NCBI GenBank assembly: GCA_030651815.1
Contig: JAUSBW010000216.1
Coordinates: 1 to 62,409, forward strand
Length of the DNA: 62,409 nucleotides
Source: Methanoregula sp.
Lineage (GTDB): Archaea; Halobacteriota; Methanomicrobia; Methanomicrobiales; Methanospirillaceae
Direction of reading: 5' to 3'
Of the stretch, positions 1-62,409 are shown piece by piece. The translations under genes and the position numbers were made by a program. Under the pieces are notes generated by a model. It was not told the origin of the DNA and ran no database searches. It worked only from the letters and a program-made list of their open reading frames with translations. How positions within the stretch are numbered: the stretch's first letter is position 1; every line of letters begins with the position of its first letter.

Positions 1-1
1 C

Positions 2-631
2 GTTTTAGGAAGAGATGCATGGAAGCCATATGATGTCGTTAAGTGTTCGGGGCATCAGCTTGATCTCCTTCATGTGAATAGATGGTTGGAAAGAGCGGAA
101 ATTAAATACGATATAGAACCACGGAGTCTCTTAACCTCTCAACCAGCAAAATTCTCAAAAACAGATAGACCTCCTGAAAAGATTATCGAGTTTGTTGATG
201 GGATTCGTTCTATTCTTAAACGGGCGATTGAGTATACGGAAAATGATCCACCACCCTCTATGAATGAGCGTATAAAAGCATGTAAAGGGTTCCAGGGAGA
301 GATAACTGCATTCCTTGATAGAGAATGGGATGATGTGGATGCTACCCGAATAACCAAAGAACTTCGAAAGCGGCAGGATATGCTGTTTACGTTCATGCAA
401 TACGAGGATGTTCCATGGCACAATAATGACGCAGAACGGGCAATACGTCAGGGTGTACTTCACCGTAAAATTAGCGGTGGTCGAAGAACATGGGTCGGAG
501 CAGATATATTTGGGGTGCTTTTGAGTATTTACGAAACTTCGAAGAAAAAAAAGCAGAAATTTATGGAAATAGTGGGAGAAAAACTAGGGTTTTCATCGAA
601 TGAGAAGAGTGCAAACAACTCAACTTCCTAA
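2..631 (+). CDS. IS66-family transposase, C-terminal part (cut by window start)
   Basis: The frame is open from the first bases of the window, so the gene is cut by the window edge and only its last ~209 residues are visible. The end of the protein carries the IS66 signature: WHNNDAERAIRQGV followed by RKISGGRRTW and a conserved helix, which corresponds to the C-terminal part of the DDE_Tnp_IS66 catalytic domain and contains the last acidic catalytic residue (E in NDAERAIR). The frame runs to a normal stop with no internal break, so this copy could be intact outside the window. The family assignment is firm; activity cannot be judged from this piece. Confidence 0.88.
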   Translation, partial: VLGRDAWKPYDVVKCSGHQLDLLHVNRWLERAEIKYDIEPRSLLTSQPAKFSKTDRPPEKIIEFVDGIRSILKRAIEYTENDPPPSMNERIKACKGFQGEITAFLDREWDDVDATRITKELRKRQDMLFTFMQYEDVPWHNNDAERAIRQGVLHRKISGGRRTWVGADIFGVLLSIYETSKKKKQKFMEIVGEKLGFSSNEKSANNSTS

Positions 632-658
632 AAGTGAGTTGTTACTAACTTTTTTTTA
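614..658 (+). terminator. Hairpin plus T-run at the end of the IS66 gene
   Basis: A perfect 9-bp inverted repeat (AACAACTCA / TGAGTTGTT) spans the transposase stop codon and is followed within a few bases by a run of eight T. It lies between two convergent genes and looks like a transcription terminator for the transposase. It could also belong to the end of the IS element. Confidence 0.6.
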
Positions 659-1285
659 CTTTCCGAAACGGCGTATCCGCGACTGGTAGTCCCGCAATAT
701 CCTCAAAAAATCCACTTTCCGGAAATATTTCCAGTTCACATCGGAAAAGAAGAGCTCGGAGTAGACCGATTGCCAGATGAGGAAATCGGTGAGGTGATCC
801 CCGCCACTCTTGATCACCACATCGGGCGTGTATTTGAACGTCAGGTAGGATTCGAGGAGTTTCTCGTCCACATCTTCAGGAGAGATGTGAGCCTCAGCCA
901 TTCTCCTGATGCAGGCAGTGATCTCTTCCCTGCCGCTCTTTCCTATCGCCACTACCACATCCATTCCCTCGCCGATCACCTCTTCTTTGTCTCCCACATG
1001 AAGGATCAGGCGGGCGATGGTACCGATCTTCCTAATCTCCGATAAGCATTTTTTCATATCATCAGGAGATGGAGTTGCGATATGGAACGTAAGACCAAGA
1101 ATCACCGGCTGGGCGGGGGCATTGTGCTTTGCGACAAACGCAGATATCTCATTGCACCATGCAGTAGCCCGGTAGAGCTTATCCGGTGAATCTGCCATAT
1201 CCCTGCCGCTGATCATGAAACAGACATGACCCGGCAAGATCGTGATCTGCCGTTTGAGCATGTGCTCATAAAGCCAGTATATCAT
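656..1285 (-). CDS. Degenerate cis-prenyltransferase (undecaprenyl diphosphate synthase family)
   Basis: 209 residues, shorter than the usual 230-260 of UppS proteins. The C-terminal half is recognisably UppS: DVVIKSGGDHLTDFLIWQSV matches the family DxxIRTSGE-x-RxSNFLxWQ segment, followed by YSELFFSD and a terminal RFG. The N-terminal catalytic motif (normally H-x4-MDGNxRWA) is replaced by HVCFMISGRDMA, so the catalytic Asp is gone, and the RTSGE arginine is Lys. Cis-prenyltransferases make long polyprenyl phosphates that carry glycans in the membrane. Loss of the active-site loop with retention of the C-terminal RxG resembles the non-catalytic (NgBR/Nus1-type) subunit of heteromeric enzymes, which is an inference. 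The ATG start follows an AGGA directly upstream. Confidence 0.72.
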   Translation of the reverse strand: MIYWLYEHMLKRQITILPGHVCFMISGRDMADSPDKLYRATAWCNEISAFVAKHNAPAQPVILGLTFHIATPSPDDMKKCLSEIRKIGTIARLILHVGDKEEVIGEGMDVVVAIGKSGREEITACIRRMAEAHISPEDVDEKLLESYLTFKYTPDVVIKSGGDHLTDFLIWQSVYSELFFSDVNWKYFRKVDFLRILRDYQSRIRRFGK

Positions 1286-1443
1286 TTCCTGCCAATTATT
1301 GGATAGTCAAAGGTAAAGAGACTTTAGAAGTTGCGCTGTAGCTTAACCGTAGTTATACCCGGTCTTCCTCCATCCAAATCATTAAAAAAACTGATGACAG
1401 AATATGCGGGGTGGAAAGGGATGAGAGCTGCCAGTCACCCGGC

Positions 1444-1659
1444 ATGTCTGAATTCTCTGATGAAGAAGAGGTCATCATCCGGTGTATTCATGGCAGGGCA
1501 TGTGCCCGGCGCCTCCTCGATCTCGGCCTTGTACCCGATGAACGTGCCACAATCAAGAGAAAATTATCCAATGGTGCGCTTGTCGTGCAGGTCAAAGTAT
1601 GCGATGTAGCAGTGAGCCCGGAGATCACCTCTGCGATCGGCGTGGAGCGCTCGCCATGA
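1444..1659 (+). CDS. feoA: FeoA-domain ferrous iron transport protein
   Basis: A 71-residue SH3-like FeoA protein with ARRLLDLGLVPDERATIKRK, then a beta-rich stretch and IGVERSP at the end. FeoA is a small cytoplasmic partner of the FeoB iron channel. The ATG at 1444 gives the usual FeoA length; an in-frame GTG at 1411 would add 11 residues with no better ribosome binding site. The stop overlaps the feoB start as ATGA (1656-1659), so the two genes are translationally coupled. Confidence 0.87.
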   Translation: MSEFSDEEEVIIRCIHGRACARRLLDLGLVPDERATIKRKLSNGALVVQVKVCDVAVSPEITSAIGVERSP

Positions 1660-3506
1660 AAATTGCGCTCCTGGGAAACCCGGGAGTAGGAAAATCCTTA
1701 ATCTTCAATCAGCTCACCGGCCTTGGCATTGAAGTGAACCGGTACCCGGGCTCTTCCGTTGCACTGGAATGCGGCAACGTCTGCTACAAGCAGGAGAAGA
1801 CCGGGATTGTTGACCTGTCGGGCATCTGCTCCCTTGATGGCAACTCGGAAGAAGAGACGCTGGTCCGCAAGTTTTTGACGAGCGGCGGGGCAGATGTGAT
1901 TGTCGCAATCCTCGATGCCACAAAACTCGAGAGAAACCTCTACCTCTTTGTGCAGGCTGCGGAGTTCTCACCGAAGATGATCGCAGTTGTCAACATGTGC
2001 GATGCGGCCGAACGGCAGGGTATGCACATCGATGCCGGCACCCTGTCCTCACACCTTGGGGTTCCCGTCATTCTGGCTGCTGCATCGGAAGGACGGAATA
2101 TCGACAGGATTCTTCCGGTAGCATTGGGAGAGGCAACCCCCGCAAGAGTGCACGTGCCGTACGACCACCATATCAAAGCAGCCTTAAAAAGCCTGGAAAA
2201 GACGATCGGAACCCCCATGCATACGAACCTGCTCGCCCTGCAGGGTACCGGAGACGATACGGTGCTGCCCGATGCCACAGGGGCAATCGCACAGGAGATC
2301 GGGATGCGCCACCGGATGTCCGTGGGCCAGATCATCACAACAAACCGGCACAACTTTGCCGGTGAGATTACAGCTTCTGTCGTCAAACGCACTGCCCAAA
2401 AGAAACCCTATGATCTCGACAGCCTGCTCACCCGGACATTTCCCGGCATCCCGATCCTCTGTACAATTCTCTTCCTGCTTCTCTTGTCCGTGTTCATGAT
2501 CGGCTTATGGATGGAGAGGATCATAGTTTCTGCATTCACCAGCTCGAACATCACCCCATTTACTGCACTCGCATTGCGGTCCCTGCGGGACCAGATCGGT
2601 TTTTTCCTCCTGATTGCCCTGCAGGCTGGTTTTGGAATCGCATTTCCCTTCGTCTTTACCTTCTGTATCGGGCTCTCCCTTATCGAGGATACCGGGTACA
2701 TGACCCGGGCTGCCTTCCTTGCAGACCGGGCCATGCACAGGATCGGACTTCACGGGGAGGCAATAATTCCCATGGTGATCGGTTTTGGGTGCACAGTCCC
2801 TGCGGTGATGAACCTCCGCCTGCTCAAGACACGCAGGGAACAGACGATTGCAGCGTTTCTTGTCACCATGATCCCCTGCTCTGCCCGGACCGTGGTGATT
2901 GCCGGTATCGTGGCGGATTTTGTGGGCATCATCCGGGCATTCTCCATCTACCTGATCGTGTCTGTACTGCTCATTCTCACCGCAGTTGTGTTGAGCCGCA
3001 TCACGCCGGGAGAACAGTTCGGCATGATTGTCGGGATGTCAACGCTCAGAAGGCCGGAGGCACGACTCGTGCTGGCAAAATCCTGGATCAGGATCAAAGA
3101 GTTCCTCTTCATTGCGATGCCGGTCCTGATTGTCACCTGCATCCTTCTTGGTCTCTGCCAGTATCCCGGATTGACTGAATTGTTCGGGCAGATGGTGGCT
3201 CCGGTTACCGTCACCCTGCTCGGGTTGCCCGTCTATGCATCCACCGCACTCCTGTTCGGAGTATTCAGAAAGGAACTCGCATTCGAGACACTTGCCGTAC
3301 TTGCCGGCACCGCAGATCTCGGTTCGGTGATGACCGGTGTCGAGCTGTACACATTTGCGATCGTGAGCGTGCTCTTTGTTCCCTGCGTATCTGCCATTGC
3401 TGTCCTGTACCGGCAATTGGGAGCGAGAATTGCCATCATTACTTCAATTTACACGGTTTTCCTCGGCCTTTTCATAGGAGCAATTATAAACATTCTCATG
3501 AAATAA
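1656..3506 (+). CDS. feoB: Ferrous iron transporter FeoB (GTPase-permease)
   Basis: 616 residues. The N-terminal G domain has G1 GNPGVGKS (residues 7-14), a switch region NRYPGSSV and a G4-like NMCD; the G3 motif reads DLSG instead of the usual DxPG. The C-terminal half holds about ten membrane segments with both Gate motifs: GFGCTVPAVM and MIPCSARTVV keep the conserved cysteines GC-x-VPA and CSAR. The ATG at 1656 overlaps the feoA stop and puts the P-loop at the expected position; the frame extends 19 codons further upstream but that part lies inside feoA. It imports Fe2+ across the cytoplasmic membrane. Two signalling-like ATPase/GTPase genes follow 11 bp downstream in the same direction. 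Confidence 0.92.
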   Translation: MKIALLGNPGVGKSLIFNQLTGLGIEVNRYPGSSVALECGNVCYKQEKTGIVDLSGICSLDGNSEEETLVRKFLTSGGADVIVAILDATKLERNLYLFVQAAEFSPKMIAVVNMCDAAERQGMHIDAGTLSSHLGVPVILAAASEGRNIDRILPVALGEATPARVHVPYDHHIKAALKSLEKTIGTPMHTNLLALQGTGDDTVLPDATGAIAQEIGMRHRMSVGQIITTNRHNFAGEITASVVKRTAQKKPYDLDSLLTRTFPGIPILCTILFLLLLSVFMIGLWMERIIVSAFTSSNITPFTALALRSLRDQIGFFLLIALQAGFGIAFPFVFTFCIGLSLIEDTGYMTRAAFLADRAMHRIGLHGEAIIPMVIGFGCTVPAVMNLRLLKTRREQTIAAFLVTMIPCSARTVVIAGIVADFVGIIRAFSIYLIVSVLLILTAVVLSRITPGEQFGMIVGMSTLRRPEARLVLAKSWIRIKEFLFIAMPVLIVTCILLGLCQYPGLTELFGQMVAPVTVTLLGLPVYASTALLFGVFRKELAFETLAVLAGTADLGSVMTGVELYTFAIVSVLFVPCVSAIAVLYRQLGARIAIITSIYTVFLGLFIGAIINILMK

Positions 3507-3517
3507 TCAAATCATAA

Positions 3518-4225
3518 ATGTACTCTTATAAGACGGGGATCGAGCAGATCGATCAGTTGTCCGGAGGGTTTGAGGCAGGGACCAATATCCTCATCCTTGC
3601 ACCTCCTATGAGCTATGCCGATCAGCTTGCCTATGCCCTGACAAAACCCGTTACGGGTGAATATGCCATAATACTCTCCACCAACGAACGGGCAGCAGAG
3701 GTGGTGGATTTTTTCAAAGTCGCGGGATCGGACAAGCGGTTTATCGGGGTTATTGATGCTATCACCAAGAGCTCAACCCCAAGCATTGTCGATACCCCAA
3801 GACTCAAGTTTGTCTCAAGCCCTACCGATCTCACTGGGATAGGGATCAAATTTTCCAATATTATCGAGGCCATTTTTGAGGGTGAATTTTCTGATGGTGA
3901 AGCCGGTCTCTTCCCGCCCCCGATCCGGTTCTGCGTGAATTCCGTCTCCACCCTGCTCATGTACCGCAAACTCGAGGTGCTGTACCAGTTCCTTCATGTG
4001 CTCACCGCGAAATTAAAAAAGATCGAGGGTGTGGGCATCTACATCTTAAACAGCGAATCATTCGATGACAAGACATTGTCCTTAATCAAACAGCTGATGA
4101 ACTGTGTTATAGAAATTAAGATCGATCAGGACATCAGCTACCTGCGTATCCAGGGTATTCGAGGGATCAATTCGAACTGGCAGAAATTTTCTGTCAATAA
4201 AGGGCAGGTGACCATACTACCATGA
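3518..4225 (+). CDS. RecA/KaiC-like protein with degenerate P-loop
   Basis: 235 residues starting TGIEQIDQLSGGFEAGTNILI, the typical entry of KaiC/RadA-like RecA-fold proteins (TGI..LD.LLGGG...G). Where the Walker A GxxxxGKS should follow, the sequence is APPMSYADQL, with no Gly-Lys-Ser/Thr, so ATP binding is doubtful. A later hydrophobic strand (IRFCVNSVSTLL) sits where Walker B would be. It starts 11 bp after feoB and its TGA overlaps the ATG of the next gene (ATGA at 4222), so it is cotranslated with the RecA-GTPase fusion. Exact function is unknown; a regulatory or scaffold subunit is plausible. Confidence 0.72.
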   Translation: MYSYKTGIEQIDQLSGGFEAGTNILILAPPMSYADQLAYALTKPVTGEYAIILSTNERAAEVVDFFKVAGSDKRFIGVIDAITKSSTPSIVDTPRLKFVSSPTDLTGIGIKFSNIIEAIFEGEFSDGEAGLFPPPIRFCVNSVSTLLMYRKLEVLYQFLHVLTAKLKKIEGVGIYILNSESFDDKTLSLIKQLMNCVIEIKIDQDISYLRIQGIRGINSNWQKFSVNKGQVTILP

Positions 4226-5385
4226 TCTCCACCGGTATGAACAGTGTAGATGACATGCTGGGAGGTGGAATTCCACAAGGCGGCCGGGTGCTGTACAGCA
4301 TGGAACCGGGGGTCAATGGCCAGCTCTTCATGGTCTCATCGCTGTGCCGTGCCCTTGCACAGAATCTCTCCTGCCTTGTGATCCTGCCCGGTACTACCGT
4401 TGAGGCATACCGTCACGATCTCCTTACAATGAAGACAGGTTTTATCGATTTATCCTCAGATAAGATCGTTTTTATCGATGCCATTGACCGTGAGCGGATC
4501 CAGAAGAGTTCCCCCGGCCCCGATTCGGCACAGCTGGAGTGGAAAGCACGAATCGCAAAGGTTTGCGGTGAGAGAAAGATCGATGTCATCTTTGCCTATT
4601 TTGATCTCCTGTCCGAGGAGTTCGGGATCGAGTGCGGGCTTGATATTCTGGAGCAGGGAGACGACGTTTTGAAGCCGACCCTGATCCTCGAACATCTCAA
4701 TCTCGAAGGGGAACCGCTTATCTCCCGGTTTATCCATGATTTTTCATTCGATGTAGTGATCTCTATAAAATCTTCATTCAAGCCTTTGCCGCATTTCGAT
4801 TATTTTACCCTTGTTCACACCCCAGGATCTCCTCAACCGGTGCGGTCCGTGCCATTCGTTACCGCAGAAGGCAGGATCATCCCGTACATACCAAGGATTG
4901 TAGTAACCGGGCCAGCACAGTCCGGAAAATCCACGTTTGTGACCAGCGCATCCATTGAGGGGATGCCGGTAGACCGGGTGGGACTTGACGGGGATCTGAC
5001 AACCGAATCAATGGATCTTGGGATGCTGCAATCGAAGGGCTTTGATATCACCATCTACGGGACTCCCGGGCAGCCACGGTTCGATCTGCTGATTCCGGGA
5101 ATGCTCAAACACACGATGGGAGTAATCCTGATGGTGGATGCTACAAAACCCCAGTTACTTCCCCAGGCAAAAGAGATGATCGGTCTGCTTGCCGAACACA
5201 GTGTGCCGATGGTTATTGCCGCAAATAAAAATGATCTGCCCGGCACGATGGAGGAAAAAGATATCCGGGCGGCACTGGGGATTAAGGCCGATATTCCGAT
5301 CTTTTTTATATCGGCAACCCGGAAAGACGATGTCCGGCATGTTGTCGAATCTCTCGTGAACTCCATCACGCAGATTCCGTATTGA
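4222..5385 (+). CDS. RecA/KaiC-like domain fused to a small GTPase domain
   Basis: 387 residues with two parts. Residues 1 to ~220 repeat the KaiC-like entry (STGMNSVDDMLGGGIPQGG) but again have a degenerate Walker A (SMEPGVNGQL). Residues ~228-387 form a Ras-like G domain: G1 GPAQSGKS, G3 region YGTPGQPRF, G4 ANKNDLPG and a final SATRKDD segment like the G5 SA(K) motif. The TPGQ form resembles MglA/Srp-receptor-beta-like prokaryotic small GTPases. The G domain looks intact while the RecA-like part does not, so GTP is probably the working nucleotide. It is coupled to the preceding RecA-like gene by an ATGA overlap. Function is unknown; a switch protein is an inference. Confidence 0.78.
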   Translation: MISTGMNSVDDMLGGGIPQGGRVLYSMEPGVNGQLFMVSSLCRALAQNLSCLVILPGTTVEAYRHDLLTMKTGFIDLSSDKIVFIDAIDRERIQKSSPGPDSAQLEWKARIAKVCGERKIDVIFAYFDLLSEEFGIECGLDILEQGDDVLKPTLILEHLNLEGEPLISRFIHDFSFDVVISIKSSFKPLPHFDYFTLVHTPGSPQPVRSVPFVTAEGRIIPYIPRIVVTGPAQSGKSTFVTSASIEGMPVDRVGLDGDLTTESMDLGMLQSKGFDITIYGTPGQPRFDLLIPGMLKHTMGVILMVDATKPQLLPQAKEMIGLLAEHSVPMVIAANKNDLPGTMEEKDIRAALGIKADIPIFFISATRKDDVRHVVESLVNSITQIPY

Positions 5386-5431
5386 GGTGTGAACAGATGC
5401 CGTTTTACGATTCCCGTTTCGGAGTGAACTT

Positions 5432-6181
5432 ATGCTGACGTTTATCGGGATCGGGCTCTATGATAAGACCGATGTATCGGAAAAAGGACTTGCCTGCATC
5501 CGGAATGCCGACTATGTCTATCTCGAATGCTATACCTCGCGGCTCATGGGTACGACAATAGAAGAACTCGGAAACTATTACGGCAAACCCGTTCACCCGC
5601 TCTTCAGGGAGGATGTGGAACAACACCCGGAAGAGATGCTGGATAAGGCAGAAAAGAGCAGCGTGGTGTTTCTCTGTGCAGGAGACCCGATGGTCTCTAC
5701 CACCCATGCAGATCTCCGGATGCGTGCGGCGGAACGGGGTATCAGAACCGCAATCGTGCACGCGGCATCCATAGTAAGCGCAGTCTGCGGGGTATCCGGG
5801 CTCCAGAACTACCGGTTCGGCAAGTCCTGCTCCGTTCCCTTCCCGCAGAAGAACTGGTCACCGACTACGCCCATCGATGTAATCGCACAGAACCTCTCCC
5901 TGCGCCTGCACACCCTTGTCTATCTTGATATCCAGAACGAGCGGTATATGACGGTGCAAGAAGCCGTAGCTCTATTAGAAGAGATGGCAGAAAAAAAAGG
6001 GTGCCGGATACCGCTGTATGTCGGCATTGCCCGGGCGGGATCGGATGAGCCGGTAATTATTGCAGGTCCGTCAGAGAAGATCCTTGCCTGTGATTTCGGG
6101 CCACCGCTTCATATTCTCATCGTCCCGGCTGAACTGCACGAAATGGAGCGCGAATACCTGGAGATATTTGCCGGCCTATGA
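5432..6181 (+). CDS. dphB: Diphthine synthase DphB
   Basis: 249 residues of the SAM-dependent tetrapyrrole-methylase fold. The start [20 protein letters not shown], the central [18 protein letters not shown] (the GDP SAM-binding loop) and [20 protein letters not shown] are typical of archaeal DphB. The enzyme methylates the ACP-modified histidine of elongation factor 2 during diphthamide synthesis. The ATG at 5432 has GGAGTG seven bases upstream. The gene overlaps the DUF357 gene by ATGA at 6178. Confidence 0.93.
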
Positions 6182-6756
6182 AGATCGCTGAATGCAGGTA
6201 TGAACTCAATGCTGCTCTTGTTCGCACCCGTAGTGCAGCGCAACAGTACACTCCCCTTGAGCGGGAAGCCTTCGCAGTCATGGAGATGGCACAGGCCTAC
6301 CGGAAAGACGGGGCCACTTTTTACAACACAGGAGATCTCGTCAACGCTCTTGCAGCATTCTGGTATGGAACCGGCTGGCTGCATTTCGGTATTTCATCCG
6401 GCCTCCTGATCTGCAACAGGCAGAACATGTTCTGTCCTTTTGCCGGACCTTTGGAGAAACTGCCCCTGCCTCTTGCAGAAAAACTTCAGGAGAAGACCCT
6501 TCGCTACGAGCATCTGCTCGACACAGCACGATCCTCGGTGGAATGTGCAGGAGAGCCAAAAACGATCAGCAATGATTTTGCCGGGAAGGTTCTTTTCATC
6601 ACTGCGCAGTATGCATCTCAGGGCGCCAGGTACCGTGAGGCAGGGGCAAATGAAGACGCTCTTGCCTGCTTCAGTTACGGGCACGGCTGGCTGGATACCG
6701 GTGTGACGTGCGGATACTTCCGCATTATGGCGCACCATGATATTTTTACGGTGTAG
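6178..6756 (+). CDS. DUF357-domain protein (two repeats)
   Basis: 192 residues. Two similar helical segments are visible: [20 protein letters not shown]...[11 protein letters not shown] near residues 41-80 and [20 protein letters not shown]...[11 protein letters not shown] near 142-180. This is the DUF357 pattern of a helical hairpin ending in Y-x-x-GW(L/A), here duplicated. DUF357 is an archaeal domain of unknown function. The ATG overlaps the dphB stop, so the two are translationally coupled. Confidence 0.8.
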
Positions 6757-6890
6757 TGGATGTAACAATCAAAAACGGATGTCTTCCACTGCACCCGTTT
6801 TCAGGTAATAAAAGCGTTTATACTATGCACCATAACCTGTTTAGCTAGCATCCAGTAACCCTCATCATCGCCGGTTATTAAGGAGTTTTC

Positions 6891-7910
6891 ATGGAGAAGT
6901 CACAGGCCAGATGGCTCTATATTTCTGTAGGATTCTCACTCGCCATTCTAATCATTATCCTGTACTTTACCATCAATGAAAATACGCTTACCTGTCTCCA
7001 GCAAGTCAATATCTGGTTCTTACTCCTCGCTTTTATGACACATCTCTTATCGATGTGCTTCTGGGCATGGCGCGTTCAGAAGATGACCGGGTCACTTGGG
7101 TACAGGATCGGTTTTTTTTACAGTCTGAACCTGGTCTTTGCCAACCTGCTCGCAGCAGCAGTCACACCGTCACAGGCAGGGGGGGAGCCGGTCCGGATTC
7201 ACGAGCTCTACAAGGCAGATGTCCCACTGGGGGATGCCACGGCAGTGGTGATCATGGAGCGGGTGCTTGATGGTATCGTACTTGCTCTACTTGCGGCATT
7301 TGCGATGATTGTCCTGACCGAACAATGGAAGAGCCTCGGTGCAGTCTCCGAGGTTATGGTCTATATCACATGGATATTTGTTGTCGGTTGCCTCTTCCTG
7401 TTTTACCTTGCAATAAAACGACCGGATATTGTAAAAAAAGTTGTCAACTGGTGTACATACCGGTTCACAAAGAAATGGGAGAGTAAACGGATCGAAAAAC
7501 TGATCGTGCGGGCGGACACGGAGATTGATAATTTTCACGGGGCCGTGATCAAGTTTGTTAAGAGCGCCAAAGGCGGGCTCCTGTGGGGATTTCTGTTCAC
7601 CCTGCTCTACTGGATCTCAGAAATTTTTACTGCCTCACTTATCCTTGTCGGACTCGGCCAGCCGCCCCTGTTTTTAGAGTCTTTTGTAATCCAGCTCATA
7701 TTAGCGATAGTGATGATGATACCCTTAACCCCCGGAAGCTCCGGTGTCGCCGAGGTAGGCGCAACATCCATGTATGCCCTGTTCATCCCGGCATCGATCG
7801 TTGGAATCTTCGTCGTTATCTGGCGGATCGTGATGTACTATTTCAATATCGCACTGGGTGTCGGTTCAAGCCTCATCATCGTCCGCCGTGAAGCCCACAA
7901 GCGCGAGTGA
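6891..7910 (+). CDS. Flippase-like integral membrane protein (LPG synthase TM / AglD family)
   Basis: 339 residues with about eight hydrophobic segments. The conserved block ANLLAAAVTPSQAGGEPVRI followed by ATAVVIMERVLD is the hallmark of the lysylphosphatidylglycerol-synthase transmembrane family (UPF0104), and MMIPLTPGSSGVAEV near residues 276-290 is its second signature. Archaeal members such as AglD act in lipid-linked glycan transfer or flipping, but substrates are mostly unknown. The ATG has AAGGAG six bases upstream, and a TATA-like TTTATAC lies about 65 bp further up. Confidence 0.85.
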   Translation: MEKSQARWLYISVGFSLAILIIILYFTINENTLTCLQQVNIWFLLLAFMTHLLSMCFWAWRVQKMTGSLGYRIGFFYSLNLVFANLLAAAVTPSQAGGEPVRIHELYKADVPLGDATAVVIMERVLDGIVLALLAAFAMIVLTEQWKSLGAVSEVMVYITWIFVVGCLFLFYLAIKRPDIVKKVVNWCTYRFTKKWESKRIEKLIVRADTEIDNFHGAVIKFVKSAKGGLLWGFLFTLLYWISEIFTASLILVGLGQPPLFLESFVIQLILAIVMMIPLTPGSSGVAEVGATSMYALFIPASIVGIFVVIWRIVMYYFNIALGVGSSLIIVRREAHKRE

Positions 7911-7962
7911 CCCGGAACACCTTAACCCTTATCATAGATCACGGCAATCTCTCTTCAAGGAC

Positions 7963-8415
7963 ATGACACAGGTGAAGTGTGAGGTCAAAGGGGTATTTGT
8001 CGCGATTAGCGATGCCGCTACCGTGCCTCTTGTGGTACTTACTGATGCCAATGACCGCCTCCTGCCGATATTCATCGGGATCTGGGAGGCGGTATCAATC
8101 AACAGCGCACAGATAAAAGAAGTACTGCCACGACCGTTCACCCACGATCTCTTTATCGATCTCTGTGCGAAGTTTTCCATCACGCTGCGATACCTGCAGA
8201 TCGACAGTATCGAAGATGGGGTGTATTATGCCCAGCTGGTGATGAGTTCAGGACTGCACGACGAGTATCTTGACTGCCGACCGAGCGATGGTATTGCGCT
8301 TGCACTCCGGGGCGATATCCCGATCTTTGTAGAAGAGTGTGTGCTCACATCCGCAGGTCAGAAATCCGCAGAACTGCCGGATATGATGGATCTTTTAACG
8401 TTCCTGCACAAATAA
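7963..8415 (+). CDS. Bifunctional-nuclease-family (DUF151) protein
   Basis: 150 residues from the ATG at 7963, which has an AAGGA just upstream; the frame is open 35 codons earlier but that part overlaps the previous gene. Family marks are VVLTDANDRLLPIFIG, the helix EAVSINSAQIKEVLPRPFTHDL and the end RPSDGIALALRGDIPIFV, as in DUF151 proteins (Thermotoga TM0160, plant bifunctional nuclease). Some relatives show DNase/RNase activity; its substrate in archaea is not known. It is convergent with hisE, only five bases apart. Confidence 0.86.
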   Translation: MTQVKCEVKGVFVAISDAATVPLVVLTDANDRLLPIFIGIWEAVSINSAQIKEVLPRPFTHDLFIDLCAKFSITLRYLQIDSIEDGVYYAQLVMSSGLHDEYLDCRPSDGIALALRGDIPIFVEECVLTSAGQKSAELPDMMDLLTFLHK

Positions 8416-8420
8416 AAAAG

Positions 8421-8723
8421 TTATTTGCGCCGGTGTTTAAGCTCGTTCATCACATCGTTAAGATCGATCCCTGCTGCCCGGAGCGCAACGAAAATATGGA
8501 ACAGGAGATCTGCGGTCTCTTCCACCGTGCGTTCGTTCACCCCGTTCTTTATCGCAAGGATGAACTCAGTGGACTCCTCGCCCACTTTCTCCAGTATCTT
8601 GTCTATGCCTTTTTGATCGGTTAGCAGATTTGTGGTATAAGATTCAGGTTTGGGATTTTCTGCCCGTTCGCAGATCACGTCCCAGAGCTCTGCAATCATT
8701 TTAGGATCGACCGTGCGGTTCAT
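8421..8723 (-). CDS. hisE: Phosphoribosyl-ATP pyrophosphatase HisE
   Basis: 100 residues of the all-alpha MazG-like HisE family: KILEKVGEESTEFILAIKNG and EETADLLFHIFVALRAAGID supply the E-x2-E and E-x2-D metal ligands of the NTP pyrophosphohydrolase fold. It hydrolyses PR-ATP to PR-AMP, the second step of histidine synthesis. It is a stand-alone HisE, not fused to HisI. A GGAGAC sits ahead of the ATG, and the start overlaps the nusA stop (ATGA at 8720-8723). Confidence 0.92.
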   Translation of the reverse strand: MNRTVDPKMIAELWDVICERAENPKPESYTTNLLTDQKGIDKILEKVGEESTEFILAIKNGVNERTVEETADLLFHIFVALRAAGIDLNDVMNELKHRRK

Positions 8724-9163
8724 ACCGTCTCCTGTGTGAGAAGTACTTCTCCCAATTCAAGCCCAAAAAACCTGCGGCAGAGGGTGCGCGCCTTTTCGAT
8801 ATTGCAGCCTGCCTTTCCGATTGCAATTCCAAGGTCACTTCGCTGTCTGACAAAGACATTGACCGGCCCGTTCTCCGGCCCGCGTTCAACCCCCACCACT
8901 TCAGCAGGTTTGAAGATGTTTGCAATGAATGCTTCAACGGTATCGGCATACTCGACCATCTCGATCCGTTTGCCGAGCACATTCTGCAGGCGTTTTATGT
9001 TGTCACCCTTTTTACCGATTGCAAGGCCCATGTCGCCCGGGCGGATCACGTAGATGACCCGGTCGAACCGGTCATCAATCACGCAGTCGTTTGCAGTGGA
9101 TTTCGTTAAAATTCTCAACTCTTCGATGTACCGTCGCTCTTTAAAGCCAATATTGCGTTCCAT
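8720..9163 (-). CDS. nusA: Archaeal NusA-like protein with two KH domains
   Basis: 147 residues. Two KH motifs are clear: MGLAIGKKGDNIKRLQNVLG (about residues 46-65) and LGIAIGKAGCNIEKARTLC (about 110-128), with EMVEYADTVEAFIANIF between them. This matches archaeal NusA, the RNA-binding partner of RNA polymerase in elongation and termination. In many archaea nusA lies between rpl30e and rps12 in the RNA polymerase operon; here it is coupled instead to hisE. Confidence 0.88.
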   Translation of the reverse strand: MERNIGFKERRYIEELRILTKSTANDCVIDDRFDRVIYVIRPGDMGLAIGKKGDNIKRLQNVLGKRIEMVEYADTVEAFIANIFKPAEVVGVERGPENGPVNVFVRQRSDLGIAIGKAGCNIEKARTLCRRFFGLELGEVLLTQETV

Positions 9164-9309
9164 AGTAAAATCAATCCTATTGTATCCGCAGATTTTGGGA
9201 TATTCGAAATTTTTGCTTTGCTGGTTTTTTCCGGAGTATCCGGTTGATGTATGCTTGCCTTAAGATATCATCACACGCTGCTTATGTAAAAAAGTTTTGA
9301 AGAGTGCTT

Positions 9310-9340
9310 AAAAAAAAGGGTATGAGGCAAGTGGCCTCAT
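9310..9340 (-). terminator. Intrinsic terminator downstream of the SIMPL gene
   Basis: On the minus strand a perfect 7-bp stem (ATGAGGC / GCCTCAT, loop of five) is followed by ACCC and eight T. A second 7-bp hairpin (GAAAATC / GATTTTC) lies between it and the gene at about 9349-9372. This is one of the clearest hairpin-plus-U-tract terminators in the window. Confidence 0.72.
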
Positions 9341-9381
9341 GGGTTGTATGAAAATCACGACAGGGATTTTCACGCCATGGA

Positions 9382-10119
9382 TTAGCGGATCAGGCAGGTG
9401 ATGGATACCTGTGCGCTGACCGTGATATCTCCGGGCTGAATCGGGGTGGGTACTGCCGACTTCATCATCGCATTCCCTGCATCGTACTGGTAATTCTCAT
9501 ACAGGACGGGGGAATACCCTCCACTGATGTCGGCCCTCTGCACACCCGTGATGTTAGTTCCCATTGCAGCTGCAACTGTGTCAGCATCTGCGCGTGCGCG
9601 TGCAACGGCCTCTTTCAACGCCTCGGTGCGGAGTACCTGGGACTGTTCATCCGATAAGAGGAACTGAATGGAACTTGCCTGGTTGATCCCGTTTGCAACT
9701 GCTACATCGATGACATCACCGGTTTTGCTCACATCATGGAGGGTGACTGTAAGGGTATTGGTAACCCGGTAGGTGCGGACTTTCTGGTCGATGATGGACT
9801 TGGTTGAGTCTTCATATACCGGGTAGATATTGTACCCTGTTGTTTTGAGTGCGTCCCGGGGAATACCGATGGCTACGAGCGCATTGATCACCGTTGCCAT
9901 TCTCGCGGCATTGTCCTGCTGTGCGATCTTCACATCAGTATTTTCGGTTTCAACAGAGAACGTAACCTGAGCCCGGTCGGGTGTTCCGATCACATTACCG
10001 GTACCGGATGCCTGGATCACTTTATAGTTACTCGTGTCGGTGGCCGCAGCAGCAATCCCGACACATGCCATCGCCATAATGACGAGGGTGATTATTAAGA
10101 GCGACTTTCTTTCGATCAT
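9382..10119 (-). CDS. Secreted SIMPL-domain (DUF541) protein
   Basis: 245 residues. An N-terminal signal segment (SLLIITLVIMAMACVGIAAAA) suggests export. It is followed by the SIMPL domain: IQASGTGNVIGTPDRAQVTF, GIPRDALKTTGYNIYPVY and a C-terminal SAQVSITCLI strand. SIMPL/DUF541 proteins (kinase-interacting protein 1-like, YggE/BP26) are periplasmic or cell-surface proteins with a possible stress or oligomer-forming role. The gene stands alone, between its own terminator and a divergent operon. Confidence 0.87.
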   Translation of the reverse strand: MIERKSLLIITLVIMAMACVGIAAAATDTSNYKVIQASGTGNVIGTPDRAQVTFSVETENTDVKIAQQDNAARMATVINALVAIGIPRDALKTTGYNIYPVYEDSTKSIIDQKVRTYRVTNTLTVTLHDVSKTGDVIDVAVANGINQASSIQFLLSDEQSQVLRTEALKEAVARARADADTVAAAMGTNITGVQRADISGGYSPVLYENYQYDAGNAMMKSAVPTPIQPGDITVSAQVSITCLIR

Positions 10120-10277
10120 AAATTATCGCATGATCTTAACCTGAAAAAAGGTTAAAGATTACTTTGACTGCGAAAAAAACGGCAGTTATGGCTTGATTAG
10201 ATTTCAGGGGGGGGGGAAATCATAAAAATGATCAGCTGCCCCCTGCCATTTACTTTGAGCGGGAGTCTCCCCCAAAC

Positions 10278-10315
10278 TACAATATAATTGACAACTAATA
10301 GTACCCCGATTCAGC
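10278..10315 (+). promoter_or_regulatory. Putative TATA box of the homoaconitase-type operon
   Basis: ACAATATAATTG at about 10279-10290 is an AT-rich archaeal TATA-like element 26-36 bases before the ATG at 10316. No ribosome binding site precedes that ATG, so a leaderless or nearly leaderless transcript fits. A run of ten G lies further upstream at 10207-10216. Confidence 0.45.
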
Positions 10316-11566
10316 ATGGGAGCAACAATCGTAGAGAAAATATTTTCTCAAAAATGTGGCAGCGATATACGAGCCGGTGAAGTGGTCATGGCACCAATTG
10401 ACGGGGCGATGATTCATGATATTACCGGGCCGCTTGCCATCCAGAAGTTCTACGAGATGGATGGATCCAAAGTCTTTGACCCGGAACACGTCATCATGCT
10501 CTTTGACCACCAGATTCCGGCAGATTCCATTCCGGCAGCCGAGAACCATGTATACATGCGGAAATTTGCCGCAGAGCAGGGGATTTACAACTATGACATC
10601 AATGAAGGTGTCTGTCACCAGGTAGTGCTCGAGAAAGGAAGAGCAGCGCCGGGTGAGATCGTCGTGGGTGCGGATTCCCACACCTGTATGTATGGTGCTG
10701 TGGGAGCGTTTGCTACCGGTATCGGTTCTACCGACATGGGTTTTGTCCTGAAGTACGGTGCCCTGTACTTCAAGGTGCCCGAGACCATCCGTGCCGAGGT
10801 ATCGGGGAAGTTCCCCAAGCGGGTCGGAGCAAAAGACCTGATCCTTTCTATTGCAGCAGATATCGGGGCTGACGGTGCAACCTATCAGGCTATAGAATTT
10901 GCCGGTAAGACAATTTCGAAACTCGATATGGCGGGCAGGATGACGCTGTGCAATATGGCAATTGAGATGGGTGGAAAAGCCGGTATTGTCGCTCCCGATA
11001 AGATCACGTGGGATTACATGAAGGGACGGCGCAAGATGAAGTCGTTCCCACTCATGAGCGATGAGGATGCTAAATACGCCGGCAAACGCACCTACAAAGT
11101 CTCGAATATGGAACCGCAGGTAGCTGTTCCGCACAATGTGGATACCGGGGTACCGGTCAGCAAGGTTGCCGGAACACACGTAGACCAGGTGTTCATCGGT
11201 TCCTGTACGAATGGGCGGTTTGAGGATCTTGAGGAAGCTGCAGAAGTACTGGGAAAGAAGAAGTTCAGCCGGAATGTCCGGGTCATCATCATCCCGGCAT
11301 CCCGTGACGAATACTTAAAGACCTTAAAGGCCGGGCTCATCGAGAAGTTCGTAAAGGCCGGAGCTCTCGTGGAAGCACCGTGCTGCGGTCCCTGCATGGG
11401 CGGGGCATTCGGACTCTTAGCACCCGGCGAGGTATCACTGTCTACCTCGAACCGTAACTTCAAGGGCCGGCAGGGAAGCACCGAGGGCAAGGTATACCTC
11501 TGTTCGCCGGCAACCGCAGCGGCAAGTGCGATCACAGGCGTTATCACTGACCCAAGGGAGGTGTGA
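10316..11566 (+). CDS. leuC/aksD: Homoaconitase / 3-isopropylmalate dehydratase, large subunit
   Basis: 416 residues, full length for the archaeal large subunit. The [4Fe-4S] cysteines are Cys297 (FIGSCTNGR) and Cys357/Cys360 (PCCGPCMGG); substrate-loop motifs such as [20 protein letters not shown] are present. It forms the catalytic unit with the small subunit encoded next. In methanogens one homologous pair makes leucine and another (AksDE) elongates 2-oxo acids for coenzyme B; this subunit alone does not distinguish them. First gene of a three-gene operon with the dehydrogenase. Confidence 0.88.
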
Positions 11567-11568
11567 TC

Positions 11569-12123
11569 ATGACTACGAAAAAATCAGTACCGGTAAAAAA
11601 ACTCGTAATGAACCCGCCGCAGGCAGCACAGAACATGCGAGTCTGGAAGTTCGGCGATGATATCGATACGGATGCCATCATTCCGGGCAGGTTCCTGACG
11701 ATCTATGATCCAAAGGAACTCTCAAAGCATGCCTTTGAAGGCACCCGTGATGAGTACGCAAAGAAAGTGAAGGCGGGAGATATCGTAGTCGGCGGTCGAA
11801 ATTTCGGCTGCGGCTCTTCCCGCGAACATGCCCCGCTCGCACTCATTGGCGGGGGGGTAAACGTGGTTGTCGCCCAGTCGTTTGCACGGATCTTTTTCCG
11901 CAATTCCATAAATGTCGGGGTGCTTCCCGTGGTCTGCAAGGATGCAGACAAGATTGCAGACGGGGCAAAGATCACCCTGAATATCAAAAAAGGTATCATC
12001 GAGGCGGACGGCAGGCAGTTTAAGACTGAACCTGTGCCGGAGTTCATGCAGGGCATCATCGATGCCGGCGGGCTTGTGGAATACGCAAAGAAGTTAAAGG
12101 AGGTTCCGGTATGTACAAAATAG
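11569..12123 (+). CDS. leuD/aksE: Homoaconitase / 3-isopropylmalate dehydratase, small subunit
   Basis: 184 residues from the ATG at 11569, chosen because AGGGAGGTG lies six bases upstream; a GTG at 11563 overlaps the previous stop. The swivel domain is clear: [32 protein letters not shown] and [16 protein letters not shown]. The specificity loop after PGR reads FLTI. Characterised isopropylmalate isomerases have YLRT there with an Arg, while the Methanocaldococcus homoaconitase subunit has YLVY, so this copy leans toward the coenzyme B enzyme. An N-terminal extension of ~20 residues rich in Lys and Pro precedes the domain. Confidence 0.87.
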
Positions 12124-13229
12124 CGGCAATCGGCGGGGACGGGATCGGCCCGGAGATCGTAGCCGAAGGAAAGAAAGTATTAGAGGCAGCAGGAGAGCGG
12201 TTCAACTTCGATATCCAGTGGACGGATTTCGATATCGGAGCGGACCGGTACATCAATTCACGAAAACTCGTCACTGAAGAGGAACTCAACGAACTCTCGA
12301 AGTTCAAGGCGATCTATTTCGGAGCGATTGGCGACGAGCGGGTAAAACCGGGTATACTTGAAAAAGGCATTCTGTTAACGCTTCGCTTCCATTTCGACAT
12401 GTATGTCAACCTCCGGCCCATCAAGCTCCTGAGCGGCGTCGAGACCCCGCTGGCCGGCAAAACTCCTGCGGATATCGACTTTGTCGTAGTCCGGGAGAAC
12501 ACCGAGGACTTCTATGTGGGAATTGGTTCCCGGTTTAAGAAACATGAGAAGAAAGAACTCAATGTAATCCGCGATATGTACAGCGTGAAGTTCGGTCTCG
12601 ATGTGGAGAGCGATGCTGAGGAGATCGCTTACCAGATCGGAGTCATCACCCGCGAGGGTTCACGCAGGGTCCAGACCTATGCCTTTGACCTTGCCATGCA
12701 GCGGGAGAAGAAACTCACATCGGTCGACAAGGCAAACGTGCTCTCGGATGTATATGGGCTCTGGCGCGATGTCTTTACCGAGACGGCAAAGAAATATCCG
12801 GACGTCAAGACCGATTTCAACTTCGTCGATGCGGTCACCATGTGGTTTGTCAAGAATCCTGAGTGGTTCGATGTCGTGGTCACGCCAAACATGTTCGGCG
12901 ATATCATCACCGATCTCGGCGCCATGATCCAGGGCGGACTTGGCCTTGCTCCCGGAGGCAACATCAACCCGAAGGGCACATCGATGTTCGAGCCGATCCA
13001 CGGTTCGGCCCCGAAGTATAAGGGCATGAGTGTTGCAAACCCGATTGCCACCATCTGGGCGGGATCGTTACTGCTCGATCATATCGGGGAGCACAAGGCG
13101 GCTGCCACAATCGTTACTGCCATCGAGCAGAGCATAAAAGATGGCGTGGTTACCAAAGATATGGGCGGCTCGGCACGGACGACAAAGGCCGGGTCGTATA
13201 TCGCGGAATGCGTGAAGAAAGGGAAGTAA
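12111..13229 (+). CDS. leuB/aksF: Homoisocitrate / 3-isopropylmalate dehydrogenase family
   Basis: 372 residues of the beta-decarboxylating dehydrogenase family. Visible are GGDGIGPEI at the start, [19 protein letters not shown] (substrate arginines), [14 protein letters not shown], the metal site [11 protein letters not shown] then [23 protein letters not shown], and the NAD-binding [12 protein letters not shown]. The product oxidises isopropylmalate or homoisocitrate to the 2-oxo acid. The ATG lies 13 bases before the previous stop with GGAGGT in front, so it is translated together with the dehydratase subunits. Confidence 0.88.
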
Positions 13230-13244
13230 GACGAATCTTTTGTC

Positions 13245-13360
13245 ATGAAAATTTTGAAATCTTCCGACGATAGAGTAGATAAATGGAAATTGAATTCGGA
13301 GAACAAAATTTTCATTGCTTTGGTGCGAAATCTTTGACTTCATGCGTTTTTTTTTATAAT
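13245..13360 (+). promoter_or_regulatory. Inverted repeat, T-run and TATA-like site between the dehydrogenase and Fic genes
   Basis: A perfect 12-bp inverted repeat (ATGAAAATTTTG at 13245-13256, CAAAATTTTCAT at 13304-13315) is followed by nine T (13347-13355) that run into TATAATTG. The T-run could end the upstream operon and the TATA-like sequence could start the Fic transcript, 120 bases ahead of its ATG. Function is inferred from position only. Confidence 0.35.
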
Positions 13361-13482
13361 TGTCAAACATCATACAATGAGAGAAATACCGTTACTCCAT
13401 CACCGATCCAATCTCCCCCAATGATAAGTTCTATAATGTCACAAATGAATATCGGATCGACCGAAAATCAACCGATACCGAT

Positions 13483-14400
13483 ATGACTGCTGTCGATACT
13501 CATATCATGGAATGGATTCGCGAGAAGAGCGAACTCCTGAATGCGTTGCGCCCGCTTGATAAGGATCTCGTAGAACGATTACATCACGAGATGCGGGTTC
13601 TCCATACCTACAACTCCAATGCCATTGAGGGAAACACCCTCACGCTCTCTGAGACAAAACTCATTCTCAATGAAGGGATCACCATCGGGGGTAAAACCCT
13701 ACAGGAGCACCTTGAAGCAACCAATAATGCACAGGGATATGATCTCATTGTCCGGCTGGCACACGAACAGGCACCGATCAACCATGTCACGATCCAGCAG
13801 ATCCATGAGATTGTAACCCGTGGGATCCTTGAGAGTGCCGGGCGCTACCGCACGAAGAATGTGCGTATCACCGGCGCCGTTCAATCACCCACAGACTGGC
13901 AGCATATCATCCGCGAGATGGACGGGCTTATTACAGATATTGCACAGGGGAACCGCCCGGTTATTGAGATGACGGCATATCTCCATCACCGCTTTGTTGC
14001 GATTCTCCCGTTCATTGACGGAAATGGCAGGGTTGCCCGGCTTTTAGGGAACCTGTACCTGATCCGGAACGGTTTCCCTCCGATTGTTCTTGACCAGAAG
14101 AACCGGCTGCAGTACTATCGAGCCCTTCGAAAAGCGGATTGCGGGGACCTTTCCGGGTTTGTTCAGTTCATTGCCCATGCGGTGAACGAAGCGCTCTCCC
14201 AAACTCTCGCCATCGCAGGGGACAAAGGGACGCTCATTCCCCTCCGCGAACTGGCACAGGTGTCACCCTATTCGCAGGAGTACCTGAGTCTTGCTGCCCG
14301 CAAAGGACTGCTTGATGCGACGAAGATTAGCGACGCGTGGCACGCAACCAGGCGTGCGCTGGATGAGTACTGCCGTGAGCATGGCAGGAAACAAGCGTGA
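13483..14400 (+). CDS. Fic-family protein with N-terminal inhibitory motif
   Basis: 305 residues. The Fic core HHRFVAILPFIDGNGRVARLL (here H-x-F-x4-PFxDGNGR-x-R) has all catalytic residues for AMP transfer, including the His and the Gly-Asn-Gly-Arg phosphate loop. Upstream, TYNSNAIEGNTLTL matches the (S/T)xxxE(G/N) inhibitory helix in the N-terminal position, a class II arrangement. A C-terminal helix-turn-helix-like segment (LIPLRELAQVSPYSQEYLSL) may bind DNA. Such proteins AMPylate themselves or partners. No antitoxin gene adjoins it; the inhibitory helix supplies control in cis. Confidence 0.88.
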   Translation: MTAVDTHIMEWIREKSELLNALRPLDKDLVERLHHEMRVLHTYNSNAIEGNTLTLSETKLILNEGITIGGKTLQEHLEATNNAQGYDLIVRLAHEQAPINHVTIQQIHEIVTRGILESAGRYRTKNVRITGAVQSPTDWQHIIREMDGLITDIAQGNRPVIEMTAYLHHRFVAILPFIDGNGRVARLLGNLYLIRNGFPPIVLDQKNRLQYYRALRKADCGDLSGFVQFIAHAVNEALSQTLAIAGDKGTLIPLRELAQVSPYSQEYLSLAARKGLLDATKISDAWHATRRALDEYCREHGRKQA

Positions 14401-14418
14401 AAGAGAAAAAATCCTTTT

Positions 14419-14979
14419 TTATCCCTGTTCCGGCGCCATCAGATACGCCCCGGTGCCGATTGCCCGGATGATGAGCGGGCAGGCGATTATCCGTTCCATG
14501 CCCCCTGCACCAGGACCGGGATAGATCTTAGCCCCGGGCAGCACTACGGCAACAAGCGTGATGACTCCCGGTATTGGCGAGAACCATGACCATGGGGCAC
14601 GAAAGACCCGGTATCCAAGGATCGCACACAGGCCTCCACAGACAAAGACCGTGATCGCACAGATCGAATGCGGGACAACAATGTTCTCGGGAAAGATCCC
14701 GACACCCGCAGCCCCGATGCCGATCAATGCCAGAGGGGCGACGAACCAGAGTTTTGTTCCCGCTGTATGGAGCAGGTATGCAGCTGCGATGAGCAGGAGA
14801 CCAAAGCCAAAGATAGCGGAGTTATAGATGGAGGGTGTGGTTCCTACCCCGAGATCGCTAATCATCCTTGTGACCTGATAGTTAGGAAATAGCGCCTCGG
14901 CGACGATGATTCCCATCAGGAACCACGCGGTCCCGATGAACATGAGTGCACCGGCCCGGGTTCTGTTTGGGTATGTCAT
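14419..14979 (-). CDS. DUF998-family membrane protein
   Basis: 186 residues from the ATG at 14979 (the frame extends 24 codons upstream but without hydrophobic or conserved content). Six hydrophobic segments are visible, with the DUF998 marks YQVTRMISDLGVGTTPSIYNSAIFG after the first and FPENIVVPHSICAITVFV in the middle. DUF998 proteins are six-helix membrane proteins of unknown function. It is convergent with the Fic gene. Confidence 0.78.
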   Translation of the reverse strand: MTYPNRTRAGALMFIGTAWFLMGIIVAEALFPNYQVTRMISDLGVGTTPSIYNSAIFGFGLLLIAAAYLLHTAGTKLWFVAPLALIGIGAAGVGIFPENIVVPHSICAITVFVCGGLCAILGYRVFRAPWSWFSPIPGVITLVAVVLPGAKIYPGPGAGGMERIIACPLIIRAIGTGAYLMAPEQG

Positions 14980-15331
14980 GATGGATGCGAGCTGATTATG
15001 GTGAGGTTGGATTTTATTGGGATAAGGGCTGTGGATGGGAAAGGGAGACAAAAAGGGGCTGTGTCTTTCGTTTATTTTTAGAGATCATGAAGAGGTGACT
15101 GCCTGCAGTGCCATCTTTCTCCTGAGCCATGACGGGTGCCACATGGCCGTATGCAATGGACGCGGGATCTTTTCGGGAACTAAAAAAGGAAGTCTCCTCT
15201 GTCAAGGGGCCTTCACACCGTATTTATGGCGATGCGGACATGCGGTAGATAAACAGGAACAGGGGGTCTTTTAAGAGAACCGTAATGCAATAGAGAAATC
15301 TATTTCGTGACAAAATAAATAATCACAAACA
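14980..15331. other. Intergenic region between divergent genes
   Basis: 352 bases without a credible gene. A small hairpin AATAGA/TCTATT (15289-15304) and AT-rich sequence just ahead of the zinc-ribbon/PEGA gene probably include its promoter. An open frame of ~79 codons on the plus strand here has no protein-like features. Confidence 0.4.
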
Positions 15332-16771
15332 ATGCTGAAATTTTGTCCCAAATGTGGGTCATCAGTACAGGAAAAGATGCGGTTCTGCACAAACTGCGGT
15401 TCTGCAATAGATGATGATGGCACGCAGGAAATGAAGCCAGTAAAACCTGAGCCGGACACGGTAAAAAAAGTCGGCCGTAAAATACAGTACCTGCTTATTG
15501 CAGCGGTATTCATGATTTTCCTTGTTGCTGGCCTCGGATATCTCTTCTCACAAAGTTCCCTTTTCGTCCAGTCCGATCCCGTGGGAGCGGGAGTGTACCT
15601 GAATTCAGAATTCCGGGGAATAACCCCGTGTGTAATTCACTATCTCCTCCCGGGAGAGTATCACCTGGAATTCCGTCACGAGGGGTATCCCTCATGGAAA
15701 AAGAATATTACCGTCACGCTGGGCCAGGCAGAAACCATCAACGCCGACTTATCCGATAACCTCATCCCGGAGGTAAAGGTTTTGTGCTTTTCGGGGGAGA
15801 TGATACAAAATACTACGGCACCGGCGACCTGTATGTATAAAAAAGGAGAAGCGGTTACCCTCTCCGGTACAGCCGTCAGGCCTCATCCAAAAGAGAATCC
15901 CAGTGTAACGATCACGGTCTACACGCAGGGAACCGCGTCGCCTCTCAAAACTCAATCGGTGGCCATTCGTTCAGATAACTCCTATAATCTTACCCTTGAT
16001 GGCACCACGTTACCTAGCGGAAATTACCATCTGGTTGCATCACTTCCCTCCGGCCAGAACTCAACTGTTGCATTTATCATCGAAAGCCAGGAAGATACCA
16101 ATATCCGTATTTTACGACAGATTGTAGAAGATTATCACAAAATTCACACCTACAGCCTGTATGATTACTTCGTCTGCGCAGATATGGCGCAGGATGTCTG
16201 GAATATCGTAGAGACACAAGGTATGCAGGCATTACTGGTTGCGGGAAATATCCAGAACCCGGATGCAGGTTGGAAAGACTATAATCATGTCTGGGTTATA
16301 GTGGAAGCAGCCCCGCGACAATGGGTTGCATTAGAGACTACGGGCGGTTTTCTCGTGTATAAAAAAGAGAACCCCAATTACTATCGCGGCATCTTCTTTG
16401 AGAACCCCAAAGACTTAAAAACAAATATGGATTTGAGACGTGACTCTAACAACGAGATTGAACGGTCTGCAACGATTGTCAGCCAGTACAATGCAAAAGT
16501 GAGTGAATACAATGCTGAACTGGACTATTACCGTTCTGTTTTAGATTTCTACAATAACAAATATGCTGGCCGGGGCCTGACAGCCGCTGAATATCAGGAG
16601 TCTTTGGGTGTAAAACAAACTATCGATTCCAAAGAGCTGAAACTGGTTCAGTTAAAAGCTGAACTGGATCAACTGACCATCACCTACAATAATGAAAAAC
16701 AGATAATGGACAGAATTACCGCCCAGATGAACGATCTGGCAGCAAAAGGTGCAGTTCTCATGAACTCCTGA
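15332..16771 (+). CDS. Zinc-ribbon, PEGA and transglutaminase-like membrane protein
   Basis: 479 residues with an unusual domain string. Residues 1-25 form a zinc ribbon (Cys5, Cys8, Cys19, Cys22). One membrane segment follows (about 51-71), then a PEGA domain (VQSDPVGAGVYLNSEFRGIT...LLPGEYHLEFRHEGY). An Ig-like region (~155-250) leads to a transglutaminase-like core with Cys in YFVCADMAQDVWN, His in YNHVWV and an acidic residue in WVALETTGG. The last ~90 residues are a coiled coil. The N terminus would be cytoplasmic and the rest outside. The substrate is unknown; similar Cys-His-acid domains occur in methanogen surface proteins. Confidence 0.78.
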   Translation: MLKFCPKCGSSVQEKMRFCTNCGSAIDDDGTQEMKPVKPEPDTVKKVGRKIQYLLIAAVFMIFLVAGLGYLFSQSSLFVQSDPVGAGVYLNSEFRGITPCVIHYLLPGEYHLEFRHEGYPSWKKNITVTLGQAETINADLSDNLIPEVKVLCFSGEMIQNTTAPATCMYKKGEAVTLSGTAVRPHPKENPSVTITVYTQGTASPLKTQSVAIRSDNSYNLTLDGTTLPSGNYHLVASLPSGQNSTVAFIIESQEDTNIRILRQIVEDYHKIHTYSLYDYFVCADMAQDVWNIVETQGMQALLVAGNIQNPDAGWKDYNHVWVIVEAAPRQWVALETTGGFLVYKKENPNYYRGIFFENPKDLKTNMDLRRDSNNEIERSATIVSQYNAKVSEYNAELDYYRSVLDFYNNKYAGRGLTAAEYQESLGVKQTIDSKELKLVQLKAELDQLTITYNNEKQIMDRITAQMNDLAAKGAVLMNS

Positions 16772-16782
16772 TTTTCACTCAC

Positions 16783-16791
16783 TTTTTTTTT
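16783..16791 (+). terminator. Oligo-T terminator after the PEGA gene
   Basis: Nine consecutive T begin 12 bases after the stop codon of the zinc-ribbon/PEGA gene, as expected for archaeal U-tract termination. No strong hairpin precedes it. Confidence 0.5.
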
Positions 16792-16858
16792 AAAACCGGT
16801 TCATGAAACACCCTTTATCCTATCCTCCCCCCACTCCTGCTCAGCAGGCGTCAGGCAC

Positions 16859-17059
16859 ATGGTCAGGGCTCTCATGATAGAAGGATGTATTATCGCCCTT
16901 TTTATGATCGCAAACGGGATCTACGTAGTCGCGTTCCCTCCAGTAAACGACGAGCCGCAGGGGTATGCCATCATCGCCATTGGGATCTTCATTATCCTTG
17001 TCACCCTCCACCTTGACAGGATCCATGGAAAAGACGATGGGTTCCCCCCGCTGCAATGA
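16859..17059 (+). CDS. Small two-helix membrane protein
   Basis: 66 residues: one membrane helix at about 6-27 (MIEGCIIALFMIANGIYVVAF), a short loop with NDEPQGY, a second helix (AIIAIGIFIILVTLHL) and a charged tail. The hydrophobic pattern is that of a real small membrane protein, but there is no clear ribosome binding site and no recognised family. Confidence 0.5.
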   Translation: MVRALMIEGCIIALFMIANGIYVVAFPPVNDEPQGYAIIAIGIFIILVTLHLDRIHGKDDGFPPLQ

Positions 17060-17152
17060 GGGTGGAGGGCGGTGCTCAAGAAGATGAAAGGTGGGGGACG
17101 CCCGGATCCAGTGGCATCACCAGATTCGAGCTATTTCAGATTCCGGGGACGT

Positions 17153-18139
17153 TTAAGGAAAATCGTTATCATCTTCCTCATCCGATTTTCGCGAAAAGAG
17201 GGACTGGAAAAAGCCAAGCTTCTTTTTAGGGCGGGTGACAGGATACACAGGTTGACCAGCTATGTGTTTTTTTGAGACGGCAAGGTCAGGAATCAAAACC
17301 TCGGCCTCAGCAAGCCCCTCTTCGACAAGCGCTTTCTCAGTAATATCCGTAACACAACCCGCTATCGAGACTGTTTTTCCGTTCTTCACCAGCGGAATCT
17401 CATTGACTTCAAGCCTTATGATGCGCCCGTCCCGCGAACTCATCTCGAGCCGGTAGGGGGGTTCGCGCCTGCCGGATGCGACCGCCCTGATCGTCCGTTC
17501 AAGCCCGGCCGCATTCATCGGATTATCGGTGAGATAATCCGTCCAGATGCGTTTTCCTTCCTTTGGGTGGCACCCGAGGAGTGCCCTAAGGCGCGGGCTC
17601 ACAAACATCATGGTATGATCAGGAGTGTGGGTGTAATACATCTGGTTCCCGCTCTCTATGGCGAGCATCAGCTCCTCATCCTTCTTTTTTATTGCTCTCT
17701 GCTCGCTCTTGATCCGGGTGATATCATGGCCGGTGGCTACGATCGATTCAACCATATTTGAATCGTTCAGCACGGACTTTGCCGACCAGTTAAAGCACCG
17801 CATTCCCTTTGGCGTCTGGATCCACTGTTCGACGGTGCAGGCAAACGGCGGGCGGAAGAGCCTGGTCATCCGGGTGGCAATGACATCGGCATACCGCTCA
17901 CTGGTAACAGGCATGAACACACTGCCGGTCAGCGCCTCTTTGGATTTTCCCACCGCTTCACTGTACGCAGAATTCACAAAGAGAAGGCGTCCTTCCAGAT
18001 TGAACTGAACAATCAAATCCTGCTGGCATTCCACCAGATCCCGGTACATAGTATCTGTGGTATCCATCATCATGACCACTGTTTCTTTGTGCCGGTTCAC
18101 TTCGGAATTACCGGATAAAAGAGGAGTGTTCTGCTCCAC
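17153..18139 (-). CDS. Tandem-PAS sensor protein without kinase domain
   Basis: 328 residues. Two PAS domains are visible: residues ~30-140 (QFNLEGRLLFVNSAYSEAVG ... VATGHDITRIKSEQ) and ~155-270 (HTPDHTMMFVSPRLRALLGC ... AGCVTDITEKALVEE). There is no histidine kinase, GGDEF or methyl-accepting domain after them; the protein ends in a charged tail. It may be a partner that feeds a separate kinase. The start is a GTG at 18139; an in-frame ATG at 18073 without a better ribosome binding site would remove 22 residues that are not part of the PAS domain. Confidence 0.8.
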   Translation of the reverse strand: MEQNTPLLSGNSEVNRHKETVVMMMDTTDTMYRDLVECQQDLIVQFNLEGRLLFVNSAYSEAVGKSKEALTGSVFMPVTSERYADVIATRMTRLFRPPFACTVEQWIQTPKGMRCFNWSAKSVLNDSNMVESIVATGHDITRIKSEQRAIKKKDEELMLAIESGNQMYYTHTPDHTMMFVSPRLRALLGCHPKEGKRIWTDYLTDNPMNAAGLERTIRAVASGRREPPYRLEMSSRDGRIIRLEVNEIPLVKNGKTVSIAGCVTDITEKALVEEGLAEAEVLIPDLAVSKKHIAGQPVYPVTRPKKKLGFFQSLFSRKSDEEDDNDFP

Positions 18140-18265
18140 ATATGATCATCTGTCGCAGAACTATTAATGTTGCACGATTTCATCGGAAAAAAGAGTTGTT
18201 TACTTTCGGACTGCCAGTGATCACGACACGGGGATCTCAGCCATTCGTGCAATCCGCCCACCTTT

Positions 18266-18676
18266 TTACACAACCGCACTGATCTGCTGCTGTCCGTAAA
18301 CATCCCGGCGGGCGCTGATGGCAGGCTGCGCCGGAATCTTCACTATGGTTGCCAGACGCTCTTTTCCATACATTACGCCACGGAGTGAGTTTAAGGAAAC
18401 CGTGAAATTCCCGGCCTCGAACAACTCGATGTTTAAGGCTTTACCGGAGACTGATACCTGCGCCAGCCCCTTTACCGCTCCAAGGTAGTACTGCCACTGG
18501 TGAGTGAGTTCCTCCAGCTGCACAAAAACATGACCGGAGACTGCCTTTGAGAGATCAGAACGCCGTATTGCATAGCGGGTTCCAAGGATATGGAATTCTA
18601 TCACCGCATGAACATTTCCTTCACTGTCAAATGCGCTGTACCCGGTCCGCTGGAGATATCCTGCTTTTTCCATCAT
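18266..18676 (-). CDS. Hypothetical protein, 136 residues
   Basis: A soluble protein of mixed alpha/beta character with no recognised motif. It opens with EKAGYLQRTGYSAFDSEGN and continues with strands such as VHAVIEFHILGTRYAIRR and VSVSGKALNIELFEAGNFTV. Codon use matches neighbouring genes, two ATGs open the frame, and no other credible gene overlaps it, so it is likely real. It lies between the PAS protein and the nitrogenase-like operon, all on the minus strand. Confidence 0.6.
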   Translation of the reverse strand: MMEKAGYLQRTGYSAFDSEGNVHAVIEFHILGTRYAIRRSDLSKAVSGHVFVQLEELTHQWQYYLGAVKGLAQVSVSGKALNIELFEAGNFTVSLNSLRGVMYGKERLATIVKIPAQPAISARRDVYGQQQISAVV

Positions 18677-18829
18677 ACCCGACCACCTTTTTGTCGTACT
18701 ATGGCGTTGCAGTGCCGGCTATATAACCCGTCACCGTGCGCAGGGTGAAAGTGAAAAAATCGATAAATTACTGGAATGGAAACGGATTTCCTGGCTGGAG
18801 AACGGGAAGTGTTGGAATTGCTCTTAAGA

Positions 18830-19960
18830 TCAGGACTTTACAGGTTTCTGGTCCATGCAGGTGTTGAGCACCTGCTCTACGAGAGACAGGGTGCCGTTTA
18901 TTCCCGCAAAGGAAGAGGGGGCAAGCCGGACTGTTCCCCGCAGCGGAGGGGTGATGCCGGTAAAGGCCCGGGCTTCACAGACAGAGCGCTCAAAGGACGA
19001 CCCCATCACCAGATCAGGATTATGCTGTCTGATAAGGGATCGTACCCCCTCAAGCCCGGTAACCTGTTCAACAGGATATTTCGATTCGCCCGGAGCATTA
19101 CGCGAACCTATGCACCGGATATCCGCATCCAGGTACTTTTCGAGTGTCCCTGCAACATGCACAGCATAGGAAAAACCGGCAAAGATCGCAACAGAGGGGG
19201 GATCAAACCGGAGCAGGTACTTGTCACATGCCCTGACTATCCGCTCCTCCTGCTGTTCGAGCTCCAAAAAGACCCGGTCCACATCCGCGTCCGCAAACAC
19301 CTCACCCAGCCTTTTGAATGTAGCCCCGATCGCCCGAAACCCAAGCGTTCCGCCACAATACTCGCCAATACCGCTCGCAAAATCCTCGTTGGTGCCGATT
19401 GTATACGGTGAAGCGTGCTGCACCTTTTCGAGTCGGTCATGAGAAAATATCGTCCCCACCGGGATACGGGCCATACTCAGCAGTCGCGTGATCTCCTGCA
19501 CATTGCCAGCATAGAATGGATCGAACAGGCAGACGCCATCAATATTCACGCCCCTGACATCGGGACCAATACGGGGTGCCAGTATCGAAAGAGCATTTTT
19601 GTATCCCGCCTCCACATCTCCGGAAAAACCCGGACTGTCCACAAGGATCACATCGTGCTTTTCGAGCATCGACCGGATATCCTCACCAAGAATTGCCGGA
19701 ACACAGGTGGTGATGACAGCTATGCGTTTGCCACGGCCGGATAACCCGCCGATCACTTCGTTGAGCCGGTCCTCTGAGCCAAAGATGATCTCGTGCTCGA
19801 GAATAAATGTGCCGTGCAGGGGGGCATGAAGGAGCGTGGTAGGGTAGTAATAACAGCCGCTCGAACCGTGGATCACTACTGTCAGCCCATCGAATCCGGC
19901 AAGGCAGGCAGCAGCCCCGGTCATAGCACAGGGCCAGAGGGGATTGGTACATTCAGGCAT
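18830..19960 (-). CDS. Nitrogenase component 1-type protein, NifK-like subunit
   Basis: 376 residues from the ATG at 19960. That start is chosen because TGGAGG lies ten bases upstream and it overlaps the previous stop by eight bases; a GTG 26 codons earlier has no ribosome binding site. The three cluster-type cysteines of the family are Cys11 (WPCAMTGA), Cys36 (HGSSGCYY) and Cys86 (ITTCVPAILGEDI). It is much shorter than NifK (~520). It is the last gene of a three-gene operon with a NifH-like and a NifD-like protein. The reductase's substrate is unknown; N2 fixation is unlikely because no nifE, nifN, nifB or nifI genes are nearby. Confidence 0.82.
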   Translation of the reverse strand: MPECTNPLWPCAMTGAAACLAGFDGLTVVIHGSSGCYYYPTTLLHAPLHGTFILEHEIIFGSEDRLNEVIGGLSGRGKRIAVITTCVPAILGEDIRSMLEKHDVILVDSPGFSGDVEAGYKNALSILAPRIGPDVRGVNIDGVCLFDPFYAGNVQEITRLLSMARIPVGTIFSHDRLEKVQHASPYTIGTNEDFASGIGEYCGGTLGFRAIGATFKRLGEVFADADVDRVFLELEQQEERIVRACDKYLLRFDPPSVAIFAGFSYAVHVAGTLEKYLDADIRCIGSRNAPGESKYPVEQVTGLEGVRSLIRQHNPDLVMGSSFERSVCEARAFTGITPPLRGTVRLAPSSFAGINGTLSLVEQVLNTCMDQKPVKS

Positions 19961-20996
19961 GAAGCTGGCGCCTCCAGCGATGGAGCATCCGCCGCACACC
20001 GGTGGTTCCAACCGGGGTGCCGGGACCGAGCGGGACACAGCTCGTGCCCGGCTTTTTCATATGCATCCGCAATGCCTCTGCCACTTCAGATGAAGAATAC
20101 ACTCCATCCGGATCACTCATGGCAGGATCAAACGATGCATCCATACCCTTAAGATCGGAAAATCCGGCAAGGGTATCTCTCTGGAACAGGCGTTCTTTTT
20201 CCACAGCATGACTGCTGTCTATGCCAAACGTTCCGGCAACTGCCTCTACAAACGAGAGAGTGCCGGAGAGTCCGAGTGGAAATGTCGGAATAAAAGGGGT
20301 ACCAAACCGTTGCTTTAGGTAATTACCCACCGGCATCAGGGCAGGCTCCCTTAGTATGTTGAGACGGGCAGCTCCCAGCATCCCGATCTCATCGAACGTG
20401 ATATCATGCACGAACCGCAGGTTGACAGGAATACCGAGCGTTCCTAAAAGACGGATGACTTCTGCATAGTTCTCCTCAACCTCGTATTCGAGATTCTTCT
20501 CGCCAATGATATTCACGCAGTCATTCACCGGACCGGGTGCAGCGGTACCGGCAATCGCGCAGAGGGCATTTGCCACCCCGTTCTGGAAGGTGCCCCCGAG
20601 GAAACCGGCAGTTGGCACAATGACCACCGGCACGCCATACTCCCTGCAGCAGATGGCGGCTACATCATCCCCTATGGTGTCAACTATGCAGGTAGAGAGC
20701 ACGAAGATCGCATCTAAGTCACGTTCTGCCACAGCATCAAGGGTCCGGAGCAGTGCCCCCTCTCCGCCAAACACAATATCGCTTTCGCACAGTGCAGTAG
20801 AGATCAGTGCCGGCAGGGTGACCGTCTCATTATCAAGCCCGGTTGCGTGTAACAGGGAGAAGTTATGATGCGTGCATCCCTTTGGCCCATGGACAATACT
20901 GGCGGTATTGCGGACATGAGTGGTCACTGAGAGGGCACCGGTGAGGGTACAGCCCCCGAATCTAGATGTATGAATAGGCAAGGGATTCAAGCTCAT
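19953..20996 (-). CDS. Nitrogenase component 1-type protein, NifD-like subunit
   Basis: 347 residues from the ATG at 20996 (a TTG directly before it is also in frame). Cluster-type cysteines are Cys16 (FGGCTLTGA), Cys41 (HGPKGCTHH) and Cys103 ([12 protein letters not shown]), matching NifD Cys62, Cys88 and Cys154. The region equivalent to NifD Cys275, which binds the FeMo cofactor, reads [12 protein letters not shown] with no Cys, and the C-terminal third of NifD is missing. It overlaps the NifH-like gene by 35 bases and the NifK-like gene by eight, so the three are coupled. This fits a nitrogenase-like reductase rather than a nitrogenase. Confidence 0.82.
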
Positions 20997-21774
20997 CAAT
21001 CTCTAACGGGGTAGGGATAGTAAAATGGGTATTCTCCATCACCCGTGTAGCCAGGGTGCGGTAATATTTTGCCTGTGCAGAGGCAGGTTCGTACTCGATA
21101 ACCGTCTTCCGGTTGAGTTCGGCAATCTGCACTACCCGATCACGGGGAATGTACTGAATAAGCGAGCTGTTCACACGCTTTGCAAACTCTGCCACAAGCT
21201 CTTCTTCATTCGGCTGGTCCCTGGCATTGCAGATCACCCCGGCCAACCGGCATGTGCTTTTAGTTCTGGACGAAAGGCGTTGTATCGCCTTGCAGATGTT
21301 GTTGGCTGCATACAATGACATCAGTTCCCCGGAAGTGACGAGGTAGACATCCTGCGCATATCCCTCGCGCATAGGCATGGCAAATCCTCCGCAGACAACA
21401 TCGCCGAGCACATCATATACAATCACATCGCCTTTTAAGGCACCGAACTTCTCGAGCAGCTGGAACGTGGCGATGATCCCCCGCCCGGCACACCCGACAC
21501 CGGGTTCCGGCCCTCCTGCCTCCACACAGCGGACACCGTTAAACCCGGTAAACTCGATCTCCGAGAGAGTAATTGGTGCTTCGCCCCGGACCCGGACAAG
21601 GTCCATGACGGTTGGGATAAAGTTCCCGTGCATCAGCATCCGGGTACTGTCCCGCTTGGGATCGCACCCGATTTGCAGAATGTCAAGCCCCATACCTGAA
21701 AGGGCAGCGGAGAGATTGGCCGAGGTGGTGGACTTACCGATACCCCCCTTGCCGTACAGGGCGATCTGTTTCAT
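20962..21774 (-). CDS. NifH-like iron protein (nitrogenase-like reductase component)
   Basis: 270 residues from the ATG at 21774. P-loop GKGGIGKS at 8-15, ADP-ribosylation-type and switch regions, and both bridging [4Fe-4S] cysteines are present: Cys95 (PGVGCAGRG) and Cys128 ([10 protein letters not shown]). [12 protein letters not shown] is typical of NifH/BchL/CfbC proteins. It would hydrolyse ATP and pass single electrons to the D/K-like partner encoded downstream. Sequence alone does not tell it from CfbC, but CfbD acts without a second component-1 partner, whereas two different component-1 genes follow here. Confidence 0.86.
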
Positions 21775-21866
21775 CACCGTACTATGGAATGGCAATTTAT
21801 ATTAGATCTCCTGATGTTAAGAAAAGTAAAATTGTTTTACATGGAGCACAGGCAGATTTTTCCCGG

Positions 21867-23324
21867 TTATTCCTGTCTGCCAAAAATGGCCATAACAAGC
21901 ATCACCACCGGGATCACTTCAAGCCTGCCCACCCACATCACGCAGATAAAGATCCATTTTGAGATGACAGGCATATCGGGAGATACATACCCGGAACCCA
22001 GGCCGCAGGTAGAGAACGCAGAGACAACATCGAGGACAATTTCGGTCAATGAAAATGAAGTGAGATAGAACTGGATAACGGCAAGCGTAGCGACAAAAAT
22101 GACAGTTACTGACAGGATGATTATGAGCATATTCTTTGAAACTTCAAGCTCTGCGGTTGCCTTTGGGATCACCCGTCCTTCGAGCCTGAACGGCAGGAGC
22201 ACCTTGCCACTGACAAAGAGACGCCGGAACCACCAGAGCAGGGCACGGACGGCGAGCATGACCCGGTGTAATTTAATCCCGCCTGCAGTACTGCCACTCG
22301 CTCCCCCTATAAAGACAATCATCGCGAGAAAGAGGATGGTTACGGCTGCCCATGTATGGATGTTTGCGATAGAAAATCCAGTAGTAGTGATGGCAGAGAC
22401 AGTCATGAAGAGACCCTGGTGCAGAGCCGGCAGATACTCAAGGTTATTAAAAAAGACCAGATCGTAGGTCAGGACAGCGGTTCCCAAAGCCAGGAAGACA
22501 AAGAAGAGTTTGACCTGCTCATCGCCAAACAGGCTCCAGCGCCGGTTTTCTGCTATGAGATAATAGAGTTTGAACGGCAGGGCTCCTGCGATCATGATCG
22601 GGATGAGAATAAGCTCGAGCATAGAGCTGTCGTAATATAGGATCCCTCCTTCGTGCAGGGTAAACCCTCCTGTGGATATGGCAGCAAGCGCAAGGTTGAG
22701 CGATTCCCATAAGGATAGGCCGGTAAACAGGATAAGACCCAGGGCAAAGAAGGTAAGAATCCCGTAGATCTTCCAGAGCGCCCTCCCGGTGGAGACCACT
22801 CCATGCATCAGAGGTTCGTCCCTGCTTTCGGTGCGGAAGATCTTTGACCGGGAAAGCCCGGTGCTGCTGGCCATAGCAATCGCAAATGCGATAATCCCAA
22901 TCCCGCTGATCCACTGCATATAGGATCGCCAGAAGAGTAGAGTATGGGGGGCTGTCTCCAGTGACAGCATCATGGAAAAGGCCGTCCCGGTCCAGCCCGC
23001 CATCCCTTCGAAGAGTGCATCGGTAAATCCCATGTGCAGACCGAGCATGAACGGCAGACCGCTCACCATCGCACTGGCAAACCAGAAAAGGGCAACCGAG
23101 CACAGTGCAGTCGAAAGTCTCACGACCCGTTCAGTGCGGGGGAGTTTTCTTATCAGCATGCCGATGACGTAGAATGTAAGGGGCACGGCAAGCATGGGCA
23201 GGAGCATATTCCACTCGGAGAAAATAACCGCAACAATGAGCGGGACACAGGTGATCGGGGCAATAAAGACAAAAATATCCCCGAGATCTGCAATGATCGT
23301 GGAAAGATGCTCAAACCGGTGCAT
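21867..23324 (-). CDS. trkH: TrkH-type potassium uptake channel subunit
   Basis: 485 residues, about ten membrane segments in four M1-P-M2 repeats. The four selectivity-filter segments can be seen: GWTGTAFSM, AISTGGFTL, AITTTGFSI and STCGLGSGY, each with the conserved Gly. The gating loop region has GGASGSTAGGIKLHRVM, the diagnostic TrkH segment. It imports K+ with a cytoplasmic TrkA ring; no trkA gene is in the window. It is separated from the nitrogenase-like operon by 92 bases. Confidence 0.92.
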   Translation of the reverse strand: MHRFEHLSTIIADLGDIFVFIAPITCVPLIVAVIFSEWNMLLPMLAVPLTFYVIGMLIRKLPRTERVVRLSTALCSVALFWFASAMVSGLPFMLGLHMGFTDALFEGMAGWTGTAFSMMLSLETAPHTLLFWRSYMQWISGIGIIAFAIAMASSTGLSRSKIFRTESRDEPLMHGVVSTGRALWKIYGILTFFALGLILFTGLSLWESLNLALAAISTGGFTLHEGGILYYDSSMLELILIPIMIAGALPFKLYYLIAENRRWSLFGDEQVKLFFVFLALGTAVLTYDLVFFNNLEYLPALHQGLFMTVSAITTTGFSIANIHTWAAVTILFLAMIVFIGGASGSTAGGIKLHRVMLAVRALLWWFRRLFVSGKVLLPFRLEGRVIPKATAELEVSKNMLIIILSVTVIFVATLAVIQFYLTSFSLTEIVLDVVSAFSTCGLGSGYVSPDMPVISKWIFICVMWVGRLEVIPVVMLVMAIFGRQE

Positions 23325-23374
23325 TGCTAAAGAATTGCCACTGAGGATCTATTAGTGTTTGCCTCTCGTCAGCG

Positions 23375-23396
23375 TATAAAAAAGAGGAGAGGATAA
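23375..23396 (-). terminator. U-rich terminator after desulfoferrodoxin
   Basis: Reading on the minus strand directly after the desulfoferrodoxin stop, a pyrimidine-rich stretch ends in six T (CTCTTTTTTATA). This fits an archaeal oligo-T terminator of the oxygen-defence operon. Confidence 0.45.
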
Positions 23397-23777
23397 TTAC
23401 CGCTTGTTCGTCCAGAGCCCGTGCACATTGCAGTATGCGCGTACCCTGGCATTCGTATCGGCAGTGCAGAACTCTGCTTCAGGCTTTTCACCGGGTTTTA
23501 ATCCAGCAACGGAGAGATTTTTTCCGGAGGTCACTTCGATCCATTCGATATAATGTTTCTCTTCCATAGGATGAGGAACTGAACCTGCTTTCACCAGTAC
23601 GCCTTTTGCAGATTTCTCAATGACCGGCACATGTTTCTCCTTACCCGTGTCATCGGTTTTTTCCATCTGCAGCTCCATGGGTTTGCCACAGCACACGAGG
23701 GTTCCTCCGGAAGCATGGACAACCAGGGTAATATTTCCACAAACACTGCATTTGTAGATTTCAAGCTTTTTTGTCAT
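23397..23777 (-). CDS. dfx: Desulfoferrodoxin (superoxide reductase)
   Basis: 126 residues with both iron centres. The desulforedoxin-type centre I uses Cys10, Cys13, Cys29 and Cys30. The catalytic centre II has His49 in KHVPV after Glu47-Lys48, His69 and His75 in HPMEEKHYIEW, Cys116 and His119 in CNVHG. It reduces superoxide to peroxide without making O2, taking electrons from rubredoxin. AAGGAG lies eight bases upstream of the ATG. It is the last gene of the rubredoxin-flavodiiron-desulfoferrodoxin operon, 12 bases after the flavoprotein. Confidence 0.94.
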   Translation of the reverse strand: MTKKLEIYKCSVCGNITLVVHASGGTLVCCGKPMELQMEKTDDTGKEKHVPVIEKSAKGVLVKAGSVPHPMEEKHYIEWIEVTSGKNLSVAGLKPGEKPEAEFCTADTNARVRAYCNVHGLWTNKR

Positions 23778-23789
23778 ACAGATCTCTCC

Positions 23790-24983
23790 TTACACAATGT
23801 TGATCTCGTGATGCTTCTTTAATATATCGTCAGCAAGCCGGTCGAGCTGCTTTAACGTCGATTCATCCGGTTGCCCTTTTACCATAACCGGCTCAAGGAC
23901 TTCTACCTTAACGTGGTCTAACATCTTTACGATCGTTTCAGCAGTTTTGCCTCCCCATCCGTATGATCCGATCACGGATGCAAACCGGAACTTGGGTTTG
24001 AGCACGTTGGTTAAGTAGGTGGCATACACTATCTGTGGGTGGGGTCCAAAGAGCACAGTAGGTGTCGCTACCACGACAGTTGCGGTATCCACCAGGGCAA
24101 GCGCCAGTTCCCCGATATCTGTTACGTTCAGGTTGAATGGTTTTACCGTGATCCCGCGGACGATCAGGGCATTTGTCAGGTGTGCTACCATCTTCTCTGT
24201 GCTGCCATGCATCGAGATGTAGGGGATCACGACTTCATTTTTCAGAGCATCTGAAGTCCAGTCGGCATAGGCATCGAGAATGAACTGCGGGTTTTTATGG
24301 ATCGGACCGTGGCTGGGTGCGATCAGCTTGAGCGGGAGCGTCTTTACCCGCTCAAGATGCCCTTTGATACTGGTACGAAAAGGCATCATAATCCCGGCAT
24401 AATACTTTTTTGCCGACCGTAAACACGCAGCTTCATCGACCACATACAGGTCAGATGAGGCCATGTGGAACCCGAAGAGATCACAGGAGAAGAGGATCTG
24501 GTCTTCCTTTAAGTAGGTCACCTGCGTATCGGGCCAATGGGTCCACGGGGTGAGATGGAATTCAAGAGTTCGGTCACCCAGTGACAGGGTCTCTTTATCC
24601 TTAATGATCTGGAACCGGTTTTCCGGGAGCTGGAGCAATGCAACAAGAAATTCTTTGCACTTCTCATTGGTCACCACCATTGCATTCGGGTAGAATTCGA
24701 GGATCATCGGCAGTGAGCCGGAATGATCCTGCTCCGCATGGTTGACGACTACGTAATCGATCCGCTCGACACCGAGTTTGAGCAGGTTTGATACCAGCTC
24801 AAACTCCTTTGCAGGGTCAACCGTATCGATGAGTGCGGTCTTCCCGCTTCCCTTGATCAGGTAGGCATTGTAGCTCGTACCGTCCGGGAGCGGGATCAGA
24901 GCATCAAAGAGACGCCGGTCAAAATCAAGCGCACCGACCCAGAAGATTCCCTGTGCAATTTCCCGTGAAACCATAACAATCAC
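23790..24983 (-). CDS. fprA: Flavodiiron protein, F420H2 oxidase type (FprA)
   Basis: 397 residues: an N-terminal metallo-beta-lactamase-like diiron domain and a C-terminal flavodoxin domain. Diiron ligands are in NHAEQDHSGSLP, the His of TPWTHWPDTQ, the Asp of SCDLFGFH and the His of APSHGPIH. The FMN loop is SMHGSTEKM near residue 257. In methanogens this family oxidises F420H2 and reduces O2 to water. The GTG at 24983 is taken as start because AGGAG sits six bases ahead and the codon overlaps the rubredoxin stop (TAGTG); an ATG three codons later lacks such spacing. Confidence 0.92.
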   Translation of the reverse strand: MIVMVSREIAQGIFWVGALDFDRRLFDALIPLPDGTSYNAYLIKGSGKTALIDTVDPAKEFELVSNLLKLGVERIDYVVVNHAEQDHSGSLPMILEFYPNAMVVTNEKCKEFLVALLQLPENRFQIIKDKETLSLGDRTLEFHLTPWTHWPDTQVTYLKEDQILFSCDLFGFHMASSDLYVVDEAACLRSAKKYYAGIMMPFRTSIKGHLERVKTLPLKLIAPSHGPIHKNPQFILDAYADWTSDALKNEVVIPYISMHGSTEKMVAHLTNALIVRGITVKPFNLNVTDIGELALALVDTATVVVATPTVLFGPHPQIVYATYLTNVLKPKFRFASVIGSYGWGGKTAETIVKMLDHVKVEVLEPVMVKGQPDESTLKQLDRLADDILKKHHEINIV

Positions 24984-25147
24984 TACATACTCCTGTTAAA
25001 AAATTTCTTTGCTGCCCCACAGACCGGACATGTCCAGTCTTCTGCAAGGGCAGCAAATTCCCTGCCGGGGGGGATATTCTGCAACGGTTCTCCCTTTTTA
25101 GGATTGTATTCATGCCCGCAAATGGCACACTTGTATTTTTCTGTCAA
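24983..25147 (-). CDS. rub: Rubredoxin
   Basis: 54 residues with two CxxC knuckles: Cys7-x2-Cys10-Gly-His and Cys40-Pro-Val-Cys43-Gly, plus the conserved PP-G (IPPGREF) and DWTCP. The four cysteines bind one iron. The start is a TTG at 25147 preceded at nine bases by GGAGG; no ATG exists in frame before the first Cys. The TAG stop shares its G with the GTG start of the flavodiiron gene. It probably carries electrons to the flavodiiron protein or to desulfoferrodoxin. Confidence 0.9.
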   Translation of the reverse strand: MTEKYKCAICGHEYNPKKGEPLQNIPPGREFAALAEDWTCPVCGAAKKFFNRSM

Positions 25148-25164
25148 AAATAAAAACCTCCGAA

Positions 25165-25200
25165 AGTCCGGTTGTTACGTAAATAGTGTGGAGATTTGAA
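25165..25200 (-). promoter_or_regulatory. Possible promoter of the oxygen-defence operon
   Basis: On the minus strand an AT-rich element (CACTATTTACG) lies about 30-40 bases ahead of the rubredoxin TTG start, at the right distance for a TATA box with a short leader that holds the GGAGG. The match to consensus is weak. Confidence 0.25.
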
Positions 25201-25237
25201 ATAATCGTTTCGATGGTGCTAAAAAGCATAACCGGTT

Positions 25238-25801
25238 TCATGCATCATGGAGGTGCATGTCAGGAATACTGTCGGAAAGATGATACCGTTCAACAAAGAA
25301 CTTAAACGAACGGTTTTTCAAAACGGCGGTTTCAAGCGAGAAGGATTTGAGGATCTCAAACATAAAATCGATCCGTGAATCAAAATGCCGTGGCATGATC
25401 TGGTTGAAATCCTCCTTGAAGATATTATCGGTAGTGGTGAGATCAGCAACCCCGATATCCTGTGCGGCAATGGCAGAAAGCCCGGCATAATACCAGCTCT
25501 CGATCTCTTTGATTACAATAACAATGCTGTGGCCGGCGATATTATTGAAATGGAAGTACAGGATCTGTTTTTTGTCCCTTACCGAGCGTTCTGTATCGAT
25601 ATCTGCAACAAATATGTAATCATTGTTCATCTGCCGGACACTTTTTAAAAAGTTGTTTACCTTCACCCTCCTGATACTGGCATAGGCAATGATCTCAATG
25701 GATTCATACCGTGAAACGAACAGGGGTTTTATGATGCGGCCAAAGAACCTGACATCATCTTCCCCTTCGACAAGGATAAACAGCCGTTTTTTCATGCTCA
25801 C
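25238..25801 (-). CDS. TOPRIM-like nuclease-type protein of an ATPase pair
   Basis: 187 residues. Near the N terminus FILVEGEDDVRFF gives the TOPRIM glutamate (Glu12), and YIFVADIDTE gives the DxD (Asp67, Asp69) after a short strand, the metal site of TOPRIM folds. The rest is not recognised. The GTG at 25801 overlaps the ATPase stop as GTGA, with an ATG two codons later as alternative. The partner is an OLD/AAA-type ATPase, so the pair resembles defence modules such as OLD-, Gabija- or PARIS-like ATPase/TOPRIM systems. Whether it cuts nucleic acid is unknown. Confidence 0.68.
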   Translation of the reverse strand: MSMKKRLFILVEGEDDVRFFGRIIKPLFVSRYESIEIIAYASIRRVKVNNFLKSVRQMNNDYIFVADIDTERSVRDKKQILYFHFNNIAGHSIVIVIKEIESWYYAGLSAIAAQDIGVADLTTTDNIFKEDFNQIMPRHFDSRIDFMFEILKSFSLETAVLKNRSFKFFVERYHLSDSIPDMHLHDA

Positions 25802-27063
25802 AATCCCAGCAGGTTCTGGACAAAGAGCTCTTCAATCCCTATCTCGTTTTTTAGAAACGTCCTGACCTCTTCTTTATCCGCAGGGCGCGAGATGACGGAG
25901 AACCCCTCGCTGTCCCGCGAGATGAGCAGGATATCTTTTGGACTGACATGTTTTACAACTTCCGTGCTGTGGGTGGTGATCATCAGCTGCTTTCTTTCTG
26001 ATGACTCCTTCATCATTGCCATGACACGGGCGACTAAAAACGGGTGGATATGGCTGACGGGCTCTTCAATAATGATAAACGGTTTGTCCTCGAAATAGAG
26101 CGCGATTATCAGGGCAAAGATGGTGATTGTGCCATCTGATATGGAGGTGGCAGGAAGATCATAGCTCCTGGCATAACGTTCGCGAAGCGTGAGGATTAGA
26201 GAGACATCCATAAACTTCTGCACGGAAAAATCCTCGACAAAAGGCAATGTGTCATGGAGCAGGTTTGAGAATTTCCGTTTCTTTTCGGGATCTTCGATGA
26301 TGGTTTTTACAACCAGGGCAAGATTGCCGGCATCCTCATCGAGTGCCCGTTTTCCGGTTATTACTGCTCCTCGTTTTGAGAGTTTTGGATCGATATCGTA
26401 TACCGCTATCCGGTCAAAGAATTTCTCTACGTGCGGCAACGGATAAGCGTACGAGCTCTCCAGGAGAAGAGCCTGTTTTTTTAGATGTCCCCCACGGAAA
26501 AAAACAGGGATGATATCGTTTTCAGAAAGAGGGCATCCCTCCGGGAGGTGTACTGCAAACTTCACATCGCCCTCTTCATTGGTCACCTGTATCTCCCCGC
26601 GTCCCAGGGTGCTTTTTTTCGTGACATTCGTTCCATTTCTTTCGCACGACGAGACCTCGCATCCGATCACGAGCCGGTCTTTTATGATCGCAAATCCATC
26701 CCCGGCACCATCGAACCGTATCGCAAACTCGTAGGAAGATTCGCACGACTGGATCCCCAGAAGTGCATTCTCACCGCTCTTCTGATCGATAATATCCAGT
26801 TTCTGGTCAGGGGTATAGGAAACCCGCATGACCAGATCCTGCGTATTTCCGATCTTCGCATTCCGGATATACTCTGACCCTCCCTGCATGGCGATCGCAT
26901 CTGCCAGACCGTGACGTGCAATATCCCGCAGGAACTTAAAAATACTGATGAAATTGGATTTCCCCGCTGCATTCGATCCTATGACCACATTGAAGCGGGA
27001 CAGATCAATATCGAGTTTAGAAAAACTCTTGAAATTTTCCACATGAACCTGCTGTATGGGCAT
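25798..27063 (-). CDS. AAA/ABC-type ATPase (AAA_15/AAA_21, OLD-like)
   Basis: 421 residues from the ATG at 27063, which has GGAG six bases upstream; the frame extends 12 codons further without a ribosome binding site. The order of motifs is that of SMC/ABC-type ATPases: NFKSF then Walker A VIGSNAAGKSN near the N terminus, signature SISDGT, Walker B FIIIEEPVSHIHP, and the H-loop ITTHSTEV. A long middle insert lacks known motifs. It is coupled to the downstream TOPRIM-like gene. Such ATPases sense invading DNA or phage proteins in several defence systems. Confidence 0.83.
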   Translation of the reverse strand: MPIQQVHVENFKSFSKLDIDLSRFNVVIGSNAAGKSNFISIFKFLRDIARHGLADAIAMQGGSEYIRNAKIGNTQDLVMRVSYTPDQKLDIIDQKSGENALLGIQSCESSYEFAIRFDGAGDGFAIIKDRLVIGCEVSSCERNGTNVTKKSTLGRGEIQVTNEEGDVKFAVHLPEGCPLSENDIIPVFFRGGHLKKQALLLESSYAYPLPHVEKFFDRIAVYDIDPKLSKRGAVITGKRALDEDAGNLALVVKTIIEDPEKKRKFSNLLHDTLPFVEDFSVQKFMDVSLILTLRERYARSYDLPATSISDGTITIFALIIALYFEDKPFIIIEEPVSHIHPFLVARVMAMMKESSERKQLMITTHSTEVVKHVSPKDILLISRDSEGFSVISRPADKEEVRTFLKNEIGIEELFVQNLLGL

Positions 27064-27165
27064 GAAAACTCCGTATATGTTCTCGTCACCCTGCAACAAA
27101 AAGAAAGTATTGGTTCTGATATTGGACCGTATATAGCGGGTTTTGGTGTCCCGGGAGTTCTCCTG

Positions 27166-27330
27166 CTACGGGTTCAGCACCATGATCGCATAATTGAGAT
27201 ATGCAGCAAAGCTGGTCCAGATGAGGTACGGGATGAGCAGGGCTCCCCCAATGACCGGGGATCTGTCTGTATGAAGGTACACCGCAGGACCGGATTTCAT
27301 TTGCGATTCATTCTCATGCATATGCACGGA
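27166..27330 (-). pseudogene. C-terminal remnant of a TspO/MBR-family protein
   Basis: On the minus strand an open stretch ending with TAG at 27166 encodes GGALLIPYLIWTSFAAYLNY followed by AIMVLNP. This matches the end of TspO tryptophan-rich sensory proteins (L-x-PYL-x-W-x-SFA-x-LN). Only ~45 residues remain; the first four membrane helices are absent. The fragment lies just after the stop codon of the UPF0316 gene and in the same frame, so the gene was probably cut by a rearrangement. Confidence 0.6.
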
Positions 27331-27930
27331 TCATTTTCCCTTCCGGTAAAACCGGAGGGAATCCCTCCAGGAAAAGACTCCACGCGATCTCCGAACAGGA
27401 AATACACCTTCTGCAATGGATTTTACCTCCTCTACGGAATAAAAACCGGAGGGATTGAACTGCTTTATGATGTTGATCACCAGGGGAAGATCCTGCCGCT
27501 TGATGATGGTAAATACCATTTTTACCTTACCAGTCGCTCCCTCCCCATCGATGCTGGTGACTCCATAATTATGCGTCCTAAGGTAATGCATCAGATCTGC
27601 CGGATCCTCTCTGGTGATGATACGCACACTGGTCAGACCAAGAGAGATCTTCTCCTCGATCGCCATACCGATATAGGTCCCGGCTGCAAACCCGGCACCG
27701 TAGGCGACATACGCAACTATGTTGGTTAAGTTGTTCATCACCTGCCCAATGGCGAGCAGCCAGATGATCACTTCAAAAAAACCAATGATCGGAGCAAGGT
27801 AATTGATCCCTTTGGAGATGAAGATGACCCGGATAGTACCAAGCGTCACATCGCAGATGCGGGCGCAGAAAATCAGAAACGGCAGCACCACAAGGGCAAA
27901 CAAAGGGGATGTGATGAAGGCTTCGACCAT
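27331..27930 (-). CDS. UPF0316 / DUF2179 membrane protein
   Basis: 199 residues. The N-terminal ~100 residues hold three membrane helices with FCARICDVTLGTIRVIFISKG and FFEVIIWLLAIGQVMNNLTN, the DUF5698/UPF0316 signature. The C-terminal ~80 residues are a DUF2179 domain (VRIITREDPADLMHYLRTHNYG, VFTIIKRQDLPLVINII). DUF2179 is a small ligand- or regulator-type domain; the membrane protein's function is unknown. Confidence 0.87.
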   Translation of the reverse strand: MVEAFITSPLFALVVLPFLIFCARICDVTLGTIRVIFISKGINYLAPIIGFFEVIIWLLAIGQVMNNLTNIVAYVAYGAGFAAGTYIGMAIEEKISLGLTSVRIITREDPADLMHYLRTHNYGVTSIDGEGATGKVKMVFTIIKRQDLPLVINIIKQFNPSGFYSVEEVKSIAEGVFPVRRSRGVFSWRDSLRFYRKGK

Positions 27931-28049
27931 GATTACGTATTTTTCCGATCGGGGGTGTTAATAGTTTGTGGTATGAGGAGGAAAAACTGTGAATGTGCAA
28001 TGAATCATATCAGAAAATAATGGCTACTGTTTCTCAAATTTCAAAAGGC

Positions 28050-28066
28050 CGAAGAATAAGAAAAAA
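28050..28066 (-). terminator. Oligo-T stretch after the IPT/TIG lipoprotein
   Basis: About 15 bases past the lipoprotein stop the minus strand reads CATTTTTTTCTTATTC, with seven T in a row, which fits U-tract termination. Confidence 0.4.
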
Positions 28067-28080
28067 ATGAAGATTTGAGA

Positions 28081-29079
28081 TCAGGTACTGGTCGAATTGT
28101 CAACCTTGAATTTTCCAATCAATGTACCTGTCTGCTGGCTCTCGATATTTACCACTTTCACATCCCAGTCACCTAAGTTGCCGCCATTGGACATCTTAAG
28201 ATCAAGAACGCAGGTGATCTTTTTTGTATCAATAGACGTTGGAGTGACACAGTCAAGGGGTGGGTTTGTTCCCTGAACAAAGGTTACTTTCACACCCTCC
28301 TTGAAATTCTGGCCCTCGATACTTATTGCAAGCTGGGTAGAATTCAGTCCAGCCGTGCTTGGGGAAACACTCGTGATAATGGGGGGTGCATCACCGATTA
28401 AAAATGCACCCATTTTGGTATCCGACTGCCCACCGGGGTTGGTAATCACGACATTGTAGCTGCCCAAGTCGCTGGCGAGATTGAAGGTACAGCCAATTGA
28501 AGTTGCAGAAGAGACGGATACGCCCGTTCCCGTAATGGACGGGTACCCGGCCCGGGTTAACTTTGCCGTTGCACCATTCTCGAAATTCGTACCGGTGATT
28601 GTTACTCCGGCAACTGCATCCCTGGCACCGCTCGCAGGAGATATACCGGTCACGGTGGGAGCACTGCCGGATAAGGTTGTGACAACAGTCGGAGGAATGG
28701 TGGGTGTGACAATCGGTATAGATGATACAGTCACGCGAGCGATTTTTACCGGGTAAACTGTCTCGACAAGGATTCTTTCAGCTTTTTCGGTCTTGTCATT
28801 ACTGAAGTGTCCCCATGACCCGTCAGTATTTTTGTGAATCCAGGCACGGGTGTACATACCACTCTTCGTGTCGTACTGGATGATGACAAATAACATCTGA
28901 TCCGTTGATGACGCGGATTTGGCGATGATATCTCCTGCCGCAAACTTTGCTTCAGGGAGTGCAGTCGTGGGCACCGGTGTAGTCGTACCAGCAGATGACT
29001 GATCGGAGCACCCGGCAATCAGTACCGCAAAAACAAGAAGTGCACAGATCAAAAGTCCGTTCCTGACTTTGTTCTCCAT
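28081..29079 (-). CDS. Surface lipoprotein with IPT/TIG repeats
   Basis: 332 residues. The signal ends in a lipobox (VLIAGC, Cys24), so the protein is probably lipid-anchored outside the cell. A Thr/Pro-rich linker and a small domain (~45-115) precede two IPT/TIG-like Ig repeats: TVTGISPASGARDAVAGVTI and ITSVSPSTAGLNSTQLAISI are their entry strands. IPT/TIG folds mediate adhesion or binding at the cell surface. No partner gene is evident. Confidence 0.82.
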   Translation of the reverse strand: MENKVRNGLLICALLVFAVLIAGCSDQSSAGTTTPVPTTALPEAKFAAGDIIAKSASSTDQMLFVIIQYDTKSGMYTRAWIHKNTDGSWGHFSNDKTEKAERILVETVYPVKIARVTVSSIPIVTPTIPPTVVTTLSGSAPTVTGISPASGARDAVAGVTITGTNFENGATAKLTRAGYPSITGTGVSVSSATSIGCTFNLASDLGSYNVVITNPGGQSDTKMGAFLIGDAPPIITSVSPSTAGLNSTQLAISIEGQNFKEGVKVTFVQGTNPPLDCVTPTSIDTKKITCVLDLKMSNGGNLGDWDVKVVNIESQQTGTLIGKFKVDNSTST

Positions 29080-29145
29080 ACAGGTAACTTTCGGTGGGTA
29101 TGCGTATAATATTTTTTATCCAGGGTCCGGTTAAACGGTGCATGA

Positions 29146-29979
29146 TCATGCCGGCAACTTAACGGTCCTGAAATTCCGGACGAAATACAGGTGTATCCCG
29201 ATAAGAGTGATGATCCCAAGGAGTGCGGAACCATACAATGCAGGCATCGCTGCCTGCGTGCCTGATACCCCGATACTGTCTGCCATAACAAATGTCAGCC
29301 CGAACGTAACAAAAATGCTGGCAGCATAGACGTCCCTGATTGCAAAGAAGAAGACCGCTGCTGCAAGCCCGAGCACCAGAAACCCCGCCAGCGCAGGTTG
29401 CAAGTGGACGGGCGGGCTGTGTACAAAGGATGTGATACAGAAGAGCCATGCAGTGATCAGGCTGCCGGCAGCGATCGATATAACGGTCCCACCGCCCCGC
29501 ACGAATGCCTGTACATGAGTCCCAAGAAGCACCCAGCAGACCATCACCGATGCGATCGCTGTCGGCAGCAGGAGCAAAAAGGCATATCCAAATGCGGAAG
29601 TGTCAGTCCCAAATGGTGAGAAGAGCACCATAGCCATGTATCCGAAAAAGGTTGTCAGGGCACATGCATAAAACGTCCTGTGCACAGGCCAAAATCCAAT
29701 CTGGAACATGTTCACCGCTCCGGTGATAAACGATTCCCGTATACAGTAAACAGGTAAAATCATTCCCGTAATGATGCATGCAAAAACCGTGTAAACAATG
29801 ATGCCCCGGGGATCAGCAGAAAGGAACAACCGTAGATCTCCTTCAAACAGAGCGGTCACGATCATCCAGACCGAATAGATGGCAAAGGGGAACACCAGCA
29901 GGCGGAGCAGACCGGAACGTGATGCAGGATTATCAGAGGGTCTGATCAGTACGGGTACGGATGGTTGTTCCTCGCTCAT
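29146..29979 (-). CDS. Multi-helix membrane protein of unknown function
   Basis: 277 residues with about eight hydrophobic segments after a short polar N terminus. Clear helices include YTVFACIITGMILPVY, FLLLLPTAIASVMVCWVLL and SALLGIITLIGIHLYF. The pattern is loosely like Yip1-type proteins but no family motif is secure. It is upstream of the lipoprotein on the same strand. Confidence 0.65.
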   Translation of the reverse strand: MSEEQPSVPVLIRPSDNPASRSGLLRLLVFPFAIYSVWMIVTALFEGDLRLFLSADPRGIIVYTVFACIITGMILPVYCIRESFITGAVNMFQIGFWPVHRTFYACALTTFFGYMAMVLFSPFGTDTSAFGYAFLLLLPTAIASVMVCWVLLGTHVQAFVRGGGTVISIAAGSLITAWLFCITSFVHSPPVHLQPALAGFLVLGLAAAVFFFAIRDVYAASIFVTFGLTFVMADSIGVSGTQAAMPALYGSALLGIITLIGIHLYFVRNFRTVKLPA

Positions 29980-30061
29980 TCGATCTGCGTCCCCTCAATA
30001 ACCGGATCCATATTCACATGTACATTCCGGTTTCTTCGCACCATCTGGGTGCAGCTGATTC

Positions 30062-30078
30062 CCCACAGGAATTGTGGG
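30062..30078 (-). terminator. Hairpin after the oxidoreductase beta gene
   Basis: A 6-bp stem CCCACA/TGTGGG with a five-base loop starts eight bases past the stop of the beta-subunit gene. No T-run follows, so it may be a processing or stabilising hairpin rather than a true terminator. Confidence 0.3.
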
Positions 30079-30085
30079 ACAAAGA

Positions 30086-30934
30086 TCACATCCGGGCATC
30101 AAACAACTCCCGTATGGCACGCTCACGCACTTCTTCTCCTGCCAAAACAGGGATCATACGCTCATCAAACGATGGGGACACGCGTGTAAAAAAAGTGCCA
30201 AGCGCAATCCCTGCATCGCTGTTGTAGTCCCATTCACGCGCCAGTGCACATGCTGCTTCAAAATCCCCACTGCCGGTTGCCGGCAACTCGTACACATGGG
30301 AATCATAGTAGTCGGTGGCAGGAAAGAACGTGGCACAGATCTGAAGCACATCTATGAACGCAAATCCCTTGTGTGCGATACCTGCCCTGATCAGCCCCTT
30401 TAACAGCTTCATCTTCCGGGTATATCCCCGCGCTATGAACCCGGCTCCGCTCGCAAGCATGAGTTCAACCGGATTAAGAGGATATTCCACTGTACCTGCA
30501 GGAGTTGATCTGCCCTTAAATCCTATAGGAGATGTAGGAGTGTACTGCCCGGTAGTGAGTCCATAGACCCGGTTATTGTGCACTATCACTGTGATATCGA
30601 TATTGCGCTTTGCTGCAAAGATCAGGTGGTCAAGTCCCTCGGCATACGCATCCCCGTCTCCCACGCAGCAGATCACTGTCAGGTCAGGATTGGCAAGTTT
30701 TATTCCTGTAGCTGCGGGAATAGATCTTCCGTGAAGCGAGTAGAAACTGTTGATATTGAGATAATCAGCGATCTTTGCATGACAGCCTATGCCCAAGACA
30801 AGGACCACATCATCGAGTGATTTTCCTTCCTTCTCCCGGTCTGATAGCAGGTTTTTTAACGTGTGCTGGAGGGCGAAGTTCCCGCAGCCCGGGCACCACG
30901 TATTCCGGGCACCGGTGATGAGTGTTCGTGGCAT
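30086..30934 (-). CDS. korB: 2-oxoacid:ferredoxin oxidoreductase, beta subunit
   Basis: 282 residues. The TPP-binding subunit is identified by WCPGCGNFALQ, GIGCHAKIADYLN, the diphosphate/Mg site VGDGDAYAEGLDHL and VHNNRVYGLTTGQ. With the alpha subunit it converts a 2-oxo acid and CoA to an acyl-CoA with reduction of ferredoxin. TTGQ-x-SPT-like loops resemble 2-oxoglutarate or related KGOR enzymes; the substrate is not settled by sequence. Its ATG overlaps the alpha stop (TAATG at 30932-30936). Confidence 0.9.
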   Translation of the reverse strand: MPRTLITGARNTWCPGCGNFALQHTLKNLLSDREKEGKSLDDVVLVLGIGCHAKIADYLNINSFYSLHGRSIPAATGIKLANPDLTVICCVGDGDAYAEGLDHLIFAAKRNIDITVIVHNNRVYGLTTGQYTPTSPIGFKGRSTPAGTVEYPLNPVELMLASGAGFIARGYTRKMKLLKGLIRAGIAHKGFAFIDVLQICATFFPATDYYDSHVYELPATGSGDFEAACALAREWDYNSDAGIALGTFFTRVSPSFDERMIPVLAGEEVRERAIRELFDARM

Positions 30935-32586
30935 TAAATACCCACCTCCTTTACCCTTGAGACCAGATCTTCAACGGTAAACGGCCTGCCATCATACCGC
31001 AGGATCTTCTCATGGATAATTATTCCGTGCCGCTCTGCAAGTGCAGCAAGCTGGGCAGTTACATTCTCCTCCACGACAATCAGCCGTTTTACTCCCATGA
31101 GCGCTTTTTGGATCTTATCGATCGGAAACGGGGCAAGCACTACTGGGCGTATGACCCTGAGGCCGAGTTCTGCTGCTGCCTCTTCACAGACACCTTTGAC
31201 AGAGCCCCAGCAGAGCAGAGCAGTGGATGCATCGGATTTACCCGATTGGAGCACACCCGGGTAGCCCTGCATCACTTCGATGAGATACTCCCATTTTTTT
31301 AAGCGCTTTTTTGTCATCTGATTTGAGATCTCCGCATCTTCTGCAGTGATTCCCGCTTCGTCATGCATGTAGCTGTTCACTTTCACTACCGCATCTTTCG
31401 CTCCGGGAAATGCCATGGGAGAGAGGCCGGATGCTGTATCCTCATAACGGCGATAGGGGATCTTGCCATCCCACAGGAGCGGCCCTGCACCGTATGTATT
31501 CCGGGCTGCGGCAGGATCAAGACTGTACGTGCCTTCCGAGAGCGTCTTGTCGACAAGTATGAACGCCGGGCACTGGCATTTCCATGCTATATCCATTGCT
31601 GTTTCTGACCAGAGCAGGGCTTCCTGTGCATCCCCCGGGGCCACGATCATACGGGGAAACTCCCCCTGTCCGGCGTGGAGGACAAACTGGAGGTCGGATT
31701 GCCCGGTATAGGTAGGGAGTCCGGTTGAGGGGCCGGTTCGCTGGGAGACTACAAGCACGATAGGAATTTCTGCCATTCCGGCAAGTGAGAGCCCTTCCGT
31801 CATCAGGCAGAATCCCCCTCCGGACGTACCGATTGCAGACTTTTTTCCTGCATAGGCAAACCCGAGCGCCATCAGGATCACTGCGATCTCGTTCTCCGGA
31901 TGCACAACGGTTATGCCAAACCGCTCTTTCTGCTCTGCAAGAAAATGGAGAATCCCTGATGAGGGGGTCATGGGATACGAAACATAGGCATCCAGCCCGC
32001 CCCGGATCAATCCCAGCCCGATCGCTTCATTTCCCGATACCAGGGGCTGCGGCGGGTTTTCACTTTTTTTTATGAGCTGGACAGGATCGAACAGATCGAA
32101 CGCTTTTTTTGCCACGGCAAGGTTCAGATCTGCACCTTTTGGGATATGCCTGCGGAACACAGCATCAACTACCTCCCACTCGATCCCTGCCGCTTTGGCA
32201 AATCCCCCGATGAGGGCTGAATTGCCCATAATGACGGGAGCTTTTTCCTCTGCAAGTATGGCCTTTACCGGAATACCATAAGCGCCATTCTTTATCAGAT
32301 CCCTATTGGAGATGAACACGGTTTTTTGCGTGTATTTTTCTTTGTGCCGCTCTATGGTTTCCTCATTGAGGGCCAGTACAAAATCAACATGATTGCGACA
32401 GGTTCCGACATCCCGTTCCGAACCGCGTATGATAGCAAAGTTATGCCCGCCCCGGATCAGGGACGGGTAATCGAAATAGAGATAGATGCGATAGCCAAGA
32501 TGGTTTAACAACTGTGCTACCATTGCCCCGGCACTATTGATACCGTCTCCTGCCTTTCCCCCAATCAGAACAGATACCTCATTCAT
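30934..32586 (-). CDS. korA: 2-oxoacid:ferredoxin oxidoreductase, fused gamma-alpha subunit
   Basis: 550 residues. Residues 1 to ~180 are the gamma domain (VLIGGKAGDGINSAGAMVAQ, DYPSLIRGGHNF), joined to the alpha (pyrimidine-binding) domain from ~185 (GNEAIGLGLIRGGLDAYVSY, PENEIAVILMALGFAYAGKK) and the C-terminal transketolase-like domain. This gamma-alpha fusion is common in two-subunit archaeal and bacterial KorAB enzymes. No ferredoxin-type delta subunit is encoded here, so the two genes form the whole enzyme as far as visible. Confidence 0.91.
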   Translation of the reverse strand: MNEVSVLIGGKAGDGINSAGAMVAQLLNHLGYRIYLYFDYPSLIRGGHNFAIIRGSERDVGTCRNHVDFVLALNEETIERHKEKYTQKTVFISNRDLIKNGAYGIPVKAILAEEKAPVIMGNSALIGGFAKAAGIEWEVVDAVFRRHIPKGADLNLAVAKKAFDLFDPVQLIKKSENPPQPLVSGNEAIGLGLIRGGLDAYVSYPMTPSSGILHFLAEQKERFGITVVHPENEIAVILMALGFAYAGKKSAIGTSGGGFCLMTEGLSLAGMAEIPIVLVVSQRTGPSTGLPTYTGQSDLQFVLHAGQGEFPRMIVAPGDAQEALLWSETAMDIAWKCQCPAFILVDKTLSEGTYSLDPAAARNTYGAGPLLWDGKIPYRRYEDTASGLSPMAFPGAKDAVVKVNSYMHDEAGITAEDAEISNQMTKKRLKKWEYLIEVMQGYPGVLQSGKSDASTALLCWGSVKGVCEEAAAELGLRVIRPVVLAPFPIDKIQKALMGVKRLIVVEENVTAQLAALAERHGIIIHEKILRYDGRPFTVEDLVSRVKEVGI

Positions 32587-32895
32587 TTTAGATCCTCTTT
32601 ATGTTCTGATACTGCCAGAGCTGCTAAATAATTTGGCATACACGTAACCGGTTTTTCCTAAATAAAATGTTAAAGCAACCACACCCGCATCTGTACAGTC
32701 GCTAAAAAGATTCCAACGGGTATGTCTGCCGGGGTGCAGCAGATGCAATCGGCAACATCCGGGTTGTGAGGGCACCAGGACCCCGTACTAATATTAAAAC
32801 AGGACAATGATTGAGTAAGTGAAACGGACAGCAGAAGACGCGATTAATAAATTCACACAAAAAATGTAAAACAGCTGAAATACTGTTTTTCTTCC
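32587..32895. other. Intergenic region between korA and a response regulator
   Basis: About 309 bases with no credible gene on either strand. It should hold the promoter of the oxidoreductase on the minus strand and, at the lower-strand end of the response regulator gene, its terminator. No repeat or RNA gene was recognised. Confidence 0.4.
32858..32889 (-). terminator. Hairpin plus T-run after the response regulator
   Basis: On the minus strand AAACAG pairs with CTGTTT across an eight-base loop, followed by ACATTTTTT. It starts a few bases past the stop of the receiver-domain gene and fits an intrinsic terminator. Confidence 0.5.
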
Positions 32896-33282
32896 TTATT
32901 TTCTGATCAACTGCTCAAGGACATTTTTCATGTCATTGATCTTGTAGGGTTTTGTGAGTTTTCCACAAAAACCATAGCTGGCAAAATCCAGCACTACCGG
33001 ATCATTTGAATATCCTGTGGATACCACCGCTTTTACCTCAGGATCAAACGCTTTCAGCCGTGCGATTGCCTCTTTTCCCCCCATCCCTTCAGGAACAGAA
33101 AGATCGAGGATGACCACATCAAAGGGGACTCCGGCAGTCTTCTCATTTTTATAGAGCTCGATTGCTGCTGCACCTTCACGGGCAAACATCACACCATAGT
33201 CAAGGAACTTAAGAACTTCTAAAGTGACATCAAGGATGATCTGCTCATCATCCATCAGAAGCACTTTTCCCTTGCTGGTCAT
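32896..33282 (-). CDS. Stand-alone response regulator receiver protein
   Basis: 128 residues, a single REC domain. The acidic pair Asp11-Asp12, the phosphoacceptor Asp60 (VVILDLSVPEG), the Thr/Ser of VVSTGYS and the conserved Lys-Pro (TKPYK) are present. The sequence is strikingly similar to the C-terminal receiver of the hybrid kinase at 38050-39924 (both have VVILDL, a GMGG/GLGG turn, STGYS/SSGYSxDPV and YGF-x-G), so it may be a paralogue that takes phosphate from that or a related kinase. Confidence 0.88.
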   Translation of the reverse strand: MTSKGKVLLMDDEQIILDVTLEVLKFLDYGVMFAREGAAAIELYKNEKTAGVPFDVVILDLSVPEGMGGKEAIARLKAFDPEVKAVVSTGYSNDPVVLDFASYGFCGKLTKPYKINDMKNVLEQLIRK

Positions 33283-33358
33283 AAAAAACCTGAATTGTTA
33301 TTTCATTATTTATTGCCGTCATCTTATTATAATTAGTCCAGCCGGAAACGACTGATAT

Positions 33359-33634
33359 TCATTTCTTAAGTGCCCTTAGTCGTGCAGCCTCATCCTTGTC
33401 CTCAACCCTTAAGAGAAATGTGCCATGGCAGGGTTTGGTGAAGGGGAAGATAACAAAGTCACCATCGAGCCCGATGGCGATCGGGGGCAATCCGATCACA
33501 TGGGTGTCAAATACTTTGAACCCGGGCTGGACATCCCGGAATTCGGCATAGGTTTTTTTGATAAAATCGCGGGACTCCTTAAAGGTCGCATCCCGGAGCA
33601 CGATCTCGTAATCCATCGATTCTACGCAGCCCAT
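33359..33634 (-). CDS. DUF1894 protein (methanogen-specific)
   Basis: 91 residues: DYEIVLRDATFKESRDFIKK, then PPIAIGLDGDFVIFPFTKPCHGT and VEDKDEAARLRA. This is DUF1894, a methanogen protein that regularly pairs with DUF1890. The ATG at 33634 has GAGGTG four bases upstream and lies inside the end of the DUF1890 gene (13-base overlap); an ATG six codons later has no ribosome binding site. Function unknown. Confidence 0.83.
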   Translation of the reverse strand: MGCVESMDYEIVLRDATFKESRDFIKKTYAEFRDVQPGFKVFDTHVIGLPPIAIGLDGDFVIFPFTKPCHGTFLLRVEDKDEAARLRALKK

Positions 33635-34131
33635 GGTGCCACCTCATCGAGCGCTTTTTTTAAGGGTAGGGGATTATGCACGGCTTTTGCCGCAATGGTG
33701 GTGCAGGGAAAGTCGATCTGTTTTTGCAGATCCTCATAATGCTCGCCGTAGATGATGGCGTACACCTTCGCCTTTGAGATCGCACTCATCGTCCCGGCAT
33801 ACGTAACCCCGGCATCATTATGGATAAAGACAAAACAACGGTCAAAGTCCCGCTTCTTCTCAGTGATCATGACAACCGCCCGGTCAAGATCCATGACTTC
33901 GCCCAGGTAATGCCGGTCGGGATCTGCAATCACGAGAAGCGTGTTTGCGGCTTTGTTGCCGGCAACAGTAGGCACTATGCCTGCTTTTTTAAGGCGGTTG
34001 ATCAGGTACAGTGCAATACTTGTCTGTACGGGTACCTGCGGGCACCCGAGCACGAGGAGTGCAGTTGCCGGTTGTGTTGTTGGTTCTCCTGTCACGCTTT
34101 CGTCCATCCCTGCTGATTGATACAGCTTCAT
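33622..34131 (-). CDS. DUF1890 protein (methanogen-specific)
   Basis: 169 residues. LLVLGCPQVPVQTSIALYLINRLKKAG and ANTLLVIADPDRHYLGEVMDLDRAV form a Rossmann-like fold, and the end CTTIAAKAVHNPLPLKKALDEV is conserved in DUF1890. The gene is coupled to DUF1894. An alternative ATG eight codons in (34107) would remove a polar N terminus. The pair is found in methanogens; its role is not known. Confidence 0.83.
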   Translation of the reverse strand: MKLYQSAGMDESVTGEPTTQPATALLVLGCPQVPVQTSIALYLINRLKKAGIVPTVAGNKAANTLLVIADPDRHYLGEVMDLDRAVVMITEKKRDFDRCFVFIHNDAGVTYAGTMSAISKAKVYAIIYGEHYEDLQKQIDFPCTTIAAKAVHNPLPLKKALDEVAPWAA

Positions 34132-34164
34132 TATTCACTACAGGCAATAATCCTGCGCATCCGT

Positions 34165-34370
34165 GTGGTCTTTCATACACCTCCCAAATATCAGGAGACA
34201 GAACCCTCAATAGCTGAACTTTGCAAGTTCACGATCCGGGAGATCATGCAGACATACGACACTGTGTACAAAACTGCACGTACGGATCTGCTGCACCTTA
34301 CGGAACTTGGCTACCTGATCAAACAGAAACGGGGCAGGGAGTTTATCTTCATCTTCAACGAAAATAGCGA
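34165..34370 (+). pseudogene. C-terminal winged-helix remnant of a Fic-family protein
   Basis: In an open plus-strand frame, KFTIREIMQTYDTVYKTART followed by DLLHLTELGYLIKQKRGREF matches the C-terminal winged helix of Fic proteins of the (F)T(V/I)xEIxxx..(S)YxTARTDLxxLxxxGYL type. The catalytic Fic domain that should precede it is absent; upstream sequence belongs to the divergent DUF1890 gene. Downstream of about 34370 the frame stays open to 34605 but reads Cys/Pro/Ser-rich sequence with no protein-like pattern. Confidence 0.45.
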
Positions 34371-34610
34371 TTGTTTCCTCATCATCATGATGGAGTCACC
34401 CGCTGGAGAACGGCATCTTTATGGAGTTTTGCTTCGGCTCGCTTCACATCCCATCGCTGTTTTCCGGAGTTGCCCTGTTGGTAGGATGACGCCCATGACT
34501 TGTCGCAATGCTCCCGGTGCCAACGGCTGCTCTCGCCCGGACCTCACACCATGCTTCACATTGTGTTCGTCACTGTTGATCGCACTCATACCAAACGCTC
34601 AGTGATTCTT

Positions 34611-36002
34611 TCAGGCTGAACGCCACATACCTTCCGGCACCGTGATCTCGAACCGGGCTCCTTTCCCATGTTCACCGTTCTCTATGATAGAAAGACCGGT
34701 GATCGCTAAGATCTCGCGGGACAGGTTGAGCCCAAACCCGGTATTCTTAAAATATTCACGGGTGAAGATTCCTTTTTTTAGTCTCTCCGGGACACCCACT
34801 CCGTCATCCTCACAGATGATCCTCATATCCCCGTTATACCGTTCGCACCTGAACGTAATCTGAGTGATTGTCTCACCGTGACGCATGGCGTTGTCGGCAA
34901 GATTGTAAAATACCTTGGGAAGAAGGGGGTCTGCAAAGATCTCTACGGATGCAATATCAACAGTGACAGCAACATACCCGGTATTAATGTCTTTTATTGC
35001 TTCACGCACCGACAGACCCACATCCTGCCAGACCGGGGTTTTGACACCAACATCCTGGTAATCACGGGTAAACATAATCTGCCGCTGGATGTTTTCACCA
35101 ATATGTTGGATCTGCTGGATGAACCGGGCCATTTCGGGCTCATGGATTTTATCCGTTGTCATCCCTATTTTGAGGAACAGGACCGTGAGCTGGTTGAGAA
35201 TATCATGCCTTGTGATGCTGTTGAGCAGGTTGAGTTTCTTGTTGGCGCATTTGAGCGTTTTTTCTGTGAGTTTGAGAGGGGTGATATCAATAAAGGATTC
35301 TATCAAAACCTGATTTCCACTCAGGGTTGCAGGTATAACACTTTTCTGGATCTGGAGTTTTTTTCCATCGGCGGTTATAAGGAAGCATTCAGAGTCATCG
35401 TTCGTCTGACCGAGATCGGTAATCGGACATCTGCCCGGTTCAGCAGGACACATAAAACGGTGGCAGAGTGATCCTAAAATCACATCTTTGGTCCCCCCGA
35501 TCATTTCAAGTCCCTTCTGGTTGACATCAAGAATGGTGTGGGTATGCGGATCAATCACCACAATTCCTAATTGCATTGAAGAGAGGAGCGTGCGGAACCT
35601 CTCTTCGCTTTCCTTCAGTTTCCGGTTTATCTCGTGTTTGTAGAGTGCAATCTCAATAGCGGACTGGATCTCCCGTTCCTGATAAGGCTTGAGAATGTAG
35701 CCATAGGGTTGGGTTACCTTTACCCTCTGCAACATCTGTGCATCGGCAAATGCTGTAAGGTAAATAATCGGTATATCTGAGAAGAGGTGAATCTGTTCAG
35801 CGGCTTCAATACCGGTCATAGTTCCCGCTAAGTGGATGTCCATTAAGATGAGATCGGGCATGAGCTCTCGTGCCCGTTCCACCGCGTCCTCCCCTCGTTT
35901 CACAATATCGACGACATCAAACCCAGACGTGATAAGTGTCATTTTGAGATCCTCGGCTACGATCCGCTCATCTTCAACGATAAGGATACGGCTGGGGGTC
36001 AT
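34611..36002 (-). CDS. REC-PAS-histidine kinase
   Basis: 463 residues. Receiver domain 1-120 with Asp10-Asp11 region and phosphoacceptor Asp55 (LILMDIHLAG), a PAS domain at ~130-250 (GIVVIDPHTHTILDVNQKGL), a dimerisation helix with the His of SITRHDILNQLTVL, and a HATPase core ending in CEDDGVGVPERLKKGIFTRE and GFGLNLSREI. Receiver-first kinases of this kind are common in methanogens and take phosphate from another kinase. No membrane helix is present. Confidence 0.9.
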   Translation of the reverse strand: MTPSRILIVEDERIVAEDLKMTLITSGFDVVDIVKRGEDAVERARELMPDLILMDIHLAGTMTGIEAAEQIHLFSDIPIIYLTAFADAQMLQRVKVTQPYGYILKPYQEREIQSAIEIALYKHEINRKLKESEERFRTLLSSMQLGIVVIDPHTHTILDVNQKGLEMIGGTKDVILGSLCHRFMCPAEPGRCPITDLGQTNDDSECFLITADGKKLQIQKSVIPATLSGNQVLIESFIDITPLKLTEKTLKCANKKLNLLNSITRHDILNQLTVLFLKIGMTTDKIHEPEMARFIQQIQHIGENIQRQIMFTRDYQDVGVKTPVWQDVGLSVREAIKDINTGYVAVTVDIASVEIFADPLLPKVFYNLADNAMRHGETITQITFRCERYNGDMRIICEDDGVGVPERLKKGIFTREYFKNTGFGLNLSREILAITGLSIIENGEHGKGARFEITVPEGMWRSA

Positions 36003-36036
36003 GCTGTGTTACCTGATACTGGTGTTCCCAAGCACA

Positions 36037-36372
36037 TCAAACTGATGTGTAAAAACCCTGCATTTTTTTAACTAAATAATCTGCCCCAATTTCGCATGCA
36101 TCCATAGCGAAATCTTCCCGTCCCTTCCCGGTGAATAAGATAAACGGGAGGCCGGGGTTTACTGCACGAACCGCCTTGAGCAGTTCGATACCATCCATAC
36201 CGGGCATCTGGTAATCGGCAATAACTGCATCGAACCTGCTTGTTTCCATCGCCCGAAGTGCTTCTGGTGCTGAGAACGCTGTTGTAACCGTCAAAGCACC
36301 GGGCTCTTCAAGGCATCTCTTCTCAAGGGAGAGGTACATCGAATCATCATCAACACAGAGAACAGAGATCAT
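36037..36372 (-). CDS. Short orphan receiver-domain protein
   Basis: 111 residues from the ATG at 36372; the frame continues upstream without receiver sequence. VLCVDDDSMYL, phosphoacceptor Asp53 (VIADYQMPGMDG), FILFTGKGRED and DYLVKK place it in the methanogen receiver group that is normally followed by PAS and kinase domains. Here the protein stops about eight residues after the conserved Lys, so the last helix is short. It may be a natural stand-alone receiver or a truncation. Confidence 0.75.
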   Translation of the reverse strand: MISVLCVDDDSMYLSLEKRCLEEPGALTVTTAFSAPEALRAMETSRFDAVIADYQMPGMDGIELLKAVRAVNPGLPFILFTGKGREDFAMDACEIGADYLVKKMQGFYTSV

Positions 36373-36571
36373 AACAAACCGGCATAAGAAAGATTGGATC
36401 CTCTTTTGTTTTACATGATATTTTGTTTCAATAAAGGATTGTGTCCCTTCCGATTTTTGTCTCAAAATTTGGAAATAAACGATCACGAAAAAGATCTTTG
36501 TATGCTGCACACTGCCACATTATTTTGTTACAGGTACAGGATACGCAGCCCGGATGGGCATCGTACCCTGC

Positions 36572-37960
36572 TCATTCCAGCCCGGACACCGAATGGATGG
36601 TAACGGCAGGCCGCTCCTCAAGAATAATTTTAAAAACCGTACCGCCGCCATCAGGCTTGTCAATTGTGCCATGCATCTGCTGGACAAGCATGGTCACGAT
36701 CATCAGACCGAGAGTTGTCGGTTGTTTCCAGTCAGGTACCGGGGGCATCCCAACCCCGTTATCCCCAATTATCAGGATAATTTTTCCGTTTTCCCGGCTC
36801 ACGAGGATTTCGATTTTTCCATCCTGGTTTGCCGGAAATGCATATTTAAGAGAATTCGTTACCAGTTCATTTATTATCAGATTGATAGTGATTGCAGTAT
36901 CAATCTCAATCATCACATCCTTTGCATCGATCGTGAGGCGGATTTTTCGTGTATCGGTGTTAAAAGTTTGATAGATCCGTAGAACCATAAACCTGATACA
37001 CTCCGGAAGGTCGACTTGTGTGAAACTTTCAGACTCATTGAGTTTCTGGTGGACTATTGCCATAGCCCGCAGACGGTTCTGGCTTTCCTTGAGCGCTATA
37101 CGGATTTTCTCATCCTCAGTGCGACGCACCTGAAGATTTAACAGGCTTGCAATCAGCTGGAGATTATTTTTTACCCGGTGATGAATCTCTCTTAGTAATG
37201 TTACTTCCTTGTCCAGCGCAGCATTGAGCTCTGAGGTGCGTTTCTTAATGCCTTCTTCAAGGGTTTCATTAAAGGTAAGAAGAGTTTCTTCAGTTTTTTT
37301 ACGGTCTGACAGATCGATTACCGAGCAGATTACTGTTGTTTCGTCAACTAAGGCTGCGGAAAGAAGAACCCAAAGGAGACCCTTCCTTCGGGTCAGAAAT
37401 TGCACTTCCCGATTCCTTACATGACCGGAATCCTTAAGCGCAGAAAAAAACGATTCGCGAGAGGGGGCATCTGGCAGGATTAACTGAAAATCATTCCCGG
37501 TCAGGTCTGTTGTATCATACCCAAGGAGAATACCTAACTGCGGGTTGGACCCGGTAATCAGCATTAAGTCAGGAGTACAGGTAAACAGTCCCGCCTGAGA
37601 ATTTTCGTAAATTGCCTTGTATTTCCGCTCTTCTCTTTTTTGACCGTATGCATAGGACGACAAAACAATTCCGATGGAGATGAGGATAAAAAACCATGCC
37701 GTGCTGCCGGCAAGATCACCGAGGTCGCCGGAAAAAAAGAAGTACACAATTGTGATGTATAGCCAGCCGAGAAGAACGGAATAGATGACCCCGTATTTTG
37801 GCCAGAACCAGACAACAAAGAGGATAGGAATGAGGAGAAAGTAAGGAAAGATGGCATGCTGCCCGTGCAGCATGCTGATGACGGACAGAATCATAACCGC
37901 TGCGGTAGCACCGGCGACTGCTGTCGCCTGCAACAGGTGTGTCTTTATTGTGGATTCCAT
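36572..37960 (-). CDS. Membrane histidine kinase with PAS and HisKA_2 domains
   Basis: 462 residues. The first ~105 residues contain about four membrane helices (FPYFLLIPILFVVWFW, VLLGWLYITIVYFF), followed by a PAS domain (~115-235). A coiled segment leads to the HisKA_2 phosphorylation site EIHHRVKNNLQLIASLLNLQ near residue 265, then a HATPase with NELVTNSLKYAF and GDNGVGMP. This is the HWE/HisKA_2 type that usually works with separate receivers. Confidence 0.9.
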   Translation of the reverse strand: MESTIKTHLLQATAVAGATAAVMILSVISMLHGQHAIFPYFLLIPILFVVWFWPKYGVIYSVLLGWLYITIVYFFFSGDLGDLAGSTAWFFILISIGIVLSSYAYGQKREERKYKAIYENSQAGLFTCTPDLMLITGSNPQLGILLGYDTTDLTGNDFQLILPDAPSRESFFSALKDSGHVRNREVQFLTRRKGLLWVLLSAALVDETTVICSVIDLSDRKKTEETLLTFNETLEEGIKKRTSELNAALDKEVTLLREIHHRVKNNLQLIASLLNLQVRRTEDEKIRIALKESQNRLRAMAIVHQKLNESESFTQVDLPECIRFMVLRIYQTFNTDTRKIRLTIDAKDVMIEIDTAITINLIINELVTNSLKYAFPANQDGKIEILVSRENGKIILIIGDNGVGMPPVPDWKQPTTLGLMIVTMLVQQMHGTIDKPDGGGTVFKIILEERPAVTIHSVSGLE

Positions 37961-38049
37961 GGTATTACCTCAACCCCGTATTCCCGGTGCCGGGGATCCA
38001 GCGGGAAAAATCAGACGATTAAAAAACCTCCCGGTGTTTCCTTACGGAG

Positions 38050-39924
38050 CTAAACGGAAGGCTTTTCAGAAGCGATCTCCCTGATAGTCGCATCAAGATC
38101 GGAAAGACGGTACGGTTTGGGCAGGATCCCGGAGAAACCGTAACGCCGGGGGTTGGCCATGACAGGATCATCAGAGTAGCCGCTTGAGACAATGGCCCGG
38201 ACGCCGGAGTCCACTCTCTTTAAGGCATCCATTGTCTCCACTCCTCCAAGCCCGGCAGGAATGATGAGGTCAAGGATGACTACATCAACCGGCAGGGGGC
38301 TTTTCATCGCGGACAGGTACATGTCAATCGCTTCTTCACCCCTGGATGCCGTAGTTACCAGATAACCTTTCTGGGTTAAGAATGTAGAGGCGATGTCACA
38401 TATTGCAAATTCATCGTCCATGATAAGCACATGAATTACGGATTTTTTCATACTCTCCCGCGGCAGCTCTGGTTCTGCAACCGGGATATAGATCTTCACT
38501 TTAGTACCTTTACCGGGTTCCGAAGTGAACATGATGTCCCCCCCATGCCTGCGGATGATGGAGAGTGTAATCGGCAGACCGAGTCCATGTCTTCCCGTTT
38601 GGGTAGTGAAATAAATATCAAATACCTTGCTCAGATTTTCCGCAGGGATACCTGTTCCCTCATCTTTAACAGTGATGACAAGATATTCCCCGCTCTTGAG
38701 CAACGGTGTTGTGACCGGAACAAGCTCTTTTTGCATGCCAATCTGTATTGTCCCGCCTTTTTCCATGGAATGAACCGCATTTTCAAGGATCTGGAATAAT
38801 GCTTCGGTGATCTGGGTATTGTCAATAAACGCCTTTGGAAGAGGTTTCTCAATGGAATAGGTAACTGTGAATGCTGCACCAGAAACTGTGTGCTGTACAG
38901 CACCTTCAATAAGAGGAACGATATCGGTAATCTTCCGGACCGGTTCGCCCCCACGGGAGAATGTAAGGAGCCTGCCGGTCAGCTGGCGGGCCTGGTATAC
39001 TTCTTCAGCTGCGGCTGACAGACGTAAAGACGCTTCCTCATAGTCATTGATCAGGGATTGTACAAGAGAGATATTCCCAAGTACCTTGGTTAGAATATTG
39101 TTGAACTGGTGCGCTATTCCTCCGGCGAGAAGGCCGAGGGATTCGAGTTTTGCTATCCTGAGCTGGTTTTCAATCGCTTCCTTATGGGGCGTGATATCGT
39201 GACAATAAATGGCGAGATCAGAAATTCTCCCCGGTTGTTCATGAACCGGGTATATGCTGATATCAAACCACCTGCCGTTGTACTCCTTCTCCTTGTGGAA
39301 TGGTGTTTTTAACAGGATCGTAGCATCGATATCCTCTTTTTTGACCTGGGTCACGGTAGATATCAGCGGGTCAAGGTAGTGCAACCCAAGGATCTCTCCG
39401 ACCGGCTTTCCAATCCGTTTCGCCATTGCCTCATTGAGTGCAATGATTACCCCGTTTCCATTAATTAAGAAGAGCGAATCGGGCGTTGCATTCAGAAGTA
39501 CTTTTTTTGTCCGTTCGCTGTACTTCAGATTTTCCTCAACTGCATGCTTACCGAGTGCCATCTCAATGCTGGCCCGGGCCTGCTGGCAATCAAAGGGTTT
39601 AAGCATGTACCCGTAAGGGGTGGTCTCCCGGGCCTTTTTCAGAAGATCATGATCGGAATAGGCTGTGAGGTAGATGACAGGGATATTATCGCGATCCCGG
39701 ATAATCTTTGCTGCCTGAATTCCATCGAGGTTTCCCTGAAGATAGATGTCCATGAGGACAATGTCAGGTTTCTCCTTCTCCACTGCGTCAAGAGCACCCT
39801 CTCCACTGATGGCGATATCAGGAACTTCATAACCGAGTTTCATGAGGCTTTCCTGGATATCAAGGCCTATGAGCAACTCATCCTCAACAACAAGAATTTT
39901 TATTTTTTTTTCTTCATCATTCAT
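38050..39924 (-). CDS. Hybrid histidine kinase, REC-PAS-HK-REC
   Basis: 624 residues. Receiver 1-125 (Asp59 in IVLMDIYLQG), PAS ~140-255, dimerisation helix with GGIAHQFNNILTKVLGNISL, HATPase with ILENAVHSM, DEGTGIPAENLSKVFDIYFTT and HGLGLPI, and a C-terminal receiver from ~500 (VVILDLIIPAGLGG). The HxFNN kinase type resembles bacterial hybrid kinases, which suggests an origin by transfer. The C-terminal receiver is closely similar to the free receiver at 32896-33282. Confidence 0.91.
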   Translation of the reverse strand: MNDEEKKIKILVVEDELLIGLDIQESLMKLGYEVPDIAISGEGALDAVEKEKPDIVLMDIYLQGNLDGIQAAKIIRDRDNIPVIYLTAYSDHDLLKKARETTPYGYMLKPFDCQQARASIEMALGKHAVEENLKYSERTKKVLLNATPDSLFLINGNGVIIALNEAMAKRIGKPVGEILGLHYLDPLISTVTQVKKEDIDATILLKTPFHKEKEYNGRWFDISIYPVHEQPGRISDLAIYCHDITPHKEAIENQLRIAKLESLGLLAGGIAHQFNNILTKVLGNISLVQSLINDYEEASLRLSAAAEEVYQARQLTGRLLTFSRGGEPVRKITDIVPLIEGAVQHTVSGAAFTVTYSIEKPLPKAFIDNTQITEALFQILENAVHSMEKGGTIQIGMQKELVPVTTPLLKSGEYLVITVKDEGTGIPAENLSKVFDIYFTTQTGRHGLGLPITLSIIRRHGGDIMFTSEPGKGTKVKIYIPVAEPELPRESMKKSVIHVLIMDDEFAICDIASTFLTQKGYLVTTASRGEEAIDMYLSAMKSPLPVDVVILDLIIPAGLGGVETMDALKRVDSGVRAIVSSGYSDDPVMANPRRYGFSGILPKPYRLSDLDATIREIASEKPSV

Positions 39925-40300
39925 TCCCGAGCTCCTGTAAAATTATGATAAACCTGATCCCTGAGTTCGTATCTTCCGCATTTCATGAGAATTATCAGAG
40001 ATCATACACTTTATCCATGGGTTTTTGGAGATTGTACCGGGCCACTTTGATTAGTTGCACAACCCCCATACCAGACTCATCAGGAGTCATCGAGCTTGAT
40101 ACAACATTTTCTCATCGGATTAACTCAAACTTTATAATTAATATAGCATGAGAGGTTCATCCTGTTAATTAACATTGTGGTGTCCTGATCAATAATCCGG
40201 CAAACACAGAAATCTGCTAATGATGGGAATTAAAAAAACGTGTGGTATGATTCCCATGTGTGACAGGACCGGCAGAATACAAATCCACTCACAGGATACC

Positions 40301-40318
40301 TGAACCCGGATGGGTTCA
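40301..40318. repeat. Hairpin repeat, copy 1
   Basis: TGAACCC and GGGTTCA form a perfect 7-bp stem around a GGAT loop. An almost identical unit occurs at 40554-40571, 253 bases away. Confidence 0.55.
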
Positions 40319-40409
40319 TATCTATGAAGATGATATAAGGGTCGTTTCATTCATTTTTTCTACCACTGCGAGTTACAGCTCATCCGGATAAACGGATTCA
40401 ATTCAATAG

Positions 40410-40431
40410 GGCCTGTTAAGGCCGGTTTTTT
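40410..40431 (+). terminator. Terminator-like hairpin in the decayed region
   Basis: GGCCT and AGGCC pair across a GTTA loop and are followed by GG and six T. It has the form of an intrinsic terminator on the plus strand, but no gene ends just before it, so it may be left over from a lost gene. Confidence 0.4.
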
Positions 40432-40553
40432 CCTCACCAAAACCTTCCATATCACGATTTGCCCGATATTTTGAGGTATTCCTAAAATCATCCCGGAAAA
40501 ACCCCCAATACGGCCGGTCAAAAAGGATGAAAATGGTTAATCCAAGCCCGTAT

Positions 40554-40571
40554 TGAACCCGGATGGGTACA
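40554..40571. repeat. Hairpin repeat, copy 2
   Basis: TGAACCC-GGAT-GGGTACA, the same unit as at 40301-40318 with one base changed in the right arm. Confidence 0.5.
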
Positions 40572-40674
40572 TGTTTGTCATGTTCTTCACCTCACGTCCC
40601 ACCTTGTTTGATTTGGGTATTGGGTGGAACTCGTCTTCAGGTGGATCAAAATTGGATTGGTGTTTTCCCGTTTA

Positions 40675-40704
40675 GTGGATCAAAAAGGAATTGGCAAAAA
40701 CAGA
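40675..40704 (+). repeat. Dispersed ~28-bp repeat, copy 1
   Basis: The sequence GTGGATCAAAAAGGAATTGG and the bases after it recur with few changes at 58647-58676. Both copies would read as a start codon followed by DQKGIGKN, as if each were the detached first codons of related genes. A partial third copy (GTGGATCAAAATTGGATTGG) lies at 40641-40660. Confidence 0.5.
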
Positions 40705-40722
40705 GGAGGGATGGGGTAAACT

Positions 40723-40893
40723 ATGCAGGGGGGTTTTTATGGGAATTTGAGGGCAGTTCTGGATCCCGGCTTTACCTCTATCCCCAGTGAACCGGAACTT
40801 ATCGAAGAGATTGAACGGGAGAAAGAAATAATGCAAAGACACAAGAAGAACAAGTCCCGGAAATCCGCCCCATCGCTGACAAAACCAAAGTGA
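40723..40893 (+). CDS. Small open frame of 56 codons, doubtful
   Basis: ATG to TGA, preceded at a loose distance by GGAGGG. The product would have a hydrophilic, charged end (EPELIEEIEREKEIMQRHKK and a basic tail), which has real-protein character, but no family is recognised and the surroundings are decayed. It may be the end of a former gene. Confidence 0.28.
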   Translation: MQGGFYGNLRAVLDPGFTSIPSEPELIEEIEREKEIMQRHKKNKSRKSAPSLTKPK

Positions 40894-41074
40894 TGTAGTT
40901 TATTCCATCTCCTTTTCCGACCTTTCTCTCCCATCACGATCCCCGCCAGCACCGCCGCCAACCCCGCCTTCAAACCAGAAAGTTCACATCACTCTGCGGT
41001 CAAGATTAATCTCTGAACAATGAACGAAATAACAAAAAAACTCTTCATATCATCGCATCCCATCCTGAAGGAAT

Positions 41075-41317
41075 CCACCCATCCGTCATTATCTGGAACA
41101 GCGTGTTCGAGCGTATTTCTTCGTATGCGATCTGGCATATCGTCTACTCACTGCGCTTAACTGGTTCATCCGGACTTTGAAAGTTGACAATCAACACGAA
41201 ATTATGCAATCTACCGAACTGCTCCGGTTATTAAGTCGTGTTGAATGATGTGATTTGGGACTGCCGACCTCAAATGAAGTTGGATATCTTAATCTCTTGA
41301 AAAAGACCTCCGAGTAA
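41075..41317 (+). pseudogene. C-terminal fossil of an IS1634-type (IS4 superfamily) transposase
   Basis: A plus-strand frame reads PPIRHYLEQRVRAYFFVCDL then AYRLLTALNWFIRTL, as in the conserved C-terminal helix of IS1634-type transposases (P-I-x-H-x-LE-x-RV-R-A-H-x-x-x-C-x-LA). It continues through LLRLLSRVE, is broken by TGA at 41246-41248, and resumes with LGLPTSNEVGYLNLLKKTSE before a TAA. The catalytic DDE part is missing. No start codon or inverted repeats were found, so this is a dead remnant. Confidence 0.6.
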
Positions 41318-41459
41318 ATTGAGAGGATGGGGTTTAACATTTTCGACGATATGACATTATGTAGTACGTAGAGTCTCGTTAGTCAGGTCATTGAGTGAGG
41401 GATCGAGGTGAAGGCAACACTCATACCATGGAAATACCCAATGCCTATTGAGTGATACT

Positions 41460-42149
41460 ATGGAGATTGTAACGGGCATCCACCAGGTGGATGGGGTCAA
41501 TGGCAATTGTTACATCCTCGTCCGTGATGGCCTCACGGTGATAGATACCGGCCTGCCGGCCGGCAGTGGGAAGAAGATCCTCACCTATATCCGGAATACG
41601 CTGTACCGGGAACCTGCGGAGATCAAAACCATCGTCATCACCCATTTTCACCTGGACCATATCGGGGGCGTTGCCACCCTTAAAAAAGCTGCTCCCGGTG
41701 CAAAAGTTGCGATCGGGAAAGCAGATGCAGGGTATGTGTCCGGACAGATCGCGCTGCCGGTGTATCCGGGCATCCGGGGCTTCCTGCTGCGGATCGCCGG
41801 TGCGATCATGAATCCCGGCGTCTTCCCGGTGGATATCCTGTTAAACAACGGGGACCAGATTGACGGGCTTCTGTGCATCTATATTCCCGGACATACTCCT
41901 GGGAGCGTGGGGCTTTTTGATGAACGTACAAAGACACTTTTTGCTGGGGATATCCTCCGGTATGACGGGACATCTATCACCGAAGGCCCAGCTCTTTTTA
42001 CCATGGACCTCAAAGGTTCGCACCAGTCGATCCGGAAAATTGCCTCTCTCGATTTTGATCTCCTGCTCCCCGGTCACGGGGTACCGCTCAGGGACGGGGC
42101 ATCAGAAAAAGTTCGGGAGTTCGCTGCGGCACTTCCCGCTGACGGGTGA
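41460..42149 (+). CDS. MBL-fold metal-dependent hydrolase
   Basis: 229 residues from the ATG at 41460 (an in-frame TTG lies four codons upstream). Metal ligands: THFHLDHIGG (HxHxDH), His of YIPGHTPGSVGL, Asp of FAGDILRYDG and His of LLPGHGVPL. All residues for a dinuclear zinc site are present. The substrate is unknown; the compact single domain resembles glyoxalase II-like or general MBL hydrolases. It precedes ycaO in the same direction, with 95 bases between. Confidence 0.87.
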   Translation: MEIVTGIHQVDGVNGNCYILVRDGLTVIDTGLPAGSGKKILTYIRNTLYREPAEIKTIVITHFHLDHIGGVATLKKAAPGAKVAIGKADAGYVSGQIALPVYPGIRGFLLRIAGAIMNPGVFPVDILLNNGDQIDGLLCIYIPGHTPGSVGLFDERTKTLFAGDILRYDGTSITEGPALFTMDLKGSHQSIRKIASLDFDLLLPGHGVPLRDGASEKVREFAAALPADG

Positions 42150-42244
42150 GGTCGCACTCGTCCCCCCGTTCAGTGTTCCGGATCATCTCATATGGGCATG
42201 TATAAACCCGAAAAGTACCCACCTACTACCTAAGAGATCCATCC

Positions 42245-43456
42245 ATGCAGCTCAACTCCTGTAAAAAGGCCTACAACAATGAAACGCAGCGTGCTGTCCC
42301 CCTGGAAGAGACGCTTGCCCGCATCGAACCCAAAGTCCCCGCTGCCGGGATCACCCGTGTCGCGGACATCACGAACCTTGACCGGATCGGGATTCCGGTC
42401 TTCTCCTGCATCCGCCCGACTGCAGAAGACGGTGCAATCACCGTGTACAACGGCAAGGGAGCAACCGTTGAGGAGTCGCGAATATCGGCGATAATGGAAG
42501 GAATCGAGCGGTATTCGGCCGAAGTGCACGACCGGGACATAAGGGTCGCGATGTTCCAGGAACTCGAAGGCCGCGAGCCCGTAATCAATCCAGAGGACCT
42601 GATCCTGCCGGAAGGTGCAGTAACGGACCGGTTCATGTCCTGGTGCGAAGGGTATGATATCGTCAATAACCAGACGGTATGGGTCCCGGCCTTTGCCGTA
42701 TTTCACCCGGTCCCCCCCCGGCACCGGGGAGTCTTCCGCACGAATACAAACGGCCTTGCTTCGGGAAACACCATCGAAGAAGCTGTCTTCCACGCCCTCT
42801 CCGAGGTCATTGAGCGGGACGCCTGGTCGCTGGTCGAATCGACACGGGACACCGGTCCTGCGGTTGCGGGCATTGATGATCCGTTGATTAAGGACATGCA
42901 GAAGAAATTTGCCGATGCACAGGTCGAAGTTACGATACGGGACATCACCAGCGACATCGGCATCCCGACGATCGCTGCAGTAGCAGATGACGTACTCTTA
43001 AAAGACCCCAGCCTCCTCACCATTGGCATCGGGACCCATACCAGCGCTCGGATCGCCGTTATGCGGGCACTCACCGAAGTAGCCCAGAGCCGGCTCACCC
43101 AGATCCACGGGGCACGGGAAGACACCACCCTTGCCGAGCTTCGCAAAAAGATGGGCTACGAGCGGGCAAAGCGGATCAACGGGTACTGGTACCGGGACAA
43201 CGGGACGGTGGATTACGCAACGATCCCCTCAACAGACACCGACGACTTCTTAAAAGATATACAGAATATCATCACTGCACTGGAGAAGAAGGGGCTGGAC
43301 CGGGTCATTGTCGTTGACCTGACGAGAGAAGAGATCGGAATCCCGGTAGTCAGGGTAATTGTACCGGGCCTCGAAGTCTTTGCAATGGACCCGGAACGCC
43401 GGGGCGAACGGGTGAAGCATGCCAGAAATCATCGTCTTTCTCGGGCCAAGTCTTGA
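42245..43456 (+). CDS. ycaO: YcaO-domain protein for McrA thioamidation
   Basis: 403 residues. The ATP/Mg-binding parts of the YcaO fold are visible: EESRISAIMEGIERYSAE (Glu85, Glu88), FRTNTNGLASGNTIEEAV, then ALSEVIERDAWSL and GIGTHTSARIAVMRALTEVAQSR. Archaeal YcaO proteins paired with TfuA put the thioglycine into methyl-coenzyme M reductase by ATP-dependent activation of the peptide bond. The tfuA gene overlaps its 3' end by 38 bases. Confidence 0.92.
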   Translation: MQLNSCKKAYNNETQRAVPLEETLARIEPKVPAAGITRVADITNLDRIGIPVFSCIRPTAEDGAITVYNGKGATVEESRISAIMEGIERYSAEVHDRDIRVAMFQELEGREPVINPEDLILPEGAVTDRFMSWCEGYDIVNNQTVWVPAFAVFHPVPPRHRGVFRTNTNGLASGNTIEEAVFHALSEVIERDAWSLVESTRDTGPAVAGIDDPLIKDMQKKFADAQVEVTIRDITSDIGIPTIAAVADDVLLKDPSLLTIGIGTHTSARIAVMRALTEVAQSRLTQIHGAREDTTLAELRKKMGYERAKRINGYWYRDNGTVDYATIPSTDTDDFLKDIQNIITALEKKGLDRVIVVDLTREEIGIPVVRVIVPGLEVFAMDPERRGERVKHARNHRLSRAKS

Positions 43457-44078
43457 CCTGGAATCGGCAGAAAAGATCCTCGCTGCCGAGTACCGGCCTC
43501 CGGCAAAACGGGGCGATCTCCTTGCAGCAGCAGGAGACGGTGCAGACATCATCTGCTTAATCGATGGCGTCTTTCACCAGGAATCTGCCGTCGCCCACCG
43601 CGAGATCCTTGCGGCAGTGAAAAAAGGTGTCCGGGTGATCGGATCATCGAGCATGGGCGCACTCCGGGCAGCAGAGATGGATACTCTGGGGATGGTGGGC
43701 ATAGGTGAGGTTTATCAGATGTATAAGAGCGGCGAACTGGAGTCGGACGATGAAGTGGCGCTTGTATTCGATCCAAACTCAGGCTTGTCGCTCTCCGAAC
43801 CGTTGATCAATATCCGGTTTACCTTAAAGCTGGCGAGGGAGACCGGCATTGTAGATACTGCTGTGCATGACGCACTACTGGTTTCTGCCCGGTCCCTGTT
43901 CTATCCAAAACGTACCTACCGGGCGATCGTATCCGGTTCCGGCGATGCGGTTGATACTGCAACCCGCGAGCGGTTCCTTGCATGGGTTGATACCAATGCC
44001 TGCGATCAGAAACGCAACGATGCTGTTGCGGCACTCGAATACATCCGAAGCATCGCAGGTGGGAAAACAAAACACTGA
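43419..44078 (+). CDS. tfuA: TfuA-like protein, partner of YcaO
   Basis: 219 residues with the TfuA core: IIVFLGPSLDLESAEKIL, DIICLIDGVFHQESAVAHRE and SSSMGALRAAEMDTLGMVGIG. TfuA is thought to deliver or release sulfur for YcaO-dependent thioamide formation in McrA. The ATG is preceded by GGTGA within the ycaO coding sequence, so the overlap is functional and the two proteins are probably made in equal amounts. Confidence 0.92.
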   Translation: MPEIIVFLGPSLDLESAEKILAAEYRPPAKRGDLLAAAGDGADIICLIDGVFHQESAVAHREILAAVKKGVRVIGSSSMGALRAAEMDTLGMVGIGEVYQMYKSGELESDDEVALVFDPNSGLSLSEPLINIRFTLKLARETGIVDTAVHDALLVSARSLFYPKRTYRAIVSGSGDAVDTATRERFLAWVDTNACDQKRNDAVAALEYIRSIAGGKTKH

Positions 44079-44133
44079 CCGGGTACTCCGGCAATCGCAG
44101 GTAACCGGTCCGCCATCCAGTACTAACAAAAAG

Positions 44134-44859
44134 TTACCTGGTATCCTTTAACATAACCGCATTATCCCCATCCCATAGCAGAACCACATTCGAGCTTCCC
44201 TGCATCCGGCCAGTAGCAGCATCTGTTGCCGTGACCGTAATTACCACAGGCTCAAGGATTGATGCAGGTTTTTGTGTAAACGACCAGTAGAGTTTCTCGC
44301 CATGATTGGTGACCGGGTTTCCAACCTCATCTACTGTGTAATTTACCGGGCCCCAGGAGAAAAAATTCCCGTGCGTAGCGTTCCATGCGAACCGGGATCT
44401 GGCAGCATCAAAACCATTGGCATCCACCGTAATCCCGACCCCGGGTGGAAAAGAGATCATGGGTGAGTAACGCTGGGGGCTTGCTGTCAGCGTTACCGAA
44501 GTTTTGGTTACAACCGATAATGTGGTGGGCCGTGCCTGTATTACCGAGCATCGGGAGTTCGTGCACCCGCAGGTGCCGGCGCCGCAGTCAAGTGGGCCTT
44601 CGCAGCTCATGGTGCATATGACATCAGTGCATACGGGTTTTGCGGACTGCCTGACACAGCTGGCCGGGTGACAGCACTGGGCAGGCACGCAGTCCGCATC
44701 AGTTGTGCAGGTCTGTGCATCAACGGGAACGGTCGTTACGGTTGCTGGAGGAAGTGTAGTTGTCACTGGTACTGCAGGAGGAGGAGTATTTTGTGTGCAG
44801 CCGGCAAGAAAGACCGCTGCAATGCAGACGAGAAGGATGACGAGCGCGTTTTTATCCAT
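44134..44859 (-). CDS. Cysteine-rich surface lipoprotein
   Basis: 241 residues. A signal segment ends in a lipobox (VFLAGC, Cys21), followed by a Thr/Pro-rich linker. A cysteine-rich module (about residues 50-107) has ten or more Cys, including CCHPASC, CTMSC and CGCTNSRC, that would form disulfides outside the cell. The C-terminal ~110 residues look like an Ig-type beta domain. No function is recognised. Confidence 0.75.
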   Translation of the reverse strand: MDKNALVILLVCIAAVFLAGCTQNTPPPAVPVTTTLPPATVTTVPVDAQTCTTDADCVPAQCCHPASCVRQSAKPVCTDVICTMSCEGPLDCGAGTCGCTNSRCSVIQARPTTLSVVTKTSVTLTASPQRYSPMISFPPGVGITVDANGFDAARSRFAWNATHGNFFSWGPVNYTVDEVGNPVTNHGEKLYWSFTQKPASILEPVVITVTATDAATGRMQGSSNVVLLWDGDNAVMLKDTR

Positions 44860-44999
44860 AATAAAAAATCAATTCTGATACTGATAAACCAAACGGAGAC
44901 TACGAAATTTTTCGCAGTAAAAAGGGGAACAATAAGAGAAGAAGAAGACCCCCTCTCCAGTTGCATACCCATGAGAGCGGAAGTGATATTAAAAATTCC

Positions 45000-45596
45000 T
45001 CACTCCACCTTCGCCCAAACATACAAAAACCGCTGGATCGCCGTGATATGACCGAAGATCCCAAAAAACAGCAGTAACCAGCCGAACCAGCCGAGCCAGT
45101 AGAAAGTCATGGGGGCGATGAGATCGATAATACCGACGACTATAATCAGGACAAGACGGTCCGCCCTGCCCAAAAGCCCGCCATAATAGCGCCCGACACC
45201 CACTGCCTGTGCCTGCGTGCCGAGATAGGACGCCATCAGCACCCCGGTGAGTGCCAGTACGCCAATCTGCCACGGCACCATGCCCCCGGCAAAGATTCCG
45301 GTGATGATGAAGATATCCGCGTAACGGTCCACCGCATGGTCGAGAAAGTCGCCTCGTTTGCTCTGGCACTTCATCTCGCGGGCAACAGCACCGTCCATAG
45401 AATCACAAAACGCGTTGAGTGCTACGGCAACAACCCCCCAGAGTTCGAGCCGCAGGTAAAACAGGATACCGGCTGCGGCAGATGCGAGCAGGGCGGCGAT
45501 CGTAAAGAAGTTCGGCGTCAGCCGGCACCGGATAGCAATGGCAACCAGCGGATCGAAATACACTTTTACATGCGAGCGGTACTGGTCGAGCGTCAT
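45000..45596 (-). CDS. CDP-alcohol phosphatidyltransferase (archaetidylinositol phosphate synthase type)
   Basis: 198 residues, about six membrane helices. The full CDP-alcohol motif is present: Asp65-x2-Asp68-Gly69-x2-Ala72-Arg73-x8-Gly82-x3-Asp86-x3-Asp90. These enzymes join CDP-archaeol to an alcohol phosphate in the membrane; in methanogens this group is linked to archaetidylinositol phosphate. The ATG abuts the stop of the upstream Fap7-type gene (TAA then ATG), so they are cotranslated. Confidence 0.88.
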   Translation of the reverse strand: MTLDQYRSHVKVYFDPLVAIAIRCRLTPNFFTIAALLASAAAGILFYLRLELWGVVAVALNAFCDSMDGAVAREMKCQSKRGDFLDHAVDRYADIFIITGIFAGGMVPWQIGVLALTGVLMASYLGTQAQAVGVGRYYGGLLGRADRLVLIIVVGIIDLIAPMTFYWLGWFGWLLLFFGIFGHITAIQRFLYVWAKVE

Positions 45597-46106
45597 TTAG
45601 TGCACCTCTAAAAAGCCAGACCAGTCGAGCGTACCGAACTGTGCAGGAATCTTTCCTGCTACAAAACTTTCGATCTGGTCAGCACAAAAAACCGGGTCGT
45701 GACCTGTGGTATCCAGTTCGAAGATATGTGCGGCATCGTGCAGTTCCACCGTTTCAATCAGGCAGTCATCGAGCGCTTCTGCATCCGCATTCTCCGTAAT
45801 CTTGCGGGCAGGATATTTGCGCTGTCCCAGCCGTTTTTTCAGTTCATCCGGGCGGCAGCGGAGCACAACGATGCGATCGCAGGCAAGCAGATGGGCAAAG
45901 TGTCCTTCCACAAACCCATCGACTTTCACAAACTCTGCTGCCCAGCGCTCATCATCGAAGATCTCGGTGTCGCGCTGTTCATCATCGCCGGTAATGTAGG
46001 GGCGTATGGTATCGGTGAGGTGGACAACCTTGTGCCCACGCCGGGCGAGCTCATCACCTATCAGCGATTTGCCCGTGCCCGGGGTGCCGGTTATACCACA
46101 CATCAT
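45597..46106 (-). CDS. Fap7/hCINAP-type adenylate kinase-like protein
   Basis: 169 residues. P-loop GTPGTGKS at 7-14, then VVHLTDTIRPYI, a Walker B-like strand DRIVVLRCRPDELKKRL and RKITENADAEALDDC. This is the Fap7/AK6 family, which acts in small-subunit ribosome maturation and has adenylate kinase and ATPase activity. Its start overlaps the hisC stop by ATGA, and its stop abuts the lipid synthase start. Confidence 0.88.
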   Translation of the reverse strand: MMCGITGTPGTGKSLIGDELARRGHKVVHLTDTIRPYITGDDEQRDTEIFDDERWAAEFVKVDGFVEGHFAHLLACDRIVVLRCRPDELKKRLGQRKYPARKITENADAEALDDCLIETVELHDAAHIFELDTTGHDPVFCADQIESFVAGKIPAQFGTLDWSGFLEVH

Positions 46107-47161
46107 AGTGTGTTTATCACCTGCACGAATAACTCATTCTCCCAGTCCTCACCCACGCTGACGCGGATGTAGTGGTCGGGAAGCCCGGTAAAACTCCTGC
46201 ACGAGCGGACGACAACACCTTTTCGGGCAAGGCTCTCGACCACTGCATCGCTCTTGTGCGGAGCAACATCGACCATGACAAAGTTCGCATCCGAAGGCAG
46301 TACAGGGAATTTTACCTCATCGGCAAATCGTGTGCGCCATCGCTTTACCTGATCGATATACCGTTCTGCACGCACCTTATCCGGCAATGCTGCTGCTGCC
46401 GCTGATGCCGAGACCGAATTTACCGTAAACGGTGTACCGGCCCGGTGGTACCAGGGAGGAAGCCATCGTGGGGTAAAGGCATACCCGATCCGGAGGCCGG
46501 CAAGGGAATAAACTTTCGAAAAGGTCCTTCCGAGAATAAGGTTCTCATGTTTTTTCATGAGGGGGAGATAGTCGCAGTCCGAGAACTCGACATAGGCGTT
46601 GTCTAAGAAGAGCACCCCTTCGATCCCTTCAAGGATCCCGGCAACTGCATCAACCGACGTTGCATTCCCGGTAGGGTTATTGGGAGAACAGAGAACCGTA
46701 ATCTTTGCCCCTTTGGCAGCCTCGATCAGTTTCCCGCAATCTACCGAGAAATCCGCTTCACGCGGTACAGTGATCACCTCTGCACCCTGACCCATTGCCG
46801 CAAGTGCATAGAAGGAGAACGTGGGAGTGGATATTGCCACGGTCTCACCGGGCTCTACAAGCGTGCGGATGGTAGTCTCGATCACACCGTCCATCCCTAC
46901 GCCCGTCACAAAGTGATAATCGCCATAATATGCCCGTAAGGCATTCATGAGGATATTGACACGCTCGTCCGGATACCGGTTCACGTTCCGCAAAGCTTCT
47001 TCGGCTGCGGCTAATGCAGCAGGAGAGAGTGGTTCGGGATTTTCATTACTCGCAAGCCGTGCAATCTTACTGATCCCGTACTCGCGTGCGATATCCTCCG
47101 CTTTCTTTGCGAAAACGTAGCCGCTCTTTTTTTTATAACACGACCTTACCAAGTGCTCCAT
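46103..47161 (-). CDS. hisC: Histidinol-phosphate aminotransferase HisC
   Basis: 352 residues, fold-type I PLP enzyme. Marks are LASNENPEPLSPAALAA, the PNNPTGN loop (CSPNNPTG), LDNAYVEF (Asp and Tyr to PLP), the Schiff-base Lys in RTFSKVYSLAGLRIGY and the Arg of DHYIRVSVG that binds the substrate carboxylate. It makes histidinol phosphate. The ATG lies within the last 29 bases of argD. Confidence 0.92.
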   Translation of the reverse strand: MEHLVRSCYKKKSGYVFAKKAEDIAREYGISKIARLASNENPEPLSPAALAAAEEALRNVNRYPDERVNILMNALRAYYGDYHFVTGVGMDGVIETTIRTLVEPGETVAISTPTFSFYALAAMGQGAEVITVPREADFSVDCGKLIEAAKGAKITVLCSPNNPTGNATSVDAVAGILEGIEGVLFLDNAYVEFSDCDYLPLMKKHENLILGRTFSKVYSLAGLRIGYAFTPRWLPPWYHRAGTPFTVNSVSASAAAAALPDKVRAERYIDQVKRWRTRFADEVKFPVLPSDANFVMVDVAPHKSDAVVESLARKGVVVRSCRSFTGLPDHYIRVSVGEDWENELFVQVINTL

Positions 47162-48284
47162 TGATCACTCCAACCACACGGTCGATCTCTGCATCCATAA
47201 TAACAAGCGGCGGGACCAGACGCAGGTTCCCGTCCGCGGCACAGTTGACCAGCACACCCTGTGCTGCACATGTCTTCTGGACACCCGGACATATATCGCC
47301 GATGGTCATACCAATCATCAACCCGCGGATGCGGGGGTTATACGCGGCAAGACCCTTCCCGAACCGCTCGCCTTTCCGGGTGACATCCGGGAGGATCTTC
47401 TCAATTACATCGATTGTTGCAAGCGCTGCTGCACAGGCAAGCGGACCACCGGCAAACGTGCTCCCGTGCTCGCTCTTTTTGAACTCCAGATCTTCACGGG
47501 CAACCAGTGCGCCCATGGGAAACCCGCTTGCAATCCCTTTTGCTAATGTGACAATATCGGCCTGCACCTTCGTGTGCTGCATGGCAAGCCATTTGCCGGT
47601 ACGTCCCATGCCGGTCTGTACTTCATCGGCGATCATGAGAGCGCCGGCATCATCGCAGATTTCGCGGATGCCTTCAATGAAACTGTCCGGAGGTATAATC
47701 ACGCCCGCTTCTCCCTGGATCGGTTCGAATATGACGCCTGCGGTATCCTTATCCACGACTTTTTTCAGCGCGTCAAGATCGCCATATTCGACAAAAGTCT
47801 TTATCACCCCGAGGGGCTCGAACGGCTCGCGGATTGCGGGTTTGTGCGTTACGGCAAGGGAACCAACGGTACGACCGTGGAACCCGTGAGTGAATGCGAC
47901 AAATTTTTTCTTACCGGTCCGGACCCGTGCAAGTTTGAGTGCCCCGTCCATTGCTTCTGCTCCTGAATTGGAGAAGAAAGCCTTGTGCATGCCGGTAATC
48001 TCTACGAGTTTCTTTGCCAGATCACCCTGGTGAGGCACGTAATAGAGATTGGAGCAGTGGATCAGCTGGTGTGCCTGATCGCAGATCGCTTTGACCACGG
48101 CCGGGTGGCAGTGCCCGGTGCTGCAGACGGCTATACCTGCTACACAGTCGAGATATGCTTTCCCTTCCGCATCCCAGACGGTTGATCCCTCACCCTTTAC
48201 AATCGCCATATCGCGCGAGAACGCAGGCATAACGTAGCGTTCATCGAGGGCTTTGAACTGGCTTGTTGTTTCCATTTCCATCAC
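47133..48284 (-). CDS. argD: Acetylornithine aminotransferase ArgD
   Basis: 383 residues, class III aminotransferase. FFSNSGAEAMDGALKLAR, FTHGFHGRTVGSLAVT, EPIQGEAG, IADEVQTGMGRTGKW and the PLP Lys of TLAKGIASGFPMGA all match ArgD. It catalyses the amino transfer in arginine synthesis, and may also serve lysine synthesis. First gene of the argD-hisC-fap7-phosphotransferase run. Confidence 0.93.
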   Translation of the reverse strand: MMEMETTSQFKALDERYVMPAFSRDMAIVKGEGSTVWDAEGKAYLDCVAGIAVCSTGHCHPAVVKAICDQAHQLIHCSNLYYVPHQGDLAKKLVEITGMHKAFFSNSGAEAMDGALKLARVRTGKKKFVAFTHGFHGRTVGSLAVTHKPAIREPFEPLGVIKTFVEYGDLDALKKVVDKDTAGVIFEPIQGEAGVIIPPDSFIEGIREICDDAGALMIADEVQTGMGRTGKWLAMQHTKVQADIVTLAKGIASGFPMGALVAREDLEFKKSEHGSTFAGGPLACAAALATIDVIEKILPDVTRKGERFGKGLAAYNPRIRGLMIGMTIGDICPGVQKTCAAQGVLVNCAADGNLRLVPPLVIMDAEIDRVVGVINGALGKVVL

Positions 48285-48313
48285 AGTAATCTTTTCTTTG
48301 TTGTGTTCAGACG

Positions 48314-49231
48314 TTATTCATATTCAATGGTTGCCGGCGGTTTTGCAGTGATATCGTACACCACTCTGGCAACACGGGGAATGTCGGCAGTTATTCTTGA
48401 GCCGATTTTTACCAGATGCTCAAACGGGATATCGAGCGGATCAGCAGTCATCCCATCCCGGGAGTTCACTGCCCGTATCGCAACGATCCACCCGTGAATA
48501 CGGTTGTCACCTTTGACACCGGTGCCAAGGCCGAGCAGCGCGGCAAAACACTGCCATGGCTGGTACTTCTCGACCAGTTCGTCTTCCACGATCCAGTTCG
48601 CCTCGCGGATGATGTCGACCTTCTCTTTCGTGATTTCACCTAGTACTCGAACTGCAAGGCCGGGACCCGGAAACGGCATCCGGTGCTGGATCTCCCTGGG
48701 CAGACCAAGGGCTCCGGCAACTTCCCGCACTTCGTCCTTGTAGAGATCGCAGATAGGCTCGATCACTTTCGTGAACTCCATGTGCAGGGGCATACCGCCC
48801 ACATTATGGTGGCTCTTGATCCCACCCTCGCTCTCGATACGGTCCGGGTATATGGTGCCCTGCAACAGGCATTTTGCCCCCTGCTTCTTTGCCTCACGCT
48901 CGAAGACCCGGATGAACCGCTCGCCAATCGCCTTGCGCTTGTCTTCGGGATCGCAGATCCCCTTGAGCGATGTTAAGAATTCGTCGCCTGCATCGACAAT
49001 CTGGAGGTGGATATGGCTAAAGAGCGTCCGGATCCGTTCGGTCTCACCCTTGCGCATCAGGCCGGTGTCGATATAAATCGGGATGAGATTGTCACCGATC
49101 GCACGGGCTGCGAGAGCCGCACAGACCGAGCTGTCGACCCCGCCCGACAGGGCCATGACCACCTTGTCGTCACCTGCTGCGGTTTTGATCTCTGCTATGG
49201 ATTTTATAATGAATTTCTCTGTATTGACCAT
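48314..49231 (-). CDS. guaAb: GMP synthase subunit B (ATP pyrophosphatase)
   Basis: 305 residues. The PP-loop is SGGVDSSV near residue 29-36, followed by [10 protein letters not shown], the [12 protein letters not shown] segment and the C-terminal dimer domain ([29 protein letters not shown]). In archaea GMP synthase is split; the glutaminase subunit A is not in this window. AGGAG lies six bases ahead of the ATG. It sits nine bases after pyrG, so the two nucleotide-amidating enzymes are cotranscribed. Confidence 0.94.
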
Positions 49232-49240
49232 CTTTTACTC

Positions 49241-50821
49241 CTATGTTGTCTTCTTGTTTGCCCTGCACGCTTCAACAAACCCGAGATACGGGGGAGATGG
49301 GTGGGTTGGCCGGGACCGGAACTCCGGGTGGAACTGCGTAGCAAAGAAGAACGGGTGACCTGGAAGTTCGAGACACTCCATCCGGTTCTTATTAGTGGCA
49401 GAAAAGACGAGTCCCGCCTTCTCCAGATCCCCGATATACTGCGGGTTCACTTCATACCGGTGCCGGTGCCGTTCGGTAATCTGTTTTTCCTTGTAGAGTT
49501 TCGCAGCAAGCGTACCATCCCTGATATCTGCGGTATAGTTCCCCAGCCGCATTGTCCCGCCGAGATCGTTGACCCCTTCCTGTTCCGGTAAGAGCCCGAT
49601 CACATGGGTGCCCTCGCCGAACTCCTCGCTCGTGGCATCGGCAAACCCTGCCTTGTGGCGGGCGAACTCAACGGTTGCCAGCTGGAATCCTAAGCAGAGC
49701 CCGAGGAATGGCACATTGTTCTCGCGGGCAAATTTGATCGCTTCGATCTTTCCTTCAATGCCCCGTTTGCCGAAACCACCGGGAACCAGGATGCCGTCAT
49801 AGTCCTTGAGATGGCAACGCTCGTAGCGTTCTGCATCCAGCCACGCGATCTTCACTTCCGTGGAGAGTGCACGTCCCGCATGCTTGAGCGATTCCTTGAT
49901 ACTGATATAGACATCCTCGATACCGTACTTGCTCACAATCGCAACCGTCACCCGGTTGGTATATTCCTTGTTCACCACCCGGTACCAGCTGGTATCAACC
50001 TCTTTCTTATCCAGCCCGAGATGGGCAGATAGCACATCGGCAATACCCTCCTTTTCCATCTCCATCGGAACTGCGTACGTATCCGGAGCGGTTGCGGCAG
50101 AGATGACCGCATTCTGGGGGAGATCGCAGAATGCTGAAATCTTTCGTTTTGTGCCTGCCCCAATCGGGTTCTCACTCCTGCCGACGATAATATCCGCGTG
50201 GAGCCCGAGCTCGCGCAGGGCTTTTACCGAGTGCTGGGTGGGCTTGGTCTTCATGTCCCCCATCGTGTCTTCTGGGATCAGGGTGACATGGACAAGCACA
50301 ATATCGTGCTCGGGTAGTTCGCCGTGCATCTGGCGGACCGCTTCTAAGAACGGCATGCTCTCGATGTCACCGACAGTACCTCCGACTTCCACAAGGCAGA
50401 TGTCCGCTTTTGTCCCATCGGGGAATTCTTCTTCTGCCGCCTGCCGGATACAGGTCTTGATCTGGTCGGTGATATGGGGGATGATCTGCACGGTTTCTCC
50501 AAGGAAATCGCCGCGGCGCTCCTTGTCGATGACCGTGCGGTACACCTTGCCGGTAGTAATATTGTGGGCAGCCGTCAGCTCGATGTCGAGAAAACGCTCA
50601 TAGTTGCCAAGATCGAGATCAACTTCGCTGCCATCCTTGAGCACGAACACTTCTCCGTGCTGGGCCGGGTTCATTGTCCCTGCATCGATATTTAAGTAAG
50701 GATCAATTTTGACTGCCGTGACCCGGTAGCCACGGTTCTGTAAAATCCGTCCCACTGATGCAGCGGTGATACCCTTGCCCAGACCGCTCATCACACCGCC
50801 GGTAATTATGATGTACTTCAC
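49241..50821 (-). CDS. pyrG: CTP synthase PyrG
   Basis: 526 residues. The synthase domain opens with [20 protein letters not shown] and has [18 protein letters not shown]; the glutaminase domain has the nucleophile Cys in [18 protein letters not shown] and the His/Glu pair in [11 protein letters not shown]. It converts UTP to CTP using glutamine. The start codon is GTG with GGAG seven bases upstream. Full length for the family. Confidence 0.95.
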
Positions 50822-51015
50822 TAGGATCTCCCCGATTGCATTATATTTGGCTCACAATCCCTAATAGTGTTATCTTACTTTAAGCAACGGGATAAAACCC
50901 GACTTTTTACCGCAGGCTTATCTGCAAAGGAATCCGGCAAAGACGATGGTTCAAAACTATGGGATGTGACAAACCAAAGTAAGATTAATTTATGAAAACA
51001 TCTCACTGAGTGGGT

Positions 51016-51723
51016 ATGAAATTCAGGAAGTTTATTCACATTCTGGCAATTATCGCATTAATTGCCTGCTTTGTTCCGCCGGTGTTCGCAGCGGATGAAG
51101 CACCAAAAGATGAGGCCACTACCTATTATAACCGGGCTGAATTGCTCCTCAACACGAATGATTATGAGCGGGCGATTGCAACCTTTGACCAGGCGCTTGC
51201 TTCCAACACGACCATGATCAAAATGTCCGATGCCCTGCTGTATACGTACCGGGACAAAGGCTATGCACAGATCCAGCTCAGGAAATACGATGAAGCCATC
51301 CAGACCTTCGAACAGGGGCTGGCACTCTATCCCAGGGACAAAATGCTCTGGAACAATATTGGCTATGCAAACTATAATCTTGGAAAATACCAGGATGCAC
51401 TCGCTGCGTATAACAATGCCATCAGGTTTGAACAGAACTACACAATTGCCCTGATTAACAAGGGGGACACACTCTCAAAGATGCAGGACTACCAGGGTGC
51501 AGTGGATGCCTACACAAATGCCATGGAATCCGAACCCGGCAACCCAACCGTAACCGATAAACTTGCAATCGCACAAAAGGCCGCTGACTCGAATTCGACA
51601 ACAACGATGATTGTGATCGCCATTCTCGTAATCATCGTCGCTGGTGGAGCGATCTGGTATATCCAATTCAGAAAGCCTGAAGTGAAACCCGAAGAGAAGA
51701 AGTCCAAAGGAAAGAAGGAATAA
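51016..51723 (+). CDS. Membrane-anchored TPR protein
   Basis: 235 residues from the ATG at 51016 (a GTG two codons upstream is also in frame). A signal or anchor segment (IHILAIIALIACFVPPVFA) is followed by about four TPR units (EATTYYNRAELLLNTNDYER, IQLRKYDEAIQTFEQGLALY, WNNIGYANYNLGKYQDALAA, INKGDTLSKMQDYQGAVDAY). A C-terminal helix (TMIVIAILVIIVAGGAIWYI) and a Lys-rich tail anchor it, with the TPRs outside. It probably scaffolds surface proteins. Confidence 0.83.
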   Translation: MKFRKFIHILAIIALIACFVPPVFAADEAPKDEATTYYNRAELLLNTNDYERAIATFDQALASNTTMIKMSDALLYTYRDKGYAQIQLRKYDEAIQTFEQGLALYPRDKMLWNNIGYANYNLGKYQDALAAYNNAIRFEQNYTIALINKGDTLSKMQDYQGAVDAYTNAMESEPGNPTVTDKLAIAQKAADSNSTTTMIVIAILVIIVAGGAIWYIQFRKPEVKPEEKKSKGKKE

Positions 51724-51841
51724 CTTTTTAGTGGTAATACAAAAATCGGCTAAGATCCAGGTTGTGTCAAAATCCCGGGGCGCTCCCGGAAAGGTATAAT
51801 TTACCAGTTTTTTTTGATTTTACCTCTTGATTGTGTCACTT

Positions 51842-51872
51842 CGTGGAAGGGCTGGCAGTGCGCCCTTCCACG
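51842..51872. repeat. Perfect 11-bp hairpin
   Basis: CGTGGAAGGGC and GCCCTTCCACG pair exactly around a nine-base loop, between the convergent TPR and thioesterase genes. No T-run follows. It may be a bidirectional stop or an RNA-stabilising hairpin. Apart from it, the ~280 bases between the two genes (51724-52001) show nothing recognisable. Confidence 0.55.
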
Positions 51873-52001
51873 AATGAGACCTTATCGCAATATCGCAAGC
51901 GTGTTCCCGGCTTACCGTGATCAATGTTCTTACACAACTTAAAAAAATGTTACCTTTCGAAATAGAGATCTTAGCCTATCTTTTTACACAATCAACTTTT
52001 T

Positions 52002-52415
52002 TTATTTTGCTGTCACCGCGAATGCTGCTGACGTGCGGGATAGCATGGTTTTTTCACCATCATCCAAAAAGACTTCGGCCTCAGCAAATGCAACGCGTCG
52101 TCCCTTCTTGATCACTTTTGCCTCGGCAGTGATAACACCCTCCCGGACACCTTTGACAAAACTGGTGGATTCGGAGATGGTTGCAATCCCTTCATGTTCC
52201 GTCAACAGGGTGTAGAGGGCAAGTGCAATCGCTTCATCAGCAAGCGCGACGAGCATGCCACCCTGCAGCCAGCCGACACCATTGTGCATATCAGGCCGGA
52301 CATGCATTTGCAGCACCGCCGTTCCCGCTTCGTAACTGACGATATCGATTCCCATAGAGCAGAAGAACGGGTTGGCATCCCTGCCATGCTGCCGGATGTT
52401 TTCAAGATAGGACAT
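52002..52415 (-). CDS. PaaI-family hotdog thioesterase
   Basis: 137 residues. NPFFCSMGIDIVSYEAGTAV, then HNGVGWLQGGMLVALADEA (the HNx-x-x-x-GG-x-x-x-x-x-x-D motif with catalytic Asn/Asp region) and the final beta strands place it in the PaaI/4HBT thioesterase family. It would hydrolyse an acyl-CoA; the substrate is unknown. Confidence 0.88.
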   Translation of the reverse strand: MSYLENIRQHGRDANPFFCSMGIDIVSYEAGTAVLQMHVRPDMHNGVGWLQGGMLVALADEAIALALYTLLTEHEGIATISESTSFVKGVREGVITAEAKVIKKGRRVAFAEAEVFLDDGEKTMLSRTSAAFAVTAK

Positions 52416-52510
52416 GATTCTCTATTAAGTTTTTATCCGGAGGAGATTAAGAATATGCCTTGCCCCCCATGCCGGTTGTTTAATAATGATAATCGGACGA
52501 ACTATTCTGC

Positions 52511-52741
52511 ATGCAGGACCCTGAAACAAAAGAGATGCTATCAGATCTCATCTGGCTCAATGCAGTCATTGCCACAGAACTCATCCAGATAACCGAGAAC
52601 ACATCGGCAATTCTTCGCAAATCCCCGCCGCCGGAGAGCTGCCTTGCCGAACACCATGAACTTAAGAAAACCGCGCTCCATATAGCAGAGAAGTACCGTC
52701 CCGCAACGGTGCTCGGTAAGCACCTGCTCAAACACCAGTAA
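52511..52741 (+). CDS. Small helical protein, hypothetical
   Basis: 76 residues: MQDPETKEMLSDLIWLNAVI, then a second charged helix (EHHELKKTALHIAEKYRPA). Codon use and the helical heptad-like pattern suggest a real gene. No family recognised. It starts about 95 bases from the divergent thioesterase gene. Confidence 0.55.
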   Translation: MQDPETKEMLSDLIWLNAVIATELIQITENTSAILRKSPPPESCLAEHHELKKTALHIAEKYRPATVLGKHLLKHQ

Positions 52742-52874
52742 CGTTATTGGGACACTCTGCCCACGATTATAATACAATAATCCCTGACAGTACTAGAAAA
52801 GAGTCCGCACAGCATCCCTCACGCCGCGTGGCACTCTTCATCAATACATCTTTGTTAAACGGAGCAAGCCCGCC

Positions 52875-53579
52875 ATGACCACCCCCGGCATACCCTGCAG
52901 TCTCGTCATCCCTGCATACAACGAGGAGAACCGGATCCAGTCGCTCTTTGACGAGATAACGGGGTTTGACGGGGAACTCATCGTAGTCTGTGACGGCACA
53001 GACAATACAGCGGGTTGTGTCAGCAGGATCACAAATGGCAGAAAAGATCTCGTTATCCGCTGCCTTGAGTTTGATCACCGTCTGGGTAAGGGAGGCGGCG
53101 TGATCGAAGGACTCAAAGCCACCCAGGCACCGCTCGTAGGATACTTCGATGCGGACGGTTCTACGAGTATTGACGAGATGATCAGGCTCTTTTCCCACCT
53201 TTCCAATTCTGACGGTGCAATCGGCTCGCGCTGGGTGCCGGGCTCGACGCTACGCGTGCGGCAGGGAATCCTGCGCCGGATAGAGAGCCGGGCTTTCAAT
53301 CTCCTGATCCGGATGCTCTTTGGTCTTACCTACAACGATACGCAGTGCGGGGCAAAGGTGTTCAGAAAGTCTGCAATTGATACCGTGCTGCCGCAGATGG
53401 TCTCCCGAGGTTTCGAGTTCGATGTCGAACTGCTCTGGCGGTTGCAGCGGGCAGGTTATACCGTCACTGAAGTCCCCATTGTCTGGAAGAACAAGGGGGA
53501 TTCACGGGTGCAGAAGCGGGACATGATCCGGATGCTCAAGGGTCTTTTTGTGATCCGGTTCGGTCCAGGAAACGTATGA
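52875..53579 (+). CDS. Family 2 glycosyltransferase (dolichyl-phosphate glucosyltransferase-like)
   Basis: 234 residues. SLVIPAYNEENRIQ, GKGGGVIEGL, the DxD-type GYFDADGSTSIDEM and SRWVPGS-x-LRVRQG, then QCGAKVFRK match the ALG5/DPM1 branch of GT2. Such enzymes move a sugar from a nucleotide sugar to a polyprenyl phosphate on the cytoplasmic side. Its TGA overlaps the next gene's ATG (ATGA at 53576), so it is coupled to the TPR protein and the BrxD-like ATPase behind it. Confidence 0.87.
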   Translation: MTTPGIPCSLVIPAYNEENRIQSLFDEITGFDGELIVVCDGTDNTAGCVSRITNGRKDLVIRCLEFDHRLGKGGGVIEGLKATQAPLVGYFDADGSTSIDEMIRLFSHLSNSDGAIGSRWVPGSTLRVRQGILRRIESRAFNLLIRMLFGLTYNDTQCGAKVFRKSAIDTVLPQMVSRGFEFDVELLWRLQRAGYTVTEVPIVWKNKGDSRVQKRDMIRMLKGLFVIRFGPGNV

Positions 53580-55405
53580 TCCCATCCTCGCGTGATGAGC
53601 AGAAGAAAGAGGCGTTCCGGCTCTTTGAAGACGGCAGGTATATCGAGTCCGGCCAGCTCTGCACCATCATCTTAGAGTCCGGGAAGGATTCCGCGATCGA
53701 GGTGCTCGCAGCAACCAACCTCTACTACATGGGAAAAACCGATGATGCGGAGGTCTTCTTCCGGGATCTCGAAAAGAAGATGCCGGACTCTTCGTATGTG
53801 CACAGTTATCTTGCAAAAGTGCTGGAAGCACGGGGTGATGAAGGGGCAATCGCTGAGTATGCAACTGCCGTTCACCTCGATCCCTCCAACCAGGATGCCC
53901 TGCGTAGTTATGCAGAGTATCTCCTGGCTCACAAGGATTACCGGGCCGCACTGCCCGTCTTCAAACGACTCGTGCAGCTGGGAAAGAAACCCGCAGACGT
54001 TAAGCACCTGATGCAGGCGCTCTTGGGAATTGGTGAGGCACATGAGGCACTCTCAACGCATGCTGAGCTGGGTAGCGGGATGGCGCCGGGACATGAATAT
54101 ATCGATGCACTGGTAAATACCGGAAACTTCCGTGCCGCTGCTGAATCGGCAAACCGGATCTACAAAGAGACCCGCGATCCCGCAGTGCTCAGGAAATACC
54201 TTTCTGCCCTCTCCCGCTATGATGTTCAGGCTTCACTGGTAGCCTATTCCAATCATATCCATAATGAGCCGGACTGTGAGCTTCTCTTTGATTATGCACT
54301 GCTCTTGCAGGCAAACGGGAATTATACCGAAGCGCTGGATGCTGCACAGTTGCTTATCGAATGCTCGCGCCGGCCGGTCTACCGTCTTTTAGAGTGCGAT
54401 CTGCTTGCTGCGACAGCGGGTATTGAGGGGGATGGAGAGAAACGTGCACTCGCTGCATACGAACTGCTGATACGGGATGAACTCGGCACAAAAAACGATC
54501 TGGACCTGCTCCGGACGATCATCAGCAGGTACCGCCAGTTCTTAAAAACCAGTGTGCCAACAGATGAGGCCATACGCAGGTTCCTTGGCATTGTATCACA
54601 GGATGTGAACGTAGCAAGCCTGCTCGAGACCGCCTTGTTATACGAAGATGCGGGTGATGCCGCAGAAGCCCGGTCCTGGTATTACCGGGCATACCGGGCA
54701 GCATTTCTCACGGGCGGGCTTTCTTATGCGCAGTTCCTCGATGCACATGGCGAGGGGCGAGAATGCGAGAAGGTGATGCTCTACATATTATCGAATGTGA
54801 AAAAAAGCGCTGACCTCAGCCGTGTGGCAGCGGTGATCGTGGACAGGCACAGCACCATGCACCGCTTAAAACGCTTAATGGAGCAACTGATCGTCAGACT
54901 CGAAGCCAGACGGGCAACGCTCGATTCGGAAGGGCTCGAACTGCTCGCGATGGCTTTTTTCATTGCCGGAACCAATGCACATGAAGAGCAGGACTATGCA
55001 GGCTGCAAGTATTACTGCCTCAGTGGGATGGACGTGATGCCGGCCCACACCCGGGCCATTTCCCTGGAAGATTTCCTCAGCCTGATACGGACCTGCAAGG
55101 AGAAGTCGGTGGCCGATCGCCCGATCATGAACGTGCCGCAGGTAAAAAAACGGGCAGCTGCCAGTCAACCGACACAGGTGATCACCGACCAACTCGGGCT
55201 TACCGAACAGGAGGCAAAGATCCTCGAGTTTATCCGGATGCACAGGACGGCAAACGAAATGGAGCTGCGAAAGGTGCTGGGAACCCGCCGGGTGGTCGGG
55301 ATTGTCAACCGCCTGATCCAGAAAGCGGCTGCACAGGGATTGTTACTGATCGCAAAGAAAGGAGTTGGGGAGGAAGGAGAAGCCTATGAATATACCGGAA
55401 CCTGA
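53576..55405 (+). CDS. Large TPR protein with C-terminal winged helix
   Basis: 609 residues. From the start to ~500 the sequence is a run of helical TPR-like repeats (EAFRLFEDGRYIESGQLCTI, LAKVLEARGDEGAIAEYATA, YALLLQANGNYTEALDAAQL). A linker with KKRAAASQPTQVI leads to a winged helix at ~545-609 (LTEQEAKILEFIRMHRTANE then LRKVLGTRRVVGIVNRLIQK), which would bind DNA or a partner. It has no signal peptide. Its last 20 bases overlap the BrxD-like gene, so the two proteins probably work together. Confidence 0.75.
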   Translation: MIPSSRDEQKKEAFRLFEDGRYIESGQLCTIILESGKDSAIEVLAATNLYYMGKTDDAEVFFRDLEKKMPDSSYVHSYLAKVLEARGDEGAIAEYATAVHLDPSNQDALRSYAEYLLAHKDYRAALPVFKRLVQLGKKPADVKHLMQALLGIGEAHEALSTHAELGSGMAPGHEYIDALVNTGNFRAAAESANRIYKETRDPAVLRKYLSALSRYDVQASLVAYSNHIHNEPDCELLFDYALLLQANGNYTEALDAAQLLIECSRRPVYRLLECDLLAATAGIEGDGEKRALAAYELLIRDELGTKNDLDLLRTIISRYRQFLKTSVPTDEAIRRFLGIVSQDVNVASLLETALLYEDAGDAAEARSWYYRAYRAAFLTGGLSYAQFLDAHGEGRECEKVMLYILSNVKKSADLSRVAAVIVDRHSTMHRLKRLMEQLIVRLEARRATLDSEGLELLAMAFFIAGTNAHEEQDYAGCKYYCLSGMDVMPAHTRAISLEDFLSLIRTCKEKSVADRPIMNVPQVKKRAAASQPTQVITDQLGLTEQEAKILEFIRMHRTANEMELRKVLGTRRVVGIVNRLIQKAAAQGLLLIAKKGVGEEGEAYEYTGT

Positions 55406-56687
55406 ACGGATGGACCAGCGCCGGCTCGAGAGCATCAACATCATCAATGCGTTACGCCGGGGCACGGTTCCTGCGAGCGGGCTTGAACGGATCGCAGTCG
55501 GGCTCGATGTCGAAGAGGGCGTGATCAGCCGACAACTGGATTACGTGGCCCAGAGCGGCGGGGATCTCAAGTTTATCCGGGGCGAGTACGGGAGCGGCAA
55601 GACGTTTTTAGTCGCACGGTCGCTAGAGATCGCCCGCACCAAGGGTTTTGTCACCTCGCACGTGATCATCTCGTCTTCCACCCCGCTCTACAAGCTCAAA
55701 GGGATCTACCAGCAGATTTGTGCAAACCTCCGTACCGGTGGGGAAGAGCATGCGATCAAGACGATTCTCGACAACTGGCTCTTTGCTATCGAAGAGCGGC
55801 TGCTATCAGTGAGCGGGACCGGTCTTGAGGATGCTCTGCTCGAAGAGGCCACCGAGCGGGAGATCGAGACTGCGCTCAGCGGCATCAGCGAGGTGAACTC
55901 CGCACTTGCGGCTGCGCTTCGCACCTATTACCGTGCGAACAATGCCGGCGACTTCCAGCTCGCTCAGGCAGCACTGGGCTGGATTGCCGGTGAGCCGAAC
56001 ATCGGGCGGGACTTCAAGCAGAAAGCGGGAATCAAAGGCGAGATCGATGACACCATCGCGTTTCTCTTCCTGCGGGGCCTTGTTTCCATCATTCACGGGG
56101 CGGGCTACAAAGGGATTGCTATCGCCGTTGATGAGATGGAGACCACGCAGGGACTCCAGCGCAACCAGCGGGAGAAGGGTTACCACACGCTCGTCCGGAT
56201 CATCGATGCGCTCGACCGGGGCGATATGCCCCGCTGTTTCTTCCTCTTTACCGGCACTCCCGCCATGTATGACGGTTCACGCGGCATCCGTTCCGTCCCG
56301 CCACTCTACGATCGCATCAGCGTGGTGCAGAACGATGCGTACCGCAACCCCCGCCAGCCGCAGATCATGCTCGGGAAGTTCGATACCTCAAAACTCGAAC
56401 TGGTGGCGCTCAAGCTCGTAGATGTCTATGCACAGGCCTATACCGAACCGGACCGCGAACGGATCTCGCACCGCTTCATCCGCGCGATGATCAAGAAGAT
56501 CACCACGCGTTTCGGGGGACGGGTGGACGTGATTCCCCGCATATTCTTAAAAGAATTTGTTGATGTGCTGGACAAATGCGAGCTCTATGAGGACTATACT
56601 CCCGGCGATGGGTACGATTTTGATGCCGGGCACCTCAAAGGCGAACTCAAAAAAGAGGAAGAGGCAGTGATGGTGGTCAGATTCTAA
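55386..56687 (+). CDS. brxD: BrxD-like P-loop ATPase (DUF2791, BREX-type)
   Basis: 433 residues from the ATG at 55386, with AGGAGA six bases upstream; a TTG seven codons earlier is also in frame. Walker A GEYGSGKT at 66-73, a strand VIISSSTPLYKLKGIY, Walker B IAVDEMET with the DE pair at 249-250, and the sensor-like FLFTGTPAMYD match the BREX ATP-binding protein BrxD (DUF2791). No BrxC, PglX, PglZ, BrxL or BrxHI helicase is encoded in the window. It is coupled to the TPR-winged-helix gene, so it is a BREX-derived ATPase in a different setting. Confidence 0.85.
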   Translation: MNIPEPERMDQRRLESINIINALRRGTVPASGLERIAVGLDVEEGVISRQLDYVAQSGGDLKFIRGEYGSGKTFLVARSLEIARTKGFVTSHVIISSSTPLYKLKGIYQQICANLRTGGEEHAIKTILDNWLFAIEERLLSVSGTGLEDALLEEATEREIETALSGISEVNSALAAALRTYYRANNAGDFQLAQAALGWIAGEPNIGRDFKQKAGIKGEIDDTIAFLFLRGLVSIIHGAGYKGIAIAVDEMETTQGLQRNQREKGYHTLVRIIDALDRGDMPRCFFLFTGTPAMYDGSRGIRSVPPLYDRISVVQNDAYRNPRQPQIMLGKFDTSKLELVALKLVDVYAQAYTEPDRERISHRFIRAMIKKITTRFGGRVDVIPRIFLKEFVDVLDKCELYEDYTPGDGYDFDAGHLKGELKKEEEAVMVVRF

Positions 56688-56713
56688 AACCCGCCACTCT
56701 TTTAAAAAAGACA

Positions 56714-57286
56714 ATGTTTTACATTCCAACAGCACACCCTACCTGCATGCGCCGGGCAAAGCTCCTGTTCATCCTTGCCGCAGCCCTGCTGTGCGTTTTT
56801 ATCCCCGCAGCAGGAGCAGTGACACTCACCCTCAACACTTCAGAGAACGAGGCGCATATCGGGGATACTATCACCCTCAGCGGCACAGTAACCGGGATCA
56901 AAACAATTGCTGTTTATCTCTTTGTGATCGGACCTGACCTCGATAACCGCGGCGTGACACTTGACAACCTCAACATCCCGGCCGGGCGCGGGTTGTTCAC
57001 AACTACACCGGTGCATCTCGGAAATGGCACCTGGTCCTATACGTGGGACACCGCAGTTATCCTCGGTAATCTCAAGCCCGGCACCTATACGGTACATGTC
57101 GTCAGTTCCCCGATCGACCGGCTGCGATTTGTCAAAGGCGAGTATGCTACAGCCGAGATCGTTTTTTATCCATCAGAAGCGCCACCCAATGAAGTTCCGC
57201 TCGAACCGGTTCTGCCGGTTGTGGCACTGATTATAACCGGCGTAGTTATCCTGGGATATGGCGGGATGAGACAAAAAAAGATATAA
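56714..57286 (+). CDS. Secreted, membrane-anchored DUF3821-like surface protein
   Basis: 190 residues. A signal segment (AKLLFILAAALLCVFIPAAG) is followed by one beta domain: GDTITLSGTVTGIKTIAVYL, FVIGPDLDNRGVTLDNL, GNGTWSYTWDT and LKPGTYTVHVVSSPIDRL, the pattern of DUF3821-type surface proteins of Methanomicrobiales. A C-terminal helix (PVVALIITGVVILGYGG) and RQKK tail anchor it. An ATG at 56747 would give a more typical signal peptide than 56714. Confidence 0.75.
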   Translation: MFYIPTAHPTCMRRAKLLFILAAALLCVFIPAAGAVTLTLNTSENEAHIGDTITLSGTVTGIKTIAVYLFVIGPDLDNRGVTLDNLNIPAGRGLFTTTPVHLGNGTWSYTWDTAVILGNLKPGTYTVHVVSSPIDRLRFVKGEYATAEIVFYPSEAPPNEVPLEPVLPVVALIITGVVILGYGGMRQKKI

Positions 57287-57325
57287 GAGATGCTTTTGAT
57301 TTTATTCGGGGATAATTCCTTAAAA

Positions 57326-58579
57326 TTATTTCCTGCCATGCTGCCTGCGTACCCGTACGGATTCTGCATGGGCATGCAGACCCTCTGCATCCGCAATGGT
57401 CTCGACAATATCGCCAATGGTCTCAAGACCGTTGCGGTCGATCATCTCAACCGATGCGGTCTTGCAGAAATGATTCACATCAAGTCCCGAGTATGTCTTT
57501 GCGTACCCTGCGGTCGGGAGCACATGGTTGGTTCCCACAGCATAGTCCCCACAGGCAACTGCCGAGTAGCGCCCGACAAAAATTGCCCCTGCGTTCTTCA
57601 CCCGTGTGACCACGGTTAAGGGGTCTGCAACCTGTATCGAGAGGTGTTCCGGGGCAACTGCATCTGAGGCAAGGATCGCTTCTTCCATAGTGCTGACAAC
57701 AACATACCCGGAGTTCCTGAGCGCCTGCTCGATGATCTCCTTTCGCGGAGCAACTTTAGTCATCGCCTCCACCTCGCGGCTGACTTTTGCCGGGAGGGAC
57801 TTGTCGGTGGTGATAAGGATACAGGCAGCATTGGGGTCATGCTCGGACTGGGCAAGGATATCGGCGGCAACAATGCGGGGGTCGGCAGTCTCATCGGCAA
57901 TGATCCCAATCTCGCTGGGCCCTGCCGGGAAATCGATCTCCACCTTCTCGCGGAGCATCATCTTTGCGAGCGTGACGTACACGTTGCCGGGCCCTACAAT
58001 CTTCTGCACAGGCCGGATGCTCTCAGTACCCAGTGCCATTGCGGCAACTGCCTGTGCGCCACCGGCATTGTAGATTTCGGTTACCCCGGCGATGTCCAGC
58101 GCAACAAGGGTTAATGGCTTGATGGGGGGCGGTGAGCAGGCGCAGATCTCCTTTACCCCTGCAACGCGGGCGGGCACCGCACACATAAGAGCGGATGACG
58201 GGTACGCGGCCCGGCCGCCGGGAATATAGAGCCCGACACGGTTTAAGGGCGTGGTCTTGACGCCGAGCACGATACCGGGCTCCATCTCCTGCAGCCAGAG
58301 ATCCCGTGGCTTCTGGAGTTCGTGGAAGCGCTCGATGCGGACATGCGCCTCGATCAGGCTCTCGATTATTTTCGCATCGACCTTCTCATAAGCATCCTCG
58401 CGCTCGTCATCCGATACGGCAATATCGGTCAGTACACAGTGCTTCTTTGCCAGATCAATAAGTGCAGCATCACCCTCGATCTGCACACGGCCTATGATCT
58501 CTGTTACTGTGGCCCGGGCGTCTTCGAGGCTCGACTGCCTCCCCGCGATCCAGGCATCGATCTCCACTGCCTTTAACAT
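57326..58579 (-). CDS. hisD: Histidinol dehydrogenase HisD
   Basis: 417 residues, full length. LYIPGGRAAYPSSALMCAVP, GAQAVAAMALGTESI, KIVGPGNVYVTLAK, FPAGPSEIGIIAD, QSEHDPNAACILIT (zinc His) and GDYAVGTNHVLPT are all present. It oxidises histidinol to histidine in two NAD-dependent steps. It is a single gene here, away from other his genes. Confidence 0.95.
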   Translation of the reverse strand: MLKAVEIDAWIAGRQSSLEDARATVTEIIGRVQIEGDAALIDLAKKHCVLTDIAVSDDEREDAYEKVDAKIIESLIEAHVRIERFHELQKPRDLWLQEMEPGIVLGVKTTPLNRVGLYIPGGRAAYPSSALMCAVPARVAGVKEICACSPPPIKPLTLVALDIAGVTEIYNAGGAQAVAAMALGTESIRPVQKIVGPGNVYVTLAKMMLREKVEIDFPAGPSEIGIIADETADPRIVAADILAQSEHDPNAACILITTDKSLPAKVSREVEAMTKVAPRKEIIEQALRNSGYVVVSTMEEAILASDAVAPEHLSIQVADPLTVVTRVKNAGAIFVGRYSAVACGDYAVGTNHVLPTAGYAKTYSGLDVNHFCKTASVEMIDRNGLETIGDIVETIADAEGLHAHAESVRVRRQHGRK

Positions 58580-58794
58580 AGTGCCAATATTTTCGGCAGG
58601 AGAGTTTGTTAAGGTTTCGTCAGGTTTTAAAGGATATGGGGGAATGATGGATCAAAAAGGGATTGGCAAAAATACGGCTTTCTACATCTGAAGGGAGGAT
58701 GAGTTTAAAAAGAATATGGCAGAGCAGGTCAGATTTGTGCCGGTCTGTGACGTATAATGGAGATGCTGGCACAGGAATGAACGTTTATCTGATT
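58580..58794. other. Intergenic region with dispersed repeat copy 2
   Basis: Between hisD and the thermosome gene. At 58647-58676 it holds the second copy of the ATGGATCAAAAAGGGATTGG-type repeat, which reads as DQKGIGKN after a start codon and stops 14 codons in. A 35-codon frame behind a GGAGG at ~58698 has no protein-like content. Confidence 0.45.
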
Positions 58795-58826
58795 TTTTTA
58801 GATTAAAAAAAGGAAAATAATTGTTT
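58795..58826 (-). terminator. Oligo-T terminator of the thermosome gene
   Basis: Directly after the thermosome stop the minus strand reads AAACAATTATTTTCC and then seven T (58805-58811). There is no stable hairpin; the T-run is typical of archaeal termination. Confidence 0.5.
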
Positions 58827-60479
58827 TTAATAATCGCCCATACCAGGCGGCATTCCACCCATACCACCCATGCCGCCAGGGGGCATACCTCCGGCAGGTC
58901 CGGATGCCTTTGAGGATGCAATGACATCATCGATGCGGAGGATCATGACTGCTGCTTCGGCCGCGCTTGAGATTGCCTGTGTCTTTACCCGCAGCGGCTC
59001 GACGACTCCTGCCTTGAGCATATCAACCGGTTTTCCAGAATACACGTCAAGCCCGTAGGTCTTCTTTCCCGCTTCGTGTGCAGCCCTGAGAGCAACGAGC
59101 ATATCAATGGGGTCTAATCCGGCATTCTCGGCAAGCGTGCGGGGGATGATCTCCATTGCGCTTGCGAACGCTTCTATGGCAAGCTGGCCGCGACCGCCGA
59201 CACTTGCGGCATACTCGCGGAGCCTTAACGAGAGTTCGGTCTCGGGCGCTCCTCCACCGGCAACAATCTTTTTCCCGGCAACAACGACGCTGACGACCAT
59301 GAGGGCGTCATGAATGGCCCGTTCGAGTTCATCAACCACGTGCTCAGTCCCTCCTCGGACGATGATGGAGACCGCTTTTGGGTTTTTGCACTTCGAGACA
59401 TAGATCATCTCGTCATCTGATACCGTTTTCTCCTCGACAAGGCCGGCCGTGCCGAGATCTTTTGCCGTGATCGTATCGACATTGTTCACAATCGTGGCAC
59501 CCGTTGCCCGGGCAAGGTTCTCGATATCGCTCTTCTTGACCCTGCGGATCGCAAGGATGCCGGCTTTTGTAAGGTAGTGCTGTGCGACATCGTCGATGCC
59601 TTTCTGGCAGAAGACTACGTTTGCCTTGCTCTTTATGACCTTGTCCACCATCGCGTGGACCATCTGTTCTTCTCCATCGAGGAATGCCTGTGCCCGACCA
59701 AGCGAAGATATGTTGATCTTCGCGTTCACCTCCGTCTTTTTGAACTCGAGTGCAGCATTGAGAAGCAGAACTTTCGCATCCTTGACAGATTTAGGCATGT
59801 TCGGGTGCGCACGTTCCTTATCTATGACCATGCCTTCGATGAGGGCCGTGTCATCCACCGAGCCGCCGACCTTCTTCTCCACGTTGATGTGGGCGAGGTC
59901 TGCGGTACCATCGGTATCGATGACGAACGTGACCGCCTTGACGATAATGTCGCAGAGGTGGTCTTTTGCTACTTCTGAATTCTTACCTGTGAGCGCAGTC
60001 TCTGCGATCTTCTTGAGCATCGCGGTATCGGTCGGCTTCACCGTGATGGCAAACCCGTCGAGCAGCACGAGCGCCTTTGCCGCTGCCATCCGGTAACCCT
60101 CGGCGATACTGGTCGGGTGAACCTTCTGGGCGAGAAGCCCTTCTGCGTTCTTTAAAAGTTCGCCGGCAATGATTACTGCAGTTGTCGTACCATCGCCGAC
60201 TTCAGCATCCTGCGTCTTTGCGATCTCGACCATCATCTTTGCGGCCGGGTGCTCGATATCCATCTCCTTTAAGATAGTTACACCGTCGTTTGTGATGGTG
60301 ATATCTCCCATACCATCGATGAGCATCTTATCCATGCCAATGGGGCCAAGGGTCGATTGGACTGCAGCTGCAACTGCCCGTGCAGCGGCAAAATTATTGG
60401 TCTGGGCTTCCTCTCCCCGGCTTCTCGTTGCTCCTTGTCTGAGAATAATTATGGGTTGTCCCCCGAGTTGTTGTGACAT
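58827..60479 (-). CDS. thsA: Thermosome subunit (group II chaperonin)
   Basis: 550 residues from the ATG at 60479, which has GAGGT eight bases upstream; the frame extends nine codons beyond. [20 protein letters not shown], the ATP site [15 protein letters not shown], and [13 protein letters not shown] are diagnostic of archaeal thermosomes/CCT. The C-terminal tail is a GGM-rich repeat ([13 protein letters not shown]), as in cavity-facing tails of chaperonins. It folds proteins in the cytoplasm as a two-ring complex. Confidence 0.95.
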
Positions 60480-61044
60480 TTTTTTACCTCTTTTTGATGG
60501 TTCCATCCATTGTCATTTTACCGGTGCCGGTTATTATTCCTGCATGACTGCGATTGGCCCTTCCGGAATACTCCGGCTAATCCACAGAGGACATTGGCAC
60601 GCCTTTGATGAGATCAAAAACGGCGGGGGCGGATACCGGTGCCGGTAAAACAGAAGTCATCATCCCTGTTCGGGCGATTGATGGTGGACTTCATTACCAG
60701 ATGATAGAACAGATAGATCTGCATCGGTTTTATGTGTATCCATGTCTGTCAGGATTCGCAGTAAGTACACTCTTTTGAACCGGAGCTGAACAATGAGGAT
60801 CTGCCAACGTCATTCCATTGGCAAGAACCCGTCTTTTTCCCGACTTTGCCCATGTGCCTGACATTGATCCTCCAAAGATGTTCCGGTCTTTTCTATTGCA
60901 TGTATCTCATCCGGCGTCAGTACCTTTCCATAAGGTGAACGTTTGCGCCTGTGCCCGGTGGCGGACTTACATATGAACGCGGGTGAATGACTGGTCGATG
61001 TCAACACCCCATCATTAATTACCAGATTTACCTATTACTGATCA
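60480..61044. other. Intergenic region between the thermosome and sulfite reductase-like genes
   Basis: About 565 bases. The part nearest 60480 should hold the thermosome promoter; TTAATTACC about 28 bases before the ATG at 61045 could serve a leaderless sulfite reductase-like transcript. A minus-strand frame at 60810-61007 includes SPYGKVLTPDEIHAIEKTG, which has a protein-like look, but it lacks a ribosome binding site and a family. No RNA gene recognised. Confidence 0.4.
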
Positions 61045-61941
61045 ATGCGCACGGATTTTGGCATTCATATGAAAGGGGGCGTCATCACCGAACGGGACGC
61101 AGACTTCTGTACCATTCGCATAAGGGCCCCGGCAGGTATTTTTTCTGTTGAACAGTTACGGGGAATTGCAAAAATTGCAAAAAAATATGGAACGGGTACG
61201 GTTCACTGCACCACTCGCCAGACCCTGGAAATCCCGCATGTCAATCATGTTCTGCTTAAAAAAATCGAAAAAGCTCTGGCAAAGAACGAGACCCCGGTTG
61301 GCTCGGAGAGAGATGAAATTGTAAATATCATCGCATGTCCCGGCGTTGAACGCTGCAAATTTGCAAATATCGACACCATCAGTCTTGCTCAGAAAATTGA
61401 CAAAAAACTGTTCGGAAAGGAGATGCCGGTAAAGATGCGCATCGCTTTGTCGGGCTGCCCGAATGCCTGTACAAGTCCCATGCTCAATGAGATTGGCGTC
61501 ATTGGGAGAGTTCGCCCCCTCCGTACTCCCGGGCTCTGCACGGGATGCGGAACCTGTGTCCAGTACTGCAAAGAGAAGGCCATTGTCATCCGGAATGGCA
61601 TATCAGAACTCAAAGAGGACAAGTGTGTCCAGTGCGGGGTATGCATTCAATCCTGCCATTTTGATCTCCTTAAAGCAGAACACCGGCATTTTCTCATCAC
61701 CGTTGGAGGAAGGAGAGGGAGACATCCAAAAATCGGCAGAGAATTGTTAACGGTTGAAACCGAAGAGCAGGTAATTTTTATCATACAAAAAATTGTCGAC
61801 TGGGTTTACCGCCGCGCATGGAGCGGGAGACTCCTGTCTGAGCAGCTGGATGAACTCCATTTCGAAAAATTCCGGCAGGATATTATTGCACAGGGAATGC
61901 CGGATACAAATGATAACTCAGCCAAAAAACCATCCCTGTGA
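61045..61941 (+). CDS. Small sulfite/nitrite reductase-like protein with two 4Fe-4S clusters
   Basis: 298 residues. An N-terminal ferredoxin-like half (residues ~15-85, GIFSVEQLRGIAKIAKKYGT, TVHCTTRQTLEIP) precedes the siroheme/[4Fe-4S] site: Cys98-x5-Cys104 and Cys138-x3-Cys142 (SGCPNACTSP). A two-cluster ferredoxin insert follows: Cys165, 168, 171, 175 and Cys194, 197, 200, 204. This is the dissimilatory-sulfite-reductase-like (Dsr-LP) group of methanogens, smaller than assimilatory enzymes. Substrate and role are not established. No ribosome binding site is seen at the ATG, so it may be leaderless. Confidence 0.85.
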   Translation: MRTDFGIHMKGGVITERDADFCTIRIRAPAGIFSVEQLRGIAKIAKKYGTGTVHCTTRQTLEIPHVNHVLLKKIEKALAKNETPVGSERDEIVNIIACPGVERCKFANIDTISLAQKIDKKLFGKEMPVKMRIALSGCPNACTSPMLNEIGVIGRVRPLRTPGLCTGCGTCVQYCKEKAIVIRNGISELKEDKCVQCGVCIQSCHFDLLKAEHRHFLITVGGRRGRHPKIGRELLTVETEEQVIFIIQKIVDWVYRRAWSGRLLSEQLDELHFEKFRQDIIAQGMPDTNDNSAKKPSL

Positions 61942-61954
61942 CGGTTTTCCTGCC

Positions 61955-61961
61955 TTTTTTT
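61955..61961 (+). terminator. Oligo-T terminator after the sulfite reductase-like gene
   Basis: Seven T in a row 14 bases past the stop codon, without a strong hairpin; consistent with archaeal U-tract termination. Confidence 0.4.
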
Positions 61962-62115
61962 GATGTCACAAGGGAATTGAGAGAAATTATACCGGGTTCA
62001 TCACACGTACCCGAAAATTTTTAAAAATCCACGTGTGATCACCTGTGCAGTCAGAAAACGTGAAACAACTTTTTGCCAGGAGTTTTTTTTAAAGAAAAAA
62101 AGAATGTGCAGGGAT

Positions 62116-62328
62116 CTAAAAACGTCCGCGCCTGATAGAAATTGTTCCTGCAATACCCAGTCCTATGAGGATGAGGGTGAGTGGGAGGGAGGATTTTGTT
62201 GGTGCCGGAGCGGGTGGTGCAGTTGGTAGTGCAGTTGGTAGTGCAGTTGGCGCCGCATTGAGGGTCGCAGTATCCCCTCCAAAAATAGGGTAAACCTACT
62301 TTCCGGTGTTACTGCCAATCCAATGCAT
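62116..62328 (-). pseudogene. C-terminal tail of a decayed surface protein
   Basis: On the minus strand 59 sense codons end in TAG at 62116. They read VYPIFGGDTATLNAAPT, a repeated ALPTALPTAPPAPAPT stalk, one membrane helix (LTLILIGLGIAGTISI) and RRGRF, the standard C-terminal anchor of Methanomicrobiales surface proteins. An in-frame TAG at 62296-62298 separates this from a further ten codons that start with ATG at 62328 (MHWIGSNTGK). The main extracellular part is missing, at least up to the window end. The rest of 61942-62409 shows no other gene. Confidence 0.6.
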
Positions 62329-62409
62329 GGAGAAAAATAATACTCACACTTTATGATCTCAAGTAGGGAGACCGACCTTCTTCAAAAGAGTGACAGCCAA
62401 GCGTTCTAA

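Follow-up and report, generated by a model that had tools for sequence, protein, structure and literature searches.

KaiC-like proteins have been proposed as hubs of archaeal signaling, and pairs of MglA and Roadblock proteins are relatives of the small-GTPase systems of eukaryotes. Inactivated KaiC domains (iKaiC) have already been described in archaeal signaling (PMC5847659), and RecA folds that lack the Walker A consensus make up the hetero-hexameric platform ELP456 of Arabidopsis (PMC11050213). Among the MglA GTPases, groups 2-5 have in common a GTPGQ motif and a threonine that replaces the G2 arginine, and group 4 was placed in methanogenic Euryarchaeota by Wuichet and Soegaard-Andersen (PMC4316618). 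Here, we describe two overlapping genes, A and B, in a stretch of 62,409 nt of Methanoregula sp. (assembly GCA_030651815.1, contig JAUSBW010000216.1, positions 1-62,409 of the forward strand; hereafter, the window). The reading that we prefer, and to which we give about an even chance, is that they belong to an archaeal signaling module in which a KaiC-like hetero-oligomer displays an MglA-type GTPase switch that is under the control of a Roadblock protein.

An overlapping gene pair

The features of the gene pair are collected in Table 1. ORF A starts 11 bases 3' of feoB, and dph5 and a DUF357 gene lie downstream of the pair. The tetranucleotide ATGA at 4222-4225 is common to the stop of ORF A and the start of ORF B. 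This overlap, to which the earlier note had drawn attention, is a conserved feature: ORF A lies 5' of ORF B in all 23 Methanomicrobiales loci, 22 of which keep the four-base overlap. Compared with the 80%-identical relative L052, dN/dS was about 0.08 for ORF A (0.030/0.376) and 0.21 for ORF B (0.117/0.570), and the G domain of B taken by itself (dN 0.128, dS 0.732) is likewise under purifying selection. Conservation and dN/dS together rule out chance ORFs or a pseudogene. A single fused A-B chain was also considered and rejected, because we read the 476-aa A frame of L023 as the ordinary protein preceded by a long stretch of additional upstream sequence.

Table 1. Coordinates of the A-B gene pair, its domains, and its motifs in the window
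Feature	Position	Strand	Basis or conservation
ORF A: KaiC/RecA-like, DUF7504 family, 235 aa	3518..4225	+	PF24336, AF2, VIA-align
Walker A position in A: APPMSYADQ, without GK[ST]	3599..3625	+	Sequence and alignment
ORF B: KaiC-like domain fused to MglA/Arf-like GTPase, 387 aa	4222..5385	+	Pfam, AF2 model
B N-terminal KaiC-like domain, residues 1-223	4222..4890	+	VIA-align to KaiC 2gbl; PF06745 in relatives
Walker A position in B: EPGVNGQLF (PGV-x-G-x-x-F-like), without GK[ST]	4303..4329	+	Alignment
B C-terminal G domain, residues 224-387	4891..5382	+	Pfam Arf 2e-9; phmmer; VIA-align
G1 GPAQSGKS	4909..4932	+	GxxxxGK[ST] in 113/114 rows; other row cut off
G2 threonine pair TT, residues 260-261	4999..5004	+	106/114 rows
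G3 GTPGQ, MglA group 2-5 motif	5059..5073	+	106/114 rows
G4 NKND	5224..5235	+	NKxD in 104/114 rows
G5 SA	5311..5316	+	Sequence

Elsewhere in the window, a cis-prenyltransferase-like ORF (656-1285, minus strand) matches only the C-terminal half of PF01255 (residues 106-208 against profile positions 113-219), and relatives of similar length occur in 12 of the 80 loci kept from the genome scan (among the matches listed). The protein may be a subunit without catalytic function, comparable to NgBR. The edge of the window carries a fragment of an IS66-type transposase (74-628, plus strand; PF03050, profile 195-282).

Distribution and phylogeny

By a count of the search rows, 38 of the 150 genomes examined from the order carry the full-length fusion; within the genus of the window, 8 of the 12 sampled genomes have it and 4 do not. 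In a sample of 294 genomes of the phylum, 72 matched at 1e-20; by our count of the rows, 52 of them have frames long enough for the fusion and the other 20 have a stand-alone GTPase only. In a further scan, of genome contigs, at least 527 of 582 stretches were confirmed, and 80 were kept as loci. Among the matches listed, these are 23 Methanomicrobiales loci and 57 others, and they include ANME-2, Methanoperedens, Archaeoglobaceae, Alkanophaga, Methanocellales, and Thermoplasmata as well as Methanomassiliicoccales, Methanobacteriaceae, Altiarchaeota, and several MAGs of DPANN archaea; errors in MAG binning could explain single rows of this distribution. The fusion is thus neither unique to the genome of the window nor a one-off; many lineages of archaea, DPANN among them, have conserved it. 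In a tree of 79 B proteins, from which L062 and L068 were left out as partial, Methanomicrobiales, Archaeoglobaceae, and other lineages formed supported clades, with long-branch warnings; the tree mostly follows the lineages.

Two KaiC-like folds without a Walker A motif

ORF A is a member of the DUF7504 family (PF24336, 90.4 bits against a cut-off of 27) and also matches DUF7090 (PF23365); its score against KaiC (PF06745) was 18.6 bits, below the cut-off of 26.6, and a sequence search of solved structures returned no match to it. The AF2 model of A (pLDDT 88.3, pTM 0.88) has a KaiC fold and was closest to KaiC-like ATPases by VIA-align, with PH0284 (2dr3) at Z 22.9 and rmsd 2.5 over 212 residues. 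For B (pLDDT 83.7, pTM 0.79, residues 247-262 under 50), the best 50 Foldseek matches of the whole protein were KaiC chains only, and because those alignments ran over both domains, VIA-align was chosen for comparing the parts. The model of residues 1-223 has a KaiC fold as well (2gbl, Z 22.0, rmsd 2.5, 208 residues). By sequence, this part matched the archaeal KaiC-like protein 2w0m among solved structures and reached 17.0 bits against PF06745, below the cut-off of 26.6; the same profile scored above it in the B proteins of relatives L074 (72.4 bits), L114 (79.5 bits), L082, and L089. The profiles of A and of the N-terminal part of B matched each other weakly (hhalign probability 16%, E 0.0015).

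Motif conservation was followed in an alignment of 114 rows, comprising 34 members from the order and the 80 loci kept after scanning the contigs (among the matches listed), which are not all independent because some genomes occur in both sets. As the earlier note stated, both KaiC-like folds in the window lack a Walker A motif. In the KaiC-like domain of B this holds generally, since none of the 114 rows has one, and the idea that the P-loop of B is a functional variant was rejected on this ground. The site mostly reads P-G/E-x-x-G-x-x-F, with P-G in 92 rows, P-E in 17, and Phe in 109 of 114. Four matches to a looser pattern (L053, L062, L068, and L115) we attribute to an upstream GIPxGSK stretch, which is seen in the rows of L068 and L115.

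In A, the P-loop is graded. Among 103 untruncated rows, 9 have the full motif, 31 have GxxxxGK[DE], 5 are otherwise GK-like, and 58 have none. Seven of the nine full motifs belong to Archaeoglobaceae and the remaining two (L101 and L123) are weak A matches; the half form is found in Methanosarcinales and Methanoperedens, and Methanomicrobiales have none. As read from the alignment, the loss in A would be recent relative to that in B. The scaffold of inactive folds described in the earlier note is therefore not supported as the general state of the module: with a P-loop in A that Archaeoglobaceae have in full, Methanosarcinales in half, and Methanomicrobiales not at all, the doubly inactive form is better regarded as derived. 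Comparing lineages along this graded loss amounts to a natural experiment in the role of ATP.

The genome of the window has two more DUF7504-like ORFs, at 828-1379 of contig C206 (L138) and 777-1178 of contig C194 (L139), which scored 57 and 43 bits, respectively, against the A profile. One of them lies directly 3' of an ORF that we took, by eye, to be a PAS-like sensor.

An MglA-type GTPase domain with a complete set of motifs

Residues 225-383 of B match Pfam Arf (37.6 bits, cut-off 22.3, 2e-9), Ras, and related GTPases. By phmmer, the G domain matched MglA (3t12) at 2e-5, and Arf/Rab proteins also match; by VIA-align, residues 220-386 resemble Arf1 (Z 20.4, rmsd 2.1, 152 residues) and Arl3 (Z 20.3). 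The G domain of B has a complete set of motifs (G1, TT, GTPGQ, NKND, and SA). Its G3, called G3-like in the earlier note, is GTPGQ, the known motif of MglA groups 2-5 (PMC4316618). Window B has G1, the G2 threonine, and GTPGQ in place of DxxGQ, as those groups do, and departs from a single-domain small GTPase in its fusion to a KaiC-like domain. The G3 aspartate (DxxG) of the Arf/Rup type is absent from window B, which has TPGQ. The adjacent FeoB was rejected as a source of the G domain, since G3 is of the MglA kind and the matches of window B did not include FeoB_N.

In the genome of the window, no intact MglA-like GTPase other than B was found. The second match, at 4274-4708 of contig C72 (L137), is a degenerate remnant of an MglA-like GTPase with internal stops in the matching stretch; it adjoins a gene that we recognized by eye as presumably elongation factor 2-like.

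Some close relatives deviate from these motifs. G3 Gln or G4 residues are lost in members of the genus of the window, with TPGC and NRKD in L003, IPGQ without NKxD in L005, and IPGG without NKxD in L009 and L010; G3 is also altered in L004 (TPGE) and L012 (TPGK). Such losses, along with that of the P-loop of A in this order, speak for a G domain that is being inactivated in this lineage, so that A-B would be a static scaffold, with a nucleotide pocket that does no more than stabilize the fold. We consider this unlikely: window B retains all five motifs, G1 and GTPGQ persist in 113 and 106 of the 114 rows, and the comparison with L052 shows purifying selection on the G domain.

A probable Roadblock/LC7 partner

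The preferred reading of a regulated GTPase switch draws on a neighboring gene. Among the matches listed, a Roadblock/LC7 (MglB-family) gene is present in 55 of the 57 loci outside Methanomicrobiales, lying directly 3' of B in 49, just 5' in 5, and elsewhere in the locus in 1. In the two loci where it was not found, the DNA ends 454 bases after B (L109) or begins 75 bases before B (L120). An A match is present in 48 of these 57 loci and in 71 of all 80, and 41 of the 57 have the order A-B-Roadblock (again among the matches listed). The identity of the Roadblock proteins rests on PF03259 for one member, L130 (2.1e-15), and on our own profile for the rest. In Methanomicrobiales, by contrast, no Roadblock gene lies near the module in any of the 23 loci.

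The genome of the window (G000) has a single PF03259 match, on contig C277, unlinked to A-B. It scored 68 bits against the profile of the module Roadblock, whereas in every one of the 55 loci the top-scoring Roadblock reached 107 bits or more. This gene overlaps a REC-MetOD2 response regulator gene by one base, and a second REC-MetOD2 gene adjoins. In 8 of 10 other loci compared (L155-L160, L162, and L163; not L164 and L165), a Roadblock gene lies beside a relative of the first REC-MetOD2. The stretch with both regulators and Roadblock (L136, 6896-8655, minus strand) is an arrangement that recurs in several Methanomicrobiales. These genes adjoin others that, judged by their sequence, are presumably RNA polymerase genes. 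According to PMC5847659, MetOD2 occurs exclusively in Methanocellales and Methanomicrobiales.

Co-occurrence was also seen in family f6, where all 8 genomes sampled from genus g17 have Roadblock and 7 of them have B, and genus g24 lacks both (0/24 each). The pattern fits a partnership of B and Roadblock, though it may reflect one evolutionary event. Many genomes of the order without B still keep Roadblock proteins, often with stand-alone GTPases.

In Archaeoglobaceae (L082, L085, L095, L100, L103, L111, and L113), a cluster of V4R-domain proteins (tested on L100) is found 3' of Roadblock. The V4R protein is a possible candidate for a sensor of the module.

Proposed mechanism and alternatives

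In the mechanism that we propose, B would act as an MglA/Arf-type GTPase carried on a KaiC fold without an ATP site, and A would be a second KaiC-like subunit. The KaiC folds of A and B probably come together in a mixed ring or dimer to which several G domains would be tethered, an assembly suggested by the conserved gene overlap and by the fold common to both proteins. The Roadblock/LC7 protein would set the GTP/GDP state of B, and the GTP form would recruit or release a downstream partner. A may add ATP sensing in most lineages; in Methanomicrobiales this input would have been lost, with the GTPase as the remaining switch. Because Roadblock overlaps the REC-MetOD2 gene in the genome of the window, a two-component input could enter there. 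Several observations count against this mechanism: the weak match between the profiles of A and the N-terminal part of B, the unlinked and lower-scoring Roadblock in the genome of the window, the G3 and G4 residues lost within its genus, the 4 of 12 sampled genomes of that genus that have no fusion, and the many genomes of the order that keep Roadblock without B. A bolder generalization, which we offer tentatively and regard as rather doubtful, is that A-B-Roadblock is an ancient archaeal hub, a KaiC-type hetero-ring carrying a multivalent Ras/Arf-type switch that joins KaiC signaling, MglA/MglB switching, and, in methanogens, two-component input, and that went from an ATP-sensing ring in some lineages to a pure GTP switch in others.

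The module might instead position type IV pili or the archaellum, or set polarity, as an archaeal equivalent of MglA/MglB in which the KaiC partner would be ArlH-like. In bacteria, polarity and pili are under the control of MglA (PMC4316618); pilus loci of archaea often contain Roadblock proteins of arCOG02603 and KaiC proteins (PMC4858521); and A resembles FlaH/ArlH (4yds). Among the minority of neighbors that were annotated, however, no pilus or archaellum gene was recognized, and we hold this role to be quite unlikely.

A GTPase platform linked to translation or the ribosome, as Elp456 is the RecA-fold platform for Elongator, seems to us decidedly improbable. It can draw on dph5 and DUF357, which adjoin the module in the window, and on weak matches to Elp4 (PAXNEB, PF05625), although these remained below the cut-off of 28 (26.3 bits for the A homologue of L126 and 12.2 for window B). 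Genes that we took to be YhbY, S19e, and PDCD5, 3' of the module in Methanoperedens and ANME-2 loci, would count in the same direction. However, the neighbors change between lineages while A-B-Roadblock stays together, and the G domain is MglA-like, not that of a translational GTPase. An iron-linked regulator acting on FeoAB is very improbable. The proximity of feoB in the window could be cited for it, as could a protein cluster whose length and position suggest FeoB and which lies in 17 of the 80 loci (among the matches listed). In the loci compared, however, the FeoB link was found only in Methanomicrobiales, Methanocalculus L067 lacks it, and in other lineages the module adjoins other genes.

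Comparison with known systems

A Roadblock-controlled GTPase switch on a KaiC-like scaffold is the reading with which we compare described systems. A search of the literature found no description of a KaiC-MglA GTPase fusion and none of DUF7504; the KaiC survey by Makarova, Galperin and Koonin (2017) was outside its scope, and a prior mention there is possible. For the combination, which the earlier note did not recognize as a described architecture, no paper was found, but iKaiC and the MglA group 2-5 motif had already been described (PMC5847659 and PMC4316618). The module looks like a conserved archaeal signaling module for which we found no earlier study, and the conserved fusion, with an adjacent Roadblock in most lineages, gives KaiC-type folds a concrete output that can be put to the test, and gives the Ras-like GTPases of archaea a concrete scaffold.

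B is like MglA groups 2-5 with MglB/Roadblock (PMC4316618) in its GTPGQ G3, the TT in G2, and intact G1 and G4; an adjacent Roadblock gene is a further likeness in most lineages, though in none of the 23 Methanomicrobiales loci. Those GTPases are single-domain proteins, whereas in B the GTPase is joined to a KaiC fold, with another KaiC-like protein, A, as its companion. The iKaiC proteins (DUF835, MEDS) of archaeal signaling share with the module a KaiC fold with a degenerate ATP site, and the A homologue of L095 matches DUF835 (3.3e-7). They differ in that the partner here is a Ras/Arf-type GTPase, which the accessible part of PMC5847659 does not mention for iKaiC. Within Pfam, A is a clear member of DUF7504 (PF24336; compare DUF7090, PF23365), a family without assigned function, and B is not a member. 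Elongator Elp456 is a precedent for a RecA-fold platform without the Walker A consensus (PMC11050213) but has no GTPase fusion. Bacterial MglA-MglB-RomR is alike in combining Roadblock, a response regulator, and an MglA-type GTPase, and differs in that its GTPase is not on a KaiC scaffold, while the archaeal regulator has a MetOD2 output domain. Inactivated KaiC domains and MglA/Roadblock are thus each known, and what is new, as far as the literature search reached, is their combination.

Follow-up and report, generated by a model that had tools for sequence, protein, structure and literature searches.

We found that three overlapping genes of a Methanoregula sp., here called H, D and K, encode a nitrogenase-like system that is a feature of the whole order Methanomicrobiales, and we consider it about an even chance (probability roughly 0.5) that this system is an ATP-driven reductase of a metallo-tetrapyrrole, the Fe protein of which, H, also drives CfbD. 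In such an enzyme, homodimeric H with one [4Fe-4S] cluster would pass low-potential electrons to D/K, where six cysteines between the two subunits would hold an Fe-S cluster, either P-cluster-like or [4Fe-4S]. D/K would bind no FeMo- or L-cluster, and the substrate would dock in an open pocket at the cofactor position; it might belong to a class such as the nickel tetrapyrroles related to F430, for instance in the formation of an F430 variant or the repair of an oxidized form. The same H would also serve homodimeric CfbD in F430 synthesis. For this scheme we infer complex formation, the electron path, the dual use of H and the substrate class.

The window (the whole stretch of DNA that we analyzed, 62,409 nucleotides) carries all three genes on one strand (Table 1), with overlaps of 35 bases between H and D and 8 bases between D and K, as had been stated in an earlier reading made from the DNA alone (the sequence-only reading). 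H matched the Pfam family Fer4_NifH (355.8 bits), and D and K both matched Oxidored_nitro (179.8 and 122.8 bits), far over the cut-off. Two of the starts have alternatives: a TTG three bases upstream of the ATG is possible for D, and a GTG at 20038 would extend K to 402 aa, with an extra N-terminus that the structure model predicts at very low confidence. Relative to the cysteine numbers of the sequence-only reading, which we keep for the cysteines below, our residue numbers are higher by 1 in D and by 26 in K.

Table 1. Genes of the H-D-K operon and its immediate neighbors, with positions in the window.
Feature	Position	Strand	Description
H	20962..21774	-	ATG start, 270 aa; NifH-type Fe protein
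D	19953..20996	-	ATG start, 347 aa; alpha-type component-1 subunit, truncated domain III
K	18830..19960	-	ATG start, 376 aa; beta-type component-1 subunit, three domains kept
136-aa protein, no Pfam match	18266..18676	-	Syntenic boundary marker beside K
TrkH cation transporter	21867..23324	-	Conserved upstream neighbor of H; no evident functional link

The operon is not a peculiarity of one methanogen. A D ortholog (at least 388 bits) was present in 136 of the 149 Methanomicrobia genomes examined, whereas about 230 genomes from the rest of the phylum gave none; among 296 genomes sampled across the phylum, all matches above 200 bits came from Methanomicrobiales. A clear gap, from 398 down to 198 bits, sets the D orthologs apart from the next relatives, and the 198-bit match belongs to a different system. 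Likewise, when 84,980 species were scanned for a motif, the best 80 of 158 matches were all from Methanomicrobiales by record titles. D was near or beside H in 38 of 39 loci sampled across the order, as was K in 37, although K lies 2-5 kb away in Methanoculleus-like genera and about 0.6 kb away in one locus (L106). One genome (G103) has two H-D-K copies (L108 and L291, on contigs C28 and C32), due either to duplication or to a mixed assembly.

The cysteines named in the sequence-only reading are all present and, in alignments of 38-40 homologs from about 30 genera, all invariant: C95 and C128 of H, together with its P-loop GKGGIGKS (40 sequences), C16, C41 and C103 of D (39 sequences), and C11, C36 and C86 of K (38 sequences). 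Thus D and K each keep three P-cluster-type cysteines, six in total. Values of dN/dS against close relatives were 0.03-0.04 for H and 0.09-0.15 for both D and K, by which measure D and K are under purifying selection and H more strongly so. These ratios and the conserved cysteines rule out D/K as a degenerate relic.

We compiled the genes conserved around the operon in Methanomicrobiales, as the sequence-only reading had proposed, and found that the surroundings (TrkH, FprA, desulfoferrodoxin and LeuBCD) reflect only synteny common to the lineage. Among these conserved neighbors we found neither a functional partner nor a tetrapyrrole gene, and no bch genes adjoin the operon. The desulfoferrodoxin and FprA-type flavodiiron protein (23397-24983, minus strand) form an oxygen-defense pair that stands beside the operon in many relatives. 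Elsewhere in the window, an AAA_21 ATPase gene followed by one for a 187-aa protein without a Pfam family (25238-27099, minus strand) resembles a two-gene defense-type module, and a Fic-domain protein is encoded at 13483-14400 (plus strand).

Although the sequence-only reading had seen no cfb connection, this proved wrong in substance. This genome encodes no strong NifH-family protein besides H, and of 118 related genomes about 86 likewise have H as their sole NifH-family reductase; the rest add nif or other nitrogenase-like sets. CfbD is encoded intact on a separate contig (C135; 513 bits against TIGR03282), beside a CfbE-type gene, and the need of CfbD for an Fe protein to make F430 is established for CfbCD (PMC7242693). 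Since H is the sole Fe protein and CfbD is both present and Fe protein-dependent, H is, by elimination, probably the functional CfbC of F430 synthesis, and is thus probably common to CfbD and D/K. If so, one Fe protein normally serves two different component-1 enzymes throughout the order, and the probable Fe protein of the F430 reductase is pinpointed for a whole order of methanogens as one common to an uncharacterized, conserved enzyme.

H passed the NCBI CfbC model NF033200 (409.8 bits; cut-off 402), a model that alone discriminates weakly, as a true NifH scores 388 bits. In our trees, which left out class I methanogen sequences, the canonical CfbC clade, that of Methanosarcinales (96/96), did not include H; all Methanomicrobiales H proteins lie outside this clade, which rules out H as a canonical CfbC by tree, and their deeper placement among Fe-protein clades is a polytomy. 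A single non-canonical H alongside CfbD is also found in other families that make F430, and these trees suggest either that the F430 Fe protein was exchanged repeatedly or that it diverged too far to be resolved. The loci with a single Fe protein outside the canonical clade are L299, L302-L307 and L312 (families f7, f10, f12, f18, f23 and f29).

The common Fe protein, as well as a weak grouping of K with CfbD in the component-1 tree (89/68), might suggest that D/K catalyzes the CfbD step (reductive cyclization of Ni-sirohydrochlorin a,c-diamide) as a second, heterotetrameric enzyme, either as a backup or as a partner. We consider this unlikely, because practically all methanogen genomes sampled encode a full-length CfbD, whether D/K is present or absent, and because D and K are distant from CfbD in sequence: each scored about 38 bits against TIGR03282, for which the cut-off is 268, and in alignment the cysteine pattern of K is C-C-C, compared to S-C-C in CfbD (and P-D-C in BchB). 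The two systems are alike in their Fe protein, as H by elimination takes the place of CfbC, in the lack of an active-site cluster ligand, and in the type of electron path, but CfbD has only one, homodimeric subunit with a clade of its own (100/100), while D/K has two subunits and more cluster cysteines.

Losses of D/K bear directly on the roles of H. Eight genomes lack D and K but have H: G044 and seven of one genus (G125, G128, G132, G136, G140, G146 and G150); a few more D-less genomes that keep K or are fragmented were left out of this count. In the five loss loci inspected, the gene for the 136-aa protein directly follows H, FprA is found on the other side, and the flanking genes are in place. 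D/K has been deleted in place and H kept, a natural knockout, and G044 retains CfbD. Since D/K was lost while H was kept, the two roles of H are separable, with one retained everywhere and the D/K role dispensable. The natural deletion also makes the substrate tractable, as a comparison of pigments could reveal the product.

We examined single-chain AlphaFold models of D (pLDDT 90.3) and K (pLDDT 89.8) together with the alignments. The K model has all three Rossmann domains, while in the D model only helices follow about residue 258, and the core of domain III is lost; the length of D, 338-369 aa across the order, suggests that this truncation is ancestral. Thus, the description of the subunits as very short in the sequence-only reading is partly explained, as D is without the Rossmann core of domain III. 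Where NifD has Cys275, the D proteins show an invariant Arg217 together with a deletion; by alignment, both FeMoco ligands, Cys275 and His442, are absent from D, and the lost cysteine position is also the one used by NifE for the L-cluster. Since Cys275 is missing along with the domain III core that bears the His ligand in NifD, D has no site for an [8Fe-9S-C] cluster or FeMoco.

These observations weigh against the idea that D/K acts like Mar, Isr or nitrogenase and uses a nitrogenase-type active-site cluster to reduce a small compound of sulfur, carbon or nitrogen. It is true that D/K has the six P-cluster-type cysteines of NifDK and MarDK, that MarDK holds a P-cluster with the same cysteine set (PMC12552129), and that the H-D-K gene order is that of MarHDK and NifHDK. 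Moreover, an [8Fe-9S-C] cluster would be available, since NifB is reported to be essential in methanogens even without nitrogenase (PMC12176620). However, the residues that ligate this cluster in Mar are absent from D/K, D has three cluster cysteines to the one of IsrD (PMC11423573), we found no radical-SAM gene in the operon, and D falls outside the clade of NFL pairs from the same genomes. We therefore regard such an activity as improbable.

Function as nitrogenase or NifEN was ruled out by the absent cofactor ligands and the separate clades. In Foldseek searches, D matched NifE, NifD, Mar and DPOR chains (TM 0.63-0.72) and K matched NifN, NifK and BchB chains (TM up to 0.79), the best matches being NifE for D and NifN for K. 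These matches, and the potential [8Fe-9S-C] clusters in the MCR activation complex (PMC12176620), could be taken to mean that D/K serves as a scaffold like NifEN or conducts electrons to another protein, for example for cluster delivery in MCR activation, with the lost domain III leaving a docking face. We think this very unlikely: all component-1 proteins match about equally (TM about 0.63-0.79), such that the fold carries no substrate information, the cysteine position lost in D is one that NifE also uses, and D/K occurs in a single order, part of which has lost it, while MCR activation is universal in methanogens.

To place D and K, we built a component-1 tree of 62 proteins, from which Mar and Isr sequences were left out. 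D and K each formed a clade (100/100 and 100/99, respectively), and both lay outside NifDK, NifEN, Bch and CfbD; the view that they form a separate group thus stands. K, CfbD and the partner of a NifH::D fusion protein fell on one side of a 96/93 branch, and D was sister to the D part of these fusions (98/79), with support that is good but not starred. BchN formed a long branch beside D and the fusions (93/67). The kinship of D with the fusions was also apparent in hhalign comparisons (E = 7.5e-51 over 306 columns, against 4e-16 over 119 columns for D and CfbD).

The fusions (NifH::component-1, about 740 aa, with a 430-aa partner) occur in Methanosarcinaceae and some Methanomicrobiales, and such fusions had been noted without a function, together with H::E fusions, by Dos Santos et al. 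2012, who also described in general terms pairs resembling NifDK that have 3+3 cysteines but lack FeMoco ligands (PMC3464626). The fusions share with D the GEK-L and VN-RF motifs and the lack of Cys275, but H and D are fused, the domain III sequence is complete, and the partner has D-C-P where K has C-C-C. The genomic context differs as well: the fusion system is often found in a corrin/tetrapyrrole cluster, whereas the neighbors of H-D-K include no such gene. A BtuF/BtuC/BtuD-like transporter lies upstream of the fusion in most loci inspected, and the Methanomicrobiales fusion loci also carry CbiK, CobN, ChlI, ChlD and CbiZ; it is possible that these clusters are a pathway of tetrapyrrole uptake and remodeling with a putative nitrogenase-like reductase. 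We recorded such fusion-bearing clusters at L323, L321 with L278, L332 with L277 and L333, L334, and L329.

Based on these sister systems, a tetrapyrrole is most likely the substrate class of D/K, since the nearest relatives occur in a tetrapyrrole context and since DPOR/COR and CfbCD, the characterized relatives in which an active-site cluster is lacking, act as tetrapyrrole reductases (PMC12552129, PMC7242693). DPOR (BchLNB) resembles H-D-K in having one Fe protein with two component-1 subunits and no FeMoco-type cluster, and the K model matches BchB with TM up to 0.78, but BchB uses an Asp as cluster ligand, the clades are separate, and there are no chlorophyll genes here. Several points run counter to this reading: the conserved neighbors of H-D-K include no tetrapyrrole gene, the fusion partner keeps only one of the three cluster cysteines of K, such that the electron relay differs between the sister systems, the branch joining D and the fusions falls short of starred support, and F430 is still made by a clade that can dispense with D/K. 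We tentatively suggest, at somewhat less than even odds, that D/K is a third tetrapyrrole-acting nitrogenase-like enzyme, in Methanomicrobiales, beside DPOR/COR and Cfb: a heterotetramer that runs on the Fe protein of F430 synthesis and acts on a (probably nickel) tetrapyrrole in a cavity opened by loss of the domain III core of D. A tetrapyrrole substrate would imply an undescribed modified tetrapyrrole or repair step in methanogens, and the finding is relevant to the workings of the ancestors of nitrogenase that had no cofactor. We found no paper on this operon or on a shared Fe protein, so the substrate is undescribed in the literature searched; subscription papers and preprints lay outside the search, and a prior description is therefore possible.

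We also considered that D/K might take the place of CbiJ, the cobalt-precorrin-6A reductase of corrin synthesis, since CbiD occurs in 137 of the 149 class genomes and CbiJ in none. This is extremely improbable, and we rejected it on the phyletic profile: every genome that lost D/K keeps CbiD and is still without CbiJ, and D/K is present in several genomes with no CbiD match (G091, G023, G027 and G138). The gap at the CbiJ step, in a class in which CbiD is nearly universal, is an observation in its own right.

Finally, we noted a component-1 protein (about 400 aa) that stands alone, with no adjacent Fe protein (L326:9927-11117 and L327:9450-10703), which in some Methanomicrobiales adjoins aminotransferase IV, a CfbE-sized gene and CfbD. 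It is possible that this protein is another user of the same H.
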